Of a stretch of DNA of 64,000 nt, positions 1 to 64,000 are shown one piece after another (position 1 is the stretch's first letter; each line of letters opens with the position of its first letter). Source of the DNA: Sphingobacterium alkalisoli (GTDB lineage: Bacteria > Bacteroidota > Bacteroidia > Sphingobacteriales > Sphingobacteriaceae); contig NZ_SUKA01000008.1 of assembly GCF_005049105.1 (NCBI RefSeq), positions 62,001 through 126,000 of the forward strand. Direction: 5' to 3'. The notes below the pieces were generated by a model. That model was not told where the DNA came from. It saw nothing but the letters and a program-made list of their open reading frames with translations, and ran no database searches. Made by a program: the position numbers and the translations under genes.

Positions 1-92
1 CACTGCATAGGGTTGGTCCCAATGTTTGGGGAGACCCGATGTCTCTGTATCGACAAATAGAAAATAGTCATTTAATACTGGTATCATTTTAA
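1..92 (+). CDS. 3' end of an unidentified gene (partial)
   Basis: One frame is open from the first bases of the window (codons from base 3) to a TAA at 90-92. It reads as about 29 residues containing VGPNVWGDPMSLYRQIE, which looks like protein rather than random translation. I do not recognise the family. It could equally be chance, because the fragment is short and has no start in the window. Confidence 0.3.
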   Translation, partial: LHRVGPNVWGDPMSLYRQIENSHLILVSF

Positions 93-465
93 ACCCATAT
101 CTATTCTATAAAGATATGGATACAGTTACATAAGAAGAAATAATGTCATACTAATTATGTAAATAATCCAAAAACATACATTCAACTTTGATTCCGTTTA
201 TCTACCCGGAATCTAGCATTACAAATGACGTGAACGACATAGCTGTCAGTTTTACAATTATATTCCTGTATACTCAATTTTCGTTTTTTTTGAAGCAAAA
301 AAACAGTTGTGCAAATAACAACATTTAGCAGATCTTGAGGGCCTCACTTTCAGTGGGAAATATTGATTTTTAATGACATTTCGGGCATACAAAATATTCA
401 GTTTCACTAGCCGAAACTGTTTTATTATTTATAACTTTGGCAATTCTATAGATTACAACAAATAA
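93..465. other. Intergenic region upstream of sucA
   Basis: About 370 AT-rich bases with no convincing gene on either strand. The only signal I can support is a TAnnTTTG box at 432-439 close to the sucA start, given separately. No RNA gene or strong inverted repeat was seen. Confidence 0.5.
432..439 (+). promoter_or_regulatory. Candidate -7 promoter box of sucA
   Basis: TAACTTTG matches the Bacteroidetes -7 consensus TAnnTTTG and ends 26 bases before the sucA ATG. No clear TTG -33 element lies at the expected 17-23 base distance, so this is a half-supported promoter. Confidence 0.35.
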
Positions 466-3204
466 ATGGATAAATTGACATATTTGAGTAATGCCGATTC
501 AAGTTATATTGACGGATTATATCAAACATACAAAGCTGATCCAAACTCGGTAGACTTTGGTTGGCAAAAGTTCTTTGAAGGCTTTGACTTTGGTCAGAAA
601 GCTGAGGGCAGTTCGGTGGATACAGAAAATGTTCCAGAACATGCTCTAAAGGAAATTGATGTATTAAATATGATTCACGGATACAGAGATCGTGGTCATT
701 TATTCACGGACACCAACCCCGTGCGCGAACGGCGCAAATACTATCCAGGCAAGGAATTGGAAACTTTTGGCCTTTCCGAAGCCGATATGGACACCGTTTT
801 TCATGCAGGAGTTGAAATCGGGTTGGGTCCCGCAAAACTACGTGACATTCGTCAATTAATTGAGGAGACCTATTGCCGTTCGATCGGAGCCGAATTTAAA
901 TATATTCGTAACCCCGAAAAAATCAAATGGTTGCAGGATAGAATGGAGGCCGACCGTAACCGGCCAAATTATACAAAAGAACAAAAGAGCAGAATCCTAC
1001 AAAAAATAAATAGAGCAGTTGTTTTCGAAAGTTTCTTAGGTACTAAATTTTTAGGTCAGAAGAGATTTTCTTTAGAGGGAGCTGAAAGTTTAATAGCGGC
1101 CCTTGATTCCGTTATTGAACAAGGAGCGAATCTTGGAATTCAAGAGTTCATGATTGGTATGGCTCACCGGGGTCGTCTGAATGTATTGGCTAATATTATG
1201 GGCAAACCGTACAAGACGATTTTCTCTGAATTTGAAGGCAAAATGTATGCAGAAGAAGATCCTGAATTACAATTCGGGGGGGATGTAAAGTATCACCTTG
1301 GATATTCCTCTGATATCAAAACAGATTCGGGCAAAACAATTCATTTAAGTCTAGCCCCAAATCCGTCACATTTAGAGACTGTGGATCCGATCGTCGAAGG
1401 TATGGTTCGCTCCAAAATCGACATGAAATATGACGGTGACTCTTCAAAGATCGCTCCGATATTAATTCATGGTGATGCCGCCATCTCTGGCCAAGGCGTG
1501 GTATACGAAGTGACTCAAATGTCTAAATTGGAAGGCTACCGCACAGGCGGCACTATACACATCGTCATTAACAATCAAGTTGGTTTCACGACCAATTATA
1601 AAGATGCGCGTTCAGGGACATATTGCACGGATGTAGCAAAAATCACTTCTTCACCTGTTTTCCACGTGAATGGGGACGATCCAGAAGCTGTCGTTTATGC
1701 GATTAATCTTGCAGTAGAGTACCGTCAAAAATACCAAACTGACGTTTTCATCGATTTACTGTGCTACCGTCGCTATGGACACAACGAAGCGGATGAGCCT
1801 AAGTTTACGCAGCCTCTTTTATACAAAGCCATCGAGAAACATGCAAATCCAAAGGAAGTATATGCTAAAAAATTAATCGATGAAGGTACTATCGACTCTA
1901 CTTATGCGAAAGAGGTAGAAAAAGAATTCAAAGCTTATCTTCAGACTCAACTGGATGCCGCCAAGAAAGTCATTAATCTTGAAGAAGAGGTTCCGATGTT
2001 TGGTGGTGCCTGGAAGGGACTCTACCCCGCTAAAAAAGCTGACATTTGGAAAAAGGTCGAAGCGACAGTTTCAACTGAAACATTCTTAGATTTAGCAAAA
2101 CAAATCACCTCTCTTCCTAAAGAAAAAAAGTTCTTCCGTAAGATTTCTAAACTGTTCGAAGATCGTGCAGCTATGATCGAAAAAGATTCATATGATTGGG
2201 CAATGGGAGAATTAATGGCCTATGCAACCTTATTAAACGAGGGGAAACGCGTACGTATCTCGGGACAAGATGTACAACGTGGAACATTTTCGCACCGTCA
2301 TGCTGTGTTGACTCTTGAGGACTCAGAAGAGAAATATGTACCTCTAGCTCAAGTAAACGGCGGAGATAAGTTTAATATTTACAACTCTTTACTTTCAGAG
2401 TATGCAGTACTAGGATTTGAATATGGATATGCGTCTGCTAATCCACAGTCTTTAACTATTTGGGAAGCTCAGTTTGGAGATTTTTATAATGGTGCTCAAA
2501 TCATTGTCGATCAATATTTGAGTAGTGCGGAAACCAAATGGAAACGTTCAAACGGCTTGATAATGATGCTTCCACATGGTATGGAAGGTCAAGGGCCGGA
2601 GCACTCCTCAGCACGCATTGAGCGTTTCTTAGAACTATGTGCCAACGATAACATGATATTAGCTAATTGTACCACCCCAGCTAATTATTTCCATTTGTTA
2701 AGACGGCAATTGGTACGCGATTTTCGTAAACCTTTGATTGCCTTTACGCCAAAAAGTCTGTTACGCCATCCAAAAGTAGTTTCATCTGTTGCGGATTTTA
2801 CAAAAACTACCTTTCAGGAGGTAATTGATGACCGCAATGTAAAAGCGGCTTCAGTGAAACGTGTATTATTCTGTTCTGGAAAAATCTATTACGATTTACT
2901 TGAAAAACAACAAAGTGAAAAACGTACAGATGTAGCTATCATTCGTGTCGAACAATTATTCCCCACGCCTGTTAAAGAATTAGAAGCTATCCGCGAAAAA
3001 TATAGCAAAGCAAAAGAATTTATCTGGGTACAGGAAGAAAACGAAAACATGGGGGCTTGGCCTTACTATTGTCGAAAACTGCGAAAAACCAATGTTGAGT
3101 TTACGGATTTCATTGCACGTACCGAAAGCGGCAGTACTGCAACCGGGTATATGAAAAAACACCAAGCACAACAGGATGCGATAATTAATAAATCATTTGA
3201 ATAA
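466..3204 (+). CDS. sucA: 2-oxoglutarate dehydrogenase E1 component
   Basis: Thiamine-diphosphate-dependent E1 subunit of the 2-oxoglutarate dehydrogenase complex, which decarboxylates 2-oxoglutarate in the TCA cycle and passes the succinyl group to E2. The 912-residue length is normal for the family. The N-terminal E1 helix segment (SNADSSYIDGLYQ, about residues 8-20) is followed by the dehydrogenase core with HGDAAISGQG and GHNEADEP, both typical of the ThDP site, and then the transketolase-like half with HGMEGQGPEHSSAR. The ATG at 466 starts exactly at the conserved N-terminus. sucB follows 64 bases downstream on the same strand, so the pair is very likely co-transcribed. Confidence 0.97.
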   Translation: MDKLTYLSNADSSYIDGLYQTYKADPNSVDFGWQKFFEGFDFGQKAEGSSVDTENVPEHALKEIDVLNMIHGYRDRGHLFTDTNPVRERRKYYPGKELETFGLSEADMDTVFHAGVEIGLGPAKLRDIRQLIEETYCRSIGAEFKYIRNPEKIKWLQDRMEADRNRPNYTKEQKSRILQKINRAVVFESFLGTKFLGQKRFSLEGAESLIAALDSVIEQGANLGIQEFMIGMAHRGRLNVLANIMGKPYKTIFSEFEGKMYAEEDPELQFGGDVKYHLGYSSDIKTDSGKTIHLSLAPNPSHLETVDPIVEGMVRSKIDMKYDGDSSKIAPILIHGDAAISGQGVVYEVTQMSKLEGYRTGGTIHIVINNQVGFTTNYKDARSGTYCTDVAKITSSPVFHVNGDDPEAVVYAINLAVEYRQKYQTDVFIDLLCYRRYGHNEADEPKFTQPLLYKAIEKHANPKEVYAKKLIDEGTIDSTYAKEVEKEFKAYLQTQLDAAKKVINLEEEVPMFGGAWKGLYPAKKADIWKKVEATVSTETFLDLAKQITSLPKEKKFFRKISKLFEDRAAMIEKDSYDWAMGELMAYATLLNEGKRVRISGQDVQRGTFSHRHAVLTLEDSEEKYVPLAQVNGGDKFNIYNSLLSEYAVLGFEYGYASANPQSLTIWEAQFGDFYNGAQIIVDQYLSSAETKWKRSNGLIMMLPHGMEGQGPEHSSARIERFLELCANDNMILANCTTPANYFHLLRRQLVRDFRKPLIAFTPKSLLRHPKVVSSVADFTKTTFQEVIDDRNVKAASVKRVLFCSGKIYYDLLEKQQSEKRTDVAIIRVEQLFPTPVKELEAIREKYSKAKEFIWVQEENENMGAWPYYCRKLRKTNVEFTDFIARTESGSTATGYMKKHQAQQDAIINKSFE

Positions 3205-3268
3205 ACAGTATATTAGATCCTAACATCTTATATTTAATATAGAAGTTGGTTTTAAAGAAATAGAATAT

Positions 3269-4504
3269 ATGAGCTTAGAAATCAAAGTACCTACGGTTGG
3301 TGAATCGATAACCGAAGTAACATTAGCACAATGGCTAAAGCAAGATGGCGACTACGTCGAGATGGACGAGAATATTGCCGAATTGGAATCAGACAAAGCA
3401 ACATTTGAATTACCTGCTGAAAAAGCGGGTGTCTTAAAAATCATTGCTCAAGAAGGTGATACGTTAGAAATTGGTGCAGTGGTATGTACGATTGAGGATG
3501 GTGAGGCGCCAGCGGCCGGTGGTGAAAAACCTGCTGCAGAAGCCTCTGCTAAACAAGAACCAAGTGCTCCAGCACAGGACGCTTCTGAAAACCCGGACTC
3601 CTATGCCGCCGGAACAGCTTCTCCTGCCGCTGCTAAAATCTTAAGGGAAAAAGGAATCGATGCATCTACCATCAAGGGAACAGGCAAAGATGGTCGCATT
3701 ACAAAAGAAGATGCTGAGAAAGCACAATCAGCTCCTGCATCTCCGAAAACAGCATCTAAACCTGCTGAAAGTGCAGCAATAGCAGCTCCTGCCGTAGTTG
3801 GTGCACGTAGCGAACGTCGTGAGAAAATGACCTCATTACGTAAAACCATCGCAAAACGTTTGGTATCCGTTAAAAATGAAACGGCCATGTTAACGACCTT
3901 TAACGAGGTTAATATGCAGCCGATCATGGATCTAAGATCGAAGTATAAAGATATTTTCAAAGAAAAACATAGCGTAGGTCTTGGTTTTATGTCATTCTTT
4001 ACAAAAGCGGTGACTACGGCCCTAAAAGAATGGCCGGCAGTAAATGCGCGTATCGAAGAAAACGAATTGGTATATTCTGATTTTGCGGATATTTCAATCG
4101 CAGTTTCAGCCCCTAAAGGATTGGTAGTCCCTGTAATCCGTAATGCAGAGTCTATGTCATTACATGAAATAGAAAAGGCGATTGCTGCATTGGCAGGAAA
4201 AGCACGCGACAATAAATTGTCTATTGAAGAAATGACAGGCGGAACATTTACGATTACAAATGGTGGTGTGTTTGGATCAATGATGTCTACTCCTATAATC
4301 AATGCACCTCAATCCGCAATACTGGGTATGCATAATATTATCCAACGCCCGGTGGCTGAAAATGGTCAGGTAGTGATTCGCCCCATGATGTATATCGCCT
4401 TGTCTTATGATCATCGAGTTATTGATGGTCGCGAGTCCGTAAGCTTCTTAGTACGTGTAAAACAACTACTGGAAGATCCCGCTAGATTATTATTAGAAGT
4501 ATAA
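3269..4504 (+). CDS. sucB: Dihydrolipoyllysine succinyltransferase (E2 of 2-oxoglutarate dehydrogenase)
   Basis: E2 core of the 2-oxoglutarate dehydrogenase complex; transfers succinyl from lipoamide to CoA. A single lipoyl domain occupies residues 1-77, with the lipoylated lysine at K43 in ESDKATF. An Ala/Pro/Glu-rich linker, a peripheral-subunit-binding domain (about 113-150, [15 protein letters not shown]) and the catalytic acyltransferase domain follow. The active-site motif SYDHRVIDG places the catalytic His at 382 and Asp at 386. It sits directly after sucA, which fixes it as the succinyl- rather than the branched-chain or pyruvate-type E2; a second E2 lies at 60219-61562. A terminator follows at 4530. 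Confidence 0.96.
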
Positions 4505-4529
4505 TTAAGATTTTATAATTATCTTTGAG

Positions 4530-4556
4530 GCTACCTATATATAGGTAGCTTTTTTA
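4530..4556 (+). terminator. Intrinsic terminator after sucB
   Basis: GCTACCTATATATAGGTAGC (4530-4549) is a perfect palindrome followed directly by a run of six T. It lies 26 bases after the sucB stop and only a few bases before the next ATG at 4562. A TATCTTTG box at 4520-4527 could start the downstream operon from inside this region. Confidence 0.8.
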
Positions 4557-4561
4557 TTTTT

Positions 4562-4963
4562 ATGCAAGCAGATCAACAACTCATCATCAAATTTCTTATG
4601 TTTTCCATAGTTGGAGCATCCGGTGTAATTGTTGATTTTTCTATTACGTGGCTATGTAAGGAAAAGGCAAAAATCCACAAATATGTAGCAAATTCCTTTG
4701 GTTTTATTACTGCGACCGTAAGTAACTACCTATTAAATAGATATTGGACCTTCTATACGGAAAATGCACAGGCCAAATTTGTAGAGTTTTCTAAATTCTT
4801 CTTTATTGCGCTAATAGGGCTAGCGATCAATAATGCAATATTGTACTTCTTTCATGAAAAATTGAAATGGAATTTCTATGTATCTAAATTGGCTGCTATA
4901 GGTATAGTATCTATTTGGAATTTTTCTTTTAATTATCTTTATACTTTTACGTCCGTATCTTAA
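4562..4963 (+). CDS. GtrA family membrane protein
   Basis: A 133-residue protein with four predicted membrane segments and the family-typical opening FLMFSIVGASGVIVDFSITW, plus the FNYLYTF type ending. GtrA-like proteins are associated with moving polyprenyl-linked sugars across the inner membrane for surface glycan modification. Its stop codon overlaps the start of the next gene by one base (TAATG), so the two are translated together, and the partner is a GT39 transferase. This matches the usual pairing of a flippase-like protein with a lipid-linked-sugar transferase. The sugar and the acceptor cannot be told from sequence. Confidence 0.85.
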   Translation: MQADQQLIIKFLMFSIVGASGVIVDFSITWLCKEKAKIHKYVANSFGFITATVSNYLLNRYWTFYTENAQAKFVEFSKFFFIALIGLAINNAILYFFHEKLKWNFYVSKLAAIGIVSIWNFSFNYLYTFTSVS

Positions 4964-6678
4964 TGGCCTCATTCATAAAGAATTTCAAGATCCAGCATTT
5001 TTTACTTTTCTGGCTTTTCATAAACTTGATTCAGGGCACATTTATGGAACTCCATGTAGACGAAGCCTATTATTGGATATATAATAAATTTCTGGATTGG
5101 GGCTATTATGACCATCCTCCGATGGTAGCCGTTTTTATAAAAGTCGGAACTTTTTTTACGCAGTCAGCGCTAGGGGTACGAATCATCAGCATCTTTAGCA
5201 ATGTATGTGCTATTTATTTTCTTTGGCAGATTGTAAAACCCTATACCGAGAATGTTTGGCTTTTCGCCTGTCTCTATTGTAGTTTCGTCATTTTCCACGT
5301 ATATGGCTTTATTAATTCCCCAGATAGTCCACTCCTTTTCTTCGCCATCCTTTATTTCTATTTTTTAAAGGGATACCTGAAAGAACAACATTTCAACATC
5401 AAGACTGTCCTATGTCTCTCACTAGTCATTACAGGTATGTTGTACAGCAAGTATCACGGAATTCTACTTTTGTTCTTCACGATTCTTGCAGATTGGAAAC
5501 TACTAAAAAGATCTTCCTTTTGGTGTATTGTACTATTATCATTGGCGCTATATCTGCCGCATATATTATGGCAAATAAAGAATGATTACCCATCTATCCA
5601 ATTCCACGTATTTGAAAGAAACGCCCGGGAATATAAGATATCATTCACATTGGACTATCTACTGAGCCTTATTCTTGTGGTGGGGCCATTATCCGGTTGG
5701 TATTTGTATTATCGGTTTTTTAGCTTAAAAAATGAAGACACCTTTTTGCGTATCTTAAAATTTGTTTTTTGGGGATTTTTAGTTTTCTTTTTCCTTTCGT
5801 CATTCAAAAGTCGCGTACAGGCACAATGGGTTTTATTGGCCTATATCCCTTTATTTATAGTAGGTTATATTGCTTTAGCAAGATATCAGATTCCCAAATG
5901 GTTTTATACATTATTATATATCACTGTTGCACTTATTATGGTTATTCGATTAGCCCTTGTCGTTCCTATTCCAGCCCTACAAAAGATAAAGGCTGTCAAT
6001 GTCTATTGGGGACATGCTGATCTGGCAAGCCAAATAAAAGAAAAAGCCAAAGGCAGATACCTTATTTTTGACAATGGGTTTCAGGATGCCTCATCCTATA
6101 ATTTTTATACCAATACCTTGACAGCCTTGTCATATAATCCACGTACCTACCGTAAAACACAGTACGATTATTGGCCGATAGAAGACAGTCTTCGCAACAA
6201 AAACACCTATTTCGTTCGTCCCTATTCGTTTGAAACACTAGAACAAGATACTATAGAATCCAAGTTACGTGGCACTTGGTATGGCATCAACATCGACACG
6301 GTTCGTTTATATCAAAAGGTAGAAATTTCATGCGACAATCTTCCTGATACCATACAACAAGGCAAGAAATATCATATCAGGCTTTCGATCACTAACCCGT
6401 ACGAAGAGGAAATCACTTTCGATAATACGGGACGTAAATGGCCTCTATTTTTCGAATATGGATACACGAAGTATGTCTATGAATCTGGAGAATTTTTCGA
6501 GTTTGACGAAGGTTATCATGTTTTAAAAATTGCACCGAAGCAAACAAAACATATTCAGGTAACCATCACTGCCCCTTCTGAATTGGGCAAAAGATTAATT
6601 ATGTTTTCCCTGCGAACCGACCCTTTTATTGGTCCGCGCAACAGTAAAAAATATCCAATATATGTTACTGAAAATTAA
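4963..6678 (+). CDS. GT39/ArnT-like membrane glycosyltransferase
   Basis: A 571-residue polytopic protein of the dolichyl-phosphate-mannose/ArnT-like GT-C fold. HVDEAYYW near residue 31 carries the conserved Asp-Glu (D33, E34) expected in the first periplasmic loop of the catalytic site, and is followed by WGYYDHPPMVA, strongly typical of bacterial GT39 proteins. About ten membrane segments occupy residues 10-340. The last ~140 residues (from about 430) look like a soluble beta-rich periplasmic domain. It likely transfers a sugar from a polyprenyl phosphate donor to an envelope acceptor, working with the GtrA protein upstream. The next gene starts inside its 3' end. Confidence 0.85.
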   Translation: MASFIKNFKIQHFLLFWLFINLIQGTFMELHVDEAYYWIYNKFLDWGYYDHPPMVAVFIKVGTFFTQSALGVRIISIFSNVCAIYFLWQIVKPYTENVWLFACLYCSFVIFHVYGFINSPDSPLLFFAILYFYFLKGYLKEQHFNIKTVLCLSLVITGMLYSKYHGILLLFFTILADWKLLKRSSFWCIVLLSLALYLPHILWQIKNDYPSIQFHVFERNAREYKISFTLDYLLSLILVVGPLSGWYLYYRFFSLKNEDTFLRILKFVFWGFLVFFFLSSFKSRVQAQWVLLAYIPLFIVGYIALARYQIPKWFYTLLYITVALIMVIRLALVVPIPALQKIKAVNVYWGHADLASQIKEKAKGRYLIFDNGFQDASSYNFYTNTLTALSYNPRTYRKTQYDYWPIEDSLRNKNTYFVRPYSFETLEQDTIESKLRGTWYGINIDTVRLYQKVEISCDNLPDTIQQGKKYHIRLSITNPYEEEITFDNTGRKWPLFFEYGYTKYVYESGEFFEFDEGYHVLKIAPKQTKHIQVTITAPSELGKRLIMFSLRTDPFIGPRNSKKYPIYVTEN

Positions 6679-7672
6679 AATTTTAGCTTTAGCAATATGT
6701 TTGTGTGCCTATGAGCTTGTCCATGCACAGCAAATAGAAGGACAAGTTGATTTCCATGGTTTTGCGGACAATCGCGAATATTCTAACTCAGACAGGTATC
6801 CGCAAACCATTTTTGGAACCAGAGTCACACCCGAGATTGGTCTGTTTGTGGACAGCACCCATCGCATACGCCTAGGGGTTAGTTATTTACATGAATTCGG
6901 AACCAAGAATATTACGAACCCTGTCCGTCCAGTCGCCTATTACAATTACGATAATAATGGATTCGACTTCAAGATCGGGATGTTTCCCCGACATGAATAC
7001 CTCGACGAATATCCCAAAGCTATTTTGAGCGATACTATTGGGTATTATCAGCCCAACATTGAAGGTATGCTGCTCAAATATAAAAACGAATATTTTCATC
7101 AACAGATTTGGATAGATTGGAACAGTCGTCAAACGAGAACAGATCGCGAACAATTCATGGTTGGTATATCGGGAAATGTTAATTTAAACAAGACATTTTA
7201 CATCAAAAATTTTGCTACTTTATGGCACAATGCAGGGCCTATGGTCGATGTGCCAGACCCCAATGATCATATACGGGACAATGGAGCAGCATCGTTACAT
7301 ATCGGAGCCGATTTAAGTGAACGAGGGTGGTTAGACTCCATCAACATAAATATTGGAGGTATTATCAACTATGATCGTCTTCGTAATGTATACGAGTGGC
7401 AGTTTCCAAAGGGATTGTTGAGTGAAATCTACCTGGAACACTACAAATTCTTTATTCGGAACACCTTCTATACCGGCGAATCATTAGCCATTCCCTATGG
7501 AGATGTCTTCTATACATCCAAACAATATGACCGTCTAGATATTGGCTGGATTCCGCTTCGGTACAAAAATCTGGAAGGACGATTTATAGCAGGGTTTCAT
7601 TTTTCTGAAGGCGTAGTGGATAGTCAACAACAGTTTATTTTACGCTATACGATAGGACATCTTTTTAATTGA
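6662..7672 (+). CDS. Predicted outer-membrane beta-barrel protein
   Basis: A 336-residue protein. I chose the ATG at 6662 because it begins a clear signal peptide (MLLKIKILALAICLCAYE then HAQ cleavage); an upstream start at 6629 would place ten extra residues before the signal. The mature part is rich in alternating aromatic and polar strands (YYNYDNNGFDFKIGMFPR, LEGRFIAGFHF) and ends in IGHLFN, compatible with a porin-like barrel. No family is recognised. It overlaps the GT39 gene by 17 bases and is therefore probably in the same operon. Confidence 0.7.
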   Translation: MLLKIKILALAICLCAYELVHAQQIEGQVDFHGFADNREYSNSDRYPQTIFGTRVTPEIGLFVDSTHRIRLGVSYLHEFGTKNITNPVRPVAYYNYDNNGFDFKIGMFPRHEYLDEYPKAILSDTIGYYQPNIEGMLLKYKNEYFHQQIWIDWNSRQTRTDREQFMVGISGNVNLNKTFYIKNFATLWHNAGPMVDVPDPNDHIRDNGAASLHIGADLSERGWLDSININIGGIINYDRLRNVYEWQFPKGLLSEIYLEHYKFFIRNTFYTGESLAIPYGDVFYTSKQYDRLDIGWIPLRYKNLEGRFIAGFHFSEGVVDSQQQFILRYTIGHLFN

Positions 7673-7693
7673 AAGAAATAATTACCTTTGTTT

Positions 7694-8362
7694 ATGCAAG
7701 CGAAAAAAAATCAAATTCTATTCCCTGCCATCGTTACGTTGGGAAGTATTTTAATTTCATATTATTACTACTTCAGTGATTTACCGGTATTTTCACAACT
7801 GGTAGAAGAAGACGGGGTTTTCGAAAATTTAACCTCTTTATTTCTATTTCTAACAGCGGTTTTCCTCATTCTTGTTTTTGCTAAATTCCAATCCAATCAT
7901 AAATTAAACTGGAAAATAGGACTTGCTATCATGATTGCGGGTTTGATCTTTGGAGCAGGGGAAGAAATTTCCTGGGGCCAACGTATTTTTAGTGTAGAAT
8001 CTTCCGATTTTTTCAAACAAAACAACGCACAAGGAGAAACAAATCTCCATAACATGGTCGTTGGCGGAACAAAAATCAATAAAATAATATTTTCTTATGC
8101 TTTTTCAGTAATCTTTGGAATCTATTTTACCATACTTCCAATACTTTACAGGAAGAGCAATAAAATTAGCGGACTTGTTAACCGGTTTGGCATACCTGTC
8201 TCTACAAATTTTCAAAGCATCCTCTTCTTAGTTGCTACTGTATTGGTTATGCTACTAGACCATTCACGTAAATGGGAGTTATGGGAATTTATATTCGCAT
8301 TCACTATATTCACCATTTTTGTTAATCCACTAAATAAAAGAGAAATCCAAGCAGGAGTATAA
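7694..8362 (+). CDS. Polytopic membrane protein with GEEISWGQR motif
   Basis: A 222-residue integral membrane protein with about six hydrophobic segments. ATG 7694 is preferred over the TTG six bases upstream. Between segments two and three lies GAGEEISWGQRIF (from residue 87), followed by QNNAQGETNLHN (109-120). This pair of acidic/amide and His/Asn motifs recurs in uncharacterised bacterial membrane proteins and suggests a polar or metal-binding active site inside the membrane. The function is unknown. It follows the barrel gene by 21 bases and ends two bases from the convergent sulfatase-like gene, with no terminator between. A TACCTTTG box at 7683-7690 sits just four bases before the start. 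Confidence 0.75.
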   Translation: MQAKKNQILFPAIVTLGSILISYYYYFSDLPVFSQLVEEDGVFENLTSLFLFLTAVFLILVFAKFQSNHKLNWKIGLAIMIAGLIFGAGEEISWGQRIFSVESSDFFKQNNAQGETNLHNMVVGGTKINKIIFSYAFSVIFGIYFTILPILYRKSNKISGLVNRFGIPVSTNFQSILFLVATVLVMLLDHSRKWELWEFIFAFTIFTIFVNPLNKREIQAGV

Positions 8363-8363
8363 T

Positions 8364-10232
8364 TTAATAGTCGAGATACTCTGCATATACCTTTTGATTA
8401 TAGGCCTTCAATATATTTAGAAGGCTTTTTTCATGTCCAGAAGAAGAGATCACCTGTTGCGATTGAGGATCAAATACAAGCGTGCCATTTTCGGAAATTA
8501 TCCCTACAGAATGCTTGGTATTAAAAAATGCATAGGGCGTAAAATACGTATCGAAAACATCCCTGCTCCAGCTATACCGATCCGAAGGTATATGTAATTG
8601 ATTCAAGATAGAAGAGGCTAAATCTACCTGTCCCATTATTTTGTTTATTTTTTGCCCTTTAAATTGAGCTTTTAATACATCGCCAAAAAAAATTAAAGGA
8701 ATATGGAAGCGCTTAGGATCGGTGATTTCACGGTCATACGGCAATCGGTGTCCATGGTCTGCAGTGAGTATAAAAAGCGTATTCTTATACCAGCTTTCTT
8801 TTTTTGCCTTTTCAAAAAAATCATTTAGAACCGAATCCGTGTAAAACGCCGTACTCTTAAACTTGTTAGCCGTAACATTATTACCAAATTTGTAGGTTGT
8901 TTTCAGATCAAAAGGTTCGTGATTTGAAATGGTAAAAACGGTTGAAAAGAAGGGTGTTTTTTCATGATTCAGGTCTGCAAGTATCCTTTCAAATACATGA
9001 TGATCATATACGCCCCACGATGACTCATTATATGAAGACGGAAAATCAGCCATATCAACAACACGATTAATCCCATGAGACATCATATAGGATTTGAAAT
9101 TATAGAATTCACTTTGTCCTCCGTAATAAAATGAAGTATGATAGCCCGCATTATGGATCTCCTGTCCTATACCGGCAAGTTTCTCGTGCTTTTTGATGGA
9201 TTTAATAATGCTTTCCTTGCCTTGTGCCGGAAAACTTGAAAAGACGCCGATAATACCCTTATCTGATCGATCTGCCGCGGCATAGAATTGTGTAAAGGAT
9301 AATCCTTCTCTCGAAATTTGATCTAAATAGGGGGTCACCTCTTTCTCACCACCCAAGTTTTCGATCAGATCCGCTGTAAAACTCTCTAATAAAATCAACA
9401 CCACATTGGGCCGTTCCGTATTTAATATGGAAACAGATGGATCTCTCTTTTCAGGAAAAACAGGAGTGAGTATTAGATCAATATCGCTACTATCTTTAAA
9501 ATATTGGTATGGATTACCACTACTTGCGCTGTTTACCAGATCATTGACAAAAGACCAATGTGTATTTACAGCGGCATGATTATAAAATTGATTGGATGAA
9601 TAATAAGCCATACTTTCATTCAATGGAGACGTACTATAGCCCCCACGAATACAGGTAAATAAAAAGATCAACCCTACAAAGAAGCCCAGTATATGAAGTG
9701 TAAAATGCGTTTTAAATTTAACGAAGGCTAGTCTAAATAACAGACTAAAAACCGTACTTCCAACTATGGTAACCACTACAAAAACGAGAAGGGGGATCCA
9801 TAAATTTGTAGATGAAGCAGATAAAAAAGCTTCCTGTGGCGTTTCAAAAAATGTCTCGATAGCTCGTCGGGAAATCTTATCTGTCCATTCCGTATACAGA
9901 TTAACACTGATACACGATAAAAAACCCAGAATAATTAAGATCGAATAAGTATATATCCGGATCCATTTCGTTGAAAAAGACCAGTTCGGAAATAATGACC
10001 AAAGGAAATAACCGATAAAAGGCAGTACACAAATATAGGCCGTCATCGATAAATCGAGCTTAAAACCGGCCGAATATACACGCAGAATCTCCTGAAAAGT
10101 GAATCCGGTATTTACCGGAGCAGCAAACAACAAAAACAATAACCGATCTATCCAAGCTATAAAAAGCCAGAAAACGAAATATAAAAGTAAGAAGTATACC
10201 GATTTGTATTGTTGTTTCACGTTACCTATCAT
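8364..10232 (-). CDS. LtaS-like membrane-anchored phosphotransferase/sulfatase family protein
   Basis: A 622-residue protein with about five N-terminal membrane segments (residues 1-200) and a large extracytoplasmic alkaline-phosphatase-superfamily domain. Metal-site motifs are visible: VVLILLESF, the FYAAADRSDKG nucleophile segment, and LTADHGHRLPYD. LtaS-type enzymes and related phosphoethanolamine transferases use a Thr nucleophile in the second motif; here the position appears to be Ser323. In Gram-negatives such proteins modify envelope glycans or lipids with phospho-head groups; the substrate here is unknown. The PAP2 phosphatase upstream on the same strand, 43 bases away, would fit recycling of a lipid by-product. 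Confidence 0.85.
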   Translation of the reverse strand: MIGNVKQQYKSVYFLLLYFVFWLFIAWIDRLLFLLFAAPVNTGFTFQEILRVYSAGFKLDLSMTAYICVLPFIGYFLWSLFPNWSFSTKWIRIYTYSILIILGFLSCISVNLYTEWTDKISRRAIETFFETPQEAFLSASSTNLWIPLLVFVVVTIVGSTVFSLLFRLAFVKFKTHFTLHILGFFVGLIFLFTCIRGGYSTSPLNESMAYYSSNQFYNHAAVNTHWSFVNDLVNSASSGNPYQYFKDSSDIDLILTPVFPEKRDPSVSILNTERPNVVLILLESFTADLIENLGGEKEVTPYLDQISREGLSFTQFYAAADRSDKGIIGVFSSFPAQGKESIIKSIKKHEKLAGIGQEIHNAGYHTSFYYGGQSEFYNFKSYMMSHGINRVVDMADFPSSYNESSWGVYDHHVFERILADLNHEKTPFFSTVFTISNHEPFDLKTTYKFGNNVTANKFKSTAFYTDSVLNDFFEKAKKESWYKNTLFILTADHGHRLPYDREITDPKRFHIPLIFFGDVLKAQFKGQKINKIMGQVDLASSILNQLHIPSDRYSWSRDVFDTYFTPYAFFNTKHSVGIISENGTLVFDPQSQQVISSSGHEKSLLNILKAYNQKVYAEYLDY

Positions 10233-10243
10233 CAGAATGTAGG

Positions 10244-10251
10244 CAAAGGTA
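10244..10251 (-). promoter_or_regulatory. Candidate -7 promoter box of the LtaS-like gene
   Basis: On the minus strand the sequence reads TACCTTTG, matching TAnnTTTG, and ends 12 bases from the start codon. It would give a very short leader. No TTG at the ideal -33 distance was found, so it is only weakly supported. Confidence 0.35.
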
Positions 10252-10275
10252 ATTAACTTAAATTTAATCTAAAAT

Positions 10276-10935
10276 TTACAACCGAAATTTACTATTGGCC
10301 CACTTGCTGTGGTACCACTTCATATGCTGGAATAAATAAATAATCAAAAAAGTAACGACTGAACCTATAATCGCTCCTATATATACATCTCCTGTCCAAT
10401 GCTGCGATAGGTAGACACGTGAATAACCCGCCAGACAAGCCAAAATAAAGAACAAAGGATTGCTACGCTGGGAAGGGAAAACATAATACAATACCATCAT
10501 TAGTGCAAAAACGCTAGTCGTATGTCCCGAGGGGAAACTGTAATTTCCATGAATATGATAATCGGGTAATGTATACCATGTTGGATCATCTTTAAATACC
10601 GATCCCGGACGAGGCATTTTTACTGATTTCTTAATAATCTGTGCAACTAACCCTGAAAGTAAAAAAGATACGATAGTCAGGATAGCATACTTATAACGCG
10701 TAAAAATAAGCAGCAAACCTACCGCCACCACAAATAAGCCATCTCCAACATTGGTGAACAACCTGAAAAACCAATCTGCCCATTCGTGATGAATGGCATT
10801 CACGAACCGGAATTGTTCCGTTTGATCATATTTCAGACTGACGAATCCGCAGACAATCTCTACTAGGAGTAAAGCCAACAGTACAAATCGCAGATCAAAT
10901 AACAATTGCTTAAAGCGTAATGGGTTAGAATGCAT
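10276..10935 (-). CDS. PAP2 superfamily membrane phosphatase
   Basis: A 219-residue membrane protein with the three PAP2 signatures in order: the KxxxxxxRP type motif (KKSVKMPRPGS), PSGH (YSFPSGHTTS) and SRxxxxxHxxxD (SRVYLSQHWTGD). Such enzymes dephosphorylate lipid phosphates such as undecaprenyl pyrophosphate, phosphatidic acid or phosphatidylglycerophosphate at the membrane face. Adjacency to the LtaS-like gene favours a role in lipid carrier recycling or envelope modification, but substrate is not determined. A good Bacteroidetes promoter precedes it. Confidence 0.88.
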   Translation of the reverse strand: MHSNPLRFKQLLFDLRFVLLALLLVEIVCGFVSLKYDQTEQFRFVNAIHHEWADWFFRLFTNVGDGLFVVAVGLLLIFTRYKYAILTIVSFLLSGLVAQIIKKSVKMPRPGSVFKDDPTWYTLPDYHIHGNYSFPSGHTTSVFALMMVLYYVFPSQRSNPLFFILACLAGYSRVYLSQHWTGDVYIGAIIGSVVTFLIIYLFQHMKWYHSKWANSKFRL

Positions 10936-10954
10936 TCTTGATATTTTGGTTTCA

Positions 10955-10985
10955 CAAACTTAGACAACTCGCATTTTGTTCACAA
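10955..10985 (-). promoter_or_regulatory. Promoter of the PAP2 phosphatase gene
   Basis: Read on the minus strand, TTG (10985-10983) is followed after 20 bases by TAAGTTTG (10962-10955). Both boxes and the spacing fit the Bacteroidetes -33/-7 promoter. The -7 box ends 20 bases before the start codon. Confidence 0.6.
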
Positions 10986-10992
10986 GTGTTTG

Positions 10993-11025
10993 TTGATATT
11001 TATATCATTTATTTCCTTAAATTTG
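10993..11025 (+). promoter_or_regulatory. Promoter of valS
   Basis: TTG at 10993-10995, a 22-base spacer and TAAATTTG at 11018-11025 match the Bacteroidetes promoter. The start would fall near 11031, giving a leader of about 30 bases before the valS ATG at 11064. It lies back to back with the PAP2 promoter without overlap, and argues against any valS start upstream of 11064. Confidence 0.6.
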
Positions 11026-11063
11026 CGTTCCTATTTACTAATTCCTTTTTACTAAAGCAAAAA

Positions 11064-13679
11064 ATGAGTATAGCAAAAACTTACAATCCGAAAGAAGCAG
11101 AAGATAAATGGTATCAATATTGGATGGAAAACGGGTTTTTCCGTTCTACTCCTGACGCGCGTGAACCCTATACCATCGTAATGCCTCCACCAAACGTAAC
11201 TGGGGTATTACATATGGGACACATGTTAAACAACACCATTCAAGATGTATTGATCCGTAGGGCCCGTATGCAAGGAAAAAATGCATGCTGGATTCCAGGA
11301 ACAGACCATGCCTCAATCGCGACGGAAGCGAAAGTAGTTGCTATGCTCAAAGAACAGGGGATTGACAAGAAAACCCTTACCCGGGAAGATTTTCTGAAAC
11401 ACGCTTGGGAGTGGAAAGAGAAATACGGTGGTATTATCTTAAAACAGTTGGAAAAACTGGGCGCTTCCTGTGATTGGGAACGCACCAAATTCACAATGGA
11501 TGCAGATCTTTCCGAATCGGTAACCGATACATTTATCAAATTTTATAAAGCCGGCTATATCTATCGTGGTGTGCGCATGGTAAACTGGGATCCGCAAGGA
11601 AAAACAGCATTGTCTGACGAAGAGGTAATCCGGAAAGAAGTACAGCAAAAATTATATTATATTCGTTATAAAATTAAAGATAGTAACGAGTATCTAATCA
11701 TTGCTACGACTCGTCCGGAAACGATTATGGCAGATGCAGCTATTTGTATCAATCCAAATGACAAACGTTATCTACACTTAAAAGGTAAAACTGCAATCAT
11801 ACCCCTAGTAAACCGTGAAATCCCTATTATCGAAGATACCTATGTAGAAATGGAGTTTGGTACCGGCTGTCTGAAAGTGACACCGGCACACGATTTAAAT
11901 GACTACGAACTGGGACAAAAGCATAATTTAGAAGTTATCGATATCTTAAATGATGATGGTACCTTAAACGAAAAAGCAATTATTTTGGTAGGAGAAGATC
12001 GTTTCATCGCCCGAAAAAAAATTGCAAAGCAACTGGAAGAGGTTGGTCAAATCGAAAAAATTGAAGAGTATAAATCTCAAGTCGGCTTTTCCGAGCGTAC
12101 AGATGCCGCTATCGAACCTAAATTGTCTATGCAATGGTGGTGTAAAATGGACAAATTAGCTCAGCCTGCCTTAGATTACGTGCTAAGTGGTGAAGTCCGT
12201 TTGATTCCAGACAAATTCACGGCCTCTTACAAGCATTGGATGGAAAACGTGAAAGACTGGTGTATCTCACGACAGTTGTGGTGGGGGCAACGGATCCCAG
12301 CATGGTATAACGAGAAGAATGAATGGGTTATTGCCAAAACTAAGGAAGAAGCTATTCAGGAACTCAAAAACCAAGGGAAAACGGCAGATAGCGTACGCCA
12401 GGAAGAAGATGTATTAGACACCTGGTTCTCCTCTGGACTATGGCCTATGTCTGTTTTTGATGGCGTACGCAACCCAGAAAACGAAGATTTCAACTATTAC
12501 TACCCGACCAACGATTTAGTAACTGCGCCGGAGATCTTATTTTTCTGGGTGGCCCGCATGATTATAATGGGACACAACTATACAGAAAAAGCACCTTTCC
12601 AGAATGTATACTTAACGGGGATTGTCCGCGACAAATTAGGTCGCAAGATGTCTAAGTCTTTAGGAAATTCGCCCGATCCAATCGAGTTAATGGAGCAATA
12701 TGGTACCGATGGGGTCCGCGTAGGCATGTTATTATCCTCACCTGCCGGAAACGATTTAATGTTTGATGTCTCCTATTGCGAACAAGGACGTAACTTTGCC
12801 AATAAAATATGGAATGCATTCCGTCTGGTAAAGGGCTGGGAAACTACAGACTCACCGGCTACTGTGGCACAAAAGACTTCCGCTCAATGGTTTGAAAGCC
12901 GATTTAATCAAGCTGTAGCAGAAATAGACGAACATTTCAAACATTACCGCCTATCAGACGCTTTAATGGCCACTTACAAATTGATTTGGGACGATTTCTG
13001 TGCTTGGTATCTGGAATTGATAAAACCCGCTTACCAAATGCCTATTGAACAGGAAACCTTAGAAACGGTAAAAAATTTCTTTCAAAAAATCCTTTCATTA
13101 GCGCATCCGTTTATGCCTTTCTTGACGGAAGAATTATGGCACGATGAATTGTTCGGCCAACGCGATGTAAAAGATTGTATCATTGTGGCTCCGTATCCCG
13201 AGATAGCAGGCTTTGACGAAAATATCATTAGGGAATTTGCTTCCGTTCAACAGATCATCTCAGAGGTACGCAATGTACGAAACTCTAAAGGCATTTCGCC
13301 GAAGATTGCTTTACCGTTGGCCATTAACGCGACCGATATCGATTATTCAAAATATCAAGATAGTATTATCAAATTAGCAAACATTGAAGAATTGACTTTT
13401 GTGAAAGATAAAGTAGCCGGCGCGGTCAGTTTCTTAGCAGGAAGAGATGAATGCTATATTGCCTTAGCCAATAATATTGATGTCGATGCTGAGCGAGAGC
13501 GTATTCGCAAAGAAATTGAATATTTACAGGGTTTCTTGCTATCTGTAGATAAGAAATTATCTAATGAACGCTTTATAGCAAATGCGAAACCCGAAATCGT
13601 AGAAAATGAACAAAATAAAAAAGCGGATGCCGAAGCTAAAATTAAAATATTAACAGAAAGCTTGACTAGTCTTGGGTAA
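11064..13679 (+). CDS. valS: Valyl-tRNA synthetase
   Basis: Class I aminoacyl-tRNA synthetase charging tRNA-Val. The frame is open from 10938, but the ATG at 11064 begins the conserved N-terminus (MSIAKTYNPKEAEDKWYQYW) and sits just after the promoter, giving 871 residues. The HIGH-type motif is HMGH (50-53) and the KMSKS motif is at 528-532. The editing (CP1) domain lies between, with the TTRPETIMAD segment, and the C-terminal coiled coil (DAERERIRKEIEYLQG onward) is present. It is complete and without anomalies. A strong terminator follows. Confidence 0.97.
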   Translation: MSIAKTYNPKEAEDKWYQYWMENGFFRSTPDAREPYTIVMPPPNVTGVLHMGHMLNNTIQDVLIRRARMQGKNACWIPGTDHASIATEAKVVAMLKEQGIDKKTLTREDFLKHAWEWKEKYGGIILKQLEKLGASCDWERTKFTMDADLSESVTDTFIKFYKAGYIYRGVRMVNWDPQGKTALSDEEVIRKEVQQKLYYIRYKIKDSNEYLIIATTRPETIMADAAICINPNDKRYLHLKGKTAIIPLVNREIPIIEDTYVEMEFGTGCLKVTPAHDLNDYELGQKHNLEVIDILNDDGTLNEKAIILVGEDRFIARKKIAKQLEEVGQIEKIEEYKSQVGFSERTDAAIEPKLSMQWWCKMDKLAQPALDYVLSGEVRLIPDKFTASYKHWMENVKDWCISRQLWWGQRIPAWYNEKNEWVIAKTKEEAIQELKNQGKTADSVRQEEDVLDTWFSSGLWPMSVFDGVRNPENEDFNYYYPTNDLVTAPEILFFWVARMIIMGHNYTEKAPFQNVYLTGIVRDKLGRKMSKSLGNSPDPIELMEQYGTDGVRVGMLLSSPAGNDLMFDVSYCEQGRNFANKIWNAFRLVKGWETTDSPATVAQKTSAQWFESRFNQAVAEIDEHFKHYRLSDALMATYKLIWDDFCAWYLELIKPAYQMPIEQETLETVKNFFQKILSLAHPFMPFLTEELWHDELFGQRDVKDCIIVAPYPEIAGFDENIIREFASVQQIISEVRNVRNSKGISPKIALPLAINATDIDYSKYQDSIIKLANIEELTFVKDKVAGAVSFLAGRDECYIALANNIDVDAERERIRKEIEYLQGFLLSVDKKLSNERFIANAKPEIVENEQNKKADAEAKIKILTESLTSLG

Positions 13680-13697
13680 GTCTCTATAAGACAACAG

Positions 13698-13737
13698 AAA
13701 AGAGCCTTTCTGAAATCGATTTCAGGAAGGCTCTTTT
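13698..13737 (+). terminator. Intrinsic terminator after valS
   Basis: The arm AAAAGAGCCTTTCTGAAAT pairs with ATTTCAGGAAGGCTCTTTT around a CG centre. The long stem plus terminal T run lies 19 bases after the valS stop. Confidence 0.85.
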
Positions 13738-13905
13738 CATTACAATTCTTGTAAAGCAGAAACCCAGCAAATTCACCGAAAAAACCATGGGTTTTACCGA
13801 GTACAGCAGTCTATCTGCCTAATCCCCATTTCCCTTCCCTCCCCGATAATATATATTTGAAGTGTATAAATAAAAAATAATATCGAATATTAAAAGATAT
13901 ATAGC

Positions 13906-14172
13906 ATGAAATCAAAAACAACATTTACCTTAAACGGTGAAAACATCACAAAAGCGTTTGAAAACACATTTGATTCAGTACAATCAACCCGATTAAAAGT
14001 AACTTCTAAAGCGGGTAAAGAATACTTTAATCTTCCGTTAATTTTTGCATTGGTTTTGGCGATTGTACTTCCCGTTCTTATCGTTGTCGCTATCATCATT
14101 AGTATAGTGACTAATCTCACCATTTCCTTCGAGAGAGAAAATAAAGCGACGGCACCCCACATATCAGAATAA
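13906..14172 (+). CDS. DUF4342-like small membrane protein (divergent copy)
   Basis: An 88-residue protein whose plan matches its downstream neighbour: an N-terminal strand segment (TFTLNGENITKAFENTF), a KVTSKAGKEYFNLPL segment, then one long hydrophobic stretch (about 45-72) and a terminal ISFERE strand. The neighbour is a clear DUF4342 protein, and this looks like its diverged paralogue, with a longer and more hydrophobic membrane segment. Function is unknown. It is separated from the second copy by 22 bases, so they form a two-gene unit. Confidence 0.65.
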   Translation: MKSKTTFTLNGENITKAFENTFDSVQSTRLKVTSKAGKEYFNLPLIFALVLAIVLPVLIVVAIIISIVTNLTISFERENKATAPHISE

Positions 14173-14194
14173 AAACAACTTAAAATATAATGTT

Positions 14195-14491
14195 ATGTCA
14201 ATAAAAGAAACATTTTCAATAAAAGGAGAGAATCTACTAAAGAAGATTCAGGAATTAATTGCTGAAGGCAATGTAACAAAAATTAGCATTGCGGATAAAT
14301 CAGGAAAAGAAATCATGAGCTTTCCGGTAACCTTAGGTGTGATTGGTATATTATTAGCTCCTATTTTTGCAGCCGTTGGTACATTAGCCGCACTACTAAC
14401 AGAATGTAAAATTACGGTCGAACGAAATAACAAAGACCATACAAACGATGAGGTAGCTGTCCCAGAAAGCCAAACTATCGACGTAAATTAA
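14195..14491 (+). CDS. DUF4342 domain protein
   Basis: A 98-residue protein with the full DUF4342 pattern: GENLLKKIQELIAEGNVTKI, then GKEIMSFPVTLGVIGILLAP, a short hydrophobic region and a CKITVER strand. The family is widespread in bacteria and sometimes linked to a UBA-like domain; no function is established that I can cite. An acidic tail follows the domain. It is the downstream partner of a diverged copy and is followed by a terminator-like hairpin. Confidence 0.8.
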   Translation: MSIKETFSIKGENLLKKIQELIAEGNVTKISIADKSGKEIMSFPVTLGVIGILLAPIFAAVGTLAALLTECKITVERNNKDHTNDEVAVPESQTIDVN

Positions 14492-14498
14492 TTACATA

Positions 14499-14533
14499 GA
14501 GCCCTGCTATCAGTACATAACAGGGCTCCTATT
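14499..14533 (+). terminator. Terminator-like hairpin after the DUF4342 pair
   Basis: GAGCCCTG (14499-14506) pairs with CAGGGCTC (14521-14528) across a 14-base loop, followed by a weak CTATTT tail. The stem is good but the T run is poor. Confidence 0.55.
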
Positions 14534-14559
14534 TCAAAAGCGCTCAATTTAATTGCAAT

Positions 14560-14754
14560 ATGATATTAATTGCCGTCCTTCTTCCCTGGTTATCTTTCTT
14601 TTTAAGGGGGAAAATTTTAACGGGCTTTGTATGTCTCGTTTTACAATGCACGTTAATAGGTTGGCTCCCCGCGGCAATATGGGCGGTAGCATCCAGAATA
14701 GATGCAAAGAACAATGCACGCACTAAAATTCTAGCGCGTCGAACGAACTATTAA
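14560..14754 (+). CDS. YqaE/Pmp3 family small membrane protein
   Basis: A 64-residue protein with two hydrophobic segments and the Pmp3 pattern: LLPWLSFFLRGK, a second segment (CLVLQCTLIGWLPAAIWA) and a charged tail. Pmp3/YqaE proteins are small stress-associated membrane peptides; the molecular activity is unclear. No co-oriented gene follows, and the GC-richer locus on the minus strand begins 30 bases downstream. Confidence 0.7.
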   Translation: MILIAVLLPWLSFFLRGKILTGFVCLVLQCTLIGWLPAAIWAVASRIDAKNNARTKILARRTNY

Positions 14755-14783
14755 CGAAAAGGAATCTGTGCAAAAAACACGGA

Positions 14784-16790
14784 CTACCTTTGGTCATCGG
14801 AAGGTACGAAAAGCACTGCGTTTGCGGCGACCATTCCGTCTGCACCTTTCGTACTGATTTCTACAAAAGCGGATTCGTCATCATGGATAACTACAGAACT
14901 TCCCAAAAGCACCCACGTGCTGGATGTTTGTCCTTTTATTTCCACATGCGACAGATCCAGTTGCTTTTCGTCGGAAGTCTTGCCGTCATAAATGGTATAA
15001 GTAAACAGTTTGGAACTTTTAGCGGATTTCGGAAAATAGGTATACACATCATACTTGCCGGCAGCCAAAGAAGCTGCAGTAAATTTAGCCGTACTTTGTC
15101 CGTCGTTGCTATTCGCCTCTACATAGCTGCGTCCGTAGCCATCGTTGCTACCCTGGTTCCAATCTCCGGTAAACTGCACAGCATCCAAATCGGAACTGAT
15201 GATGAGTATATCTGACTGCCGCTGGTCCGCTTTAGGATTGGCAGCCAATAACGCTTTTATCTCCGAGACACTCACCGATTGCACATCGGTGCCCTGATCG
15301 ATTGCTAAACAAGCTGCCACTGCGGCAGACTGCCCCAATACCATGAATACCGGCTCCATCCGTATGGAACCAAAAGCAATATGGCTAGCAGACAGGCAAA
15401 CGGGCACCAATAGATTCGTAACCTCATTACGCTTGGGCACGATTGCACGGTAGGAAATCGGAAATGGAGGAAAACCGCCAACTTCCACGTTGCCTTCGTT
15501 CTTCACCATACCATTGACTACCAACCGATCACAGTTGTGTGAATCCATCGTATAGGCGGCATAGCCCACTTCATCATTTACCACCTCGTTGCCTTGGCAA
15601 TGGTGCTGAGTCATCACTAGTTCACCAACCATCCGCCGAGCTTCACGGATATAGAGCTGCGGACTCCAGTGTTCATCGTTTACATATTCATCTTTGGGAT
15701 AACCCCATTTTTGCATTTCTTTGCGGATAAACTCTGGAACCGACAGATCGTTACCCACAAAATACAGCAATCCTTTGGTATAATCTTCATGGGCTTTGAT
15801 GATTTCCTGTCTGCGTGTGTAATTCGCTTCGGGGTATTCCCAATTCATACCAATCATATCGGTCGAAAAGCCATTGCGGTTATTGATATCGGTTTTGCCA
15901 TTCGGCATATGGCTCCAAATAAAGACATCATTTAATCCCTTCCACGGTTGGATTTCCTTCTGTCTCTTCAACAGCTCATACCGGGAAGGATCGTAGTTAT
16001 CCGGTTCAGTAATTGGCATACGGTTTTCTGGCACGTTAGTGAGCGTGATACGGTAGTTGTAGGCTTGCACTTTTTTATCGCCTGTACCGTCGGGAAGCCG
16101 CTCGCCATCACGGATTCCCCATAGTAGTCCGCTGCTGGAGTCACCACGCTTCACATACGGGTCTATCCCATTCGGAAACTGGTGCCCATCCATTAATTGA
16201 ACCCCATTTAGTGTTTCGCCATACACACTATTAGCTTCCCGACCTACGTGATACGATACACCCGCTGCGGCAAATAGGTCTCCCTCATACGTGCAATCCA
16301 TATAAACTTTTGCTTTTACTGTCAGTGAGTGTTTGTCTAGGTTTTCGGTCGATTGGAAATGGACTTGTGTAATGTTAGTGCCCACCTTCTCCACATCCTG
16401 CAGCAATTGTCCAAATTTCACCTCGGCATCACAATCTTCCATGTATTGGTTAAAAATCGCTTCCGCCACTTTCGGTTCAAAAATCCACTGTTCAAACGCG
16501 TTATAGTGTTTTCCGATTTTCCGGTAAAAATCCAACGCCAAACCGCTTACTACATATTTGTTGCCGATGTCAGTTTGGCCAAGCCCGCCCGAGCTCAACC
16601 CCCCGAGTCGTTGACCGGGTTCAATAAGAACCACGGACTTGCCTGCCTTGGCAGCTGTATAAGCAGCCACTACACCGGCAGAGGTACCACCGTAGATACA
16701 GAGGTCGTATTGCTTTGTTTGGGATTGAACGCCATATGCCCAACAAAAAAAAGACATAGTGGCAAAGAATATTTTTAATTTCATGATCAT
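14784..16790 (-). CDS. Secreted FAD-dependent oxidoreductase with C-terminal beta domain
   Basis: A 668-residue protein with a signal peptide (MKLKIFFATMSFFCW, ending near VQSQ), an FAD-binding Rossmann motif (DLCIYGGTSAGVVAAYTAA, about residue 28) and the RLGGLSSGGLGQTD segment typical of the FAD_oxidored family found beside SusCD pairs. The final ~140 residues (from about 530) form a separate beta-rich domain resembling the golvesin/xanthan-lyase C-terminal module (ADGMVAANAVLFV). It is probably periplasmic or surface-exposed and may oxidise a sugar or another glycan-derived substrate; the reaction is not known. It is the last gene of the minus-strand locus, 43 bases after susD. Confidence 0.82.
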   Translation of the reverse strand: MIMKLKIFFATMSFFCWAYGVQSQTKQYDLCIYGGTSAGVVAAYTAAKAGKSVVLIEPGQRLGGLSSGGLGQTDIGNKYVVSGLALDFYRKIGKHYNAFEQWIFEPKVAEAIFNQYMEDCDAEVKFGQLLQDVEKVGTNITQVHFQSTENLDKHSLTVKAKVYMDCTYEGDLFAAAGVSYHVGREANSVYGETLNGVQLMDGHQFPNGIDPYVKRGDSSSGLLWGIRDGERLPDGTGDKKVQAYNYRITLTNVPENRMPITEPDNYDPSRYELLKRQKEIQPWKGLNDVFIWSHMPNGKTDINNRNGFSTDMIGMNWEYPEANYTRRQEIIKAHEDYTKGLLYFVGNDLSVPEFIRKEMQKWGYPKDEYVNDEHWSPQLYIREARRMVGELVMTQHHCQGNEVVNDEVGYAAYTMDSHNCDRLVVNGMVKNEGNVEVGGFPPFPISYRAIVPKRNEVTNLLVPVCLSASHIAFGSIRMEPVFMVLGQSAAVAACLAIDQGTDVQSVSVSEIKALLAANPKADQRQSDILIISSDLDAVQFTGDWNQGSNDGYGRSYVEANSNDGQSTAKFTAASLAAGKYDVYTYFPKSAKSSKLFTYTIYDGKTSDEKQLDLSHVEIKGQTSSTWVLLGSSVVIHDDESAFVEISTKGADGMVAANAVLFVPSDDQR

Positions 16791-16833
16791 CTATCAATTG
16801 TGAATTAAAATTAACTAGTTATATGTGAAATAT

Positions 16834-18294
16834 TTAATAGCCAGGGTTTTGATTTTCTTGACCGATCGCCGGATTATTGTTGATTTCATTTTCCGGAATG
16901 GGGTATAGTAGCCGCTCGTCAATTAACGTTTTGCCGATTGCAGCAAACGCCTCTTTGGCTTTTGCTGTACGTTTCAAATCCCACCAACGGCGCCGCTCGA
17001 TCAAGAATTCATACGCCCGCTCCCGCATGACTGCATCGATGAAGGCTTCCTCTCCCATTCCTGCCGGATAGTCCACTGACGAAGCCACGCTTGGATTATA
17101 ACCATAAGCCCTTCGTTTGATCATATTCAACCGTTCCAATGCCAATGTGGAAGGGCCGCTCTCGGCACGGCAGGTAGCTTCAGCATAGAACAGTAAGGCT
17201 TCGGCATAGCGATAAATCGGCACGCTGTACGTCCGGAGCCCACTGTTATCCGTGACAAATTTTTTAAATAGCACCGGAGTGGTTGCAGGAAGGGATACCC
17301 ATTCGCCAGCTGCATTTTGGATTTCTGTATACAAGTTGAAGGGTTTACGTAAGTCGTTGTCATCCCATTCCTCGCCGATCATGGAGTTCGTATTGGGTAA
17401 CCAAGCAAAATATCCCGTGCTGCTGTAGTTATAAGGCAGGTTATTTCCCATGTGTAGGAAGTTGGTGATTTCCGATTGCGATATGTCTGAATGATGCACA
17501 GACATAATGTCCTCCGAACTCGTATTCGATGCAAAAATATCGTAGAAATCATCCGGCTCCTGTACAGACACCAGCGTATACTGCCCCGTTGTAATTACCT
17601 CTTCAGCTTTGGCTGCCGCAGCTTCCCAGTCACCAATAGTCAGGTATACGTGTGCCAACAACATCTTTGCCGCCGACTGCGAAGCTTGGCCGGTCTCCTG
17701 ACCAACGGTTGGGAGGAGATCTAATTCTGCAACCTCAGCGTCGGCAATGATCAGATCGTAAACTTCATTTTCCGGTCGACGTGGTGATTCCAAATCTGAT
17801 AAATCCGTACTCTCTGAGGTTTTGATCGGAACAGCACCCCAACCCCGCACCAACTCAAAGTAAGCAAGCGCGCGAAGAAAGTGAGCCTCTGCCAAAATCC
17901 GAGCACGTGCACTCTCGCTGATGTCGGTAATCGAGGGCACATTAGCTAAAACGGCGTTAGCACGATTAATGCTTTGGTACAACCTGAACCAATGGTTTGC
18001 TGTACGCCCTATATTCTGCTGGTCCAGCAATTGATCCATATTTGAAATGGGTGCTTGTGATCCTCGGCCCAGTAGCAGGTCGCTATGGAGTTCGGATAAG
18101 ATGAAATTATCGATGCCATAAAACTCTTTACCCACGGTACTATATGCACCATTCAATGCACCTTGCGCATCTGCTTCATTGCGGTAATAGTTGTTTCTCG
18201 ATACGAAATCCATCGGCACCTCTTCCAACATATCTTGGCAAGCAGTCAACCATACACCGATCCCCACAATCACTAATAAACCTATCTTTTTCAT
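16834..18294 (-). CDS. SusD/RagB family outer-membrane lipoprotein
   Basis: A 486-residue glycan-binding lipoprotein that forms the lid of a SusC transporter. The N-terminus has a signal peptide with lipobox LTAC (Cys about 19). Family features include the NNYYRNEADAQGALNGAYS opening, RALAYFELVRGWGAVP, the TPR-like helical core, and the C-terminal ERRRWWDLKRT and LYPIPENEINNNP segments. It is in the usual position directly downstream of susC, but the 145-base gap between them contains a large stem-loop. Ligand not inferable. Confidence 0.93.
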   Translation of the reverse strand: MKKIGLLVIVGIGVWLTACQDMLEEVPMDFVSRNNYYRNEADAQGALNGAYSTVGKEFYGIDNFILSELHSDLLLGRGSQAPISNMDQLLDQQNIGRTANHWFRLYQSINRANAVLANVPSITDISESARARILAEAHFLRALAYFELVRGWGAVPIKTSESTDLSDLESPRRPENEVYDLIIADAEVAELDLLPTVGQETGQASQSAAKMLLAHVYLTIGDWEAAAAKAEEVITTGQYTLVSVQEPDDFYDIFASNTSSEDIMSVHHSDISQSEITNFLHMGNNLPYNYSSTGYFAWLPNTNSMIGEEWDDNDLRKPFNLYTEIQNAAGEWVSLPATTPVLFKKFVTDNSGLRTYSVPIYRYAEALLFYAEATCRAESGPSTLALERLNMIKRRAYGYNPSVASSVDYPAGMGEEAFIDAVMRERAYEFLIERRRWWDLKRTAKAKEAFAAIGKTLIDERLLYPIPENEINNNPAIGQENQNPGY

Positions 18295-18318
18295 CTATTT
18301 TAATTTTTATTTAGTGGT

Positions 18319-18430
18319 GATGAAGCTGTCATGATTTTTCATAGCTATTTGCTACACAGGTGTTCAAGAGCTCGCAAGCTCGGTTTAATTCTGTCACTGT
18401 GTGATTTTTGCAAATCATGACGGTTTCATT
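18319..18430 (-). promoter_or_regulatory. Structured susC-susD intercistronic leader
   Basis: GATGAAGCTGTCATGATTT (18319-18337) and AAATCATGACGGTTTCATT (18412-18430) form a 19-bp outer stem with only wobble-type differences. Inside are ACACAG/CTGTGT arms and a GAGCT/AGCTC hairpin (plus-strand 18368-18381 region), so the whole 112 bases can fold as a multi-branched structure just upstream of the susD start. The same outer-stem sequence recurs in the leader of the GH16-like gene (23538-23594). It could set the susC:susD ratio, by processing or partial termination. Confidence 0.6.
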
Positions 18431-18439
18431 TTTTTTCAA

Positions 18440-21400
18440 TTAGAATGTTAACCTAAATCCCAACACATAGTTTTTGGCGTTTGGATAGCTGCTTTGATCG
18501 TGTCCCATTCGCAGCAGATTACCTATATTTCTATCTCTCGTATTTCGCGAGTCCTCACCTCGCGTATTGACCTCGGGATCCAAGCCAGTGTACTTTGTGA
18601 AGGTAAGTAGGTTAGTGCCCGATACGTAGATCCGCAACGCATTGCACCACACCATGCCCCAATTGGCCACCGGAAGATCATATCCGAGATTGACCGATTT
18701 CAAGCGGAGGTAACGGCCGTCTTCGATAAACCGGTCGGAAATATCAAAATTGGAAGCCGAACTGATTCTTGGATACTTGGCATTCGGATCTGGATCCTCC
18801 TCCGTCCAATAGTTGCCCATTAAGTCCTGAAATTGGTTACTTCCGCGTTGAAAGGAATTCAAATGTGTACCGTTTGTCGCGTTGAATACTTGATTACCCT
18901 GCACACCTTCCAGAAAAACAGTGAGATTCACTCCTTTGTAAGACACGGTGGAATTCAAACTATAGATCAAATCTGGCGTGGGATTACCTAGAATAACGCG
19001 ATCTTGCGCATTCACCGCTCCATCCCCGTTAACGTCCTTATACTTGATATATCCGTTCTCGTTCAATCCGTCTTCGAGGTAACCAAAAAGACTGCCCAGT
19101 GGCTCACCTTCACGTGCAATGTTCGTACTTGACCACACAGCGGCTAACCCAGCGCTGTAGATGTCGCTACCTCCCGCCAATGAAACCACTTCGTTTCGGT
19201 TGGATGACGCCATCGCCGCGAGATTCCATTTCCACTCCCCTGTTAAGACGTTAACATTTACACCAACTTCCATTCCTTGGTTGCTGATCTCGCCAATGTT
19301 CTGGAATATGGAACCGAAACCTACGGATGGCGGCAACGGTACAGATGCGAGCAGATCGGTCGTGTGTTTCCAATAATAATCCGCAGTTACATTCAAGCGG
19401 TTGTCCCAAATCGTGAGGTCGAATCCGATATCGGTCTGCTGGGTGGTTTCCCATTTTAAATCCCGATTTGAAATTCCCGATGGGCTGTACCCGATCACTA
19501 CTTCATTATTACCATAGATGGTACGCGCAATCCCCATCCGGTCGAGCGACTGGTATGGACTCAGCGCAGTGTTACCCGTTACGCCATAGCTTGCGCGGAC
19601 TTTTAAGTCATTGACGAAGCCGATGTCCCGCATAAAGGGTTCTTCGAACAGTCGCCAGGCGAAGGCACCAGAGGGGAACATCGCCCATCTATTGTTCGCT
19701 CCAAAGCGGGAGGAACCATCGGCCCGAATACTTGCCGTAAACAGGTACTTGTCTGCCAATGTATAGTTGACCCTTCCCAAATAGGAGGCCAAAGCCCATT
19801 CCGATATGCCCGAAGTTGGCGGATTGACTGTTTCCATGGCCGAAAGGTCAAAATTGCGGGTGGTATTGCCAGGCAGTCCACTTCCATCGATCCGGAAATC
19901 GCGATTTCGGTCCGTTTGATAGGTAAATCCACCCAATAGCGTCAGCCGGTGTATATCATTAAAGTTTTTGGAATACGTCAGTGTATTTTCATTCAAAAAA
20001 GAACTCCGGTAATAGGTTTGCTGACGGGCATAACCCCGATCTACCTCAAAGATAATGGGACGGAACTGATCCTCCAACGTATAGGCGTATTCCAAACCAA
20101 CCATCGTTCTGAACGTTAGATTTTCGCTAAGTTTTACATCCAGGCTGGCATTGCCGAGACCGGTATTACCGAGTGACTTTGTCTGGTCCTGCGCGAAAAT
20201 CATGGGGTTTTGCATATCCGAAGAGCCAAAGCTATAAGCCCGCTCGATTTGGGCGGGAAGCCCATCTTCGTCATATATAGATAGTGTAGGCGGTGCCGAT
20301 GCAGCCGCAGATAATATAGAGCCACCGCCCCTAAAGCCATTGTTTACCGGAATGGCCAGCTGCTGTCTCCGTGAAAGGTTTAGATTCACATTCAACCGCA
20401 ACCAGTCTTTCACGTCGTGTCCAAGATTTAACCGTACCGAACCTCGTTTCACTCCGGTATTGATCAAAATACCTTCTTGATCATAATAGTTTCCAGATAG
20501 CGAGTATTGCGTCTTTTCCGATGCGCCCGAAAAAGTAAGGGTATGGTCTTGGATATGCGCCGTGCGCAACACGGCATCCTGCCAATCGGTGCCCGGATCC
20601 TGCACTTCATCAAGATCGAAATACGGATCCTGCCCTCCATTTCTCAACCATTCATTGGCGATGATGGCATAGTCGCGGGCGTTCAACAAATCATATTTTT
20701 TTGTCGCCTCCTGTAAACCATAGAAGCTGTTCAGCTCTACACGGCTGGGCGTTCCTTTTTTTCCTTTTTTTGAAGTGATGATCACTACACCATTGGCTCC
20801 GCGAGCCCCATATATTGCCGTGGCGGAAGCATCTTTCAAAATATCAATGGATTCGATATCCGCTGGATTGAGAAAATTCAAGTCGCCGGTTAGCGGGAAT
20901 CCATCTACAACATACAATGGTTGGTTGTCGCCAATCATCGAATTTCCACCCCGGACACGAACTTCTATCCGCCCACCCGGCTGCCCCGAATTCTGTGTCA
21001 CCTGCACACCCGTGGCACGTCCTTTTAACGCTTGCTCCATGTTATAAACTGGTACGGCCTGCAGATCTTCCGATTTGATTTGTGCTACGGATCCCGTAAG
21101 GTCGGACTTGCGAATGGTACCATATCCCACAACAACCACTTCTTCCAGATCGCTCACTACGGCTTGCATCGTCACATCAAGACGACGACTTATTCCGTTG
21201 AAATCGCGGTGTTCCTGCGGTTTATATCCCACTATAGTAAAAACTAAAGACCCCTGATTTGGAACCGCAACACTGTACCCTCCCCTTTCATCTGTCGTGA
21301 CAGCGGTGGACGTACCCTTCACGGTCACCGATACGCCTACCAGGGGCTTACCTCGATCATCCACGACGTGGCCCGACACCATCTCCTGCGGCTGGTTTTC

Positions 21401-21718
21401 ATCAGAAATCGACGACAAGGTTTTCTTCCTCGATACCAGCACCCTTTTTCCACGGATTTGGTAGGTAAGCGGCTGGTCGGTAAAACAATACTGCAAGATC
21501 TCAACTAACGGAGCTTGATTAAAACTCAGGCTCACTGGACGAGTGTCCTTCAAATCATCGGTCAGGTAAAGAAAATGATAGCCTGTCTGCTTGCGCAATT
21601 CAGCAAAAACCGTTTTCAACGGAATTTGCTTAGCTGTAATACTCACTTTCTGGGCATACACCTCAGCTCCGGCGCGGACAGTGGTCATCAGTACGATAGC
21701 GAATATGATTTTAGTCAT
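18440..21718 (-). CDS. SusC/RagA TonB-dependent transporter with STN signalling domain
   Basis: A 1092-residue outer-membrane transporter. The ATG at 21718 is chosen because it starts the signal peptide (MTKIIFAIVLMTTVRAGAEV); the frame extends 36 codons upstream through a non-signal sequence. Domains in order: signal peptide, STN/secretin-N domain (about 30-90, IPLKTVFAELRKQTGYHFLYL), carboxypeptidase-D-like domain (about 112-190), TonB plug (GYGTIRKSDLTGSV, PLYVVDGFP), and a 22-strand barrel ending in YVLGFRLTF. The STN domain is the element that contacts FecR-type anti-sigma factors, and exactly such a gene lies upstream. The transporter therefore probably both imports and senses its ligand. 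Confidence 0.95.
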   Translation of the reverse strand: MTKIIFAIVLMTTVRAGAEVYAQKVSITAKQIPLKTVFAELRKQTGYHFLYLTDDLKDTRPVSLSFNQAPLVEILQYCFTDQPLTYQIRGKRVLVSRKKTLSSISDENQPQEMVSGHVVDDRGKPLVGVSVTVKGTSTAVTTDERGGYSVAVPNQGSLVFTIVGYKPQEHRDFNGISRRLDVTMQAVVSDLEEVVVVGYGTIRKSDLTGSVAQIKSEDLQAVPVYNMEQALKGRATGVQVTQNSGQPGGRIEVRVRGGNSMIGDNQPLYVVDGFPLTGDLNFLNPADIESIDILKDASATAIYGARGANGVVIITSKKGKKGTPSRVELNSFYGLQEATKKYDLLNARDYAIIANEWLRNGGQDPYFDLDEVQDPGTDWQDAVLRTAHIQDHTLTFSGASEKTQYSLSGNYYDQEGILINTGVKRGSVRLNLGHDVKDWLRLNVNLNLSRRQQLAIPVNNGFRGGGSILSAAASAPPTLSIYDEDGLPAQIERAYSFGSSDMQNPMIFAQDQTKSLGNTGLGNASLDVKLSENLTFRTMVGLEYAYTLEDQFRPIIFEVDRGYARQQTYYRSSFLNENTLTYSKNFNDIHRLTLLGGFTYQTDRNRDFRIDGSGLPGNTTRNFDLSAMETVNPPTSGISEWALASYLGRVNYTLADKYLFTASIRADGSSRFGANNRWAMFPSGAFAWRLFEEPFMRDIGFVNDLKVRASYGVTGNTALSPYQSLDRMGIARTIYGNNEVVIGYSPSGISNRDLKWETTQQTDIGFDLTIWDNRLNVTADYYWKHTTDLLASVPLPPSVGFGSIFQNIGEISNQGMEVGVNVNVLTGEWKWNLAAMASSNRNEVVSLAGGSDIYSAGLAAVWSSTNIAREGEPLGSLFGYLEDGLNENGYIKYKDVNGDGAVNAQDRVILGNPTPDLIYSLNSTVSYKGVNLTVFLEGVQGNQVFNATNGTHLNSFQRGSNQFQDLMGNYWTEEDPDPNAKYPRISSASNFDISDRFIEDGRYLRLKSVNLGYDLPVANWGMVWCNALRIYVSGTNLLTFTKYTGLDPEVNTRGEDSRNTRDRNIGNLLRMGHDQSSYPNAKNYVLGFRLTF

Positions 21719-21769
21719 AATCAAAAGCTTAATGAGGTCGCGATAATACGTCGCGGGTTTATAAGTTCT

Positions 21770-21800
21770 GTGCGTTTTGCAATTTTTGCAAATTCCGCAC
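21770..21800. promoter_or_regulatory. Inverted repeat in the susC 5' region
   Basis: GTGCG and CGCAC flank a nested TTTGCAA/TTGCAAA pair, giving a hairpin of about 12 bp with an internal loop. It lies between the conserved block at 21841 and the susC start. Being symmetric it could act as RNA on the minus strand or as a protein site. Confidence 0.45.
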
Positions 21801-21835
21801 GTTATTGCAATACAAATTGCATACATTTGTTATAC

Positions 21836-21972
21836 AGGTTAAATGATTATTCTGTTAAATCTATCATTGTCAACTGCCAATTATATATTGTCAATTGATC
21901 ATTGGATTAGCCTGTTTGCGGCATAAATTACCGCGCCATCCGGAAGTGTTAGCCGCACTTCCGGCTTTTTTT
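21836..21972 (+). ncRNA. Candidate antisense small RNA upstream of susC (copy A)
   Basis: A TACATTTG box (21822-21829, TAnnTTTG) on the plus strand precedes a region that ends in a clear intrinsic terminator: stem CCGGAAGTG/CACTTCCGG (21940-21948/21956-21964), loop TTAGCCG, then seven T (21966-21972). The predicted ~135-nt RNA runs opposite to susC. A homologous unit lies before the GH16-like gene at 23617-23744. Between copies the stem has one compensatory change (G-C to A-T) and the loop is identical. Bacteroides carry cis-antisense RNAs of the DonS type at this position in PULs; this resembles them in layout, not shown in sequence. Confidence 0.5.
21841..21872 (-). promoter_or_regulatory. 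Conserved 32-bp block upstream of susC (candidate ECF promoter)
   Basis: The minus strand reads TGACAATGATA then one variable base then ATTTAACAGAATAATCATTT. The same block, with one difference, is at 23622-23653 before the GH16-like gene. The distance to the start codon is similar in both cases (about 123 and 111 bases). That conservation and spacing fit a shared promoter for the locus-encoded ECF sigma factor. It is also the 5' part of the candidate antisense RNA unit, so the two readings compete. Confidence 0.5.
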
Positions 21973-22101
21973 GGGCTTATGCCCTCACAGGGAATCCATT
22001 ATTGGGGATCTATTCAAGTCTCCATATTTACACCTCCTTCATTTGTGTTCAATTTTGATATTTCCGACTTCCGTCGGGTCGCATTCAATTATAGCTCCTA
22101 A

Positions 22102-23511
22102 TTACTGTACGTACCATCCGGAACCGGGAGCATAATACTGTAGACCATACCATAGTAGATCCGAAGTTCCTTCGTTATAGGGGTTTCCAGCATCTATCTT
22201 CACGGCCACATTTATTATAGGGTAGAAAGCCCAATCTGTATTGCCATCAGCCCTATCAAGCATATTTCTATGCTGCAAGGTCTCTTTGCCATCAACGAAA
22301 TGCGTAATCCAGTCATCTTCAATAATACAGGCGTAATCGTGGGGCTCAGCATTCAGATCTATGTCCAGTTCGAAACCGGGGACACGGTCCAATTCACTTT
22401 TCAGACCATTTACCATATCCCGCACATTAGAGCCATGCACACCGATATGTTGCGCAGAACTTGTCGAGCGCGGTGTGTAGGCTGCGCCATAAGCTCCATT
22501 GAAGCTCTCGAAGAAGTCGATCTCCGGCGGCCACTGGCTAGCACCCGTACTGAGCACACTCCCTACCGCCCAAAAAGCAGACCAGGCTCCGCGACGGCTA
22601 GGGGTCTGTATCTGCGCGCGATAAATACCACGGCGATACTTCCATTCATCTAATTTCGAACCTTGCAATACAGACGCCTGAAAGGGAAATGTTTTGCCGC
22701 TAAAGACAACGGGCTCTTCAAACTTCACCGTATGCAGCCGAACGAATGGTCGTCCTTCGCTGTCCACCTCACGGGTCTGAGGGTTCACCGCATGGTCCGG
22801 AAACGCTTCTACGTTTGTGTACAGGCCAGTCTCACCGTTGCTAGCCTGAGAATAACCATGAGATAGGCGGGAGCGCCATACTGGGTTGCCGTCGGCATCG
22901 AAACCGCTATCCGACCATTCAATGGCGCCCATATCCAAATCCATGGATGGGGTTACCCCATCCGCGTGCAATACAAGGGGATCACGGTGGAAGGGCATTT
23001 CGGCCGGAAGTTCATTGACTGCGCCCTCCTGAATCTGGAAAAAACAAGCAACAGGACCGGCTGTCCCTTCGCCGGGAAAAGTTATCTTGAATTGATCGCC
23101 AGGGGTGTGCCTCGGATTGATAATATCAACCGTAATCCAAAGGTCAGCATCGTCACCTGGACGCCAATATTGATATTTGAAAGGAGTGGATATGTCTCGA
23201 TTGACATTGAATCCTTTTGCTCCGCCGGTACTTGTATTAACCTGTACATAAGCAGTGCTCATAATCGCACCGGCTAGTGTCAACCGGACGTGAGCCTTGG
23301 TCGCGCCTGGAGGGATGCCAATTGGTTCTTCCAACGTGGTCATTGGATCAAGATCAATACCGTTGATTGACAAGCGTCGATCCGCTATTACAGGTATATC
23401 CTCCAACGGAATCTCCGGATTTGGATTCACAATATGCTCGCTACAACTTACCATCGAGCTGATCACCAACACCGTGATAACCAACCCGATATTATGCCTA
23501 TTTTTTTTCAT
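22102..23511 (-). CDS. GH16-like glycoside hydrolase lipoprotein
   Basis: A 469-residue lipoprotein: the signal peptide ends in a lipobox-like VSC (Cys about 23). Residues about 25-180 form an N-terminal beta-sandwich-like region. The C-terminal ~290 residues resemble a GH16 (laminarinase/agarase-type) domain. The catalytic motif EIDFFE is at 330-335, so Glu330 would be nucleophile and Glu335 acid/base, and GAWSAFWAVG precedes it as in the family. It probably cleaves a beta-linked glucan or galactan at the cell surface and supplies ligands to the neighbouring SusCD. Overall similarity to characterised GH16 enzymes is limited outside the motif region. Confidence 0.75.
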   Translation of the reverse strand: MKKNRHNIGLVITVLVISSMVSCSEHIVNPNPEIPLEDIPVIADRRLSINGIDLDPMTTLEEPIGIPPGATKAHVRLTLAGAIMSTAYVQVNTSTGGAKGFNVNRDISTPFKYQYWRPGDDADLWITVDIINPRHTPGDQFKITFPGEGTAGPVACFFQIQEGAVNELPAEMPFHRDPLVLHADGVTPSMDLDMGAIEWSDSGFDADGNPVWRSRLSHGYSQASNGETGLYTNVEAFPDHAVNPQTREVDSEGRPFVRLHTVKFEEPVVFSGKTFPFQASVLQGSKLDEWKYRRGIYRAQIQTPSRRGAWSAFWAVGSVLSTGASQWPPEIDFFESFNGAYGAAYTPRSTSSAQHIGVHGSNVRDMVNGLKSELDRVPGFELDIDLNAEPHDYACIIEDDWITHFVDGKETLQHRNMLDRADGNTDWAFYPIINVAVKIDAGNPYNEGTSDLLWYGLQYYAPGSGWYVQ

Positions 23512-23537
23512 CTGGATATAATTTGTTTTTTAACTGC

Positions 23538-23594
23538 GATGAAGCTATCAGATTTATTCATTTCCCACGTGAAAGAATAAATCATGATGGTTTC
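23538..23594 (-). promoter_or_regulatory. Leader stem-loop of the GH16-like gene
   Basis: GATGAAGCTATCAGATTTAT followed by TC (from 23538) pairs with GAATAAATCATGATGGTTTC (23575-23594) over about 19 bp with one bulge and two wobble pairs. The loop contains TTTC/GAAA. It ends about 27 bases before the start codon. Its arms match the outer stem in the susC-susD gap (18319-18430), so it is a repeated regulatory structure of this locus. Confidence 0.6.
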
Positions 23595-23616
23595 GTAGCA
23601 ATAACTATTACAGTTC

Positions 23617-23744
23617 TTATAAAATGATTATTCTGTTAAATTTATCATTGTCAGTTGCACGTATCAACTAACCATTGGATTAGCCTTTTTGCAGCACCAT
23701 GTCCGCTCTGGCCGAAAGCGTTAGCCGCACTTTCGGTTTTTTTT
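23617..23744 (+). ncRNA. Candidate antisense small RNA upstream of the GH16-like gene (copy B)
   Basis: Homologous to copy A at 21836-21972. Shared pieces in order are the 32-bp block (23622-23653), CCATTGGATTAGCCT (from 23672) and a terminator with stem CCGAAAGCG/CACTTTCGG (23712-23720/23728-23736), loop TTAGCCG and eight T (23737-23744). Compared with copy A the stem has one compensatory pair and one C-A mismatch. The promoter for this copy is less clear (TACAGTTC at 23609-23616). It points away from the GH16-like gene. Confidence 0.45.
23622..23653 (-). promoter_or_regulatory. Conserved 32-bp block upstream of the GH16-like gene (candidate ECF promoter)
   Basis: Second copy of the block described at 21841-21872; only one base differs across 32. 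It lies 111 bases before the GH16-like start. Having two copies in front of the two transcription units downstream of sigma and anti-sigma genes supports a common regulator. Confidence 0.5.
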
Positions 23745-23768
23745 GCTAATCTGGGGTAAAGATTCAGG

Positions 23769-24905
23769 TTACCATATCATCCTAACCTCCTTTCCGTTAC
23801 GTTCAAATTTAACCTTGCCGACCAATTCCAAGTCGGCCAACAGTTCATCGATTCCTGCGGTGATCGGAAAACTTCCTCCGAAGCGCTTTTTAGGGACATT
23901 CGCTTCGATGACTATCCGTACATCATACCACCTCGACACACTACGCATGACCGAAATCACATCCATATCATCAAACAAAAAGTAGCCGTTTTTCCAAGCC
24001 ATCGCCTGCTCCAAGTTGCTCTGTCTCCTCATGAGGTTCCCATCTGCCGAGGAAACGGCCTCAAAACCTGGAGTCAACGAAAGCGTCTTGCCTTGATGGT
24101 GCACATCTACACCGCCTTCCAATAGCGTGGTACGCACCTCATTATCTGAAGCATATGCAGAGACCGTGAAATGCGTACCCGTCACCATGATTTCCCGGCC
24201 TTGCGCCATCACCTTGAACGGCTTTGATCGGTCGGGCATTACTTCAAAATAGGCCTCCCCATCTAATATTACCTTACGCTCACTCTCCGTAAATGCTACA
24301 GGATAAGTCAGCGTTGTTGCTGTATTCATCCATACATTTGTTCCGTCGGGTAAGACCAGCTTAAATTGCTTACCATTGGGAACATGGAGGGTGTTTTGTG
24401 CTGGCGCCTCCAACGCAATCTCCGACTTGGAATCCGATGGGTTCTCGTAAACCAGCTCGCCGTCAAGTTTCCTGATATCGACACCTCCACTATGTCTCAC
24501 CAGTCCGTGTTGTAAGCCATCTAACCCAACTACCGAACCGTCGGCCAACGTGAGCCGGACACCATCGGACGGATAAGAAGCTGTTTCTGAAATTACTAAA
24601 GATTTTTCCTTAACGTCTTTCTTCCCACCGACAGACCAGAGCAGTCCAAAAACTGCTAGTAAAGAAGCTGCAACACCCCCATACCATAACCTCATAGACC
24701 GGGAAGGCTTGCTTGCATAACGCCGCTTATCAATCGCTTGCCTAATCCGAATCCCCATTAACACTCTAGCCTCTTCACTTTCCCACGACCAATTATCAAC
24801 AATGGGATCACGAAGAACCATTTCTTCCAGAAAGCGCTTTTCCGCTTTGGTACACGTGCCATCGGCATACCGATGCAATAATTTTCGAAATTCTTCTCGC
24901 TGCAT
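23769..24905 (-). CDS. FecR family anti-sigma factor
   Basis: A 378-residue inner-membrane protein. The N-terminal cytoplasmic part (about 1-65, EEFRKLLHRYADGTCTKAE) would hold the sigma factor. One membrane segment lies at about 70-92 (LWYGGVAASLLAVFGLLWSV). The periplasmic part holds the FecR domain (LVLPDGTNVWMNTATTLTYP, GEAYFEV) and a DUF4974 C-terminus (MDVISVMRSVSRWYDV) that contacts the STN domain of the transporter. It lies 121 bases after the sigma gene and upstream of the STN-carrying SusC, so all three parts of the signalling chain are encoded together. Confidence 0.94.
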   Translation of the reverse strand: MQREEFRKLLHRYADGTCTKAEKRFLEEMVLRDPIVDNWSWESEEARVLMGIRIRQAIDKRRYASKPSRSMRLWYGGVAASLLAVFGLLWSVGGKKDVKEKSLVISETASYPSDGVRLTLADGSVVGLDGLQHGLVRHSGGVDIRKLDGELVYENPSDSKSEIALEAPAQNTLHVPNGKQFKLVLPDGTNVWMNTATTLTYPVAFTESERKVILDGEAYFEVMPDRSKPFKVMAQGREIMVTGTHFTVSAYASDNEVRTTLLEGGVDVHHQGKTLSLTPGFEAVSSADGNLMRRQSNLEQAMAWKNGYFLFDDMDVISVMRSVSRWYDVRIVIEANVPKKRFGGSFPITAGIDELLADLELVGKVKFERNGKEVRMIW

Positions 24906-25026
24906 GTAAGTTTATAATAGTCCCAGTTTATAATGGTCCCTTTATTGAAAGAGTGCAACGACGTGACCAAGGGGGTACATCTCGAATAAAATATTCGATA
25001 AACAACTGATAATCAGAATAAAAAAA

Positions 25027-25617
25027 TTAACTAAAGTAATTAATGATGAGTATTAAGATGAGGTATGAAATGTAATCCTCATCGAGTCTGAGGCGTAGGT
25101 GTTTCAGGGATTTATTGATTTGCTTTTTTACCGTCTGGTCCGAAATCTCCAGCCGTTCGGCGATTTCCTTATAAGACAGGTGTTCTTTACGGCTTAGTAC
25201 AAATACCTCACGCATCCGCTCCGGGAGTTTATCAACCTCGGCATCAATGATGTCCGACAATTCCCGAGTGTCTATTTCCGCCAACATACTTTCATCAGCT
25301 TCCCAATAATGATCAACGAGTCGACGTTCGATATCTCCATGTTTCACTTGCTCGCGAAAGCGCTTGAAAGCCAAATTTCTAGCAATGACAAACAAGTAAG
25401 ATTTTATGGATTTGATATTTTCCAATTTACCTCGCATCTCCCAGAAGGCTATAAATGTTTCTTGGACGATATCGGCGACGTCATTTTCATCCGGTAAAAT
25501 ACGGACGACATACCGAAATAGGCGTTCCCAATACGCATCGTAAATAGCAGAAAAAGATGACTCCTCTTCTGCTCCTAAAATCCGGATATGATGTGTATTT
25601 TCACTTTTGGATCCCAT
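25027..25617 (-). CDS. ECF-type RNA polymerase sigma factor
   Basis: A 196-residue sigma-70-family factor of the extracytoplasmic-function type. Region 2 is visible (FVIARNLAFKRFREQ; DIVQETFIAFWEMR) and region 4 has a helix-turn-helix (LSYKEIAERLEISDQTVKKQ). The C-terminal 12 residues are unusually hydrophobic (YLILILIINYFS). With the FecR protein next to it, it should be inactive until the SusC/STN signal arrives, and its likely targets are the two conserved 32-bp blocks at 21841 and 23622. Confidence 0.95.
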   Translation of the reverse strand: MGSKSENTHHIRILGAEEESSFSAIYDAYWERLFRYVVRILPDENDVADIVQETFIAFWEMRGKLENIKSIKSYLFVIARNLAFKRFREQVKHGDIERRLVDHYWEADESMLAEIDTRELSDIIDAEVDKLPERMREVFVLSRKEHLSYKEIAERLEISDQTVKKQINKSLKHLRLRLDEDYISYLILILIINYFS

Positions 25618-25657
25618 AAATCTACCTTATCATAAGTCACAATTGATCTGTGTAAAA

Positions 25658-25665
25658 CAAACTTA
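25658..25665 (-). promoter_or_regulatory. Candidate -7 promoter box of the ECF sigma gene
   Basis: The minus strand reads TAAGTTTG, an exact TAnnTTTG match, 41 bases before the sigma start codon. The nearest upstream TTG is 24 bases away, slightly long. This suggests the sigma gene itself is read by the housekeeping sigma factor rather than by the locus-specific block. Confidence 0.4.
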
Positions 25666-25876
25666 CATAAAAATCGTGAATTTGAATTGCAAGGATTTTA
25701 TATATCGGCAAATAACTCCATCTTTGTATAAATTCGCTACAAACTCCTTGACCCTGCATACGGAGACTGTAAACCGCTTTTTTTCAAATTTAACCCCGTA
25801 TAAAGCACCGTTCACCTCGCGCCTGGTCGCCATTTCGCATTCAAAGAGATGGCATAGCAGTATGTATCATAGGCCA
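25666..25876. other. Intergenic DNA between the ECF sigma gene and the satellite array
   Basis: About 210 bases with no gene or clear structure that I can support. It separates the sigma promoter from the repeat array. Confidence 0.4.
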
Positions 25877-26520
25877 TGAAGCATACACTTCGCGCGGAAT
25901 GACACACACCTTACACGAAACGACGTACGTCTTAAAGCAGAGGGTGTATGTCTAAATTCGCGAAGTGCACGTCCTATGCCACGAAGCATATACTTCATAC
26001 GAAATGACGTACGTCCAAACGCAGGAAGTGTATGTCTAAATCTACCAAGTGTACGTCATATGTCCCGAAGCATATACTTCATACGAAATGACGTACGTCC
26101 AAACACAGGAAGTGTATGTCTAAATTCGCGAAGTGCACATACTATACAATGAAGCATACACTTCCTACGAAATGACGCACACCTTAATCGAAACGACGTA
26201 CGTCTTAAAGTAGGAAGTCTATTTCTTAATCTACCAAGTGTACGTCGTATGCCACGAAGCATATACTTCATACAAAATGACGTACGTCTAAAAGCAAGAA
26301 GCATATATCCAAATACGCGAAGTGTACGTCATATGCCACGAAGCATACACCTCGTACGAAATGACGTACATCTAAAAGCAGGAAGCTTATATCCAAATAC
26401 GCGAAGTGTATGCCATACGCCACCAAGCATACACTTCGTACGAAATGACGTACATCTTAAATGAAATGAAGTACGTCTAAATGCACGAAGAGTATGCCTA
26501 AATAGGCGAAGGGTATGTCC
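25877..26520. repeat. Higher-order satellite array of ~21-nt units
   Basis: About 640 bases of diverged tandem repeats with cores such as GAAGTGTACGTC, GAAATGACGTACGTC and GAAGCATACACTTC. The landmark GAAGCATAYACTT-type unit starts at 25878, 25983, 26067, 26151, 26256, 26340 and 26424, i.e. spacings of 105, 84, 84, 105, 84 and 84. These are multiples of 21, with a super-period of 273. Subunits vary from 18 to 23 bases. Short frames on both strands show seven-residue periodicity, but there is no ribosome-binding site or start context, so I treat it as non-coding. Confidence 0.85.
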
Positions 26521-26545
26521 CCCAACCCCTTGGAGGGGGGAGCCC
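26517..26545. repeat. CCCC/GGGG palindrome at the end of the array
   Basis: CCCCCAACCCCTTGGAGGGG and the following GGAG form a compact G/C stem. Similar C-rich palindromes are scattered in many Bacteroidetes genomes as dispersed REP-like elements. Only one copy was noticed in this window. Confidence 0.4.
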
Positions 26546-26558
26546 TTAAGTGCGCTAA

Positions 26559-26606
26559 AACACAAAAAAGGTCATTTTCCTTTACGAAAAATAACCTTTT
26601 TGTGTT
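26559..26606 (-). terminator. Terminator of tRNA-Asn
   Basis: On the minus strand, just after the tRNA 3' end, CACAAAAAGGTTATTTT pairs with AAAATGACCTTTTTTGTG and continues into TTTT. It is a long A/T-rich stem consistent with termination of the tRNA transcript. Confidence 0.65.
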
Positions 26607-26607
26607 G

Positions 26608-26681
26608 CTCCTGAAGCTGGGCTCGAACCAGCGACCCTCTGATTAACAGTCAGATGCTCTAACCAGCTGAGCTATTCAGGA
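26608..26681 (-). tRNA. tRNA-Asn (anticodon GTT)
   Basis: A 74-nt cloverleaf on the minus strand. The acceptor TCCTGAA (5' end at 26681) pairs with TTCAGGA (26615-26609), discriminator G. The D arm contains AGCTCAGCTGGTTAGAGC, the anticodon loop is CTGTTAA with anticodon GTT, and the T arm is GCTGG TTCGAGC CCAGC. CCA is not encoded. It is followed by a terminator and then the satellite array. Confidence 0.95.
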
Positions 26682-26809
26682 ATCTGGTTCTTTATATTTC
26701 CGAAACATCATTTCCGTTTCAGTGATGCAATTATCGGAAGTTTAAAGGAGTTGTCCAAATATTTTTTTTATTTTTTGCACAAGTCATTCATTGCCAACAA
26801 GAATAATTT

Positions 26810-28189
26810 CTAAAGCAAAACGCCCGATAAAAGTAAGGTAGCAAAAGTGAAATAAATGAGCAGTCCGGTAACGTCAACAAGGGTCGAAACAAAAGGAGCC
26901 GATGAGCTAGCCGGATCGGCTCCCATCTTCCGTAAGATGAAGGGAAGCATCGAGCCTGTTAAAGATCCCCATAATACGACACACACTAATGAAAAACTCA
27001 CAACCAAAGCAATCAAAACCCAATGTTCACCATAGTGGTCCGTAAAAAATTGCCAAGTGGCTATTCTTATAAAGCCCAGTATCCCCAAAATAAGCCCAAG
27101 TGCTAAACCCGATAAAATTTCCCTTTTCATGACACGCCACCAATCTGTAAGCGACACCTCTCCCAATGCCATAGCTTGAATAATCAATGTCGACGCCTGT
27201 GAACCACTATTACCCCCACTCGATATAATCAATGGCATTAACGCGAAAAGCATCACAGCGCTCATCAATTGCGTCTCAAAATGCTCAATAACTGTTGCCG
27301 TCAACAATTGCCCTAAGAAAAGAACAACCAGCCAGCCTGCGCGTTTTTTGACGAGGTGAAGAACAGATACATCCAGATAGGGCTCATCTAACGCCTCCGT
27401 CCCTCCAAAACGTTGCATATCCTCCGTATACTCTTCGTTGGCCACCCAAAGGATATCATCAATAGTCACAATTCCCAGCATGATCCCCTGCTCATCAATA
27501 ACTGGTAGTGCAACCCTGTTATTCATACGGAACACATTGACAGCCTCTTCTTGGGGATCATTTGCATTTAAAGAAATCAGACGATTATCGATCAAGTCGC
27601 CCACCATGGTATTGAGCTCTGCCAGCAGAATATCTTTTATCCGAATATCATCCATGAGTTTACCGTCCGAATCGATAACGTATAAGACGTCTATCGTTTC
27701 CGAGGCATTACCATATCTGCGGATGTGATCCAATATTCGGGAAATGGTCCAGTGTGCTTTGACAGTGATATAATCAGGGGTCATCAAACGACCTACACTG
27801 TCTTCCGGGTATCCCAAGAGAGAGAGAGCTTCTTTACGTTCTTCCGGCGAAAGCATGATGATCAGACGCTTTACGACATCGCCTTTCAGCTCTCCGAAAA
27901 ATGATGTTCGGTCATCAGGAGGCATTTCATTGATTATCTCTCTGACCTTCGAGGCGGAAAGCTTTTTGAATATCCGCTCTTGTGTCGGAAAGTCCAAAAT
28001 TCTAAAAACATTGACAGCCCTTTTTAGATGAAGCGTTTCGAGAAATAAGGCACCATGTTCCGGAAGTTCATCAATCAATTCCTCGACATCAGAGATATTC
28101 AACTCATTAAGAAAATTCTCTAGTCCAACCTGATTATTTTCCTCAATCAGCTGTTCAACTTGCGCGACTTGCATTTCTAATTCTTCCAT
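26810..28189 (-). CDS. mgtE: MgtE family magnesium transporter
   Basis: A 459-residue Mg2+ channel/transporter of normal length. The cytoplasmic N domain (about 20-125, LSPEERKEALSLLGYPEDSVGRLMTPDYI boundary) is followed by a CBS pair (about 130-250), a connecting helix and five membrane segments (about 285-459). SSGGNSGSQAST and the GADPASSSAPFVSTLVD region are the conserved pore segments. No Mg-sensing leader was recognised in the 600-base upstream gap. It stands alone. Confidence 0.95.
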   Translation of the reverse strand: MEELEMQVAQVEQLIEENNQVGLENFLNELNISDVEELIDELPEHGALFLETLHLKRAVNVFRILDFPTQERIFKKLSASKVREIINEMPPDDRTSFFGELKGDVVKRLIIMLSPEERKEALSLLGYPEDSVGRLMTPDYITVKAHWTISRILDHIRRYGNASETIDVLYVIDSDGKLMDDIRIKDILLAELNTMVGDLIDNRLISLNANDPQEEAVNVFRMNNRVALPVIDEQGIMLGIVTIDDILWVANEEYTEDMQRFGGTEALDEPYLDVSVLHLVKKRAGWLVVLFLGQLLTATVIEHFETQLMSAVMLFALMPLIISSGGNSGSQASTLIIQAMALGEVSLTDWWRVMKREILSGLALGLILGILGFIRIATWQFFTDHYGEHWVLIALVVSFSLVCVVLWGSLTGSMLPFILRKMGADPASSSAPFVSTLVDVTGLLIYFTFATLLLSGVLL

Positions 28190-28824
28190 TTACGCCCTCC
28201 AAAAAAATGTGATCTTACATCGGTCTGCTAATTATTTTTATGCAGCAAAAGTCGTTTATTTTAATGAAAAAAAATAATGTTTTTTACCTAAGTTGCAAAT
28301 AGTATTTAAAAAAAACATGCTCAATTCTTCGTTAAAAAAAATCAAATTAACGCCATTTTGTCAGTATCAATATCTAATGTTCTGACCATTCCCTTTCTGT
28401 TCTATAGAGAATTAAAAAACTATACGACAATCCAATTTCAACTTCTCAAAAGAAAAAGCAATGTCTGTCTCTTTTTTTATTTTTCAGTTTATCTCCTCAG
28501 CACGTTTTTAGAATCTATCTTACATTTTTTAAAAAAACTAATCTCCAGAAGCTATTACATCGTAAAACAAGAATGCAGTATAAAGAATGCCCATGAAATG
28601 AAAAATATTAATAAAAAATTGTACATTCGTTTTGACGAAACACTATATAGTTTATCAAAAAAAATATGCTTGTAAAAAGCAAAATTAACACCTAAAAAAT
28701 CGATATTTATGTTATCAATACAATACATGTAATACACATATAATCAGATTATAATAAACATTAACTAAATTAAAAAAATATATAAAAAAGCATATTATAA
28801 CTAATATTTTTAGCAAACAACAAT
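28190..28824. other. AT-rich gap without supported genes
   Basis: About 635 very AT-rich bases between divergent genes. A 105-codon plus-strand frame (28358-28675) exists, but its composition is what AT-rich DNA gives by chance and there is no ribosome-binding context, so it is not called. No RNA gene or riboswitch was recognised. Confidence 0.5.
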
Positions 28825-31641
28825 ATGACCTCTAAATATAACATTAAAATAAACTATATCAGAATATTAACACTATTTATATTAATAATAAATTCACAAA
28901 TAGCATTTTCTCAATTATTTGATGGTTCGCAATCCCACTTTCGTGTTAAATGGAAGCAGATAAACACCGATAAATTCCAGCTTATTTTCCCAGGAGAATT
29001 TTCTTCGACTGCTCCTGCTCTTGCGAATAGACTCGAATTATTTATTGAACAGACGGCCTCCACATTGAATCGACCTTCAAAAAAAATAAGCATTATATTA
29101 CAGCAAAACCATATTTCACAGAATGGGTTTGTTCAATTAGCTCCCCGTAAATCGGAATTCTACAGCACCCCCTCTTCCATTGCTGACAATCAGGAATGGC
29201 TCCCGAATTTAGCCCTTCATGAAAGTAGGCACTTCGCTCAATTTGACAACTTGACAGGAAATTTAAAGAAACCCTTTTTCGAACAATTGGCACTAGCCCT
29301 CTTTGGACTTAATCTTCCCGCTTGGTTTTTCGAAGGTGATGCAGTGCTTCAAGAGACTCTTTTTTCAAATGGCGGGAGAGGACGATTGACTTCTTGGAAC
29401 ATGCCGATCCGCGCAAATATCCAGTCTGATTTATTATTTGATTTTAACAAATATGTGCATGGATCTTTCAAAGATATTGTTCCGAGTTATTATTCTATTG
29501 GATATTTTATGAACAGCATTCTTTATGAAAAAGACCCAGAAATACATGGCAAAATTTTGGAAGAAATGAATGGAAATTTACTTCGGCCTTTCAACTTTGA
29601 ACGTAGCTTAAAAAAATATTCCGCGCAAAAGAGTAGTCAGCTTTTTAAGTCTACTATACATGATCTCACCGAAAAGTGGAACAAAGCAACCGATATAAAT
29701 TCGCCAAGTTCATTTGAAATAGCAGATCGATTTCCTACGGATTATTTTCTTCCTCAAATGGTAAACAACACCGTGTACGCACTTCAGCATAGTCGACAAT
29801 TAACACCAAAAATCGTCCGTTTCGAAAATAAAAACACAAAGCGACTCTATAAAAAGGTTGTGCAGATCGGTCAACAATTAATGCCTTATTTTCATGTTCA
29901 AGGTCATTTGATTGTATGGGATGAATACAGAAAAGATCCTAGATTTGAAAAACAAACGTATAATATCATTAATGTATACGATGTCAACACCGGAAAAACA
30001 CGTCATCTTACCCACAACACACGCTATTATTCTCCTGTACTTTCAACAGATTTGAACGAAATAGCCGTTATAGAAGTGAGTTTAGCAAACCGTGCCCAAG
30101 TTGTTTTTCTGGACAGTAAAAACGGAGCTAAACTGGATTCGATCACCATGCCGACGGGCACCCACATTCAGCAACCACAGTTTCATGCGACGGGCACTAA
30201 ACTCATTGCTATAGCGGTGAATGAGAAAGGCACGAACCTTATTGAGATAAATAGAAGTAAAAAAGAAATACAGTACCTACTAGACTGGTCTAATTTTCAA
30301 CTGGAACGACCTATTTATATTGGAGAACATATCGTTTTTAAAGCCAATTTTAACGAAAAGGATGATATCTACCTATTAGAGAACGGAGATATTTCGCAGC
30401 TGACGGACAGTCAATTTGGCGCGTTTAATCCATTCGCAAGTAATGATACCCTCTATTACAACACCTATACAACCAATGGTTATAAAGTAAACATACAGCC
30501 GCTAATAAAAAATAATGAAAAACGAACCACTCCTCCAATGGTCCAAACGCTGTATCCCCGCCAAAACAATACCTCCTACGAGCCTCTCTTGCCAGCTAAA
30601 GACTACCCGATACAAAATTACAATGTCACAAAAAACAGTTTTAACTTTCATAGCATTACATTAAGTGGCAATGATTTCGAAAGTTTTGATAATTTAAAAC
30701 CCGGAATATTTTGGATTTCGAATGATATACTGAATACCACCGCAGCAAAACTTGGTTATGAATACGACACTGAAATCCAAAAAAGCACCTATTCAGCGGA
30801 ATTAAGTTATCAACGCTATTTCCCCAAGGTGTCTCTTTCTTATAAGAATAGAGGACAATTGGGCCAGGCTACCCGTAATGGTAACCGAGATTCAATTATT
30901 AATTTTGATTATCGTGAACATTATCTTGCGGCAGATATCCAGCTCCCCTTTAGTATCTATAGGGGAAATAAAGTATATAGCTACGGCATCAACATGGGAA
31001 CTTCTTATCAAAAAAGATATAACCTTAGCCTGAGTACGTTAACCAACTTCAATGATGTCATCAGTTTCCCACTGAATTACCAGCTCTATTTCAACAAAAA
31101 CAGTTTAAGAGCTACCATGGATATCCTTCCCCGATGGGGACAAAACTTTAGTTTTACTTATCGTCATCTCCCCTTTGAAAACGAGTTGAGAGGAGACATT
31201 TGGTCGCTCCGTACTAATTTTTATTTTCCGGGAATCCTGTTAAACCACAGTCTACAGCTACGCTATTCTATGCAAGAATCTGCTGGAAGGTATTTATATT
31301 CAAATGATATCCCACTTGTGAATGGGTTTGCTAATTTCCTATCGCCAGCGGTAAAAAACACATTGCTATTTGACTACCGACTGCCAATCGTCTATCCCGA
31401 CTGGTCTATCGGCAATATGGCTTATTTAAAAAGAATTAGAGGAATTATTTCCGCCGATTATCAAAACCTATCAGAATCAGATTTATCGCCCAAGACGGCT
31501 GGAGCAGGCCTTTCATTTGACTTCAATGCTTTTAAGTACCCTTTGCCCCTATTTACATTTAGCTCTCGACTGACTTATATTAATGATAAAACGGCGACAG
31601 CGCGAATAGTACCTACATTTAGTTTTGGCTATAGCTACTAG
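28825..31641 (+). CDS. Large surface protein: gluzincin-like peptidase domain, propeller and barrel
   Basis: A 938-residue protein with a signal peptide (cleavage near residue 30, IAFSQ). The N-terminal ~200 residues look like a peptidase MA-type metalloprotease: HESRH at 132-136 is an HExxH zinc motif, and WFFEGDA puts the third ligand at Glu170, 34 residues further on. Residues about 300-560 contain WD40/TolB-like beta-propeller repeats (VLSTDLNEIAVIEV, PQFHATGTKLIAIAV). The last ~300 residues are aromatic, strand-rich and end in FSFGYSY, as in an outer-membrane barrel. So it may be a protease displayed at the outer membrane. The combination is suggestive rather than proven; substrate unknown. 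Confidence 0.75.
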   Translation: MTSKYNIKINYIRILTLFILIINSQIAFSQLFDGSQSHFRVKWKQINTDKFQLIFPGEFSSTAPALANRLELFIEQTASTLNRPSKKISIILQQNHISQNGFVQLAPRKSEFYSTPSSIADNQEWLPNLALHESRHFAQFDNLTGNLKKPFFEQLALALFGLNLPAWFFEGDAVLQETLFSNGGRGRLTSWNMPIRANIQSDLLFDFNKYVHGSFKDIVPSYYSIGYFMNSILYEKDPEIHGKILEEMNGNLLRPFNFERSLKKYSAQKSSQLFKSTIHDLTEKWNKATDINSPSSFEIADRFPTDYFLPQMVNNTVYALQHSRQLTPKIVRFENKNTKRLYKKVVQIGQQLMPYFHVQGHLIVWDEYRKDPRFEKQTYNIINVYDVNTGKTRHLTHNTRYYSPVLSTDLNEIAVIEVSLANRAQVVFLDSKNGAKLDSITMPTGTHIQQPQFHATGTKLIAIAVNEKGTNLIEINRSKKEIQYLLDWSNFQLERPIYIGEHIVFKANFNEKDDIYLLENGDISQLTDSQFGAFNPFASNDTLYYNTYTTNGYKVNIQPLIKNNEKRTTPPMVQTLYPRQNNTSYEPLLPAKDYPIQNYNVTKNSFNFHSITLSGNDFESFDNLKPGIFWISNDILNTTAAKLGYEYDTEIQKSTYSAELSYQRYFPKVSLSYKNRGQLGQATRNGNRDSIINFDYREHYLAADIQLPFSIYRGNKVYSYGINMGTSYQKRYNLSLSTLTNFNDVISFPLNYQLYFNKNSLRATMDILPRWGQNFSFTYRHLPFENELRGDIWSLRTNFYFPGILLNHSLQLRYSMQESAGRYLYSNDIPLVNGFANFLSPAVKNTLLFDYRLPIVYPDWSIGNMAYLKRIRGIISADYQNLSESDLSPKTAGAGLSFDFNAFKYPLPLFTFSSRLTYINDKTATARIVPTFSFGYSY

Positions 31642-31776
31642 CGGATACTCAAAAGCCTACCCAGTGATAATATTCTTACTATCAATATGTTATTTAAAAA
31701 AAATAAAACAAAAAATAGTTGAAGACGTTATAATAATTACAACAAATAGTAAATCCCTCAATAAACAAGTTATAAT

Positions 31777-32196
31777 ATGGCAATTATATCTACTGAGGCT
31801 GAGATACAAGAAAGATTATCCGCCGTTTATGAAGAATTGATAAATACAAAAGATGTTATCCGTAATGAACTCATTGAATCTCGGATAAACTACAATAAAG
31901 CCTGCGATAAGCATATTCAAACGGGTTTTATGTGTGAATACGAATGGATCGATGCTGAAATATCACATCAAGAGAATTTTATAAAATATGATATCCACTG
32001 TCATCTTCTCGAAATCGTAAATGACTTCAGAGACTTGTACGGGCACTTCCCAGATTACCATCAAATGTATGTAACACTCAATCTGATTATGCTTCAATTA
32101 GCTAAAGAGGAGAAATATGAGCTAGCTGCTATACTTAAAAACTGGGTAGATCGAATAAAGTGTATTATACAAGAAAAGTCTCCACAGTTTGGATGA
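31777..32196 (+). CDS. Small protein with a UVR-like motif
   Basis: A 139-residue soluble, charged, helical protein. The C-terminal segment AKEEKYELAAILKNWVDRIK (109-128) matches the UVR motif pattern that links UvrB and UvrC and also occurs in McsA/ClpC. The N-terminal part looks like a coiled coil (about 6-45). The family is not recognised and the role is unknown. It lies 217 bases before the hybrid kinase on the same strand; any link to it is only positional. Confidence 0.55.
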   Translation: MAIISTEAEIQERLSAVYEELINTKDVIRNELIESRINYNKACDKHIQTGFMCEYEWIDAEISHQENFIKYDIHCHLLEIVNDFRDLYGHFPDYHQMYVTLNLIMLQLAKEEKYELAAILKNWVDRIKCIIQEKSPQFG

Positions 32197-32413
32197 TCAG
32201 AACCAAAAAGATAAAATATTCTTTGTCTTGGAACATAAGAAATTTCCTTTTCTAAGCAAATTTGTGTAGAGGAGATCCTACCGCCGTATCAATGTATCTC
32301 GAGCATCTGGTGTAGTGGAAGATATCAATCTCATATATAGATACGAGTTTCAATTTCGCTTCACGCAAATATTAAGAGATATAATACCTATCTTTGAAAG
32401 CAAATTCACAACT

Positions 32414-34546
32414 ATGTCGATTCCTTCTAAAAAGACTGCTCGGCTACGAAGCCTCCTTATTTATAGCCTTATACTTTCGTTTCTTTTTCTCAGTGCTATC
32501 TTCGTATATCAATACAGTCAATATAAGCTTGTCGACAAAAGACTAGGTGCAGCATACGCTGTAGGGCAAACCCCTTCCGATGGCTTATATATGCTTTTCT
32601 CTACTTATAGTGAGGCCGACAACCTTTTCAGACTATATACCATAGATTTCACAAAGGAGAATTACGAAGCTTATAGACATAAGCTCGATACGATTAAGTA
32701 TTATGTCGATTCACTATCGTCTCTTCCTATAGCAGAGAATTTATTCGACAATAGTGCCTCGGTAATTGCTACAAAGGACAACCTTGCTATGGAATATGCC
32801 AATCTAAAAAAAAATGTAGATCATCTCATTTTACTTGCCAGAGACTCTTTACCCGTATTATCTGAATCAACTATTCCTTATCAACCTCGCAAAAGCACAA
32901 TCTCAACAGATCAAGTCGTAAGTCAAATCCTAAAGGATACAAGTTATCTTTTGACCTATCAGGATACAGTCATTAATAAGAAAAAAAGCCTGTTTAACCG
33001 GATATTTAACTCCAAAAACGATACTTTAGTATCTAACATATCTAAACATAATTTCAATATAAACCAAATCGATGTAATACAACGCAATATTGAAAGTTTC
33101 GTAATTCAACAGGAGAGAACATCTAATAGCAACATCAAAAATCTGCAGAGTGCCTTCTTAAAATTACAAGAAACAGAACGGATACTAGTTTTCTCAAACT
33201 ACCACTTGTTAAACAATCTTAAAGCCGGAATAGATGGTCTAAAACGGCATGAACTGGAATTACGAAGAAAAGCAGAAGAACTTGACTTTATTCAATACCA
33301 AAAAAACACTCAACAGTTTGGTCTACAATTAGCGATAGCTTTGACAATTATGCTTTTGATGATTTTGTTTATTATCTATTATCAGCATAACGCAGCAACA
33401 TACGAACGAAAAATACAGAATGAAAAAGAGTATGCAGATAAGATTGCTGAAGAAAAAACGAGTGTACTTGCGACGATAAGCCATGAGATACGAACCCCAA
33501 TCAATGCACTGTTAGGAGTGGTCGATATCATAAAAAGTAGTAAAGGACTTAACGCAGATGATCAAAAACTTGTCCTTTCAGCTAATTACGAATTGATGGT
33601 TATCAATAGTACGATAAATGATATTCTAAGCTTAACCAAATTGGAAAACGGATCGTTAAATGTTATCAATGAATATTTCTCGCCCTATCAGCTTTTAATT
33701 GACGTTATAAAACTGCACACGTACCATGCAGAAGCGAAAGGTCTTCTCTTTACATATCATATTGATTTTGACCCCAAAATACAGATATATGGCAATGCAT
33801 TACGGATAAAACAGATTGCATCAAATCTGACCGGGAATGCGATAAAGTATACTAAGAAAGGTTCGGTCAATTTCTCTGCTCGAATAGAAAAACATAAAGA
33901 CAAACAAAACTTACTCATCGAAGTTAGGGACAGCGGAATAGGAATATCCGATGAAAATAGAGATCACATATTTCGGAAATATTACGTCACAGATACAAAA
34001 AACAACGTTAGTGGATTTGGATTAGGATTGTATATCTCCAAACTTTTAAGCGAACAATTAAACGGTAATATTTCGTTTAAAAGTAAATTTGGAGTGGGGT
34101 CTACATTTACATTATTGGTACCAATTGAGAAAAAAAATCTTGTTGAAGCGCCATCCAAACCGCTAGCAATTGCAGATTTACCAGACGATCTACGCATTGT
34201 TGTAATTGATGATAGTCGCATTAATTTGCTTTTTATAAAACAGCTCTTTGGTGAAAAACGGCACGTGTATACCTTCGAAGAGGGACAAGATGCATTAGAT
34301 TTTCTACGAGACAACGATGTCGACATTGTACTTACAGACCTCCTAATGCCCGAAATAAACGGTTGGGATATTCTCAAAAATATTAGAGATACTGACCGCT
34401 TCCAGCACATCAAAGTTTTTGCACTAACTTCGGAAAAAATGTTATTGGAAGACCGTAAAATCGATAACGCTGAATATACATTTGACGGAGTCCTTAATAA
34501 GCCCATTAACGAACAAGAATTCGTTAACACTATAATCGGTACATAG
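32414..34546 (+). CDS. Hybrid sensor histidine kinase/response regulator
   Basis: A 710-residue membrane sensor. The ATG at 32414 is preferred over a GTG at 32315, since it precedes a normal basic N-terminus and first membrane segment (about 17-37). A ~270-residue periplasmic, helical sensor region follows, then a second membrane segment (about 310-330), the HisKA domain with ATISHEIRTPINALLG (His357), an HATPase domain (NLTGNAIKYTKKG; DSGIGIS; GFGLGLYISK) and a C-terminal receiver with Asp642 in LTDLLMPE. There is no DNA-binding output domain, so phosphotransfer must go elsewhere. No partner gene is adjacent. A terminator follows. Confidence 0.92.
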   Translation: MSIPSKKTARLRSLLIYSLILSFLFLSAIFVYQYSQYKLVDKRLGAAYAVGQTPSDGLYMLFSTYSEADNLFRLYTIDFTKENYEAYRHKLDTIKYYVDSLSSLPIAENLFDNSASVIATKDNLAMEYANLKKNVDHLILLARDSLPVLSESTIPYQPRKSTISTDQVVSQILKDTSYLLTYQDTVINKKKSLFNRIFNSKNDTLVSNISKHNFNINQIDVIQRNIESFVIQQERTSNSNIKNLQSAFLKLQETERILVFSNYHLLNNLKAGIDGLKRHELELRRKAEELDFIQYQKNTQQFGLQLAIALTIMLLMILFIIYYQHNAATYERKIQNEKEYADKIAEEKTSVLATISHEIRTPINALLGVVDIIKSSKGLNADDQKLVLSANYELMVINSTINDILSLTKLENGSLNVINEYFSPYQLLIDVIKLHTYHAEAKGLLFTYHIDFDPKIQIYGNALRIKQIASNLTGNAIKYTKKGSVNFSARIEKHKDKQNLLIEVRDSGIGISDENRDHIFRKYYVTDTKNNVSGFGLGLYISKLLSEQLNGNISFKSKFGVGSTFTLLVPIEKKNLVEAPSKPLAIADLPDDLRIVVIDDSRINLLFIKQLFGEKRHVYTFEEGQDALDFLRDNDVDIVLTDLLMPEINGWDILKNIRDTDRFQHIKVFALTSEKMLLEDRKIDNAEYTFDGVLNKPINEQEFVNTIIGT

Positions 34547-34600
34547 GATTACATTCGTCAATCGTAATGCACCAGAGCGCTGGTAAATCAAGAATCTATT

Positions 34601-34640
34601 AAAAAAGGAGAAAACCTACCAGACAGGTCTTCTCCTTTTG
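34601..34640 (+). terminator. Intrinsic terminator after the hybrid kinase
   Basis: AAAAAAGGAGAAAACCT pairs with AGGTCTTCTCCTTTT across a short loop. It lies 54 bases after the kinase stop and 24 bases before the convergent GH127 gene end, and could serve both. Confidence 0.65.
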
Positions 34641-34664
34641 GATGCGTTTCAAGCGAAGCCATTC

Positions 34665-36971
34665 TTATTTTAACAGCCTTAATTCAAAAATTTTCGCTGT
34701 CGCTTGTTTGTCTACAGCTTTGAACCTGACTGTAAATGGCTTACTTTCGTTCAAGCGATCAGATAAAGGTATTTCAACAAGCTCAACAGCAGATCGACCC
34801 GATGATTTAAAAACCATGACGGGTTTGTCATTAATATTTATCTCTACTTGCTGAGCAGCAACAGAGTTATCAAGCTCGATTCTTAATATCCGTGCGTTTT
34901 GATAATATGGAAAAGTATACTCAAAAAAATCTGTTGTATTTCTCCAATGCCTATCGTCGTCATAACCTGCAGTTGATTGACTCATTTTGACAAAATGATC
35001 GGATTCGGGTTGTTGTTGCCCGCATATGACTCGGTCTATACTCTTATTATCCAATTCTTCATTCTGAGAAAATCGTTCATTGGCATTTTCATACGGCCAA
35101 TAAAGTATATATCGACTATTATGTAGCTGATAAAAAGGTTCTAAAGTATACTCCGCAATTTGCCCCCCTTTATCTTTAACATTTAAAGAAAAATGTATAT
35201 CATCACCATTTTTCCTTGTAACTAGGTTCTTTATATTAGCTCGACCTCCATATAAAAAAGGAATTTCGGATAGATCCATTTTTTCGCCTCGAGCCACATG
35301 CCCCCCTCTACTATCATCCGCATATAGTCCGGAAAGAGGAGGTCCGTCTATTCTGGCGGATAATACTACCGGACCATATAAAAATGCATAATAGTCGGAC
35401 TTATCCGGTAATTGTTCAACAGTGATTTTCATATCAAACTCTACACGAATCTTATCTCCATCCCTCCATTTTCTATTCAATTCGTAATAACCGTTTAAAA
35501 TTTTAACCCCCTTAATTTGCTTACCATTTAAATAGAATTTATTAGCATTTGACCAGGTTGGCTTACGTACCTTTAAAGCAATTTTCTGGGATTTAGTCAA
35601 ATTAAGTGTCAACTCCGAAAAGTTTTGATAAGGGAATTTATTTGTTTGTTTGACAACAAGATCCTTTTCTTTCCAACTTACCTGCGAAGGAATAAACAGA
35701 TTGACGTAGAAACTATGTTTATCATACGCATAGATCATTTCGCCATATTTCGAATGATTTTCAATACCCGATCCTACACAACACCACATGCTTGTGTGCG
35801 GTTGAGAATATACACGATAATGCCCTGGTCTCATCTGTGTAAAATAAACTAACCCTCCCGTTGTTGGATTTTGAGTCGAAAGAATATGATTATAGACCGC
35901 TCGTTCATAAAATTCGAGGTATTTAGATTGGGGATGAGTCTGAAAGAGCATTTTGCTCAATCTCATCATATTGTATGTATTGCAAGTTTCGGGCCCCTCT
36001 ACACTCTCTATCATTTTAGAAAAATCCGTAGTTGGATGAAAATGCTCACCGGCTGAATTCCCTCCTATTACTACACTACGTTCTGTCGTAACTTTATCCC
36101 AAAAAAATTCTGAAGCACGATCCCACGAGTCGTTTTGATCCAAATCAGCAATGCGCTTGTAACCTATAACTTTTGGAATTTGCGTATTCGCGTGTAAACC
36201 AGTCAACTTGTCTACACTTTCTAAAAGCGGTTTCAAAATAGATTGATGAGAAAATTGCTTTGACAATTTCAAATATTTTACATTCTTTGTGAAATCATAC
36301 ACATCTGCAAACACCTCATTAAGTCCACCATGCTCACTAACCAATATATCTTGAATCTGCTGATCTGAAAGCGCAGAGACTTCTCCTATCATCCAGTCGG
36401 CGAAATTCACTAACATCTCTTTTGCCAACTCCGATCCGGTGTACAAATATGCATCCCGCAATCCAGCGTAAGTTTTGTGGATATTATATAAGGGAACCCA
36501 TTTCCCGTTCAAATCAAAATTTCCGGCTTTAATTTCCCCTCTTTTTATTTCATCCCACATTTTCATACCTTGTGGCACTCCCCCTAGATAACCATTACCA
36601 TTTTTCTTTTGTACGGTTTCTAATACACGTAACATATAATCCAAACGCTCTTTTACGAGCACATCTTTGTCAGTTGCATATAACAATGACAAGGCGGACA
36701 AATAATGGCCACCGATATGTCCGTCCAACCCTGTATTTTCCCAATTTGTATATTGCTCTTTTTTTGTCTCCAGCCCCGCCTCTTTTAGAAATGGAGATAA
36801 TAGGCGATCCGGGTCCATGTCAAGAATGTACTTCTTGTTTAAGTTCTGAGCAACCAAAAACGGACTTTGCAGCAATTTCACTTCCGAATTATCAAAATAA
36901 TGCACTTGTGCACTTGCACCATCCAGCATCAGATAAAGGATAACAGTATAGATAATTTGTACTAGTTTCAT
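34665..36971 (-). CDS. GH127 beta-L-arabinofuranosidase-like hydrolase
   Basis: A 768-residue secreted enzyme with a signal peptide (YTVILYLMLDGASAQ). The central domain has the GH127 (DUF1680) pattern: an (alpha/alpha)6 barrel with GLDGHIGGHYLSALSLLY, and the metal-cysteine region ESVEGPETCNTYNMMRLSK and MWCCVGSGIENHSKYGEM, which carries the Glu/Cys residues of the Zn-Cys catalytic centre. C-terminal beta domains follow. It likely removes beta-L-arabinofuranosyl residues. Its ATG overlaps the GH51 stop by four bases (ATGA at 36971-36968), so the two are translationally coupled in an arabinose-glycan operon. Confidence 0.9.
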   Translation of the reverse strand: MKLVQIIYTVILYLMLDGASAQVHYFDNSEVKLLQSPFLVAQNLNKKYILDMDPDRLLSPFLKEAGLETKKEQYTNWENTGLDGHIGGHYLSALSLLYATDKDVLVKERLDYMLRVLETVQKKNGNGYLGGVPQGMKMWDEIKRGEIKAGNFDLNGKWVPLYNIHKTYAGLRDAYLYTGSELAKEMLVNFADWMIGEVSALSDQQIQDILVSEHGGLNEVFADVYDFTKNVKYLKLSKQFSHQSILKPLLESVDKLTGLHANTQIPKVIGYKRIADLDQNDSWDRASEFFWDKVTTERSVVIGGNSAGEHFHPTTDFSKMIESVEGPETCNTYNMMRLSKMLFQTHPQSKYLEFYERAVYNHILSTQNPTTGGLVYFTQMRPGHYRVYSQPHTSMWCCVGSGIENHSKYGEMIYAYDKHSFYVNLFIPSQVSWKEKDLVVKQTNKFPYQNFSELTLNLTKSQKIALKVRKPTWSNANKFYLNGKQIKGVKILNGYYELNRKWRDGDKIRVEFDMKITVEQLPDKSDYYAFLYGPVVLSARIDGPPLSGLYADDSRGGHVARGEKMDLSEIPFLYGGRANIKNLVTRKNGDDIHFSLNVKDKGGQIAEYTLEPFYQLHNSRYILYWPYENANERFSQNEELDNKSIDRVICGQQQPESDHFVKMSQSTAGYDDDRHWRNTTDFFEYTFPYYQNARILRIELDNSVAAQQVEININDKPVMVFKSSGRSAVELVEIPLSDRLNESKPFTVRFKAVDKQATAKIFELRLLK

Positions 36972-39556
36972 TTTTTTATTAATTTAAATATGGTTAAGGA
37001 ATAGGGCGGCAACCTCAACTGATTTAAATCTTTTAAATCCATAAAAGATTTAACTGGCCTAGCCGTCTTCGAACTCGGAATATCACTTAGTTCGATTTTC
37101 TCCACCTCAGCACCAAACAATGCGAAATGACCGGCATCTACTTCAATATCCGTCGCGACAGGTAACATGTTAACCATTTTTAGAATTAGCTCACTGCGGT
37201 TCTCATTCCAAACCACTGAGGTTGCGATACGATTTGTAACCTTCGAATCAGTTGATTGTACGCGATTTGTACTATTGACATAATGTGTACCTACATTTTC
37301 ACCAAACAACTTTTGTACTTCGTAGCCCACTGTAGGTTTTACCTCCTCGTTATTGAAATAAATAAGATCCGGGTTCCATTGTGTAAATCCTTCTTTCGCT
37401 AACAAAGGAGCATACGAAGTCATTTCTACAATATCCCCATTTCGCTCTAAGGCTGTCAGGTGAATAGCTTCTGCCAATGCAGTTTCTAAATTGTTTGGTC
37501 TTCCTGGCAAATGGGCAGCATACTCTCCGAGATAAACTTTGGATTTATTTCTATCGTATCGGTCGTAAAAATCTTGATTATAAATAAACCATCCAGGTGT
37601 TTGGTAATAATGCTCATCCATCATTGGTACATTCAGTTTATCAGCGATTTTCCAGCCTTCGACATAATCTGTACCTTCATTGAACGGCCCTGCTGTACCT
37701 ATAACAACTATTTCAGGATATTTATCTTTAATGGCATTAAAAATTAAAGTAAAACGTTCTTCAAAAATATCTGTAATCAAATCTTCATTTCCAATACCTA
37801 AATATTTCAAATTGAAAGGCTCAGGATGACCTGCGGCCGCTCTTTTTTTACCCCAATACGTATTTCTATCGCCATTGGCATATTCGATCAGGTCTAAAAT
37901 ATCCTGGATATAGTTATCCATTTCATGTAATGGAATACCACATTGCTGGCCTGCTCCACCATCGGAAGAATTCTGACACGGTACACCTGCAGCAATTACA
38001 GGTAGGGGAGCCGCTCCTAAATCTTCACAAAATTGGAAATATTCATAATATCCTAACCCTACAGATTGATGATAACCCCAAAGATTGCGCTGTGGCTTAC
38101 GTTCTTCCAGTTTACCTATCGTATTCTTCCAATTATATATATTGTGGATGCCGTCCCCATGGGCTACACACCCTCCCGGAAAGCGAACAAATCGAGGGTG
38201 CATGGCTGCAATGGTCTCGGCCAGATCTTTCCTCAGACCATTTTTTCTATTTTTAAATGTCTCTTGAGGAAATAATGAAACCATATCCAATGCTATTTCT
38301 CCCCGACCTTGGGGTGTTATTCTTAATATTCCCTTCTTAGCACTTCCGTTAGCCATTAATACCAACGATTTTTTTTGCCACTTTTTGTTGAATGAATTCA
38401 CCGTCTGCTGGGCAATTATTTTACCATCGTCGTCGAGTAATTCTACCACAAAGCCATTGATATTACCTTCGACTTTTTTTGCGAATACTGAAAAATCATA
38501 TTTCTGTCCATTCCGAACGACTATACCATCAAAGCCCTCATTCAATAGCGCCCCACCTTCTGCTGTTACAAAAAGAGTGATGTAGTTTCTGTTATTTATA
38601 TGGATTGGGTTTACGGTATCTATTTTATGAGTAATCCCTTTCCCTTCTAATTTCCAAGATTTGAAACTATTCCAGTTGGGATCCGAACCTTTTTTATCAT
38701 GGGGATGGTACTCAAACCCTCTATTTTGTATAAGTTCCGCATACAGACCTCCATCTGCTGCGTAATTAATATCTTCAAAAAAAATCCCCAACAAGTGATC
38801 ACTTATTCTCTTTTGGTGATTGAGCTCGATTGAAAAATTTGCTTTAACGGGCTTTAAATCTGCAAATCGAATTACATCTTCTTCTGCACGTTCGTTATGC
38901 AATTGAGATTTATAAATTTCTAATTTTTGAGCATTGATTATCTTATCTATGACTTCCCAGGCTACTTTATGCAGTGTACCTTCTTCTTGTGCTCCATTTA
39001 AATGAACCTTCACACGCTGTTTTCCATATGAACTGCCCTCCAACTCGCTCACATGTTCATAATTTTTCAAATCTTTGGTTACGGCACGGAAATTCTTTTT
39101 ACTTTTTGGACTGAAGCAGGAAATGACATACTGATTACTTGTCTCGTCCCAGTTTATTTCGGGTTTCGATACATTGTCGCCTACTAGAACCTGAGGATAA
39201 GATTGTCTGTTCCAAAAAATCAAATCGTCAGAAGATGCATATGCGAAAACCCCGTCCTGTTCATTAAGTTGCCAGATAGCATGCCACCTATTATCGACAC
39301 CCCTGATGACAACAGGAGCTATCATTCTCTTTTGGGCGCCCCAGGTTCCGTAATCAGAGCGCACAAAACTATGCTCAGGTCCGACGAGATGCCACTTCTT
39401 TTCATCGATAGTCCATGCGTAATGTAGACCATTCTTATTGTTATTTTTCGTTGTCGCATATGCAAATAACAGCGCAGAATCGGGTTCAGCAATAGTTTTT
39501 GAATATGCGGCCCGTAGCGCCAGCACCATGATTAAAAATAGACAAATGTTTTTCAT
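36968..39556 (-). CDS. GH51 alpha-L-arabinofuranosidase with GH43-like N-terminus
   Basis: The ATG at 39556 begins a signal peptide (MKNICLFLIMVLALRAAYS); a longer frame start at 39628 adds a non-signal segment. The 862-residue product has two parts. Residues about 25-220 look like a shortened GH43-type five-blade propeller unit (LLFAYATTKNNNKNGLHYAW; SSDDLIFWNRQSYPQ). From about 225 on it is a GH51 arabinofuranosidase: LLGIFFEDINYAADGGLYAE, the acid/base motif region KYLGIGNEDL and the nucleophile region KVYLGEYAAH, with a C-terminal beta domain. It would trim alpha-L-arabinofuranosyl side chains of arabinan or arabinoxylan together with the GH127 enzyme. Confidence 0.88.
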   Translation of the reverse strand: MKNICLFLIMVLALRAAYSKTIAEPDSALLFAYATTKNNNKNGLHYAWTIDEKKWHLVGPEHSFVRSDYGTWGAQKRMIAPVVIRGVDNRWHAIWQLNEQDGVFAYASSDDLIFWNRQSYPQVLVGDNVSKPEINWDETSNQYVISCFSPKSKKNFRAVTKDLKNYEHVSELEGSSYGKQRVKVHLNGAQEEGTLHKVAWEVIDKIINAQKLEIYKSQLHNERAEEDVIRFADLKPVKANFSIELNHQKRISDHLLGIFFEDINYAADGGLYAELIQNRGFEYHPHDKKGSDPNWNSFKSWKLEGKGITHKIDTVNPIHINNRNYITLFVTAEGGALLNEGFDGIVVRNGQKYDFSVFAKKVEGNINGFVVELLDDDGKIIAQQTVNSFNKKWQKKSLVLMANGSAKKGILRITPQGRGEIALDMVSLFPQETFKNRKNGLRKDLAETIAAMHPRFVRFPGGCVAHGDGIHNIYNWKNTIGKLEERKPQRNLWGYHQSVGLGYYEYFQFCEDLGAAPLPVIAAGVPCQNSSDGGAGQQCGIPLHEMDNYIQDILDLIEYANGDRNTYWGKKRAAAGHPEPFNLKYLGIGNEDLITDIFEERFTLIFNAIKDKYPEIVVIGTAGPFNEGTDYVEGWKIADKLNVPMMDEHYYQTPGWFIYNQDFYDRYDRNKSKVYLGEYAAHLPGRPNNLETALAEAIHLTALERNGDIVEMTSYAPLLAKEGFTQWNPDLIYFNNEEVKPTVGYEVQKLFGENVGTHYVNSTNRVQSTDSKVTNRIATSVVWNENRSELILKMVNMLPVATDIEVDAGHFALFGAEVEKIELSDIPSSKTARPVKSFMDLKDLNQLRLPPYSLTIFKLIKK

Positions 39557-39575
39557 AATTAGTTCTAGTAGTTGA

Positions 39576-39722
39576 TTAAAATATTGATTTCTTCTCTGAT
39601 ATCGCAAAATAAAAGCTACGTACATCATATCCCTTATAAGTCATTCGGCTTACAGTATTATGCCCCTGATTAAGAACTTTCATCTGAATAAGCCCAAGAA
39701 TAAATAAAACAACAATTTTCAT
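39576..39722 (-). CDS. Short open frame with signal-like start, unknown
   Basis: A 48-codon frame on the minus strand starts at 39722 with a signal-peptide-like segment (MKIVVLFILGLIQMKV) and ends TAA at 39576, 20 bases before the GH51 start. It could be a small secreted or leader peptide, or the broken 5' end of a lost hydrolase gene. No family recognised. Confidence 0.25.
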   Translation of the reverse strand: MKIVVLFILGLIQMKVLNQGHNTVSRMTYKGYDVRSFYFAISEKKSIF

Positions 39723-39833
39723 GGTTTATTTTGGTTATCTTATCTCTAAGATAGGACTTTGTTTTTATATGTCAAAATAACAATTAAAAAACAAGACTCA
39801 AAGCAACTAGAATGTTACATTTTATTAGGTGTA

Positions 39834-40505
39834 CTATCTTCTAGCGAAATGCAAGATAGAAAAAATGATATATAGGACAAATATAATAGGTACGGCCAAT
39901 ACCTTAACTATCAAAACTAATACAACAGATGCAATAAGAAAGAGGTATTTGAATTTATTTTCCGTCCAGGCTAAGGAAGAAAGCTTCATCGAAAACAGCT
40001 TTAACTCGCAAACAAGCAAATAACTACATATCAATATGATTGCCAACAGCACGTATATATTTTGTAAAATAGGCGGGTATTGCGAGCCTATAAAGGGAAG
40101 CGAAATGATTAGAAATGTATTCATCGGTGTATTTACACCGATAAAATCAGAACTCTGACGTGCGTCAATATTAAATTTCGCTAAGCGTAGCGCCGAAAAT
40201 ATGGTTACAATAAAACCTAAATGCGGAATATAATCGTTTGCGGCGATATTTTCTAACAATTTAAACATGACTGCACCGGGGAGAAATCCAAAACTTATCA
40301 CATCGGCCAACGAATCCAGCTCTTTACCTATTAATGACTTCACATGTAGTAATCTTGCTACCATACCATCAAAGAAGTCAAAAATACCAGAAGCCAGCAC
40401 ACAGAAGAAAGCTCCTACGAAATCCCCTTTTAAAACAAAGAGGATACCGATACACCCGCTAAATAAATTCAAACATGTAATGGTATTTGGTATATATTTC
40501 TTCAT
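39834..40505 (-). CDS. pssA: CDP-diacylglycerol--serine O-phosphatidyltransferase
   Basis: A 223-residue integral membrane enzyme making phosphatidylserine, the precursor of phosphatidylethanolamine. The CDP-alcohol phosphotransferase signature DGxxAR(8x)GxxxDxxxD is present as DFFDGMVARLLH followed by GKELDSLAD. It has about seven hydrophobic segments. It lies downstream of rho on the same strand but behind a terminator, so it probably has its own promoter, which I could not place confidently. Confidence 0.93.
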   Translation of the reverse strand: MKKYIPNTITCLNLFSGCIGILFVLKGDFVGAFFCVLASGIFDFFDGMVARLLHVKSLIGKELDSLADVISFGFLPGAVMFKLLENIAANDYIPHLGFIVTIFSALRLAKFNIDARQSSDFIGVNTPMNTFLIISLPFIGSQYPPILQNIYVLLAIILICSYLLVCELKLFSMKLSSLAWTENKFKYLFLIASVVLVLIVKVLAVPIIFVLYIIFSILHFARR

Positions 40506-40510
40506 CGACT

Positions 40511-40548
40511 AAAATTAAAAAAGCCATCTAAAATTAGATGGCTTAAAA
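40511..40548 (-). terminator. Intrinsic terminator after rho
   Basis: On the minus strand AAGCCATCTAA pairs with TTAGATGGCTT, followed by TTTTTTAATTTT. It lies 20 bases after the rho stop and just before the pssA start. Confidence 0.75.
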
Positions 40549-40567
40549 ATATCAATAATTCACGGAA

Positions 40568-42067
40568 TTATCCATTCATACTTATTAAAAACTCTTCGTT
40601 GGATCTTGTTCCACGCATTTGCTGCAACAAAAACTCCATTGCTTCCGTAGAATTCATATCTGATAGATGGTTTCTAAGCACCCACAGTCTTTGCAAAGCG
40701 TCTTTGTCCATTAATAGGTCATCGCGACGTGTACTTGAAGCAGTCAGATCGATAGCCGGGAAGATACGTTTGTTAGATAATTTACGATCCAATTGCAATT
40801 CCATATTACCCGTACCTTTGAACTCTTCAAAGATTACATCATCCATTTTTGACCCTGTTTCCGTCAACGCTGTCGCCAAAATAGTTAATGAACCGCCATT
40901 TTCGATATTACGGGCTGCACCGAAGAAACGTTTTGGTTTATGTAGCGCATTTGCATCCACACCACCTGACAATATCTTACCTGATGCTGGAGCTACCGTA
41001 TTGTAAGCACGCGCCAAACGGGTGATAGAATCCAATAAAACGACTACATCATGTCCACATTCGACCATACGTTTCGCTTTTTCTAAAACGATGTTAGCAA
41101 TTTTAACATGTCTTTCAGCAGGTTCATCAAATGTAGAAGAAACGACTTCTGCACGTACGTTACGTGCCATATCTGTCACCTCTTCTGGGCGTTCATCAAT
41201 TAAAAGAATAATCAGGTAAACTTCTGGGTGATTTTTTGCAATTGCATTAGCTACTTCTTTCAATAAATTAGTTTTACCTGTTTTCGGTTGTGCAACGATT
41301 AATCCGCGTTGGCCTTTACCAATAGGTGTAAACAAATCCATGATACGTGTGGAGTAGTTGTTTGACCCTAAATCCAAATTCAATTTTTCATCAGGAAATA
41401 ATGGGGTCAAGAAGTCAAAAGGAACACGATCTCGTACTTCTGCAGGGTTTTGTCCGTTGATAGATTCAATACGTACTAACGGAAAATATTTTTCACCCTC
41501 TTTAGGAGGACGAATACTACCTCTTACATTATCCCCTGTTTTTAATCCAAAAAGTTTAATTTGTGATTGAGACACATAAATATCATCGGGCGAAGTCAAA
41601 TAATTATAGTCTGACGAGCGCAGGAATCCATAACCATCAGGCATAATTTCCAATACACCTTCATTCACAATAACATTGTCGAAATCAGTGTTTGACGCTG
41701 AAGAAGCCTCTGCTTTTTTTGTTTCTACAACATTTGATGATACAGGAATATACTGTTCTTCAGATTTTGGATTATCTGAAGGAAATAAGGTCGGCTCGTT
41801 ATCAATGTCCGATTTTGTACGTTTCGTCACGGGAACGGGATCCGTTTTTAACGTTCTTGTTCTACGTCTAGGTCTATCTTCAGACTCCTCGTCTACGAGA
41901 ACTGGTTCAGTTGTTGCACTTTTTTCGTCAACAGGTTGTTTTGCTATATCAGAGATTTTGTCGATAAGTTCTTGTTTACGAAGTTTATCTGCATCTGCGA
42001 TTCCCAAGACCTTAGCTATCTCGCGTAATTCTGACACGAGTTTAGAATTCAATTCGGTGATATCCAT
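40568..42067 (-). CDS. rho: Transcription termination factor Rho
   Basis: A 499-residue RNA-dependent ATPase. The N-terminal Rho_N helix bundle ([20 protein letters not shown]) is followed by a ~100-residue low-complexity charged insert (about 45-120, with [10 protein letters not shown]), common in Bacteroidetes Rho. The RNA-binding cold-shock-like domain ([15 protein letters not shown]) and the ATPase core follow, with Walker A PKTGKT at about 262, [14 protein letters not shown] and [14 protein letters not shown]. Complete. It is unusual only in being followed by an intrinsic terminator. Confidence 0.97.
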
Positions 42068-42386
42068 TAATGATATTTATGAGTTTTTGGATTTTATTGT
42101 TTTGAAACTTATTCTAGACAATCTCAGAGATCTTTTTTCTAAGCTTTTTAATTCAAAACGAAAAAACAAGTAGTTTCTTATTTCTGAACTAGAACAAATT
42201 TGAGAATGCACAAAGAAAAACATAACTATTGTAAAAACAAAAAAAAAAATAAAAAAGTTTTAAAAAAAAATGCATATTGATCGTTTATATTTTAATAAAT
42301 TGATTTAGCAATAAAATAAATTAAGGAAAGTTATTTCATTCTCAAAATTAAGTTCGTAAGTTTATCCCCCGATAAAACCACGATAT
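42068..42386. other. Divergent intergenic region between rho and the sugar transporter
   Basis: About 320 AT-rich bases containing a long A-rich tract (42234-42275). A 165-codon plus-strand frame that runs from rho into this region is an antisense shadow of rho. No clear promoter boxes were placed for either gene. Confidence 0.4.
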
Positions 42387-44114
42387 ATGAACGATAAATT
42401 AAAAGAAACCAACTACCCTGCATTATACACCTTAATTGTTGTATTCTTTTTTTGGGGATTCATTGCAGCCGGCAATAGTATATTTATCCCATTTTGTAAA
42501 AATTACTTTCATCTAGATCAATTTCAATCACAATTGATAGACTTTGCTTTCTATACCGCTTATTATATAGGAGCCCTATTGCTCTTTATCTTCAGCGCTT
42601 TCTCCGGAAAAGATATTGTTGGCAAATGGGGTTATAAAAAAAGTATCGTTTACGGTCTTCTTTTTTCCGCACTAGGCGCGGGTGCGATGATAATTGCGGT
42701 AGAAGTGAATTTGTATATCGGTATGCTTATTGGACTATTTATCGTTGCATTGGGCTTTTCTTTACAACAGACTGCAGCAAACCCCTTCGCCGTGCTATTG
42801 GGAGATCCAAGAACAGGCGCATCTCGTGTAAATCTAGGCGGAGCAGTTAATTCATTTGGCACAACAATAGGTCCTCTTGTTATAGGTTTTGCTTTATTTG
42901 GCACGTTCGAAACCATTTCAGATACAGAGATCGCTAGTCTACCCCTCAACAAAGTAATATACCTTTATATCGGAGTTGGATTGCTCTTTATACTAGCTGC
43001 TGGCTTGTTTCATTTCTCAAAAAAAGTTCCTGTCGGAATTAACAACGAGCCAATGGAATCAGCTGATAAAGCAAAAAATACACTGATCATCATGACCATC
43101 CTCCTGCTACTCATGTTTGTCCCGGTATTCTTAAGTTATAAAAGTGATATCGCTTTCCAGCTTCAAGCTTTAAATGCGCAATTAGGTAGTACAACCGATG
43201 CAAATGCAATCTTACAATTACAGAATCAAATTAAAGACCTAAGCCATCCACTCGAATTACAAAGAATGTCTTGGTTACTAGGCGCCTTAGTAGTAGTAGT
43301 GGGCTGTTTAATATTTGCTTATCGCAAGGCGTCTAAAAAACCTCAGGGCTGGGGCGCTATGAAATATCCACAATTGGTCTTAGGTATGCTAGCTTTATTT
43401 ATTTATGTAGGCGTGGAAGTCGCTATTGGCAGTAATTTGGGCGAACTTTTGAAATTAGAAGAATTTGGAAATCTCCAGTCGTCCGAGATAACTCCCTATA
43501 TTTCGATGTATTGGGGGGGTATGATGATAGGTCGATGGGCAGGTGCGATTAGTGCTTTTGATTTTTCCAAATCGACCAAGCAAGTACTGCTAGTTATCGT
43601 TCCTCTTCTTGCATTTGGATTAATAATTGGCGTTAACACTCTGGCGGGCTTCGATATGTCGCATCTTTACTTCTTCCTTGCTTGTGTAATTATTCAAATT
43701 ATTGCGTTTTTTATCAGTAAAGAAAAACCCGTCCGTACGCTAATAATTTTCGGGACACTTGGTTTGTTATCCATGTTAATCGGACTATTCTCTGTTGGAA
43801 CTACAGCAATATACGCATTTCTAACAGGCGGATTAGCCTGCTCTATTATGTGGGGATCGATATTTAGTCTTTCCATTTTAGGGATTGGAAAATATACCGA
43901 GCAAGGATCAGCATTTTTGGTAATGATGATTTTAGGAGGTGGTATCATTCCTCCTATTCAAGGAAAATTAGCAGACATTATCGGCATTCATAATTCGTAT
44001 ATCTTACCGCTGTTAGGCTTCGTTTATATTATATTATTTGCTTTCTTAGCGAGAAAATTTTTAAAGAAACAAAATATAGATACGGATAATATTCAGGCTT
44101 CAGCTAGTCATTAA
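42387..44114 (+). CDS. FucP/GluP-family sugar:proton symporter (MFS)
   Basis: A 575-residue inner-membrane transporter with 12-14 membrane segments. [22 protein letters not shown] and the [22 protein letters not shown] segment are typical of the fucose/glucose-galactose permease group. Between the halves is a larger soluble insert (about 255-295, [16 protein letters not shown]) than usual for FucP (~430 residues), which explains the length. GlcNAc-kinase-like gene 44315-45175 follows on the same strand, so the substrate may be an amino sugar such as GlcNAc. A terminator separates them. Confidence 0.88.
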
Positions 44115-44155
44115 TCCCATACTAATTGTACTAAATACACTAAGAAGTAAAATTT

Positions 44156-44193
44156 AAAAATCGGCTTTTAAGCACAGAATAAAGCCGATTTTT
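44156..44193 (+). terminator. Intrinsic terminator after the sugar transporter
   Basis: AAATCGGCTTT (44158-44168) pairs with AAAGCCGATTT (44181-44191) and ends in TTTTT. It lies 44 bases after the transporter stop. Confidence 0.8.
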
Positions 44194-44237
44194 ACACCAC
44201 AAGGATTCCCATGTTAAAATTAAATTAAAGTTATGTG

Positions 44238-44267
44238 TTGTTTTTTGTTTAGAAAAATGTATCTTCG
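44238..44267 (+). promoter_or_regulatory. Candidate promoter of the first GlcNAc-kinase-like gene
   Basis: TTG at 44238-44240, a 19-base spacer and TATCTTCG (44260-44267) fit the Bacteroidetes promoter with one mismatch in the -7 box. Its position between a terminator and the gene supports independent transcription. Confidence 0.4.
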
Positions 44268-44314
44268 GAAAGCATATAAACATTGAATACTGAAAAAATT
44301 TTAAACGAACAACA

Positions 44315-45175
44315 ATGATAATTATTGCAGATGGCGGATCCACCAAGACCAATTGGTGCCTATTAGATGATAATCAAAAAAAGATTTATTTTAATACAGA
44401 AGGTTACAATCCTTATTTTGTCGATAGCGAATACATTCTTAATTCTTTGAAAAAAGGACTTCCGAATGATTTGCCCCTCGACAAAGTAAAAGAAGTAAAT
44501 TATTACGGAGCAGGAGTTCATAATGAAGAAAAAGCCAAAATCGTAGCCGACGCTATTGAAGCACTATTCCTAAATGCAAAAGTTGAAATAGGACATGACC
44601 TTCTTGCTGCTGCACGTGCTTTATTGGGCAATCAAGCCGGTTTTGCCGCAATTTTGGGTACAGGTACGAACACCTGTATTTATGATGGCGATGAAATTAC
44701 GTTTAACATTAATTCAGCAGCTTACATACTAGGCGACGAAGGGAGTGGCTGCTATATCGGAAAGAAATTGTTGACAGATTTTGTTCGTGGCTTAATGCCA
44801 GCGGATGTTTCAAAGGTATTTTTCGAGACTTATCAACTTACTCCTGATGAAATTATTGATAATGTATATACGAAACCGTTAGCAAATCGCTTCTGTGCAA
44901 GTTTTAGTAAATTTGTGTACGATAATAATGTAAACATTGAATACACACGCAAAATCGTAGATGATGCGTTTGAAGCTTTTTTCGCCAATTTGGTAAGCAA
45001 ATATCCTAATTATCAAGAATACACCTTCAACTGTATCGGCTCTGTTGCTTATAATTTTCGCAACGTACTAGAATATAAGGCGACCCAGTATGGGATGAAA
45101 GTTGGGAAAATTATTCGTTCTCCAATAGACGATCTGGTTAAATTTCATATCGAAAGAGCTGTTGAGAAAAGCTAA
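44315..45175 (+). CDS. N-acetylglucosamine kinase-like protein (BadF/BadG ATPase fold)
   Basis: A 286-residue ASKHA-fold kinase. The phosphate-1 motif ADGGSTKTNWCL opens the protein, the phosphate-2 motif is AAILGTGTNTCIYDG (about 109) and the adenosine-side motif is ILGDEGSGCYIGKKLL. This set is typical of Bacteroidetes GlcNAc-kinase-like proteins that phosphorylate amino sugars in the cytoplasm. A paralogue lies at 49271-50134. Next to the FucP-type transporter it would complete uptake and phosphorylation of GlcNAc or a related sugar, but substrate is inferred. Confidence 0.85.
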   Translation: MIIIADGGSTKTNWCLLDDNQKKIYFNTEGYNPYFVDSEYILNSLKKGLPNDLPLDKVKEVNYYGAGVHNEEKAKIVADAIEALFLNAKVEIGHDLLAAARALLGNQAGFAAILGTGTNTCIYDGDEITFNINSAAYILGDEGSGCYIGKKLLTDFVRGLMPADVSKVFFETYQLTPDEIIDNVYTKPLANRFCASFSKFVYDNNVNIEYTRKIVDDAFEAFFANLVSKYPNYQEYTFNCIGSVAYNFRNVLEYKATQYGMKVGKIIRSPIDDLVKFHIERAVEKS

Positions 45176-45214
45176 AAACAAAAGCCACATTTTTAAGATG
45201 TGGTTTTTGTTTTT
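45174..45214. terminator. Bidirectional terminator between the kinase and the UPF0173 gene
   Basis: The arms AAAAACAAAAGCCACAT (45174-45190) and ATGTGGTTTTTGTTTTT (45198-45214) pair over 17 bases with a single wobble around TTTTAAG. A and T runs on both sides let it terminate convergent transcripts. Confidence 0.8.
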
Positions 45215-45223
45215 AGAAAAATT

Positions 45224-45919
45224 TTATAAGATTAGCTTCCCTCCTATAGGGGGAAGTTCTAACCGCAATCCAGATTTCTGAAATAATGTTGTAGCTTCTT
45301 TTTTATTTATAGCAATAGGAGGAAAAGTATCATAATGTATACCTACGATGTTTTTACAATTTACAAACTCGGCAGCCTTTACCGCATCAATCATATCCAT
45401 GGTGTAATGTCCACCAATAGGTAAAAAAGCCCAATCTAAATGTAAATCACTCAACAATTTCATCTCTAATGTCAATGCAGTATCCCCGGCAAAGTAAATT
45501 CTTCTATCTCCTATAAAAAAGACATAACCACAAGGAAACCCACCATAGTTTCCATCTGGAGTGGAGTTGGTATGGAGTGCATACACCATTTTCACCTTCC
45601 CAAACGGCAATGTTAATGTGCCACCGAAATTAAATTCGACAACTTTTTCGGGCGCTACACCTTGCTTTCTTACCCATTCAGCCGTTTCAACAATAGCAAC
45701 TACGGTGGCGTTGCTGTTCTTTTGAATAAGTTCCATGTCTGCAACATGATCCTGATGCCCATGTGAAAGAAATATATACTCGGGATGTATTGAACTGACA
45801 TCAATATTCTTAGCTAAAGTATTATAGGTAATAAATGGATCTAACAGCACCTTGGTACCGTTAAAATTAAACTCCACACACGATTGCCCATAATATGTTA
45901 TCGAAATTTGATCCGCCAT
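45224..45919 (-). CDS. UPF0173 metal-dependent hydrolase (MBL fold)
   Basis: A 231-residue metallo-beta-lactamase-fold protein. ATG 45919 (MADQISITYYGQS) is preferred over a TTG eight codons upstream. Metal ligands are visible in FLSHGHQDHVADME, plus later His/Asp positions (FAGDTALT; VGIHYDTFP). The UPF0173 family is widespread and its physiological substrate is unknown. It follows ybaB with a 33-base gap on the same strand and probably shares its transcript. Confidence 0.88.
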   Translation of the reverse strand: MADQISITYYGQSCVEFNFNGTKVLLDPFITYNTLAKNIDVSSIHPEYIFLSHGHQDHVADMELIQKNSNATVVAIVETAEWVRKQGVAPEKVVEFNFGGTLTLPFGKVKMVYALHTNSTPDGNYGGFPCGYVFFIGDRRIYFAGDTALTLEMKLLSDLHLDWAFLPIGGHYTMDMIDAVKAAEFVNCKNIVGIHYDTFPPIAINKKEATTLFQKSGLRLELPPIGGKLIL

Positions 45920-45952
45920 TTGATTATTATTTAATATATCCAAGAATTTTCG

Positions 45953-46261
45953 CTAGCCTTTGTTAAACAAATTACCCAAACCTCCAAGCATATCTTGTGT
46001 AGCTGCTTGCATTTCTGTTTGGCTTACATTCTCAGCTTGTGCCAACGCTTTATTTAGCGCAACAATTAGTAATTCCTCAATTTGTTCCTTATCTCCATCC
46101 TGAAAAATTTCATCACTGATGCTTACCTCTTTAATCTCTTTATTCGCTGTAGCAACGACTCGTATCTTCCCTCCTTCTGCCTCTCCAGACACAGCAATAT
46201 TATTCAATCTAGCTTTGATTTCTTCTGCCTTTTGTTGAGCTTGAAATAATTTATCGAACAT
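45953..46261 (-). CDS. YbaB/EbfC family nucleoid-associated protein
   Basis: A 102-residue protein with the YbaB fold signature: a helix beginning FQAQQKAEEIKARL, the beta strands GEAEGGKIRVVATANKEI and a C-terminal helix (LNKALAQAENVSQTEM). YbaB proteins form dimers that bind DNA and are often linked to recombination genes; here it is next to UPF0173 instead, so its exact role is unspecified. Length and pattern are normal. Confidence 0.9.
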   Translation of the reverse strand: MFDKLFQAQQKAEEIKARLNNIAVSGEAEGGKIRVVATANKEIKEVSISDEIFQDGDKEQIEELLIVALNKALAQAENVSQTEMQAATQDMLGGLGNLFNKG

Positions 46262-46354
46262 AGTTTTTCATCTATTAGTATTTAGGCCAAGTTACGAAAT
46301 CGCTATCGTAGCTCAAAATTAGGATTTGAATTAGGTTAATACAAAAGACCTACT

Positions 46355-46362
46355 TACTTTTG
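46355..46362 (+). promoter_or_regulatory. Candidate -7 promoter box, near-leaderless
   Basis: TACTTTTG matches TAnnTTTG and ends four bases before the ATG at 46367, so transcription would begin at or beside the start codon. A TTTG lies upstream at 46325-46328 but 26 bases away, somewhat too far. No ribosome-binding site is visible either. Confidence 0.4.
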
Positions 46363-46366
46363 TAAC

Positions 46367-46855
46367 ATGACAAAATACGAAAAACTAATCGAAGAGTTGA
46401 AGTCTGTTAACCCGGAAGAAGCAGCTAGTCTAGAAGAAGAAATCGACATCATCGTACATAAGTTAAAATTCCTTCCAATAGAAAGTTTTTCAAATGTCGT
46501 TTTATTGGATCAGCAAAAAAACTTTGAACCATACACTTCCTCAACTATAGCTGAAAAAGTCAAAATAGCCGGTGGTAACTTGATAAGCAACCTAGATTCT
46601 AATGCCGATAAAATTATCATTATCCAGCAAGACGATTCGCTTTACAACATACTCCCATCATTACTTCGTAAACCCGAGATTAGAGACTCAAAGGCTTTTA
46701 CTGATAATACAATCTATATTATTTATCGCTCGAATTTCGACAAAGACGACATAAATTACCTTTCCGATACTGAAATTTTAGCCGAGATATTACAACCGAA
46801 ATATTTTTTCTACGGAAGAGATGGGATCGACTGGGTCAAATTTGAAATAAACTAA
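46367..46855 (+). CDS. Cytoplasmic protein resembling one lobe of a class III binding protein
   Basis: A 162-residue protein without signal peptide. The stretch SFSNVVLLDQQKNFEPYTSS, then IAEKVKIAGGNLIS, ADKIIIIQQDD, the KAFTDNTIYII strand and LAEILQPKYFFYG follow the pattern of the C-terminal lobe of BtuF/FhuD-type ABC substrate-binding proteins (ADVII..., GxVYxI, LAEILHPE). With no N-lobe and no export signal it cannot act as a normal transporter component. It may sense or carry a ligand in the cytoplasm. The assignment rests on pattern similarity only. Confidence 0.5.
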   Translation: MTKYEKLIEELKSVNPEEAASLEEEIDIIVHKLKFLPIESFSNVVLLDQQKNFEPYTSSTIAEKVKIAGGNLISNLDSNADKIIIIQQDDSLYNILPSLLRKPEIRDSKAFTDNTIYIIYRSNFDKDDINYLSDTEILAEILQPKYFFYGRDGIDWVKFEIN

Positions 46856-46895
46856 AAAATAGGGTTTGGAAAATTTCCAAACCCTATTTTTTAGT
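46851..46895. terminator. Bidirectional terminator containing both stop codons
   Basis: A perfect inverted repeat with 22-base arms around one central base: ACTAAAAAATAGGGTTTGG... mirrored by ...CCAAACCCTATTTTTTAGT. The TAA of the plus-strand gene (46853-46855) and the TAA of the minus-strand gene (46893-46891) are symmetric parts of the arms. T runs on both strands suit termination in both directions. Confidence 0.88.
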
Positions 46896-47817
46896 TTATA
46901 AACTTCTTCCGAAGAACGACATATAATTTATCAACAGTTTGTGGCTTTTCAGACCAACCGTTCTTCAACGCATAATTAGACTGCAAAAAAGCGTCCGCTT
47001 CGGAAAAATTGTCAAAACGATTTAGAAGTTCTATTGCTTCACTGTATGCCAAGCTGTAACCATTGAACAGATCTTTTATAAACAACAATTTATCATTCAG
47101 ACTTATAGCAGATTTCAAATCTAAGATGCGTTCGCTTGATGCGGAAGTCTGAAATTGCTGTGTAAAATTCGTGCCCGTTTGTTTTTGTTGTTGAATCATT
47201 TCATTTAAAGTAAGGGGGCGAGTAGGTTTAAAAGACTCTTCAAACTTCATCGATTTCTCCTCCTCCACAATTTGATTGACAATGGGAGCCTCCTCTTCCT
47301 TTTCTTTAACAGTATCAGCGTCCATAAGAAATACTGGCCGTTCAGTTGCTTGTTCAAGAATAGGCTCTTCCCGTTTCGGAACTTCAACCACTTCTTCGAT
47401 CACTTCATCTTCAAAATCATCCTGAGCAGCTTCTTCCTGTTCCGAGATATCATTAGTTGTATTAATAGTTTCCGTTTGAGTAAACAGAGGTTCTTCTTGC
47501 GGAACCTCTACAATCTCTTCTACTACTTTTTGCCCATCCAATTCTTTATGTTCCAATTCAGATAACGGAGTAAAAATTGAATTGGGGATCTCGGTGGATT
47601 GATCTACTGGTTCATTCTCACTTTCTACCGCAACGACTAAAGTTGTCAAATTTCTTAAAGCATCGATATGGACGCACAAATAATTCATTTTACCAGCAAG
47701 CAAAACCAATTCTACTGGGTCTAGATTCACTTCTGCTTTCATATCGGCATATTGCGAGTTTATTTCTGCTAATAAAGTGTCAATTTTTGTAAATAATTGT
47801 GATTTTGACTTTGCCAT
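46891..47817 (-). CDS. Conserved Bacteroidetes hypothetical protein
   Basis: A 308-residue cytoplasmic protein. The N-terminal ~70 residues are helical ([18 protein letters not shown]). A long acidic, probably disordered middle (about 75-210; [23 protein letters not shown]) follows. The C-terminal ~75 residues (about 232-308) are a compact helical domain ([40 protein letters not shown]) that I recognise as recurring in Bacteroidetes hypothetical proteins. Function unknown. It is transcribed away from tdk. Confidence 0.75.
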
Positions 47818-48008
47818 TAGATATATTAAATTTATATGTAATCATTAATTTTGGTGAGGGAATACGCCTAACAAAATCTCTTGATTCTGATGCAGTTCAA
47901 AAATATCTCTCACGCTGATACCTCAAAAATAATATATAATTTCGATATTCGTGCAGAAGTATCACAGGTTTTATAGAAAGTTAACAGTTTCTGATCTACA
48001 TTTAAATT

Positions 48009-48596
48009 ATGCTTTTTTCGGAACACAATTTCAACAATAGAAATAGACAGGTAGGGAGTATTGAAGTCATTTGTGGTTCTATGTTTTCTGGAAAAACAGA
48101 AGAATTGATACGCCGGATGAGAAGAGCGCAATTTGCAAAACTTAAAGTTGAAATTTTCAAACCGTCCATGGATATCCGTTATGCCGATAAAGAAGTCGTA
48201 TCTCACGATAGCAACAGTATTCCTTCCACTCCTATCAACCATTCTTCAGCGATATTACTACTGAGTAGCGACACAGAAGTAGTTGGAATAGACGAGGCTC
48301 AATTCTTCGACGACGAATTGCCAAATGTCTGTATTCAACTAGCAAATAAGGGTATTCGAGTCATCGTTGCAGGATTAGATATGGATTACCAGGGAAGACC
48401 CTTTGGACCAATGCCGAATCTTCTCGCTATTGCAGAACATGTCATTAAAGTTCATGCTGTATGTATGCAATGCGGCGCTCCCGCAAATTATTCGTATCGT
48501 TTTAACGAAAATAAAGATATCGTTTTACTGGGCGAGAAAGAAAGCTATGAACCAAGATGCAGATATTGCTACTACAAATTAGTCAAATCTATTTAA
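48009..48596 (+). CDS. tdk: Thymidine kinase (type II)
   Basis: A 195-residue tetrameric-type thymidine kinase for thymidine salvage. The P-loop is [18 protein letters not shown] (residues about 22-40), the Walker B/lasso region is [14 protein letters not shown] and the zinc lobe has the Cys pairs CMQCG and CRYCYY. The start at 48009 gives the N-terminal extension usual in Bacteroidetes. A candidate small-RNA gene lies just downstream. Confidence 0.95.
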
Positions 48597-48654
48597 CAGA
48601 AACTTAATATTATATAACAAAATTTAACCAAAATGCCACTTACCTTTGTAAGGT

Positions 48655-48738
48655 ACTTAGGGTAAGGTACTTCATAAAAATTAGGTTTATTGTTGGTTAG
48701 TAGAAAGGAGCTTTGAAAATTCAAAAGCTCCTTTTTTT
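48655..48738 (+). ncRNA. Candidate small RNA between tdk and the glutathione peroxidase gene
   Basis: TACCTTTG (48641-48648) matches the -7 promoter box; from about 48655 there are ~50 bases with no open frame, including a repeat of TAAGGTACTT, then a strong intrinsic terminator (48705-48738: AAGGAGCTTT pairing with AAAAGCTCCTT, seven T). The terminator is oriented for the plus strand and lies over 100 bases after the tdk stop, so it may simply end tdk transcription. No -33 box was seen. Family not recognised. Confidence 0.4.
48705..48738 (+). terminator. Intrinsic terminator downstream of tdk
   Basis: AAGGAGCTTTGAA pairs with TTCAAAAGCTCCTT with a single-base bulge and is followed by a T7 run. 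It ends three bases before the convergent glutathione peroxidase gene. Confidence 0.8.
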
Positions 48739-48741
48739 ATA

Positions 48742-49254
48742 TCACAATTTACTAACAATGTCTTTGTGAAGTGGTGTCACCGCCGAACGATACCGGTGTA
48801 TCAATTTACCCTTTTCATCAATTAGATACTTTTCGAAGTTCCATTTTATATCGCCTGTAAAATCTGGATTAGCCTGCTCATTCAAATATTTAAATAAAGG
48901 GTCTATATCTTTGCCCTTAACCTCTACTTTCTCCGAAAGAACGAAAGTAACACCAAAATTTTTCTCGCAAAAAGATTGAATTTCCATATTAGTACCCGCC
49001 TCCTGATTTCCGAAGTTGTTTGCGGGGAAGCCAATGACAACAACCTTATCTCCGTAAAGGGTGTGCAATTCCTGCAATTCTTTATACTGCTTGGTAAAAC
49101 CGCACTTAGAAGCGGTGTTCACTATTAGAATTTTCTTCCCTTTGAAATCTGACAGGCTTACTTTTTCCCCGTCCATAGAAGTAAAGGAAAAATCGTAAAT
49201 AGATGTTGGTGGAATGACCATATTCAACATCATGATTAAAGACATGATAAGCAT
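48742..49254 (-). CDS. Glutathione peroxidase (Cys type)
   Basis: A 170-residue thioredoxin-fold peroxidase. The active-site motif is VNTASKCGFTKQYKEL, with Cys where animal enzymes carry selenocysteine; FPANNFGNQEAG (Gln) and the WNFEKYLID (Trp/Asn) motif complete the catalytic tetrad. The start is a Met-rich hydrophobic segment that may be an export or anchor signal, so the mature enzyme could be periplasmic. It follows the second kinase gene by 16 bases and is likely co-transcribed with it. Bacterial Cys-type enzymes usually rely on thioredoxin rather than glutathione. Confidence 0.92.
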   Translation of the reverse strand: MLIMSLIMMLNMVIPPTSIYDFSFTSMDGEKVSLSDFKGKKILIVNTASKCGFTKQYKELQELHTLYGDKVVVIGFPANNFGNQEAGTNMEIQSFCEKNFGVTFVLSEKVEVKGKDIDPLFKYLNEQANPDFTGDIKWNFEKYLIDEKGKLIHRYRSAVTPLHKDIVSKL

Positions 49255-49270
49255 AATTTTTCTTTTTATA

Positions 49271-50134
49271 TTACATCTGTTGGTAATTCATCTCACGCTG
49301 AATTACAAATTCATACAATTCTTCAATTGGTGACTTAAGAATCTTGCCGACCCGTACACCATGTACTTCGCATACTTCGCGAAGGTGCATATCAAAATGA
49401 TAAGCTATCCGTCCCACAAAATTACATTCGTATTCCCAATAATTAGGATAACTCATTATATTCGTCCGGACATACTCGTCAAATCCATTCCTTAGTAGGT
49501 TATCAATAAAGGGGTGTAATCTATTTTCATTCATAAACTCCGCAAATGAAGCCAAATATGAATTAGCTCGCTCTTTTTGATATACATTCTTAATAACAAT
49601 ATCTTTGGTCAATTTGTATTTCTCCCCGAATACCTTAGCTAGATCACGTGGCATTTTTTCATACAGATAACTCGTTATCAACTGTTTCCCAAACCAGGAT
49701 CCTGAACCTTCGTCTCCGAGTACGTATCCATTACCATTATGACTTAGCGATAGATTATCACCGTTAAAGAAACTGATATCTGATCCGGTACCTACTGTAG
49801 AGACATAACCTTTCTTGTGTCCACAGGTAGCATATGCAGCTCCCAATAAATCGCTCTCTACTGATATAAAAGCATGAGGAAATAAATTTGTAAGTGCATT
49901 CGAAACGATTTCCCGTCGATCGGGCGTGACACACCCCGCTCCAAAAAAATACACCTCCCGTATCTCCTCAATATAGGGAATAATCTCAGGCACTTCCTTC
50001 ATCACCTTTTCAATATCTTTTTCACTCATAAAGAAAGGGTTCAGACCTTTAGTTCTAAACTGCAAGGGTTTGCTGTCTGGAACACTCAACATCCAATCCG
50101 AGCTTGACGAACCACTATCAGCTACTAATATCAT
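49271..50134 (-). CDS. Second GlcNAc-kinase-like protein with altered phosphate motif
   Basis: A 287-residue paralogue of 44315-45175 with the same ASKHA plan: the phosphate-2 motif is YVSTVGTGSDISFFNG and VLGDEGSGSWFGKQLI matches the adenosine-side motif. The first phosphate motif is changed: DSGSSSSDWML instead of DGGSTKTNWCL, replacing Thr-Lys-Thr by Ser-Ser-Ser. That could alter activity or substrate. Ends with the same LKSPIEELYEFV element as the paralogue (RSPIDDLVKF). The gene precedes the peroxidase gene in one transcription unit. Confidence 0.8.
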   Translation of the reverse strand: MILVADSGSSSSDWMLSVPDSKPLQFRTKGLNPFFMSEKDIEKVMKEVPEIIPYIEEIREVYFFGAGCVTPDRREIVSNALTNLFPHAFISVESDLLGAAYATCGHKKGYVSTVGTGSDISFFNGDNLSLSHNGNGYVLGDEGSGSWFGKQLITSYLYEKMPRDLAKVFGEKYKLTKDIVIKNVYQKERANSYLASFAEFMNENRLHPFIDNLLRNGFDEYVRTNIMSYPNYWEYECNFVGRIAYHFDMHLREVCEVHGVRVGKILKSPIEELYEFVIQREMNYQQM

Positions 50135-50169
50135 AAGTATACTCTTTTTTTAGGTATCCACACGTACTT

Positions 50170-50177
50170 CAAACTTA
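50170..50177 (-). promoter_or_regulatory. Candidate -7 promoter box of the second kinase gene
   Basis: The minus strand reads TAAGTTTG, an exact TAnnTTTG match, 36 bases before the start codon. No -33 TTG was found at the expected distance. Confidence 0.4.
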
Positions 50178-50320
50178 GATAAAATGCTTTGGATTCACGA
50201 ATACTTAATGAAAAAAATATTTTTTAAGTGTTATATTGTTATGCAATATATATGGTTTACATATAAAATTAAATTTTAGATTACTTTTCTCCGCCTTTCT
50301 AAATTCAACAAATATTTATT

Positions 50321-50350
50321 TTGAATGAGGCTACTTTAAGTTTAGTTTTG
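50321..50350 (+). promoter_or_regulatory. Promoter of the M61 peptidase gene
   Basis: TTG (50321-50323), a 19-base spacer and TAGTTTTG (50343-50350) fit the Bacteroidetes promoter fully. The start site would be near 50356, about 30 bases before ATG 50388. This supports the 50388 start over the TTG at 50373. Confidence 0.6.
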
Positions 50351-50387
50351 TAAATTGACATCATTCACCTAATTGCTGTATTCTACT

Positions 50388-52127
50388 ATGTCTTTACCTT
50401 CCATATTCTTTCATATTTCTTTTGTCGAACCGCAGGCTCATTATGCAGAAATAACCATGCAAATTGACGGACTACGAGAACCCTTTATAGATATAAAAAT
50501 GCCCGTGTGGGCACCAGGATCATATCTTATACGTGAATATGCTAAAAATGTAGAAAGACTCCAAGCATACACCGGCTCCGAAGAACTCATTCCACATGAA
50601 AAGACCTCCAAAAATACATGGCGTATTTATTCGAACAATAACGATATTCGAATTCGTTATAGTATATACGGTTTTGAAAATTCGGTGCGCACAAATTTTA
50701 TAGATAGTTCTCATGCATTTCTAAGCCCTGTAGGAACCTTTATGTACGTAGACGGTTATCTCAACAACCCCGTACAGGTACAGATTGAAATACCAGATTT
50801 CTGGTCAAAAATATCTACCGGATTAGAAAAATCCACCAATTTACCCAACACCTATATAGCACCAAATTTTGATATTTTATTCGACTCTCCGATTGAAATT
50901 GGCAACCAAGATACGTGGACGTTTGATATAGATGGGACATTGCATGAATGTGCTATGGTAGGTGGAGGTGTTTACGACAAAGACAAACTCACTCAAGATA
51001 TCACAACCATTGTAGAGGAAGAAAATCGGATCTGGGGATGCAATCCCAATGCATATTATCTTTTTATCACCCATAATTACCAAAGTAACAATGGAGGATT
51101 AGAGCATTTCAATTCGACAGTACTTGCTACCTCGCGGTTCGGTTATAATCAAGAGACCACTTACAAAAGCTACTTAAGCCTGGTTGCACATGAATACTTT
51201 CATCTCTGGAATGTAAAGAGACTAAGACCTAAAGCATTAGGCCCATTTGACTATGAAGCGGAAAACTACACAACCGGACTTTGGATCATGGAGGGCTTTA
51301 CGTCATATTATGACAACCTCATCATCCGAAGATGCTCTTTTTCCGACGAAAAAGAATATCTTCAGATGCTCGCGTTGGATTTCAATACGGTGTACAATAG
51401 ACCGGGACATGAAATACAAAGCGCTGCATTAGCTAGTCATGATGCATGGATAAAACAATACCGCCCCGATGAGAACTCACACAACAGCAGTATTTCCTAT
51501 TATAATAAAGGTGCTATGCTGGCATCTGCAATAGACTTAAAAATATTGGCTGAAACACATGGTCAAAAACGTCTAGACGACGTACTCAAATCCGCTTATC
51601 AGAAATTTTATCTTGTAGAAAACCGTGGGTTTGAAGAACATGAACTCATGGAACTCGTCCATCAGATTACGCACGTAGATGTGTCCGAAATATTCCATGC
51701 GGCCCACACGTTGGAAGAACTGGATTACAATTGGTATTTCAATAAAGTGGGATACGAAATAGTCAACCTCAACTCAGGTGTACAGCCTCTTTCCATGGGT
51801 ATAAAGACCGTAAACAACGACACGCGGATAATCGTTAAAGCTGTAGACCGTAATTCAGGCGCCTGGAAAGGTGGAATCAACGTAGATGACGAAATTCTTG
51901 CTGCTAACGGTTATCGGATGGATCCAACGGGTCGCACAATCGATTACATTTTGGCAAGTAGCAAAGAGGGTGATTACGTAAGTTTAATCATCTCGCGCGA
52001 CGGATTAATCAAAAACCTAAACATACAACTTCAATATTCCGAGAAAAAATCATTCACCATTCAACGGAAGGAAACTGCTACTTCAGAAGAGAGAAGACTG
52101 GGGAATATATGGATTGCTTTAGATTAA
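50388..52127 (+). CDS. M61 family metallopeptidase with PDZ domain
   Basis: A 579-residue glycyl-aminopeptidase-type protein. The N-terminal beta domain (about 1-160; MPVWAPGSYLIREYAKNV is family-typical) precedes the thermolysin-like catalytic domain with LVAHEYFHLWNVKRLRP, putting the zinc HExxH at 268-272, and the Glu ligand in GLWIMEGFTSYYD. A PDZ domain lies near the C-terminus (about 440-560, DEILAANGYRMDP). There is no obvious signal peptide, so it is likely cytoplasmic. Natural substrates unknown. Confidence 0.92.
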   Translation: MSLPSIFFHISFVEPQAHYAEITMQIDGLREPFIDIKMPVWAPGSYLIREYAKNVERLQAYTGSEELIPHEKTSKNTWRIYSNNNDIRIRYSIYGFENSVRTNFIDSSHAFLSPVGTFMYVDGYLNNPVQVQIEIPDFWSKISTGLEKSTNLPNTYIAPNFDILFDSPIEIGNQDTWTFDIDGTLHECAMVGGGVYDKDKLTQDITTIVEEENRIWGCNPNAYYLFITHNYQSNNGGLEHFNSTVLATSRFGYNQETTYKSYLSLVAHEYFHLWNVKRLRPKALGPFDYEAENYTTGLWIMEGFTSYYDNLIIRRCSFSDEKEYLQMLALDFNTVYNRPGHEIQSAALASHDAWIKQYRPDENSHNSSISYYNKGAMLASAIDLKILAETHGQKRLDDVLKSAYQKFYLVENRGFEEHELMELVHQITHVDVSEIFHAAHTLEELDYNWYFNKVGYEIVNLNSGVQPLSMGIKTVNNDTRIIVKAVDRNSGAWKGGINVDDEILAANGYRMDPTGRTIDYILASSKEGDYVSLIISRDGLIKNLNIQLQYSEKKSFTIQRKETATSEERRLGNIWIALD

Positions 52128-52153
52128 CAATAAAAGGGGCTGTCTAAAAAGCA

Positions 52154-52249
52154 CAACATCGTCGTCATCGAACCGGAGGGACGATGTTGAAGCAATCTGA
52201 CGATGTAAAAAACGTAGATTGCTTCAACATTCTTCCTCGCAATGACTCG
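52154..52249. repeat. REP-like element with two alternative hairpins
   Basis: CAACATCGTC (52154-52163) pairs with GACGATGTTG (52180-52189), and the overlapping ATGTTGAAGCAATCT (52184-52198) pairs perfectly with AGATTGCTTCAACAT (52216-52230). Shared bases mean only one hairpin forms at a time. The flank reads, on the minus strand, GAGTCATTGCGAGGAAGA, resembling a dispersed palindrome common in Bacteroidetes genomes. It sits between two convergent genes. Confidence 0.65.
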
Positions 52250-52292
52250 TTTTTCTTGTAGGTAACGACCATTTTAAACACCTTCTTTATTG

Positions 52293-52796
52293 TTAGAACT
52301 TGTAACGTATAGAAAGGCCAAAAGGGTCAATCAATCGGATTGAACTCTCTTGTATAAAATCAAAATAAGGTTTTACATCTAACGATACGGCCAAAGGCGT
52401 TGTGGGTATACTATACTCTACGCCAATAATACCATCTATACTAAGCGCTAATTCAGAAGAAGTATCTATCTGTTCTCCCGCTGCATTTCTATAGGCTTTG
52501 TATTTATAACTACCTATACTTCCACCTACACCGTAAAACCAAGAAAAATCTCCAGTGATAGGTTTATGCCATTCATATAGACCAACAACTCTAAAACGGC
52601 TAGATCTTGAATTACTTTGCACGCTCATGATACCTTCAATTGCATGGTCCTCAGCCAATGTGTACCGATAAGTAATACCAGTAGCACTACCGAACCTTGC
52701 TCCTATCGCGTGTTGACTAGGAAGCTGAGCCAATGCATCTTTACCAAAAAATAAAACTGTACCTAATAAAAAAATACTGCGTAATGTGCTCTTCAT
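52293..52796 (-). CDS. Small outer-membrane beta-barrel protein
   Basis: A 167-residue protein with a signal peptide (MKSTLRSIFLLGTVLFFGKD, ending near ALAQ) and alternating strands (SATGITYRYTLAE; GLYEWHKPI; FYGVGGSIGSY) typical of 8-stranded OmpA/OmpW-like barrels, ending in SIRYKF. ATG 52796 is preferred to the TTG at 52817. No enzymatic or binding motif is visible. Function unknown. Confidence 0.75.
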   Translation of the reverse strand: MKSTLRSIFLLGTVLFFGKDALAQLPSQHAIGARFGSATGITYRYTLAEDHAIEGIMSVQSNSRSSRFRVVGLYEWHKPITGDFSWFYGVGGSIGSYKYKAYRNAAGEQIDTSSELALSIDGIIGVEYSIPTTPLAVSLDVKPYFDFIQESSIRLIDPFGLSIRYKF

Positions 52797-52821
52797 ATAT
52801 AAACTTAAATTATTCAAATGT

Positions 52822-52829
52822 CAAAAGTA
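52822..52829 (-). promoter_or_regulatory. Candidate -7 promoter box of the small barrel gene
   Basis: The minus strand reads TACTTTTG, an exact TAnnTTTG match, about 25 bases before ATG 52796. No clear -33 TTG at the expected spacing. Confidence 0.35.
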
Positions 52830-52966
52830 ATACTATTTTTAAACGTATAAAACTAAAAATAGGTATATAAAATATGATAATTTATGTTCGCTTAGACGAC
52901 TTAATTTGTTATATTTAGAACTGTTGATCAGAAACAAATTATAAACACACATTAAATTCTACGTAT

Positions 52967-54733
52967 ATGGGCACGGCAACTAGATTATTCGACTTATTAA
53001 AAGGCAATATTCACGCTTCTTCCAGCCAACTTCTCGTTGCAAAACGCCATGAAAATGGGTGGCGTGAATACAAATTAAAGGAAATACTGCAAATTATAGA
53101 CAGCCTAAGTAAAGGGCTATTAGCTAAAGGGTTAAAAAAAGGTGATCGCATAGCGCTAATGTCTGGAAATAGACCCGAGTGGAATTTTATAGATTTCGCT
53201 TGTAATCAATTAGGCATCGCGTTAGTCCCTCTGTATCCTACGCTATCGAGTCAAGATTTGTCATATATTGTAAAGGACGCTGATGTCAAATATGTATTTG
53301 TCAGCACTGCAGATCTAGCAGCGAGAGTAGACGCTGCAGCTACTGAGAGTCAACTAAATTTAGCGGTATACACCTTCGACGATGTTGCTGATAAGCCAAA
53401 TTATCAAGAGCTTATAGCACTTGGAAAAAGTCAGGAAATAGACCTTACACCTTATAATGACGCTGTCGATGAACAAGACTTACTAACGTTGATTTACACT
53501 TCAGGCACAACCGGCAAACCCAAGGGAGTATATTTGACGCACAAGAATATATTAAGCAATGTGGATGCTTCTACACATCTATTGACAGATGATTATAAGA
53601 AAGCGCTTAGTTTTCTACCACTCTGTCACATTTTTGAACGAATGGTCGTGTATCTCTATATTTCTAAGGGCTTGCATATTTATTACGCAGAAAATCTAGA
53701 TAACATTGTCTTAGACATCAACGACGTTAAGCCCGAGCTGTTCACCACTGTACCCCGTGTTTTAGAAAAAGTGTATGACAAAGTTGTAGAAAAAGGAAAG
53801 GCACTGACCGGCATTAAAAAGACCCTATTTTTCTGGGCACTAGATTTAGGACACAAATATCAAGAACCACCATCAAATAGCTGGTGGTATAACGTTAAAT
53901 TGAGCATTGCACGAAAATTAATTTTCTCCAAGTGGAAAGAAGCATTAGGGGGAAACATTAAATTAATTATTTCTGGAGGGGCCGCACTACAAGAGCGTCT
54001 TGCGCGGGTATTTTGGGCTGCAGACATTAAAATTCTAGAAGGTTATGGTCTTACCGAGACTTCACCTGTAATTGCGGTAAACTCATGGGTTGAAACTGAT
54101 GTAAAATTCGGCACCGTAGGCCGTGTTCTCTCGAATCTGCATGTAAAAATAGCTCCGGACGGTGAAATTTTGGTAAAAGGACCTTCCGTTACGTCTGGTT
54201 ATTATAAAAACGAAGAAGCCACCAAAGAATCGATCGATGAGAATGGCTACTTTCATACAGGAGATATTGGCGAACTCACCAAAGATGGCTTTCTAAGAAT
54301 CACAGATCGTAAAAAAGAAATCTTTAAAACTGCGGGAGGAAAATATGTAGCACCACAAGTGCTCGAAAACAAACTCATGGAATCTACGTTAATAGGTCAA
54401 GTGATGGTAGTCGGAGAAAATCAACGTTTTCCATCTGTACTGATTGTGCCGGCGTATGAAGAACTTGAAAAATGGAGTAAATATAAAGGAATATCCAGCA
54501 CCTCGCGAGAAGACCTTATAAAAAATGATCAGGTTCTCGCTAAATATCAGCAAGAAATAGATAAGGCAAATGCTAATTTTGGTCAATGGGAGAAAATCAA
54601 AAAATTTATACTTTTAACAACGGAATGGACCATTGACAATGGCGAGTTGACTCCAAAATTATCGTTGAAGAGGAAGGTCATATTGCAAAAATATGATGAT
54701 CAAATACAAAAATTATATGCAGAGCATCAATAA
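52967..54733 (+). CDS. Long-chain fatty acid--CoA ligase (AMP-binding)
   Basis: A 588-residue acyl-CoA synthetase. The P-loop YTSGTTGKPKG is present (about 180), followed by the EGYGLTETSP and YFHTGDIGEL core motifs and the RITDRKKEIFKTAGGKYVAPQ C-terminal hinge with the catalytic Lys region. It resembles the bacterial FAA1/AcsL group (LPLCHIFERM). It activates long-chain fatty acids for degradation or lipid synthesis. The YihY gene overlaps its 3' end, suggesting coupling of acyl activation with a membrane protein of unknown role. Confidence 0.92.
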   Translation: MGTATRLFDLLKGNIHASSSQLLVAKRHENGWREYKLKEILQIIDSLSKGLLAKGLKKGDRIALMSGNRPEWNFIDFACNQLGIALVPLYPTLSSQDLSYIVKDADVKYVFVSTADLAARVDAAATESQLNLAVYTFDDVADKPNYQELIALGKSQEIDLTPYNDAVDEQDLLTLIYTSGTTGKPKGVYLTHKNILSNVDASTHLLTDDYKKALSFLPLCHIFERMVVYLYISKGLHIYYAENLDNIVLDINDVKPELFTTVPRVLEKVYDKVVEKGKALTGIKKTLFFWALDLGHKYQEPPSNSWWYNVKLSIARKLIFSKWKEALGGNIKLIISGGAALQERLARVFWAADIKILEGYGLTETSPVIAVNSWVETDVKFGTVGRVLSNLHVKIAPDGEILVKGPSVTSGYYKNEEATKESIDENGYFHTGDIGELTKDGFLRITDRKKEIFKTAGGKYVAPQVLENKLMESTLIGQVMVVGENQRFPSVLIVPAYEELEKWSKYKGISSTSREDLIKNDQVLAKYQQEIDKANANFGQWEKIKKFILLTTEWTIDNGELTPKLSLKRKVILQKYDDQIQKLYAEHQ

Positions 54734-55733
54734 TGCTAGTACAACAAAGGAAAAGGAGTCCTTTCTTATAAAAGCAAAAGGATTTGGCCAGTTATTAGTA
54801 GATACAGGAAATGGATTTATAGAAGATAAATGCATGAAGCTCAGCGCGTCCTTAGCGTATTATACCGTTTTTTCCATCGGACCGTTAATTATCATTCTGA
54901 TATGGGCTCTTGGATTCTTTTATGGTAATTTGGTAGATACATCTATAGGCGCCCGCGAGGAAGTAATGGATGAATTGAATGGTCTTTTGGGCCGGGACAT
55001 CACCATATTGTTGGAAGGAGCCATTCAAAAAATATCGTTTGAAAACCGATCTAATATTGGTCTAGTAATCGGGATATCTACCCTCGTGATCACTTCGACA
55101 ACTATATTTCTAGATATTCAGGTGTCTATCAACGAAATCTGGAGAGTAAAACCAAAACCAAAAAAAGGGTGGTTAAAATTAATCATCAATAGGCTCATTT
55201 CCTTCTCAATGATATTGGGTTTAAGTTTTCTGTTAATGGCGTCCCTCCTGATTAGTAGTATTATCGGCGTTTTCACCTCACATCTGGAGAAGCTGTTGGA
55301 TAATTGGAATATTCAGTTGTGGGATTCGCTGAATACAGGAATCACCTTTCTGGTCATCGCTGTGCTATTTGGCTTTATTTTCGCTGTTTTACCTGATGCA
55401 AGAGTCCGGTTTAAAGATATTTTAGGAGGATCACTGTTTACAGCTTTCCTTTTCATGGTCGGTAAATATGGCATATCATTCTATCTGTCAAATAATGCAA
55501 CAGCAACGGCGTACGGCGCTGCCGGTTCAATTATTATTCTTTTAGCGTGGGTGTACTATTCCGCAGCCATATTATACTTCGGAGCGGAATTTACGAAAGA
55601 ATATGCCATAAAATATGGAAGAGGAATACAACCCGCTTCCTTCGCCGTGCTCGTAAAGCAAACGGAGCTAGAAATTGATCCAGAAACAGGCAAGCGAGAA
55701 ATAGTCAAGAAACATAATGAACCTGTTAAATGA
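54717..55733 (+). CDS. YihY/virulence factor BrkB family membrane protein
   Basis: A 338-residue inner-membrane protein of the YihY/BrkB (formerly RNase BN) family. Typical motifs are LSASLAYYTVFSIGPLIII, the FLDIQVSINEIWRVKPKP loop and ILLAWVYYSAAILYFGAEFT. About six membrane segments. A start at 54693 is also possible; 54717 gives a 17-base overlap with the acyl-CoA synthetase gene and either way the two are coupled. The molecular function of the family is unsettled. Confidence 0.88.
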   Translation: MQSINNASTTKEKESFLIKAKGFGQLLVDTGNGFIEDKCMKLSASLAYYTVFSIGPLIIILIWALGFFYGNLVDTSIGAREEVMDELNGLLGRDITILLEGAIQKISFENRSNIGLVIGISTLVITSTTIFLDIQVSINEIWRVKPKPKKGWLKLIINRLISFSMILGLSFLLMASLLISSIIGVFTSHLEKLLDNWNIQLWDSLNTGITFLVIAVLFGFIFAVLPDARVRFKDILGGSLFTAFLFMVGKYGISFYLSNNATATAYGAAGSIIILLAWVYYSAAILYFGAEFTKEYAIKYGRGIQPASFAVLVKQTELEIDPETGKREIVKKHNEPVK

Positions 55734-55762
55734 TAATAGCCCGAAAAATTTCGGGCTATTAT
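55733..55762 (+). terminator. Intrinsic terminator after the YihY gene
   Basis: ATAATAGCCCGAAA (55733-55746) pairs perfectly with TTTCGGGCTATTAT (55749-55762), directly after the stop codon. The T run is weak on the plus strand; the symmetric stem could serve both this and the convergent gene. Confidence 0.65.
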
Positions 55763-55792
55763 GCATTATTTAATTACGTACTGGCAAGTTGT

Positions 55793-58501
55793 CTATTTTA
55801 CGTTATAATAATAAACTGTCCTTCCTATTTTCCCTGCATCATCTATTCCTTCTACTACGACTTTATACTTTCCATTCCCATCTGCATTATAGTAATCCAG
55901 ACTAACTTGCCCACTTTCGTCAATAGAAACAGACGGATTCCAATATACTGTGCTACGATAATCATTCGTATTCCTACTTTGATCAGTATCATACTTAGGA
56001 GAATAAAATATGCGCTCCTTAATATATCCCAATGGATACATATCAATAACATTAGATTTGGGCAACATGGCTTCTATTTCCGCCAAAGACATACGAGGTC
56101 CTTTTGGTTTTTCTTTTTTTGTAATGATAGATACAACGCCATCATTTTGATACATACGACTCACTGTACCTAAGTCGTCCCGTAAGAAGATTTCAATAGC
56201 TTCCACTTCCGCCGTCTGAATAGAATTGAGCGAAGGTTCGTCGATTGGCATTCCATTTAAAAAAAACTGAACAGGAGTACGGCTGCCTTGGTTATAGTTT
56301 CTTGTAATATAATATTTTAAAGTTTGCGAATCGTAAGTAACTCCCGTGAGCATTGTACTTAGGCACATAGTCAACACATTACATCCACTCAGGCGTTCTC
56401 CTTCTATCCGATGATCGGCCATAGATAGTCCCGATAAAGCTGAAAACTCCTTGCTGGTACGCTGTTGTCTAACTACCCCCGTCACTGTTACTTCGTCGAT
56501 TAAAATAGAAGTTCTATACTCATTTTTACTATTCGTGAGATACGCAGTAAGTTGCTGATCTATATTTAGTACTTCATTGCTAGTGTAGGGATTTCTTAGA
56601 TCTATAGCAGGGAAAAATGATTGATCCATGTTAATGACCAAATTGCGATAATTATCATTACTTCTGGCGTTTATGGTTACTTTGACTGAATCTGGAAACA
56701 CTAAATTTTCAAACGAAAATCGTCCACTCTGGTCTGTATATGTATCCTTTCGTAAAGCTCGCGCTGGGATCGACAATAAAAGTCCTCCATTTGGATACGG
56801 TCTACCCGTATTTAGACGTAAAGTACCAGATAGCGAAATCCCTTGTTCTGGCAGAAAATTAACCTGTGGAAATTTTTCCGCGATCAATTCGTTATAATCG
56901 AATCTCCTAAACCCTTGAGTCATCATTAAAGCATCCAATGCTTCAGCACGATTTTCAACCTTTTCGTCAAAATAAAAATTAGGTTTTTCTACATATCCTT
57001 TCAAATCCGAAGTCAACAGCAAACTGCTTACAATCGTATTTTCTTGGTGGTCATCGTACGGCACTTTAGCTTCATCTATTACAGATATAGAAAGATGACT
57101 AGGTAATTTCTCGTCTGAAATGTTAGAAATATCCAATTTTACGGCCTCTTTTTTATTATAATCTTGCTTGTTTGATTTAACTTGAATGTTCAATTCAGAA
57201 TTACCTTGATGAAATACTAATCTCTCACTGATTGGCTTGCCTTGAGGAGTCAAAACGGTAAATTGTATAATACCGCTTGGTAAGTCATCTTTAGGTACAG
57301 AAATCAGTAAAGATGGATTTTTCAGCGTGGCTTGCGCGGCATAAATCAAATGTCCATTGAGCTGCGCTAAAATGTAAAAGGATGAATTTTGAATTTTTGA
57401 AAAGTGGTTCTCATTGGTAACAAGACCTATCTGAATGGTCTTATCATCCGATTTATGATATACCAAATTTACGGATTCTTCTTTAACAACAGGCAAATCA
57501 AATGTACGCTCTTCGTCTTGAATAACAACCACCGCTTTGTAAGACTCGCCCAATTGAGGAAGTAGCGAAAAGTACCCCATTCCCAAACCAAAATCAGAAA
57601 ACTCCGCTACGGTATTCTTTTTGCTATCAATTATTTTACCTTTTATTGCCAACCCTTTTCCATCAGATCCGATGGCCTTAAAAGCAACATTTTTTGCAAC
57701 ACCAGCGATCAAATCCCCTCCCTCCGGAAAAAACTGAACGTCCGTTTCCGTCAACGCATTTTTAAGCGGAAAATCACCTACTAAAGAGCTTGCACTTTCA
57801 CCTTCAACTTTTACAATTAAACGTCCGTTCTTCAAAATTTCCTTATCTTTTGAAGAGAAGGTAATGGTAGCTCTTCCCATATCGTCCGTTTCAGATTTCC
57901 CTTTATCAAATGGATCCCATCCATCGATAGCTTCCCAAGTAATTTTACGTTTCCCCAAAATGTCCCCTCTGGCATCTTTGAACTGAATCTGAGCTTTAGT
58001 TTTATTACCTTCAGGTATATACGTGATCGTCGTTCCTAATTTCTTGTTGATCGCATCACCTACCGGAACGATTTTATTAAAGAAAAATGAACCATCAAAA
58101 TTCATCATCCACTTGGTATATGCTCTAAATCGATAATTGTCTTGCTTTATATATTGTGGATCAAGCACGAGATATCCATTTCCAGTACCTTTGTCTAACG
58201 GTATCCGTAATGTTTGCATCAAGGAATCTCTCCCATTAATAATCTCCACATAACCTACTTTGCTGGGTTCATACTCTACTAGATTTCGGTGTAGATACAT
58301 TTTAAACCACAAGGTATCACCTACGGCATAATAAGGTTTGTCAAAATGGAGATGCACTTTTTCTACTGGATAAACGCCAAAATATTTTTGCACACGTTCT
58401 ACCACAGTATTAATCGGAATTTTATCTAACTCTTGACCTCTAGAAGGCAAAATGATCAGCACAAATAATAGAAGGAGTAGTAAATTTTTGATTTTATTCA
58501 T
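55793..58501 (-). CDS. MG2-domain outer-membrane protein with carboxypeptidase-like and plug regions
   Basis: A 902-residue exported protein (signal peptide MNKIKNLLLLLLFVLIILP). It begins with an alpha-2-macroglobulin MG2-type domain (about 38-150; VHLHFDKPYYAVGDTLWFKM), continues with several Ig-like domains and a carboxypeptidase-regulatory-like domain (about 585-650; LSGTLRLNTGRPYPNGGLLL), and ends with a TonB-plug-like region (PVQFFLNGMPIDEP; VEAIEIFLRDDLG). No beta barrel follows, so it is not a transporter by itself. Such proteins are common in Sphingobacteriales with unknown role, perhaps as surface receptor or partner. Confidence 0.8.
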   Translation of the reverse strand: MNKIKNLLLLLLFVLIILPSRGQELDKIPINTVVERVQKYFGVYPVEKVHLHFDKPYYAVGDTLWFKMYLHRNLVEYEPSKVGYVEIINGRDSLMQTLRIPLDKGTGNGYLVLDPQYIKQDNYRFRAYTKWMMNFDGSFFFNKIVPVGDAINKKLGTTITYIPEGNKTKAQIQFKDARGDILGKRKITWEAIDGWDPFDKGKSETDDMGRATITFSSKDKEILKNGRLIVKVEGESASSLVGDFPLKNALTETDVQFFPEGGDLIAGVAKNVAFKAIGSDGKGLAIKGKIIDSKKNTVAEFSDFGLGMGYFSLLPQLGESYKAVVVIQDEERTFDLPVVKEESVNLVYHKSDDKTIQIGLVTNENHFSKIQNSSFYILAQLNGHLIYAAQATLKNPSLLISVPKDDLPSGIIQFTVLTPQGKPISERLVFHQGNSELNIQVKSNKQDYNKKEAVKLDISNISDEKLPSHLSISVIDEAKVPYDDHQENTIVSSLLLTSDLKGYVEKPNFYFDEKVENRAEALDALMMTQGFRRFDYNELIAEKFPQVNFLPEQGISLSGTLRLNTGRPYPNGGLLLSIPARALRKDTYTDQSGRFSFENLVFPDSVKVTINARSNDNYRNLVINMDQSFFPAIDLRNPYTSNEVLNIDQQLTAYLTNSKNEYRTSILIDEVTVTGVVRQQRTSKEFSALSGLSMADHRIEGERLSGCNVLTMCLSTMLTGVTYDSQTLKYYITRNYNQGSRTPVQFFLNGMPIDEPSLNSIQTAEVEAIEIFLRDDLGTVSRMYQNDGVVSIITKKEKPKGPRMSLAEIEAMLPKSNVIDMYPLGYIKERIFYSPKYDTDQSRNTNDYRSTVYWNPSVSIDESGQVSLDYYNADGNGKYKVVVEGIDDAGKIGRTVYYYNVK

Positions 58502-58638
58502 AAGACTAAATTAACAGAATAAAATGAATCATCAGAAATGCAAAATCATCCGCGTTCCTCGATCAACCATTAAATTTAGCTAAAGATAAAGAATTTTATT
58601 TTTCCAAATCTTTAAAAGAAGTTAAGATTTTCAATATG

Positions 58639-60132
58639 CTAAAGGACGGGTGCGAGAAGTCTACAGATAGAGTCTACTCCTCGTTTCCATTTGGAACGCG
58701 ATTGCCATACTTCTAAGGTAAGTAGATTACATTCAAGCTTGTCAATTTCAAATTGTCGCTCCATTTGTATACACAAATTTTGATCAGAAACTGCCGCCGC
58801 AACCTCATAATTGATATAAAAACTACGTATATCTAGATTTACCGTTCCTACAAATGCTAACTTTCCGTCGACAGTAATTGTTTTCGCATGCATAAATCCT
58901 TTGTTATATAGGTAAACTTTTACACCACGTTCCAGTAAAGGTTTCAAAAATGAAAACGATGCATGACGAACAAGGTAGGAATCTGATTTTGCTGGAATCA
59001 TTAATTCAACTTCGACTCCAGATGAAGCCGCAATCATTAACACAGTCGCCAACTCATCACTCGGTATATAATAAGGGGTGCAAAGTTGTATTTTCGTATT
59101 AGCCTCACCCAATGCAATAAGAATAGCTTCCATATTGAACGGCCCTTTGGAAGCGGGATCACTCGACACAAAAGCCACAGCGGCATTTTCTTTGCAATCA
59201 TGGTACTGTTTTAGCTCTTTTAGATAACCTTTTTCTAGCATAAAGGGCTCTCCATCTGCCTGATTCCAGGAATGCCAAAACCCGACTTGCAACATGTTGA
59301 TCGCCATTCCTTCAATGCGTATCGACGTGTCTCTCCAATATACTGAATTGTTGTTTTTTGGATCATTGATATATCTGTCCGAAATATTAATCCCACCAAT
59401 AAATCCAACCTCGCCATCTATTACTGCTATCTTTCGATGGTTGCGATAATTACTGTTCGCTAGAGAAGAGAACGTTACAGGCAAAAAGGCTTTAAATTGA
59501 ATGCCCGATTTGACACGTTTCATATATCTCACAAAAGCGGGAGAGCCAAAACTATCCACAACCAGCCTAACTTCAACACCCTCACTTGCTTTCCTTTCTA
59601 AAATATTTAAAATCTGAAGTCCAATATTATCTAATTCGAAGATATAATATTCCAAATGAATGGAATGTTTAGCCGTGTTAAGTGCTTCAATAAAATATTT
59701 AAATTTTTCTTCCCCGTTGATCAATAATGTCACAGCATTATTGATCGTCGGCGAGGACAGTCTTTCATTCTTTAGAAAAGTAAAAACGCGAGAGAGGTCG
59801 CCTATATCATCACGAATGTCATGGATAAGTTCTTCCATTATAGGATCCAGACGCTTCCATTCCTTTTTTAACCGTACTGCTTGTCTCTGATTAATCCTTC
59901 GCATCTTTTTTACTTTAGAGAACTTTTGTCCAAAAAAATAATAAAGTAAGAGGCCGACAACAGGTAAGAACACGATAACAAGAACCCACGCCATTGTTTT
60001 GCTAGGGTTTCTATTTTCGATTAAAATCGTACTGATCACACCGACATACAGAAACAACACAGGCAACCAATACCATTCCTGCAGTATATGAAAAAGTTCC
60101 TGTATCTTCTCGCTCAGTACGATTTTTTGCAT
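58639..60132 (-). CDS. cls: Cardiolipin synthase (phospholipase D family)
   Basis: A 497-residue membrane enzyme joining phosphatidylglycerol molecules to form cardiolipin. Two N-terminal membrane segments (about 18-65) precede two PLD motifs, HRKIAVIDGEVGFIGG (about 232) and HAKTITVDGKLAFVGT (about 415), with YRNH and LYNKGFMH contexts typical of Cls. Length and organisation are normal. It stands between unrelated genes. Confidence 0.94.
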   Translation of the reverse strand: MQKIVLSEKIQELFHILQEWYWLPVLFLYVGVISTILIENRNPSKTMAWVLVIVFLPVVGLLLYYFFGQKFSKVKKMRRINQRQAVRLKKEWKRLDPIMEELIHDIRDDIGDLSRVFTFLKNERLSSPTINNAVTLLINGEEKFKYFIEALNTAKHSIHLEYYIFELDNIGLQILNILERKASEGVEVRLVVDSFGSPAFVRYMKRVKSGIQFKAFLPVTFSSLANSNYRNHRKIAVIDGEVGFIGGINISDRYINDPKNNNSVYWRDTSIRIEGMAINMLQVGFWHSWNQADGEPFMLEKGYLKELKQYHDCKENAAVAFVSSDPASKGPFNMEAILIALGEANTKIQLCTPYYIPSDELATVLMIAASSGVEVELMIPAKSDSYLVRHASFSFLKPLLERGVKVYLYNKGFMHAKTITVDGKLAFVGTVNLDIRSFYINYEVAAAVSDQNLCIQMERQFEIDKLECNLLTLEVWQSRSKWKRGVDSICRLLAPVL

Positions 60133-60218
60133 ATTTAACCATTATCATTGGCAATCATTAGAAAGAAAATCACATTAAAGAGGGTTCATATAATAAACAT
60201 AAAAGCCCTCTTATAATT

Positions 60219-61562
60219 CTAAATCGTTCTGTCAGAATCCCAATTTTCTAGATAATCAGCAACTCTTTTTATAAATGTCCCCCCCAATGCACCATCTATG
60301 ACCCTATGGTCATAAGACATCGTGATATACATCATATGTCTTATGGCTATTACATCACCATGTTCCGTTTCCAGTACGGCAGGCTTTTTCTTAATCGTAC
60401 CCACGGCTAAAATTGCTGCTTGAGGCTGATTAATGATAGGCATTCCAAAAATATTTCCAAATGCCCCAATATTTGTAAATGTAAATGTACCTCCTTGGGT
60501 ATCATCTGGCTTAAGTTGGTTAGTACGGGCTCGGTTAGCCAGATCATTTACAGACCTACTCAATCCCATTAAACTCAATTGATCCGCATCCTTTATAACG
60601 GGTACGATCAAATTACCTGTGGGCAGGGCTGCGGCCATGCCTATATTAATATGTTTACGCTTAATAATATTATATCCATCGACAGACACATTCACCATTG
60701 GAAAATCCTTCAACGCTTTGCTTATCGCTTCAATAATCAAAGGGGTAAATGTGATATTCTCTCCTTCGCGTTTCTTGAATGTATCTTTTATATTATTTCG
60801 CCAGTTAACAAGATTGGTAACATCTGCTTCTACCACCGAAAAAACGTGCGGTGATGCTCTTACACTATTCACCATGTGATCCGAAATCAATCTACGCATT
60901 CGATCCATCTCTATAATCTCATCCCCATTCATACTTTTTACCACCTGAACTGGCGAGGATACGTTTGAACTAGAACCATCTAGATCACTCATATGTACTC
61001 TTGAATCACGATTAGCAGATGACGGAATTGAATTCGGGTCTCCCTTAGCTGCAATATAATCAAGGACATCCTGTTTAGTCACACGACCATCAGCCCCTGA
61101 CCCGACTATACTATCCAATTCATCTTGAACAATTCCTTCTTCCTGTGCAATGCTTTTTACCAAAGGTGAATAAAATCTACTCTCATTTGTTATACTCACC
61201 TGTAAAGTATCTTGAGCTGGCTGCACTTTATTTTCCAATTCTTCTACATCAGGCCCTACAATAGTATAGTTTTCTTCCGGACCTTCAGTTTGTATTTCCA
61301 GTTTTTCGGTATCGCTTTCACCCTCCACTTCCAACACTGCAATCACTTCGCCGACCTGTGCCACCTGACCTTCCTGAAAAAGAATCTCTTTCAACTTCCC
61401 TGTTACGGGAGAAGGAACATCAGAATCTACTTTATCGGTAGCGATTTCAACTACCGCTTCATCTTCCTGAATAGTATCTCCTACCGACTTCAACCAATTT
61501 GTTAAAGTTGCTTCAGAAACACTCTCACCCATTTTTGGAAGAACTAGCTTATATATTCCCAT
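60219..61562 (-). CDS. Dihydrolipoamide acyltransferase E2 (2-oxo acid dehydrogenase complex)
   Basis: A 447-residue E2. The single lipoyl domain (1-78) has Lys44 in IATDKVDSDVP. A longer acidic linker, a subunit-binding domain (about 128-170; YSPLVKSIAQEEGIVQDEL) and the catalytic core follow, with SYDHRVIDG giving His419 and Asp423. It differs from sucB (3269-4504) in linker and core details and more likely serves a pyruvate or branched-chain 2-oxo acid complex. No E1 or E3 gene is adjacent, so the substrate is open. Confidence 0.9.
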   Translation of the reverse strand: MGIYKLVLPKMGESVSEATLTNWLKSVGDTIQEDEAVVEIATDKVDSDVPSPVTGKLKEILFQEGQVAQVGEVIAVLEVEGESDTEKLEIQTEGPEENYTIVGPDVEELENKVQPAQDTLQVSITNESRFYSPLVKSIAQEEGIVQDELDSIVGSGADGRVTKQDVLDYIAAKGDPNSIPSSANRDSRVHMSDLDGSSSNVSSPVQVVKSMNGDEIIEMDRMRRLISDHMVNSVRASPHVFSVVEADVTNLVNWRNNIKDTFKKREGENITFTPLIIEAISKALKDFPMVNVSVDGYNIIKRKHINIGMAAALPTGNLIVPVIKDADQLSLMGLSRSVNDLANRARTNQLKPDDTQGGTFTFTNIGAFGNIFGMPIINQPQAAILAVGTIKKKPAVLETEHGDVIAIRHMMYITMSYDHRVIDGALGGTFIKRVADYLENWDSDRTI

Positions 61563-61670
61563 ATTGATTTCGTCTTTAAAATCCCTAAATTAAATATTTA
61601 TGAGTAAAATATCCGCAAACAAAAATATAATTTTTAGATTTTAGTAAAAATCAAAATATAATTTTAATAT

Positions 61671-62921
61671 TTAAACTAATTCCTTTACGTACAAATTCCA
61701 AAGCAAAATTAACGCCTGCATTGTGCTTCTTTCGATATTTACTTCTCGATTATTATTAAATTGGAATTTCTTTGTAACCATTTCATTTTTTCCGACTACC
61801 GCTATCCAAACCGTACCAACAGGTTTTTCCGGGGTCCCTCCGGTGGGTCCGGCAATACCACTGGTAGCTACTCCATATTCCGCACCGCTTAGGCGCTGTA
61901 CGCCTTTGGCCATTTCAATAACAGTCTGCTCACTTACTGCTCCAAATTCGTCAAGCGTATTTTTCCTGACTCCCAATACCCCTTGTTTGATATGATTTGC
62001 GTAAGCTACTATCCCACAATCAAACACCTTACTTGCTCCGGTGTATTTAGTCAAATTACTCGCAATGGTACCACCGGTACAACTCTCTGCAAGCGCAATT
62101 TTCAGATGTCCTTCTGCAAAGTTTTTAATGATAGCCTCCTCCAACGATATATCTTGTCTAGCTACTACAAATTTACTTAGTCGTTCCGAAATTCGATCTG
62201 CAAATTTATCAGTTTCAGTCTGTAGTACGTTTACATCTGTCCCCGTGGCAGAGAGTCGTAGTCTCACCAATCCAATTTTTGGCAAATAGGCTAATTTAAT
62301 ATAATGAGGTAAAGAAGCTTCAATATCCGCGATTTCTTCCGCCAAAAACGACTCGCCTAATCCCGCGGTGAGTATATGACTGTGATAAACGTGTACATGG
62401 CTTCGCATAGACGCCAACTTTGGCATTACCCGATTTTCCATCAAAAACTTCATTTCAAATGGAACTCCCGGTAAAAAAGCAAAACATTTGCTGCTTCTTT
62501 CTACCCACATACCAGGGGCCGTGCCCACATCATTAAATAAAATCTGAGCACATTCAAGCACATCAGCTTGACCATAGTTGGATATCGGCATCTCGCCACG
62601 ACCGAGCCGAAGAAAGATTTGTTTAACGTGATCAAGCACATGTTGATTTCGAACCAATGGGGACTTGAAAAACTCAGAAATAGTATTTTTAGTTACATCA
62701 TCTTTCGTGGGGCCTAACCCCCCAGTTACTATTACTATATCCGAACGTGAGGAAGCCTCGGATAGTGCTTTCGAAATATCTTCTCTTCGATCAGATATAG
62801 AAGTAATAAAACGAATAGCAATATCTGCTTGTCCAAGATACTGGGCAATCCACGCAGAATTGGTATCTACAATTTGACCAAGTAGAATTTCGTCTCCTAT
62901 GGTTATGATTTCAGCGTTCAT
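61671..62921 (-). CDS. cinA: CinA-family protein (NMN deamidase-related)
   Basis: A 416-residue two-domain protein. The N-terminal molybdopterin-binding-like domain (1-~170) has GDEILLGQIVDTNSAWIAQ and VTGGLGPTKDDVT; the C-terminal CinA domain (about 255-416) has ALAESCTGGTIASNLT and ATSGIAGPTGGTPEKPVGTV, the latter typical of PncC nicotinamide-mononucleotide amidohydrolases. The role is pyridine-nucleotide recycling; the competence link of the name applies mainly to Gram-positives. It lies 23 bases after the lptD stop on the same strand. Confidence 0.93.
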   Translation of the reverse strand: MNAEIITIGDEILLGQIVDTNSAWIAQYLGQADIAIRFITSISDRREDISKALSEASSRSDIVIVTGGLGPTKDDVTKNTISEFFKSPLVRNQHVLDHVKQIFLRLGRGEMPISNYGQADVLECAQILFNDVGTAPGMWVERSSKCFAFLPGVPFEMKFLMENRVMPKLASMRSHVHVYHSHILTAGLGESFLAEEIADIEASLPHYIKLAYLPKIGLVRLRLSATGTDVNVLQTETDKFADRISERLSKFVVARQDISLEEAIIKNFAEGHLKIALAESCTGGTIASNLTKYTGASKVFDCGIVAYANHIKQGVLGVRKNTLDEFGAVSEQTVIEMAKGVQRLSGAEYGVATSGIAGPTGGTPEKPVGTVWIAVVGKNEMVTKKFQFNNNREVNIERSTMQALILLWNLYVKELV

Positions 62922-62944
62922 AGCGCATAGTTACCAAAAAAATA

Positions 62945-64000
62945 TTAATAATTATAATGACTATTTCGCTTCGTCAATTTAAGATCTTGCAAGATGCTCG
63001 CTTTGGCTCGAATAGTTACATTATAACTTTGATATCGGCCAAAAGGGACCCAACCAAAGGACATGTCCCAACAATGCAGATCACGATAAATAGAAAAGCG
63101 TGTTAAAGAAACTTCCTTTTGCTTAAAATCATACCCACTATTAAATTGTATCTTCCATTTCGGCGTTACATTAAAATCACCATGCAAATTTACCGTGGCA
63201 GTGTAGTCACCCATTTCCTTACGCTCTACCGCATCGAAGCGGCGCATGTACTGAAAACTAAAGGATCCGGCCAGATTCCAAGGAATATTAAAATCGACAA
63301 AGGCATTTGGATCCGTACTTATTCTTGCCAGAGCATCAGACTGCTCTTGAGTCATCGCCGGCATATTGTTTCGCAAGGAATCAATATTATCACTCCTGCT
63401 TTTTGAAGCATCCGGATTAAAACTATAGTCGAAAGACAAGCCAAAATTAGTAAGGCGGGCAAGTTTGCCATCCTCAATGGCAAACCGATTATAACGCTGC
63501 CCTCGCTCATCAAGCTGATAAGGATCAAATGATCCGTTAAAATTCAAGTTTATTTTCTGATTAAACAGGGATGTTCTTCCAGAAAAACTGATTGTTGAAA
63601 GCTTCAATGAATCCGCAGCAAAGTTGTAGTTACCGCTAAACGTTAACCCTTGTATGATCGGAATTTTTTTAAATCCTTTTCCTGTAGTATCATTCTCCGT
63701 CCGTACTTTTGCTTCGATATTGTTATCTACAGAGAACCCTATTCCTGCTGATTGCCCCCTTGATGGAGAACCATAGATACCTCCTTCAAAAATAGAATAA
63801 TCTCGTAAACGGCCACTTTCATCGATGTAAGACTTATAGAAACCATACATCGGATCAGAAAAATCGGGACGGTAGTTAAAATTCACAGATGGCGTTACCA
63901 CATGACGTATGGCTTCGACTTTTCCAATTTTGGGATACATACCATATATTTTGGTGGAAAGTCCACTCGAAAATGAATAATCATATGCCCTTCTAAATCC
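62945..64000 (-). CDS. lptD: LptD-like LPS-assembly outer-membrane protein, 3' part
   Basis: The frame is open to the window edge (upstream codons read GFRRAYDYSFSSGLSTKIYG before the Met at 63940), so the gene is cut off at its 5' side. The 351 visible residues are a strand-rich barrel with RHVVTPSVNFNYRPDFSD and an ending CWDMSFGWVPFGRYQSYNVT, IRAKASILQDLKL, characteristic of Bacteroidetes LptD C-termini. LptD inserts LPS in the outer leaflet. cinA follows at once, which is a common Bacteroidetes neighbourhood to my knowledge. Confidence 0.85.
   Translation of the reverse strand, partial: GFRRAYDYSFSSGLSTKIYGMYPKIGKVEAIRHVVTPSVNFNYRPDFSDPMYGFYKSYIDESGRLRDYSIFEGGIYGSPSRGQSAGIGFSVDNNIEAKVRTENDTTGKGFKKIPIIQGLTFSGNYNFAADSLKLSTISFSGRTSLFNQKINLNFNGSFDPYQLDERGQRYNRFAIEDGKLARLTNFGLSFDYSFNPDASKSRSDNIDSLRNNMPAMTQEQSDALARISTDPNAFVDFNIPWNLAGSFSFQYMRRFDAVERKEMGDYTATVNLHGDFNVTPKWKIQFNSGYDFKQKEVSLTRFSIYRDLHCWDMSFGWVPFGRYQSYNVTIRAKASILQDLKLTKRNSHYNY

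Follow-up and report, generated by a model that had tools for sequence, protein, structure and literature searches.

Upstream of two minus-strand genes of Sphingobacterium alkalisoli, a susC homologue and a GH16-like gene, stand two related units that read in the opposite direction and end in a hairpin and a T-run, which raises the question of what these units are and what, if anything, they do to the genes that they face. The window, by which we mean the whole stretch of 64,000 nucleotides that was analysed, contains at this point an ECF sigma factor gene (25027..25617; Pfam Sigma70_r2 and r4), fecR, which encodes the anti-sigma factor (23769..24905; FecR 65 bits, FecR_C 55 bits), the GH16-like gene (22102..23511; Glyco_hydro_16 23.3 bits with a cut-off of 22), the susC homologue, which carries an STN domain and is of the signal-transducing type (18440..21826; STN, CarbopepD_reg_2 and Plug), and a susD homologue (16834..18294; SusD_RagB and SusD-like_3), all on the minus strand. 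The GH16-like gene lies between fecR and susC and its product is, judged from the N-terminus, probably a lipoprotein. According to Pfam this is a locus of the ECF sigma/anti-sigma kind, with sigma factor, FecR and STN-SusC all present, and the gene content suggests that these three components control it. The two plus-strand units occupy the intergenic gaps, copy B that between fecR and the GH16-like gene and copy A that between the GH16-like gene and susC.

The first ATG of susC is located at 21826-21824 on the minus strand. From 21718 to 21826 the susC ORF has a 36-residue extension (MYAICIAITCG...) ahead of the likely signal peptide, and charged extensions that start at the antisense promoter box described below were also seen in many FecR-linked susC ORFs of S. 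alkalisoli; because similar extensions occur in so many of these ORFs, the stretch may be translated. Ahead of the GH16 start, S. alkalisoli and S. pedocola have approximately 100 extra bp next to copy B (23512-23607) that are absent from the other orthologues read, and the GH16 start codon of other orthologues (CATAGC on the plus strand) corresponds to CGTAGC at 23594 in S. alkalisoli.

An earlier note on this DNA had described, and correctly placed, two homologous plus-strand units that each end with a hairpin and a T-run, and we confirmed both. Copy A (21836..21972, plus strand) corresponds to a predicted antisense RNA of approximately 137 nt and was complete in six genomes, with its 3′ part in a seventh; the 5′ end is placed approximately 7 nt past a putative −7 box and the 3′ end is set at the T-run. 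The box, TACATTTG (21822..21829, plus strand; consensus TAnnTTTG), overlaps the first ATG of susC. The intrinsic terminator of copy A (21940..21972, plus strand; −15.6 kcal/mol) consists of a 9 bp hairpin, with CCGGAAGTG at 21940-21948, the loop TTAGCCG at 21949-21955 and CACTTCCGG at 21956-21964, followed by a C and then by T7 up to 21972. Copy B (23608..23745, plus strand), the homologous antisense unit ahead of the GH16 gene, has no TAnnTTTG box and a weakened hairpin, the arms of which lie at 23712-23720 and 23728-23736 around a loop identical to that of copy A (23721-23727), with T8 at 23737-23744. The two copies align with 77% identity over 133 nt, and no third copy at this level of similarity was found in the genome (E of 1e-20 for the pair, 0.23 for the next match). 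They have in common an identical 20-nt block, AAATGATTATTCTGTTAAAT (21842..21861, strand unassigned), which may be a segment of the RNA or, read on the minus strand, may belong to a promoter that both copies share. The view that neither terminator has a plus-strand gene to end also held: the plus-strand ORFs listed nearby are all antisense to minus-strand genes, and on our reading of the ORF list none is a plausible gene ending at the terminators. A search of the window against Rfam at gathering score returned a tRNA only, and the minus strand of copy A gave a match to SNORA1 far below cut-off, which was taken as chance.

Orthologous loci were found in four genomes by DNA search and in named records by protein search. 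The whole locus is present in Sphingobacterium olei, S. pedocola, S. arenae, S. phlebotomi and Parapedobacter tibetensis; two Pedobacter strains have the GH16 gene and copy B only, to which one of the two adds the 3′ part of A. In these two strains, Pedobacter sp. ok626 and ISL-64 (5850-7410), the GH16 protein is 86–87% identical and the surrounding genes are unrelated; the gene is adjoined by copy B and, by eye, by a remnant of the fecR end, and in ISL-64 by the 3′ part of copy A as well. The GH16 gene seems to have moved as a cassette with its edges in or near the two copies.

The two copies have fared differently in these relatives. The hairpin of copy A is identical in all seven orthologous copies (−15.6 kcal/mol), and both TACATTTG and AGGTTA are kept in each of the six complete ones; the flanks of copy A are as conserved as copy A itself, and its middle is variable. 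All eight hairpins of copy B are weaker, at −9.3, −9.3, −3.8, −7.5, −7.5, −4.8, −2.3 and −2.0 kcal/mol, and the aligned region of copy B contains neither TAnnTTTG (0/8 copies) nor AGGTTA. With one extra pair at the foot, the S. alkalisoli copy B reaches −11.3 kcal/mol, a narrow pass of the −11 kcal/mol criterion used below. The earlier note had the two stems differing by one compensatory base pair. Such a pair exists here (G-C in A, A-T in B), but a second pair is broken, T-A having become C.A. The compensated pair is A-T in the five Sphingobacterium-type B copies and an A.C mismatch in Parapedobacter and the two Pedobacter strains, while the T-A pair beside the innermost pair of A is C.A in all eight B copies; one pair is compensated, yet copy B is weakened overall. 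The covariation score of the A/B stem was matched by 2 of 500 shuffles and surpassed by two of six slid versions; because slid versions score higher and the score rests on one pair, we treat this covariation as weak evidence. We do not claim a candidate internal fold in which the 5′ AGGTTA of copy A would pair with TAGCCT, and GCGG with CCGC: it is kept in almost all A copies but not in B, and shows no covariation.

The arrangement had been presented as a feature of this locus, and a survey of the S. alkalisoli genome showed instead that it recurs genome-wide. We counted as a terminator a single hairpin of −11 kcal/mol or lower followed by a T-tail, with dinucleotide shuffles as the control. 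There are 45 FecR matches in the genome, 44 of which were used; the one left out (L094, G000:C12:886874-887146) has an in-frame stop and no next ORF of 200 aa. The stop is a TAG within the FecR domain, and the locus is perhaps broken. An antisense terminator was present in 33 of the 37 gaps of at least 60 nt between fecR and the next gene, copy B being counted as one of the positives, and was missing from the other four; the shuffles predict 1.15. Not one of these 37 gaps contained a sense terminator. The seven gaps shorter than 60 nt had no terminator, giving 33/44 over all lengths. Other tandem gaps of 60–300 nt within 400 kb of the genome held antisense terminators in 5 and sense terminators in 9 of 63 cases.

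TonB receptors without FecR nearby had an antisense terminator in only 2/42 cases. These receptors came from a set of 50, of which 30 were the top-scoring Plug matches with a locus and 20 were chosen among the other 113; seven with FecR upstream were excluded, three of the resulting 43 scored, and the window susC, which scored via copy A, was then omitted. A fecR gene more than approximately 0.8 kb upstream of a receptor would escape detection in this comparison. The window susC looks FecR-linked because it scores among the receptors, though the GH16 gene parts it from fecR. Stem sequences of the terminators vary between junctions. The apical loops of the antisense terminators have 54% G+C, compared with 24% for gene-end terminators of the same genome (33 loops each), as if G+C-rich loops were retained for loop pairing or for a binding protein. 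We do not claim a loop motif for the family, as the pattern concerned (6/33 versus 0/38) was chosen after looking.

A promoter-like box accompanies many of these terminators at the other end of the gap. The −7 box consensus of Bacteroidota is given as TAnnTTTG in the relevant passages of PMC9723704, and this sequence lies antisense over the start codon in 16 of the 37 FecR gaps and at 2 of 287 control gene starts; the corresponding figures for CAAATGTA are 8/37 and 0/287. The exact TAnnTTTG is missing over the start codon in 21/37 junctions, and it was found antisense at the starts of two of the 42 FecR-less receptors. The register of the ATG shifts (−3, −7, −8) while the box sequence stays the same, which argues for a DNA element and not a translation signal. 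We saw no −33 promoter element upstream of the box. When a start 7 nt past the box and an end 8 nt past the stem are assumed, the predicted RNAs measure 63–124 nt at 17 of the 18 junctions that have both box and terminator, and 191 nt at the remaining one. A GGTTAA-like motif often follows close behind the antisense −7 box in FecR-susC gaps, e.g. AGGTTAAA in copy A, and may be part of the antisense start or of a sense signal (TTAACC); TTAACC occurs 8–30 nt upstream of the ATG in 6/37 FecR gaps and 3/287 controls.

Similar junctions were found in other genomes, where the FecR loci were the best-scoring per genome or hand-picked and do not form a random sample. In 29 genomes of the same family, the best FecR locus of each yielded 26 gaps of at least 60 nt, of which 22 had an antisense terminator, none had a sense terminator and 19 had a start codon overlain by the box; shuffles gave 1.05 antisense terminators. 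In G256, a genome from a different family of the class, 20 FecR loci were read and gave 13/19 antisense, no sense terminator and 12/19 with the box; the Rfam model Bacteroides-1 had no match in G256. The other members of the class were mixed (antisense 2/3 and 6/13, with one sense terminator per group). With the limits of −11 kcal/mol or lower and gaps of at least 60 nt, four genomes of class and genus (G165, G169, G124 and G004) had antisense terminators in 18/24 and sense terminators in 3/24 cases, three class genomes (G181, G161 and G177) had antisense terminators in 2/3, both also with a sense terminator, and genomes of other classes had 2/11 antisense and 1/11 sense, the next gene there often being, by eye, no SusC.

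Searches that started from the two copies themselves led to the same kind of junction. A covariance model built from 15 A and B sequences, given no helix but that of the terminator and blind to neighbouring genes, gave weak matches at an E of 0.01 or lower in 28 of the 251 family genomes. Ten of the 34 places matched were A or B of orthologous loci; 23 of the other 24 came with a locus, and all 23 were antisense, flanked by opposite-strand ORFs that match the FecR profile on the 3′ side and the SusC profile on the 5′ side, although the two profiles cross-match in some ORFs and the 23 include many close relatives (approximately 11 groups by eye). The earlier note had named a lack of stem conservation beyond the two copies as grounds for refutation, and the covariance search did not refute it. 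When 149 relatives were searched with the DNA of copy A, 15 loci other than the orthologous one were read, eight of which are, as judged from the ORFs, antisense between FecR-like and SusC-like ORFs. The other seven fall outside such junctions, are mostly AT-rich and CAATTGACAATTG-like, and were put down to chance.

The sequence signals of copy A, their conservation in orthologous loci and the association of such signals with FecR-linked receptors lead us to a reading that we consider probable as a whole: copy A would be the gene of a DonS-type cis-antisense RNA that brakes susCD, and copy B a decaying duplicate of it. The DonS-type antisense RNA proposed by the earlier note thus fits copy A well, whereas the idea of two equivalent RNAs does not suit a copy B that lacks the box and has the weaker hairpin. 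By analogy with DonS, and from the anatomy of the junction, we would expect a housekeeping-sigma promoter, with its −7 box over the susC start codon, to start an antisense transcript approximately 10 nt upstream of that codon; the transcript would head away through the susC leader and promoter region and stop at the intrinsic terminator before the upstream gene. While FecR holds the ECF sigma factor, the RNA would restrain susCD locally, either because it pairs with the susC leader, whether made from the ECF promoter or by read-through from sigma-fecR, or because the overlapping promoters interfere, or both, two modes that the present data do not separate. In the presence of substrate, STN-SusC would release the sigma factor through FecR, and sense transcription would override the brake. 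The probable origin of copy B is a duplication of the fecR-susC gap around the inserted GH16 gene, in which case the duplicated sense block would place GH16 under the same sigma factor while the antisense signals of copy B decay.

Extended to several families of the class, the same reading would make ECF/FecR-controlled susC genes with an antisense −7 box that shares start-codon bases, and a terminator by the fecR stop, carriers of an inherited, built-in brake that could hardly be lost with the start codon left intact and is no peculiarity of Bacteroides; we hold this wider claim to be about evenly balanced. Repression need not be universal, because the PUL antisense RNAs of B. thetaiotaomicron include positively correlated pairs (passages of PMC10994844).

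Several observations could also be read in other ways. If the antisense terminator served only to keep stray transcripts that leave the AT-rich promoter region of susC out of fecR and the sigma factor gene, the short RNA being a functionless by-product, both its site beside the fecR stop and the freedom of the stem sequence to vary between junctions would be accounted for, and many antisense starts are considered spurious (passages of PMC7366714). We nevertheless think this unlikely, since insulation alone explains neither why a TAnnTTTG box is tied to the start codon nor why terminators are scarce at FecR-less receptors, and since DonS has been shown to repress its PUL (passages of PMC11697453). 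The conservation of copy A is no argument on either side here, because its flanks are equally conserved and its middle is variable.

The earlier note in its full form had A and B as two working antisense RNAs, each acting also on the target of the other. The identity of the 20-nt block and of the loop speaks for it, as do the persistence of copy B in eight genomes and rough duplex energies of −99.9 for A with the full GH16 leader and −87.4 for B with the susC leader, far beyond those with 43 other leaders (medians −37 and −33). When the leaders were cut after the shared block, however, these energies fell to −24.4 and −13.6 (also rough, and for leaders that are shorter as well), and the block may be no more than a sense promoter that a single sigma factor uses. 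Whether it is a promoter or an RNA segment decides the matter of cross-pairing. For cross-action to be conceivable even on paper, both mRNAs would have to start upstream of the block; with a copy B that lacks the promoter box in the aligned region in 8/8 cases and has a hairpin of only −9.3 to −2.0 kcal/mol, we regard two cross-acting RNAs as quite improbable. Lower still is the standing of a sense-strand element, in which the hairpin would serve the minus-strand mRNA, either in its leader or by stabilising its 3′ end, and A and B would be homologous because they share an ECF promoter region. Read in the sense direction, the A/B block does precede both start codons, and copy B is retained beside GH16 in Pedobacter without adjoining sigma factor, FecR or SusC, but 33 gaps have the T-run at the antisense end of the hairpin and no gap has it at the sense end, and the direction of the −7 box is antisense as well, which makes this very improbable.

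The existing descriptions of antisense RNAs at polysaccharide loci concern gut Bacteroides, and repression has been shown for one of these RNAs. If copy A and its counterparts encode brakes of the kind we favour, the same control would be part of the majority of FecR-linked uptake loci whose gap is long enough, both in Sphingobacteriaceae and in one or more other families. It would be readable from sequence alone, the S. alkalisoli genome having approximately 30 predicted RNAs, each with a promoter, an end point and a target, and the role of such RNAs could be approached by comparing loci with and without them.

DonS loci are of the sigma/anti-sigma type, which is a defining feature, and the locus described here likewise has an ECF sigma factor and an anti-sigma factor. 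Copy A further resembles the DonS type in lying on the opposite strand, just 5′ of a susC homologue, with an intrinsic terminator of its own. In passages from the literature, DonS and PUL antisense RNAs are described for 15 PULs in B. fragilis, with 32 antisense RNAs in B. thetaiotaomicron (PMC7366714, PMC11697453, PMC9723704, PMC10861873, PMC10994844); B. thetaiotaomicron transcribes antisense RNAs from this position, and in B. fragilis DonS was shown to repress its PUL (PMC7366714, PMC10994844, PMC11697453). The DonS-type RNAs measure 78–128 nt in the same kind of passage (PMC7366714), a range that includes the predicted RNAs of 11 of the 18 S. alkalisoli junctions, six being shorter and one longer; copy A, with ends predicted from its terminator and −7 box and with no −33 box seen, would come to approximately 137 nt. 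PMC12632263 contains no occurrence of DonS, antisense or sRNA. Among the literature matches listed, in their titles, abstract starts and passages, none described the arrangement outside Bacteroides, which is no proof of absence, and none of those listed reported such RNAs in Sphingobacteriaceae, a box that overlies the start codon or a scarcity of the signals at receptors without FecR.

Another likeness is to FopS and GibS, trans-acting Bacteroides paralogues with a shared 5′ seed that, according to passages of PMC11697453, act near susC start codons, as small RNAs would here; the difference is that the antisense units at other S. alkalisoli junctions are unlike copy A at the level of DNA search. 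FopS is stated to have been deposited in Rfam (same passages), and positions 21700-23800, searched up to an E of 1 against Rfam release 15, which may or may not include the FopS model, matched only a snoRNA model far below its cut-off; no Rfam family matched copies A or B. Ordinary terminators at gene 3′ ends in the same genome have a like hairpin and T-run, and the two copies differ from them in having no gene to end. Set against the DonS type itself, the present case belongs to Sphingobacteriaceae and not to Bacteroides and is predicted from sequence signals; its −7 box overlaps the susC start codon, a feature recorded on the S. alkalisoli side of the comparison, and, unlike the DonS type, it has a second, apparently decaying copy before an inserted GH16 gene and not before susC. 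By position and anatomy, copy A is a predicted member of the DonS type.
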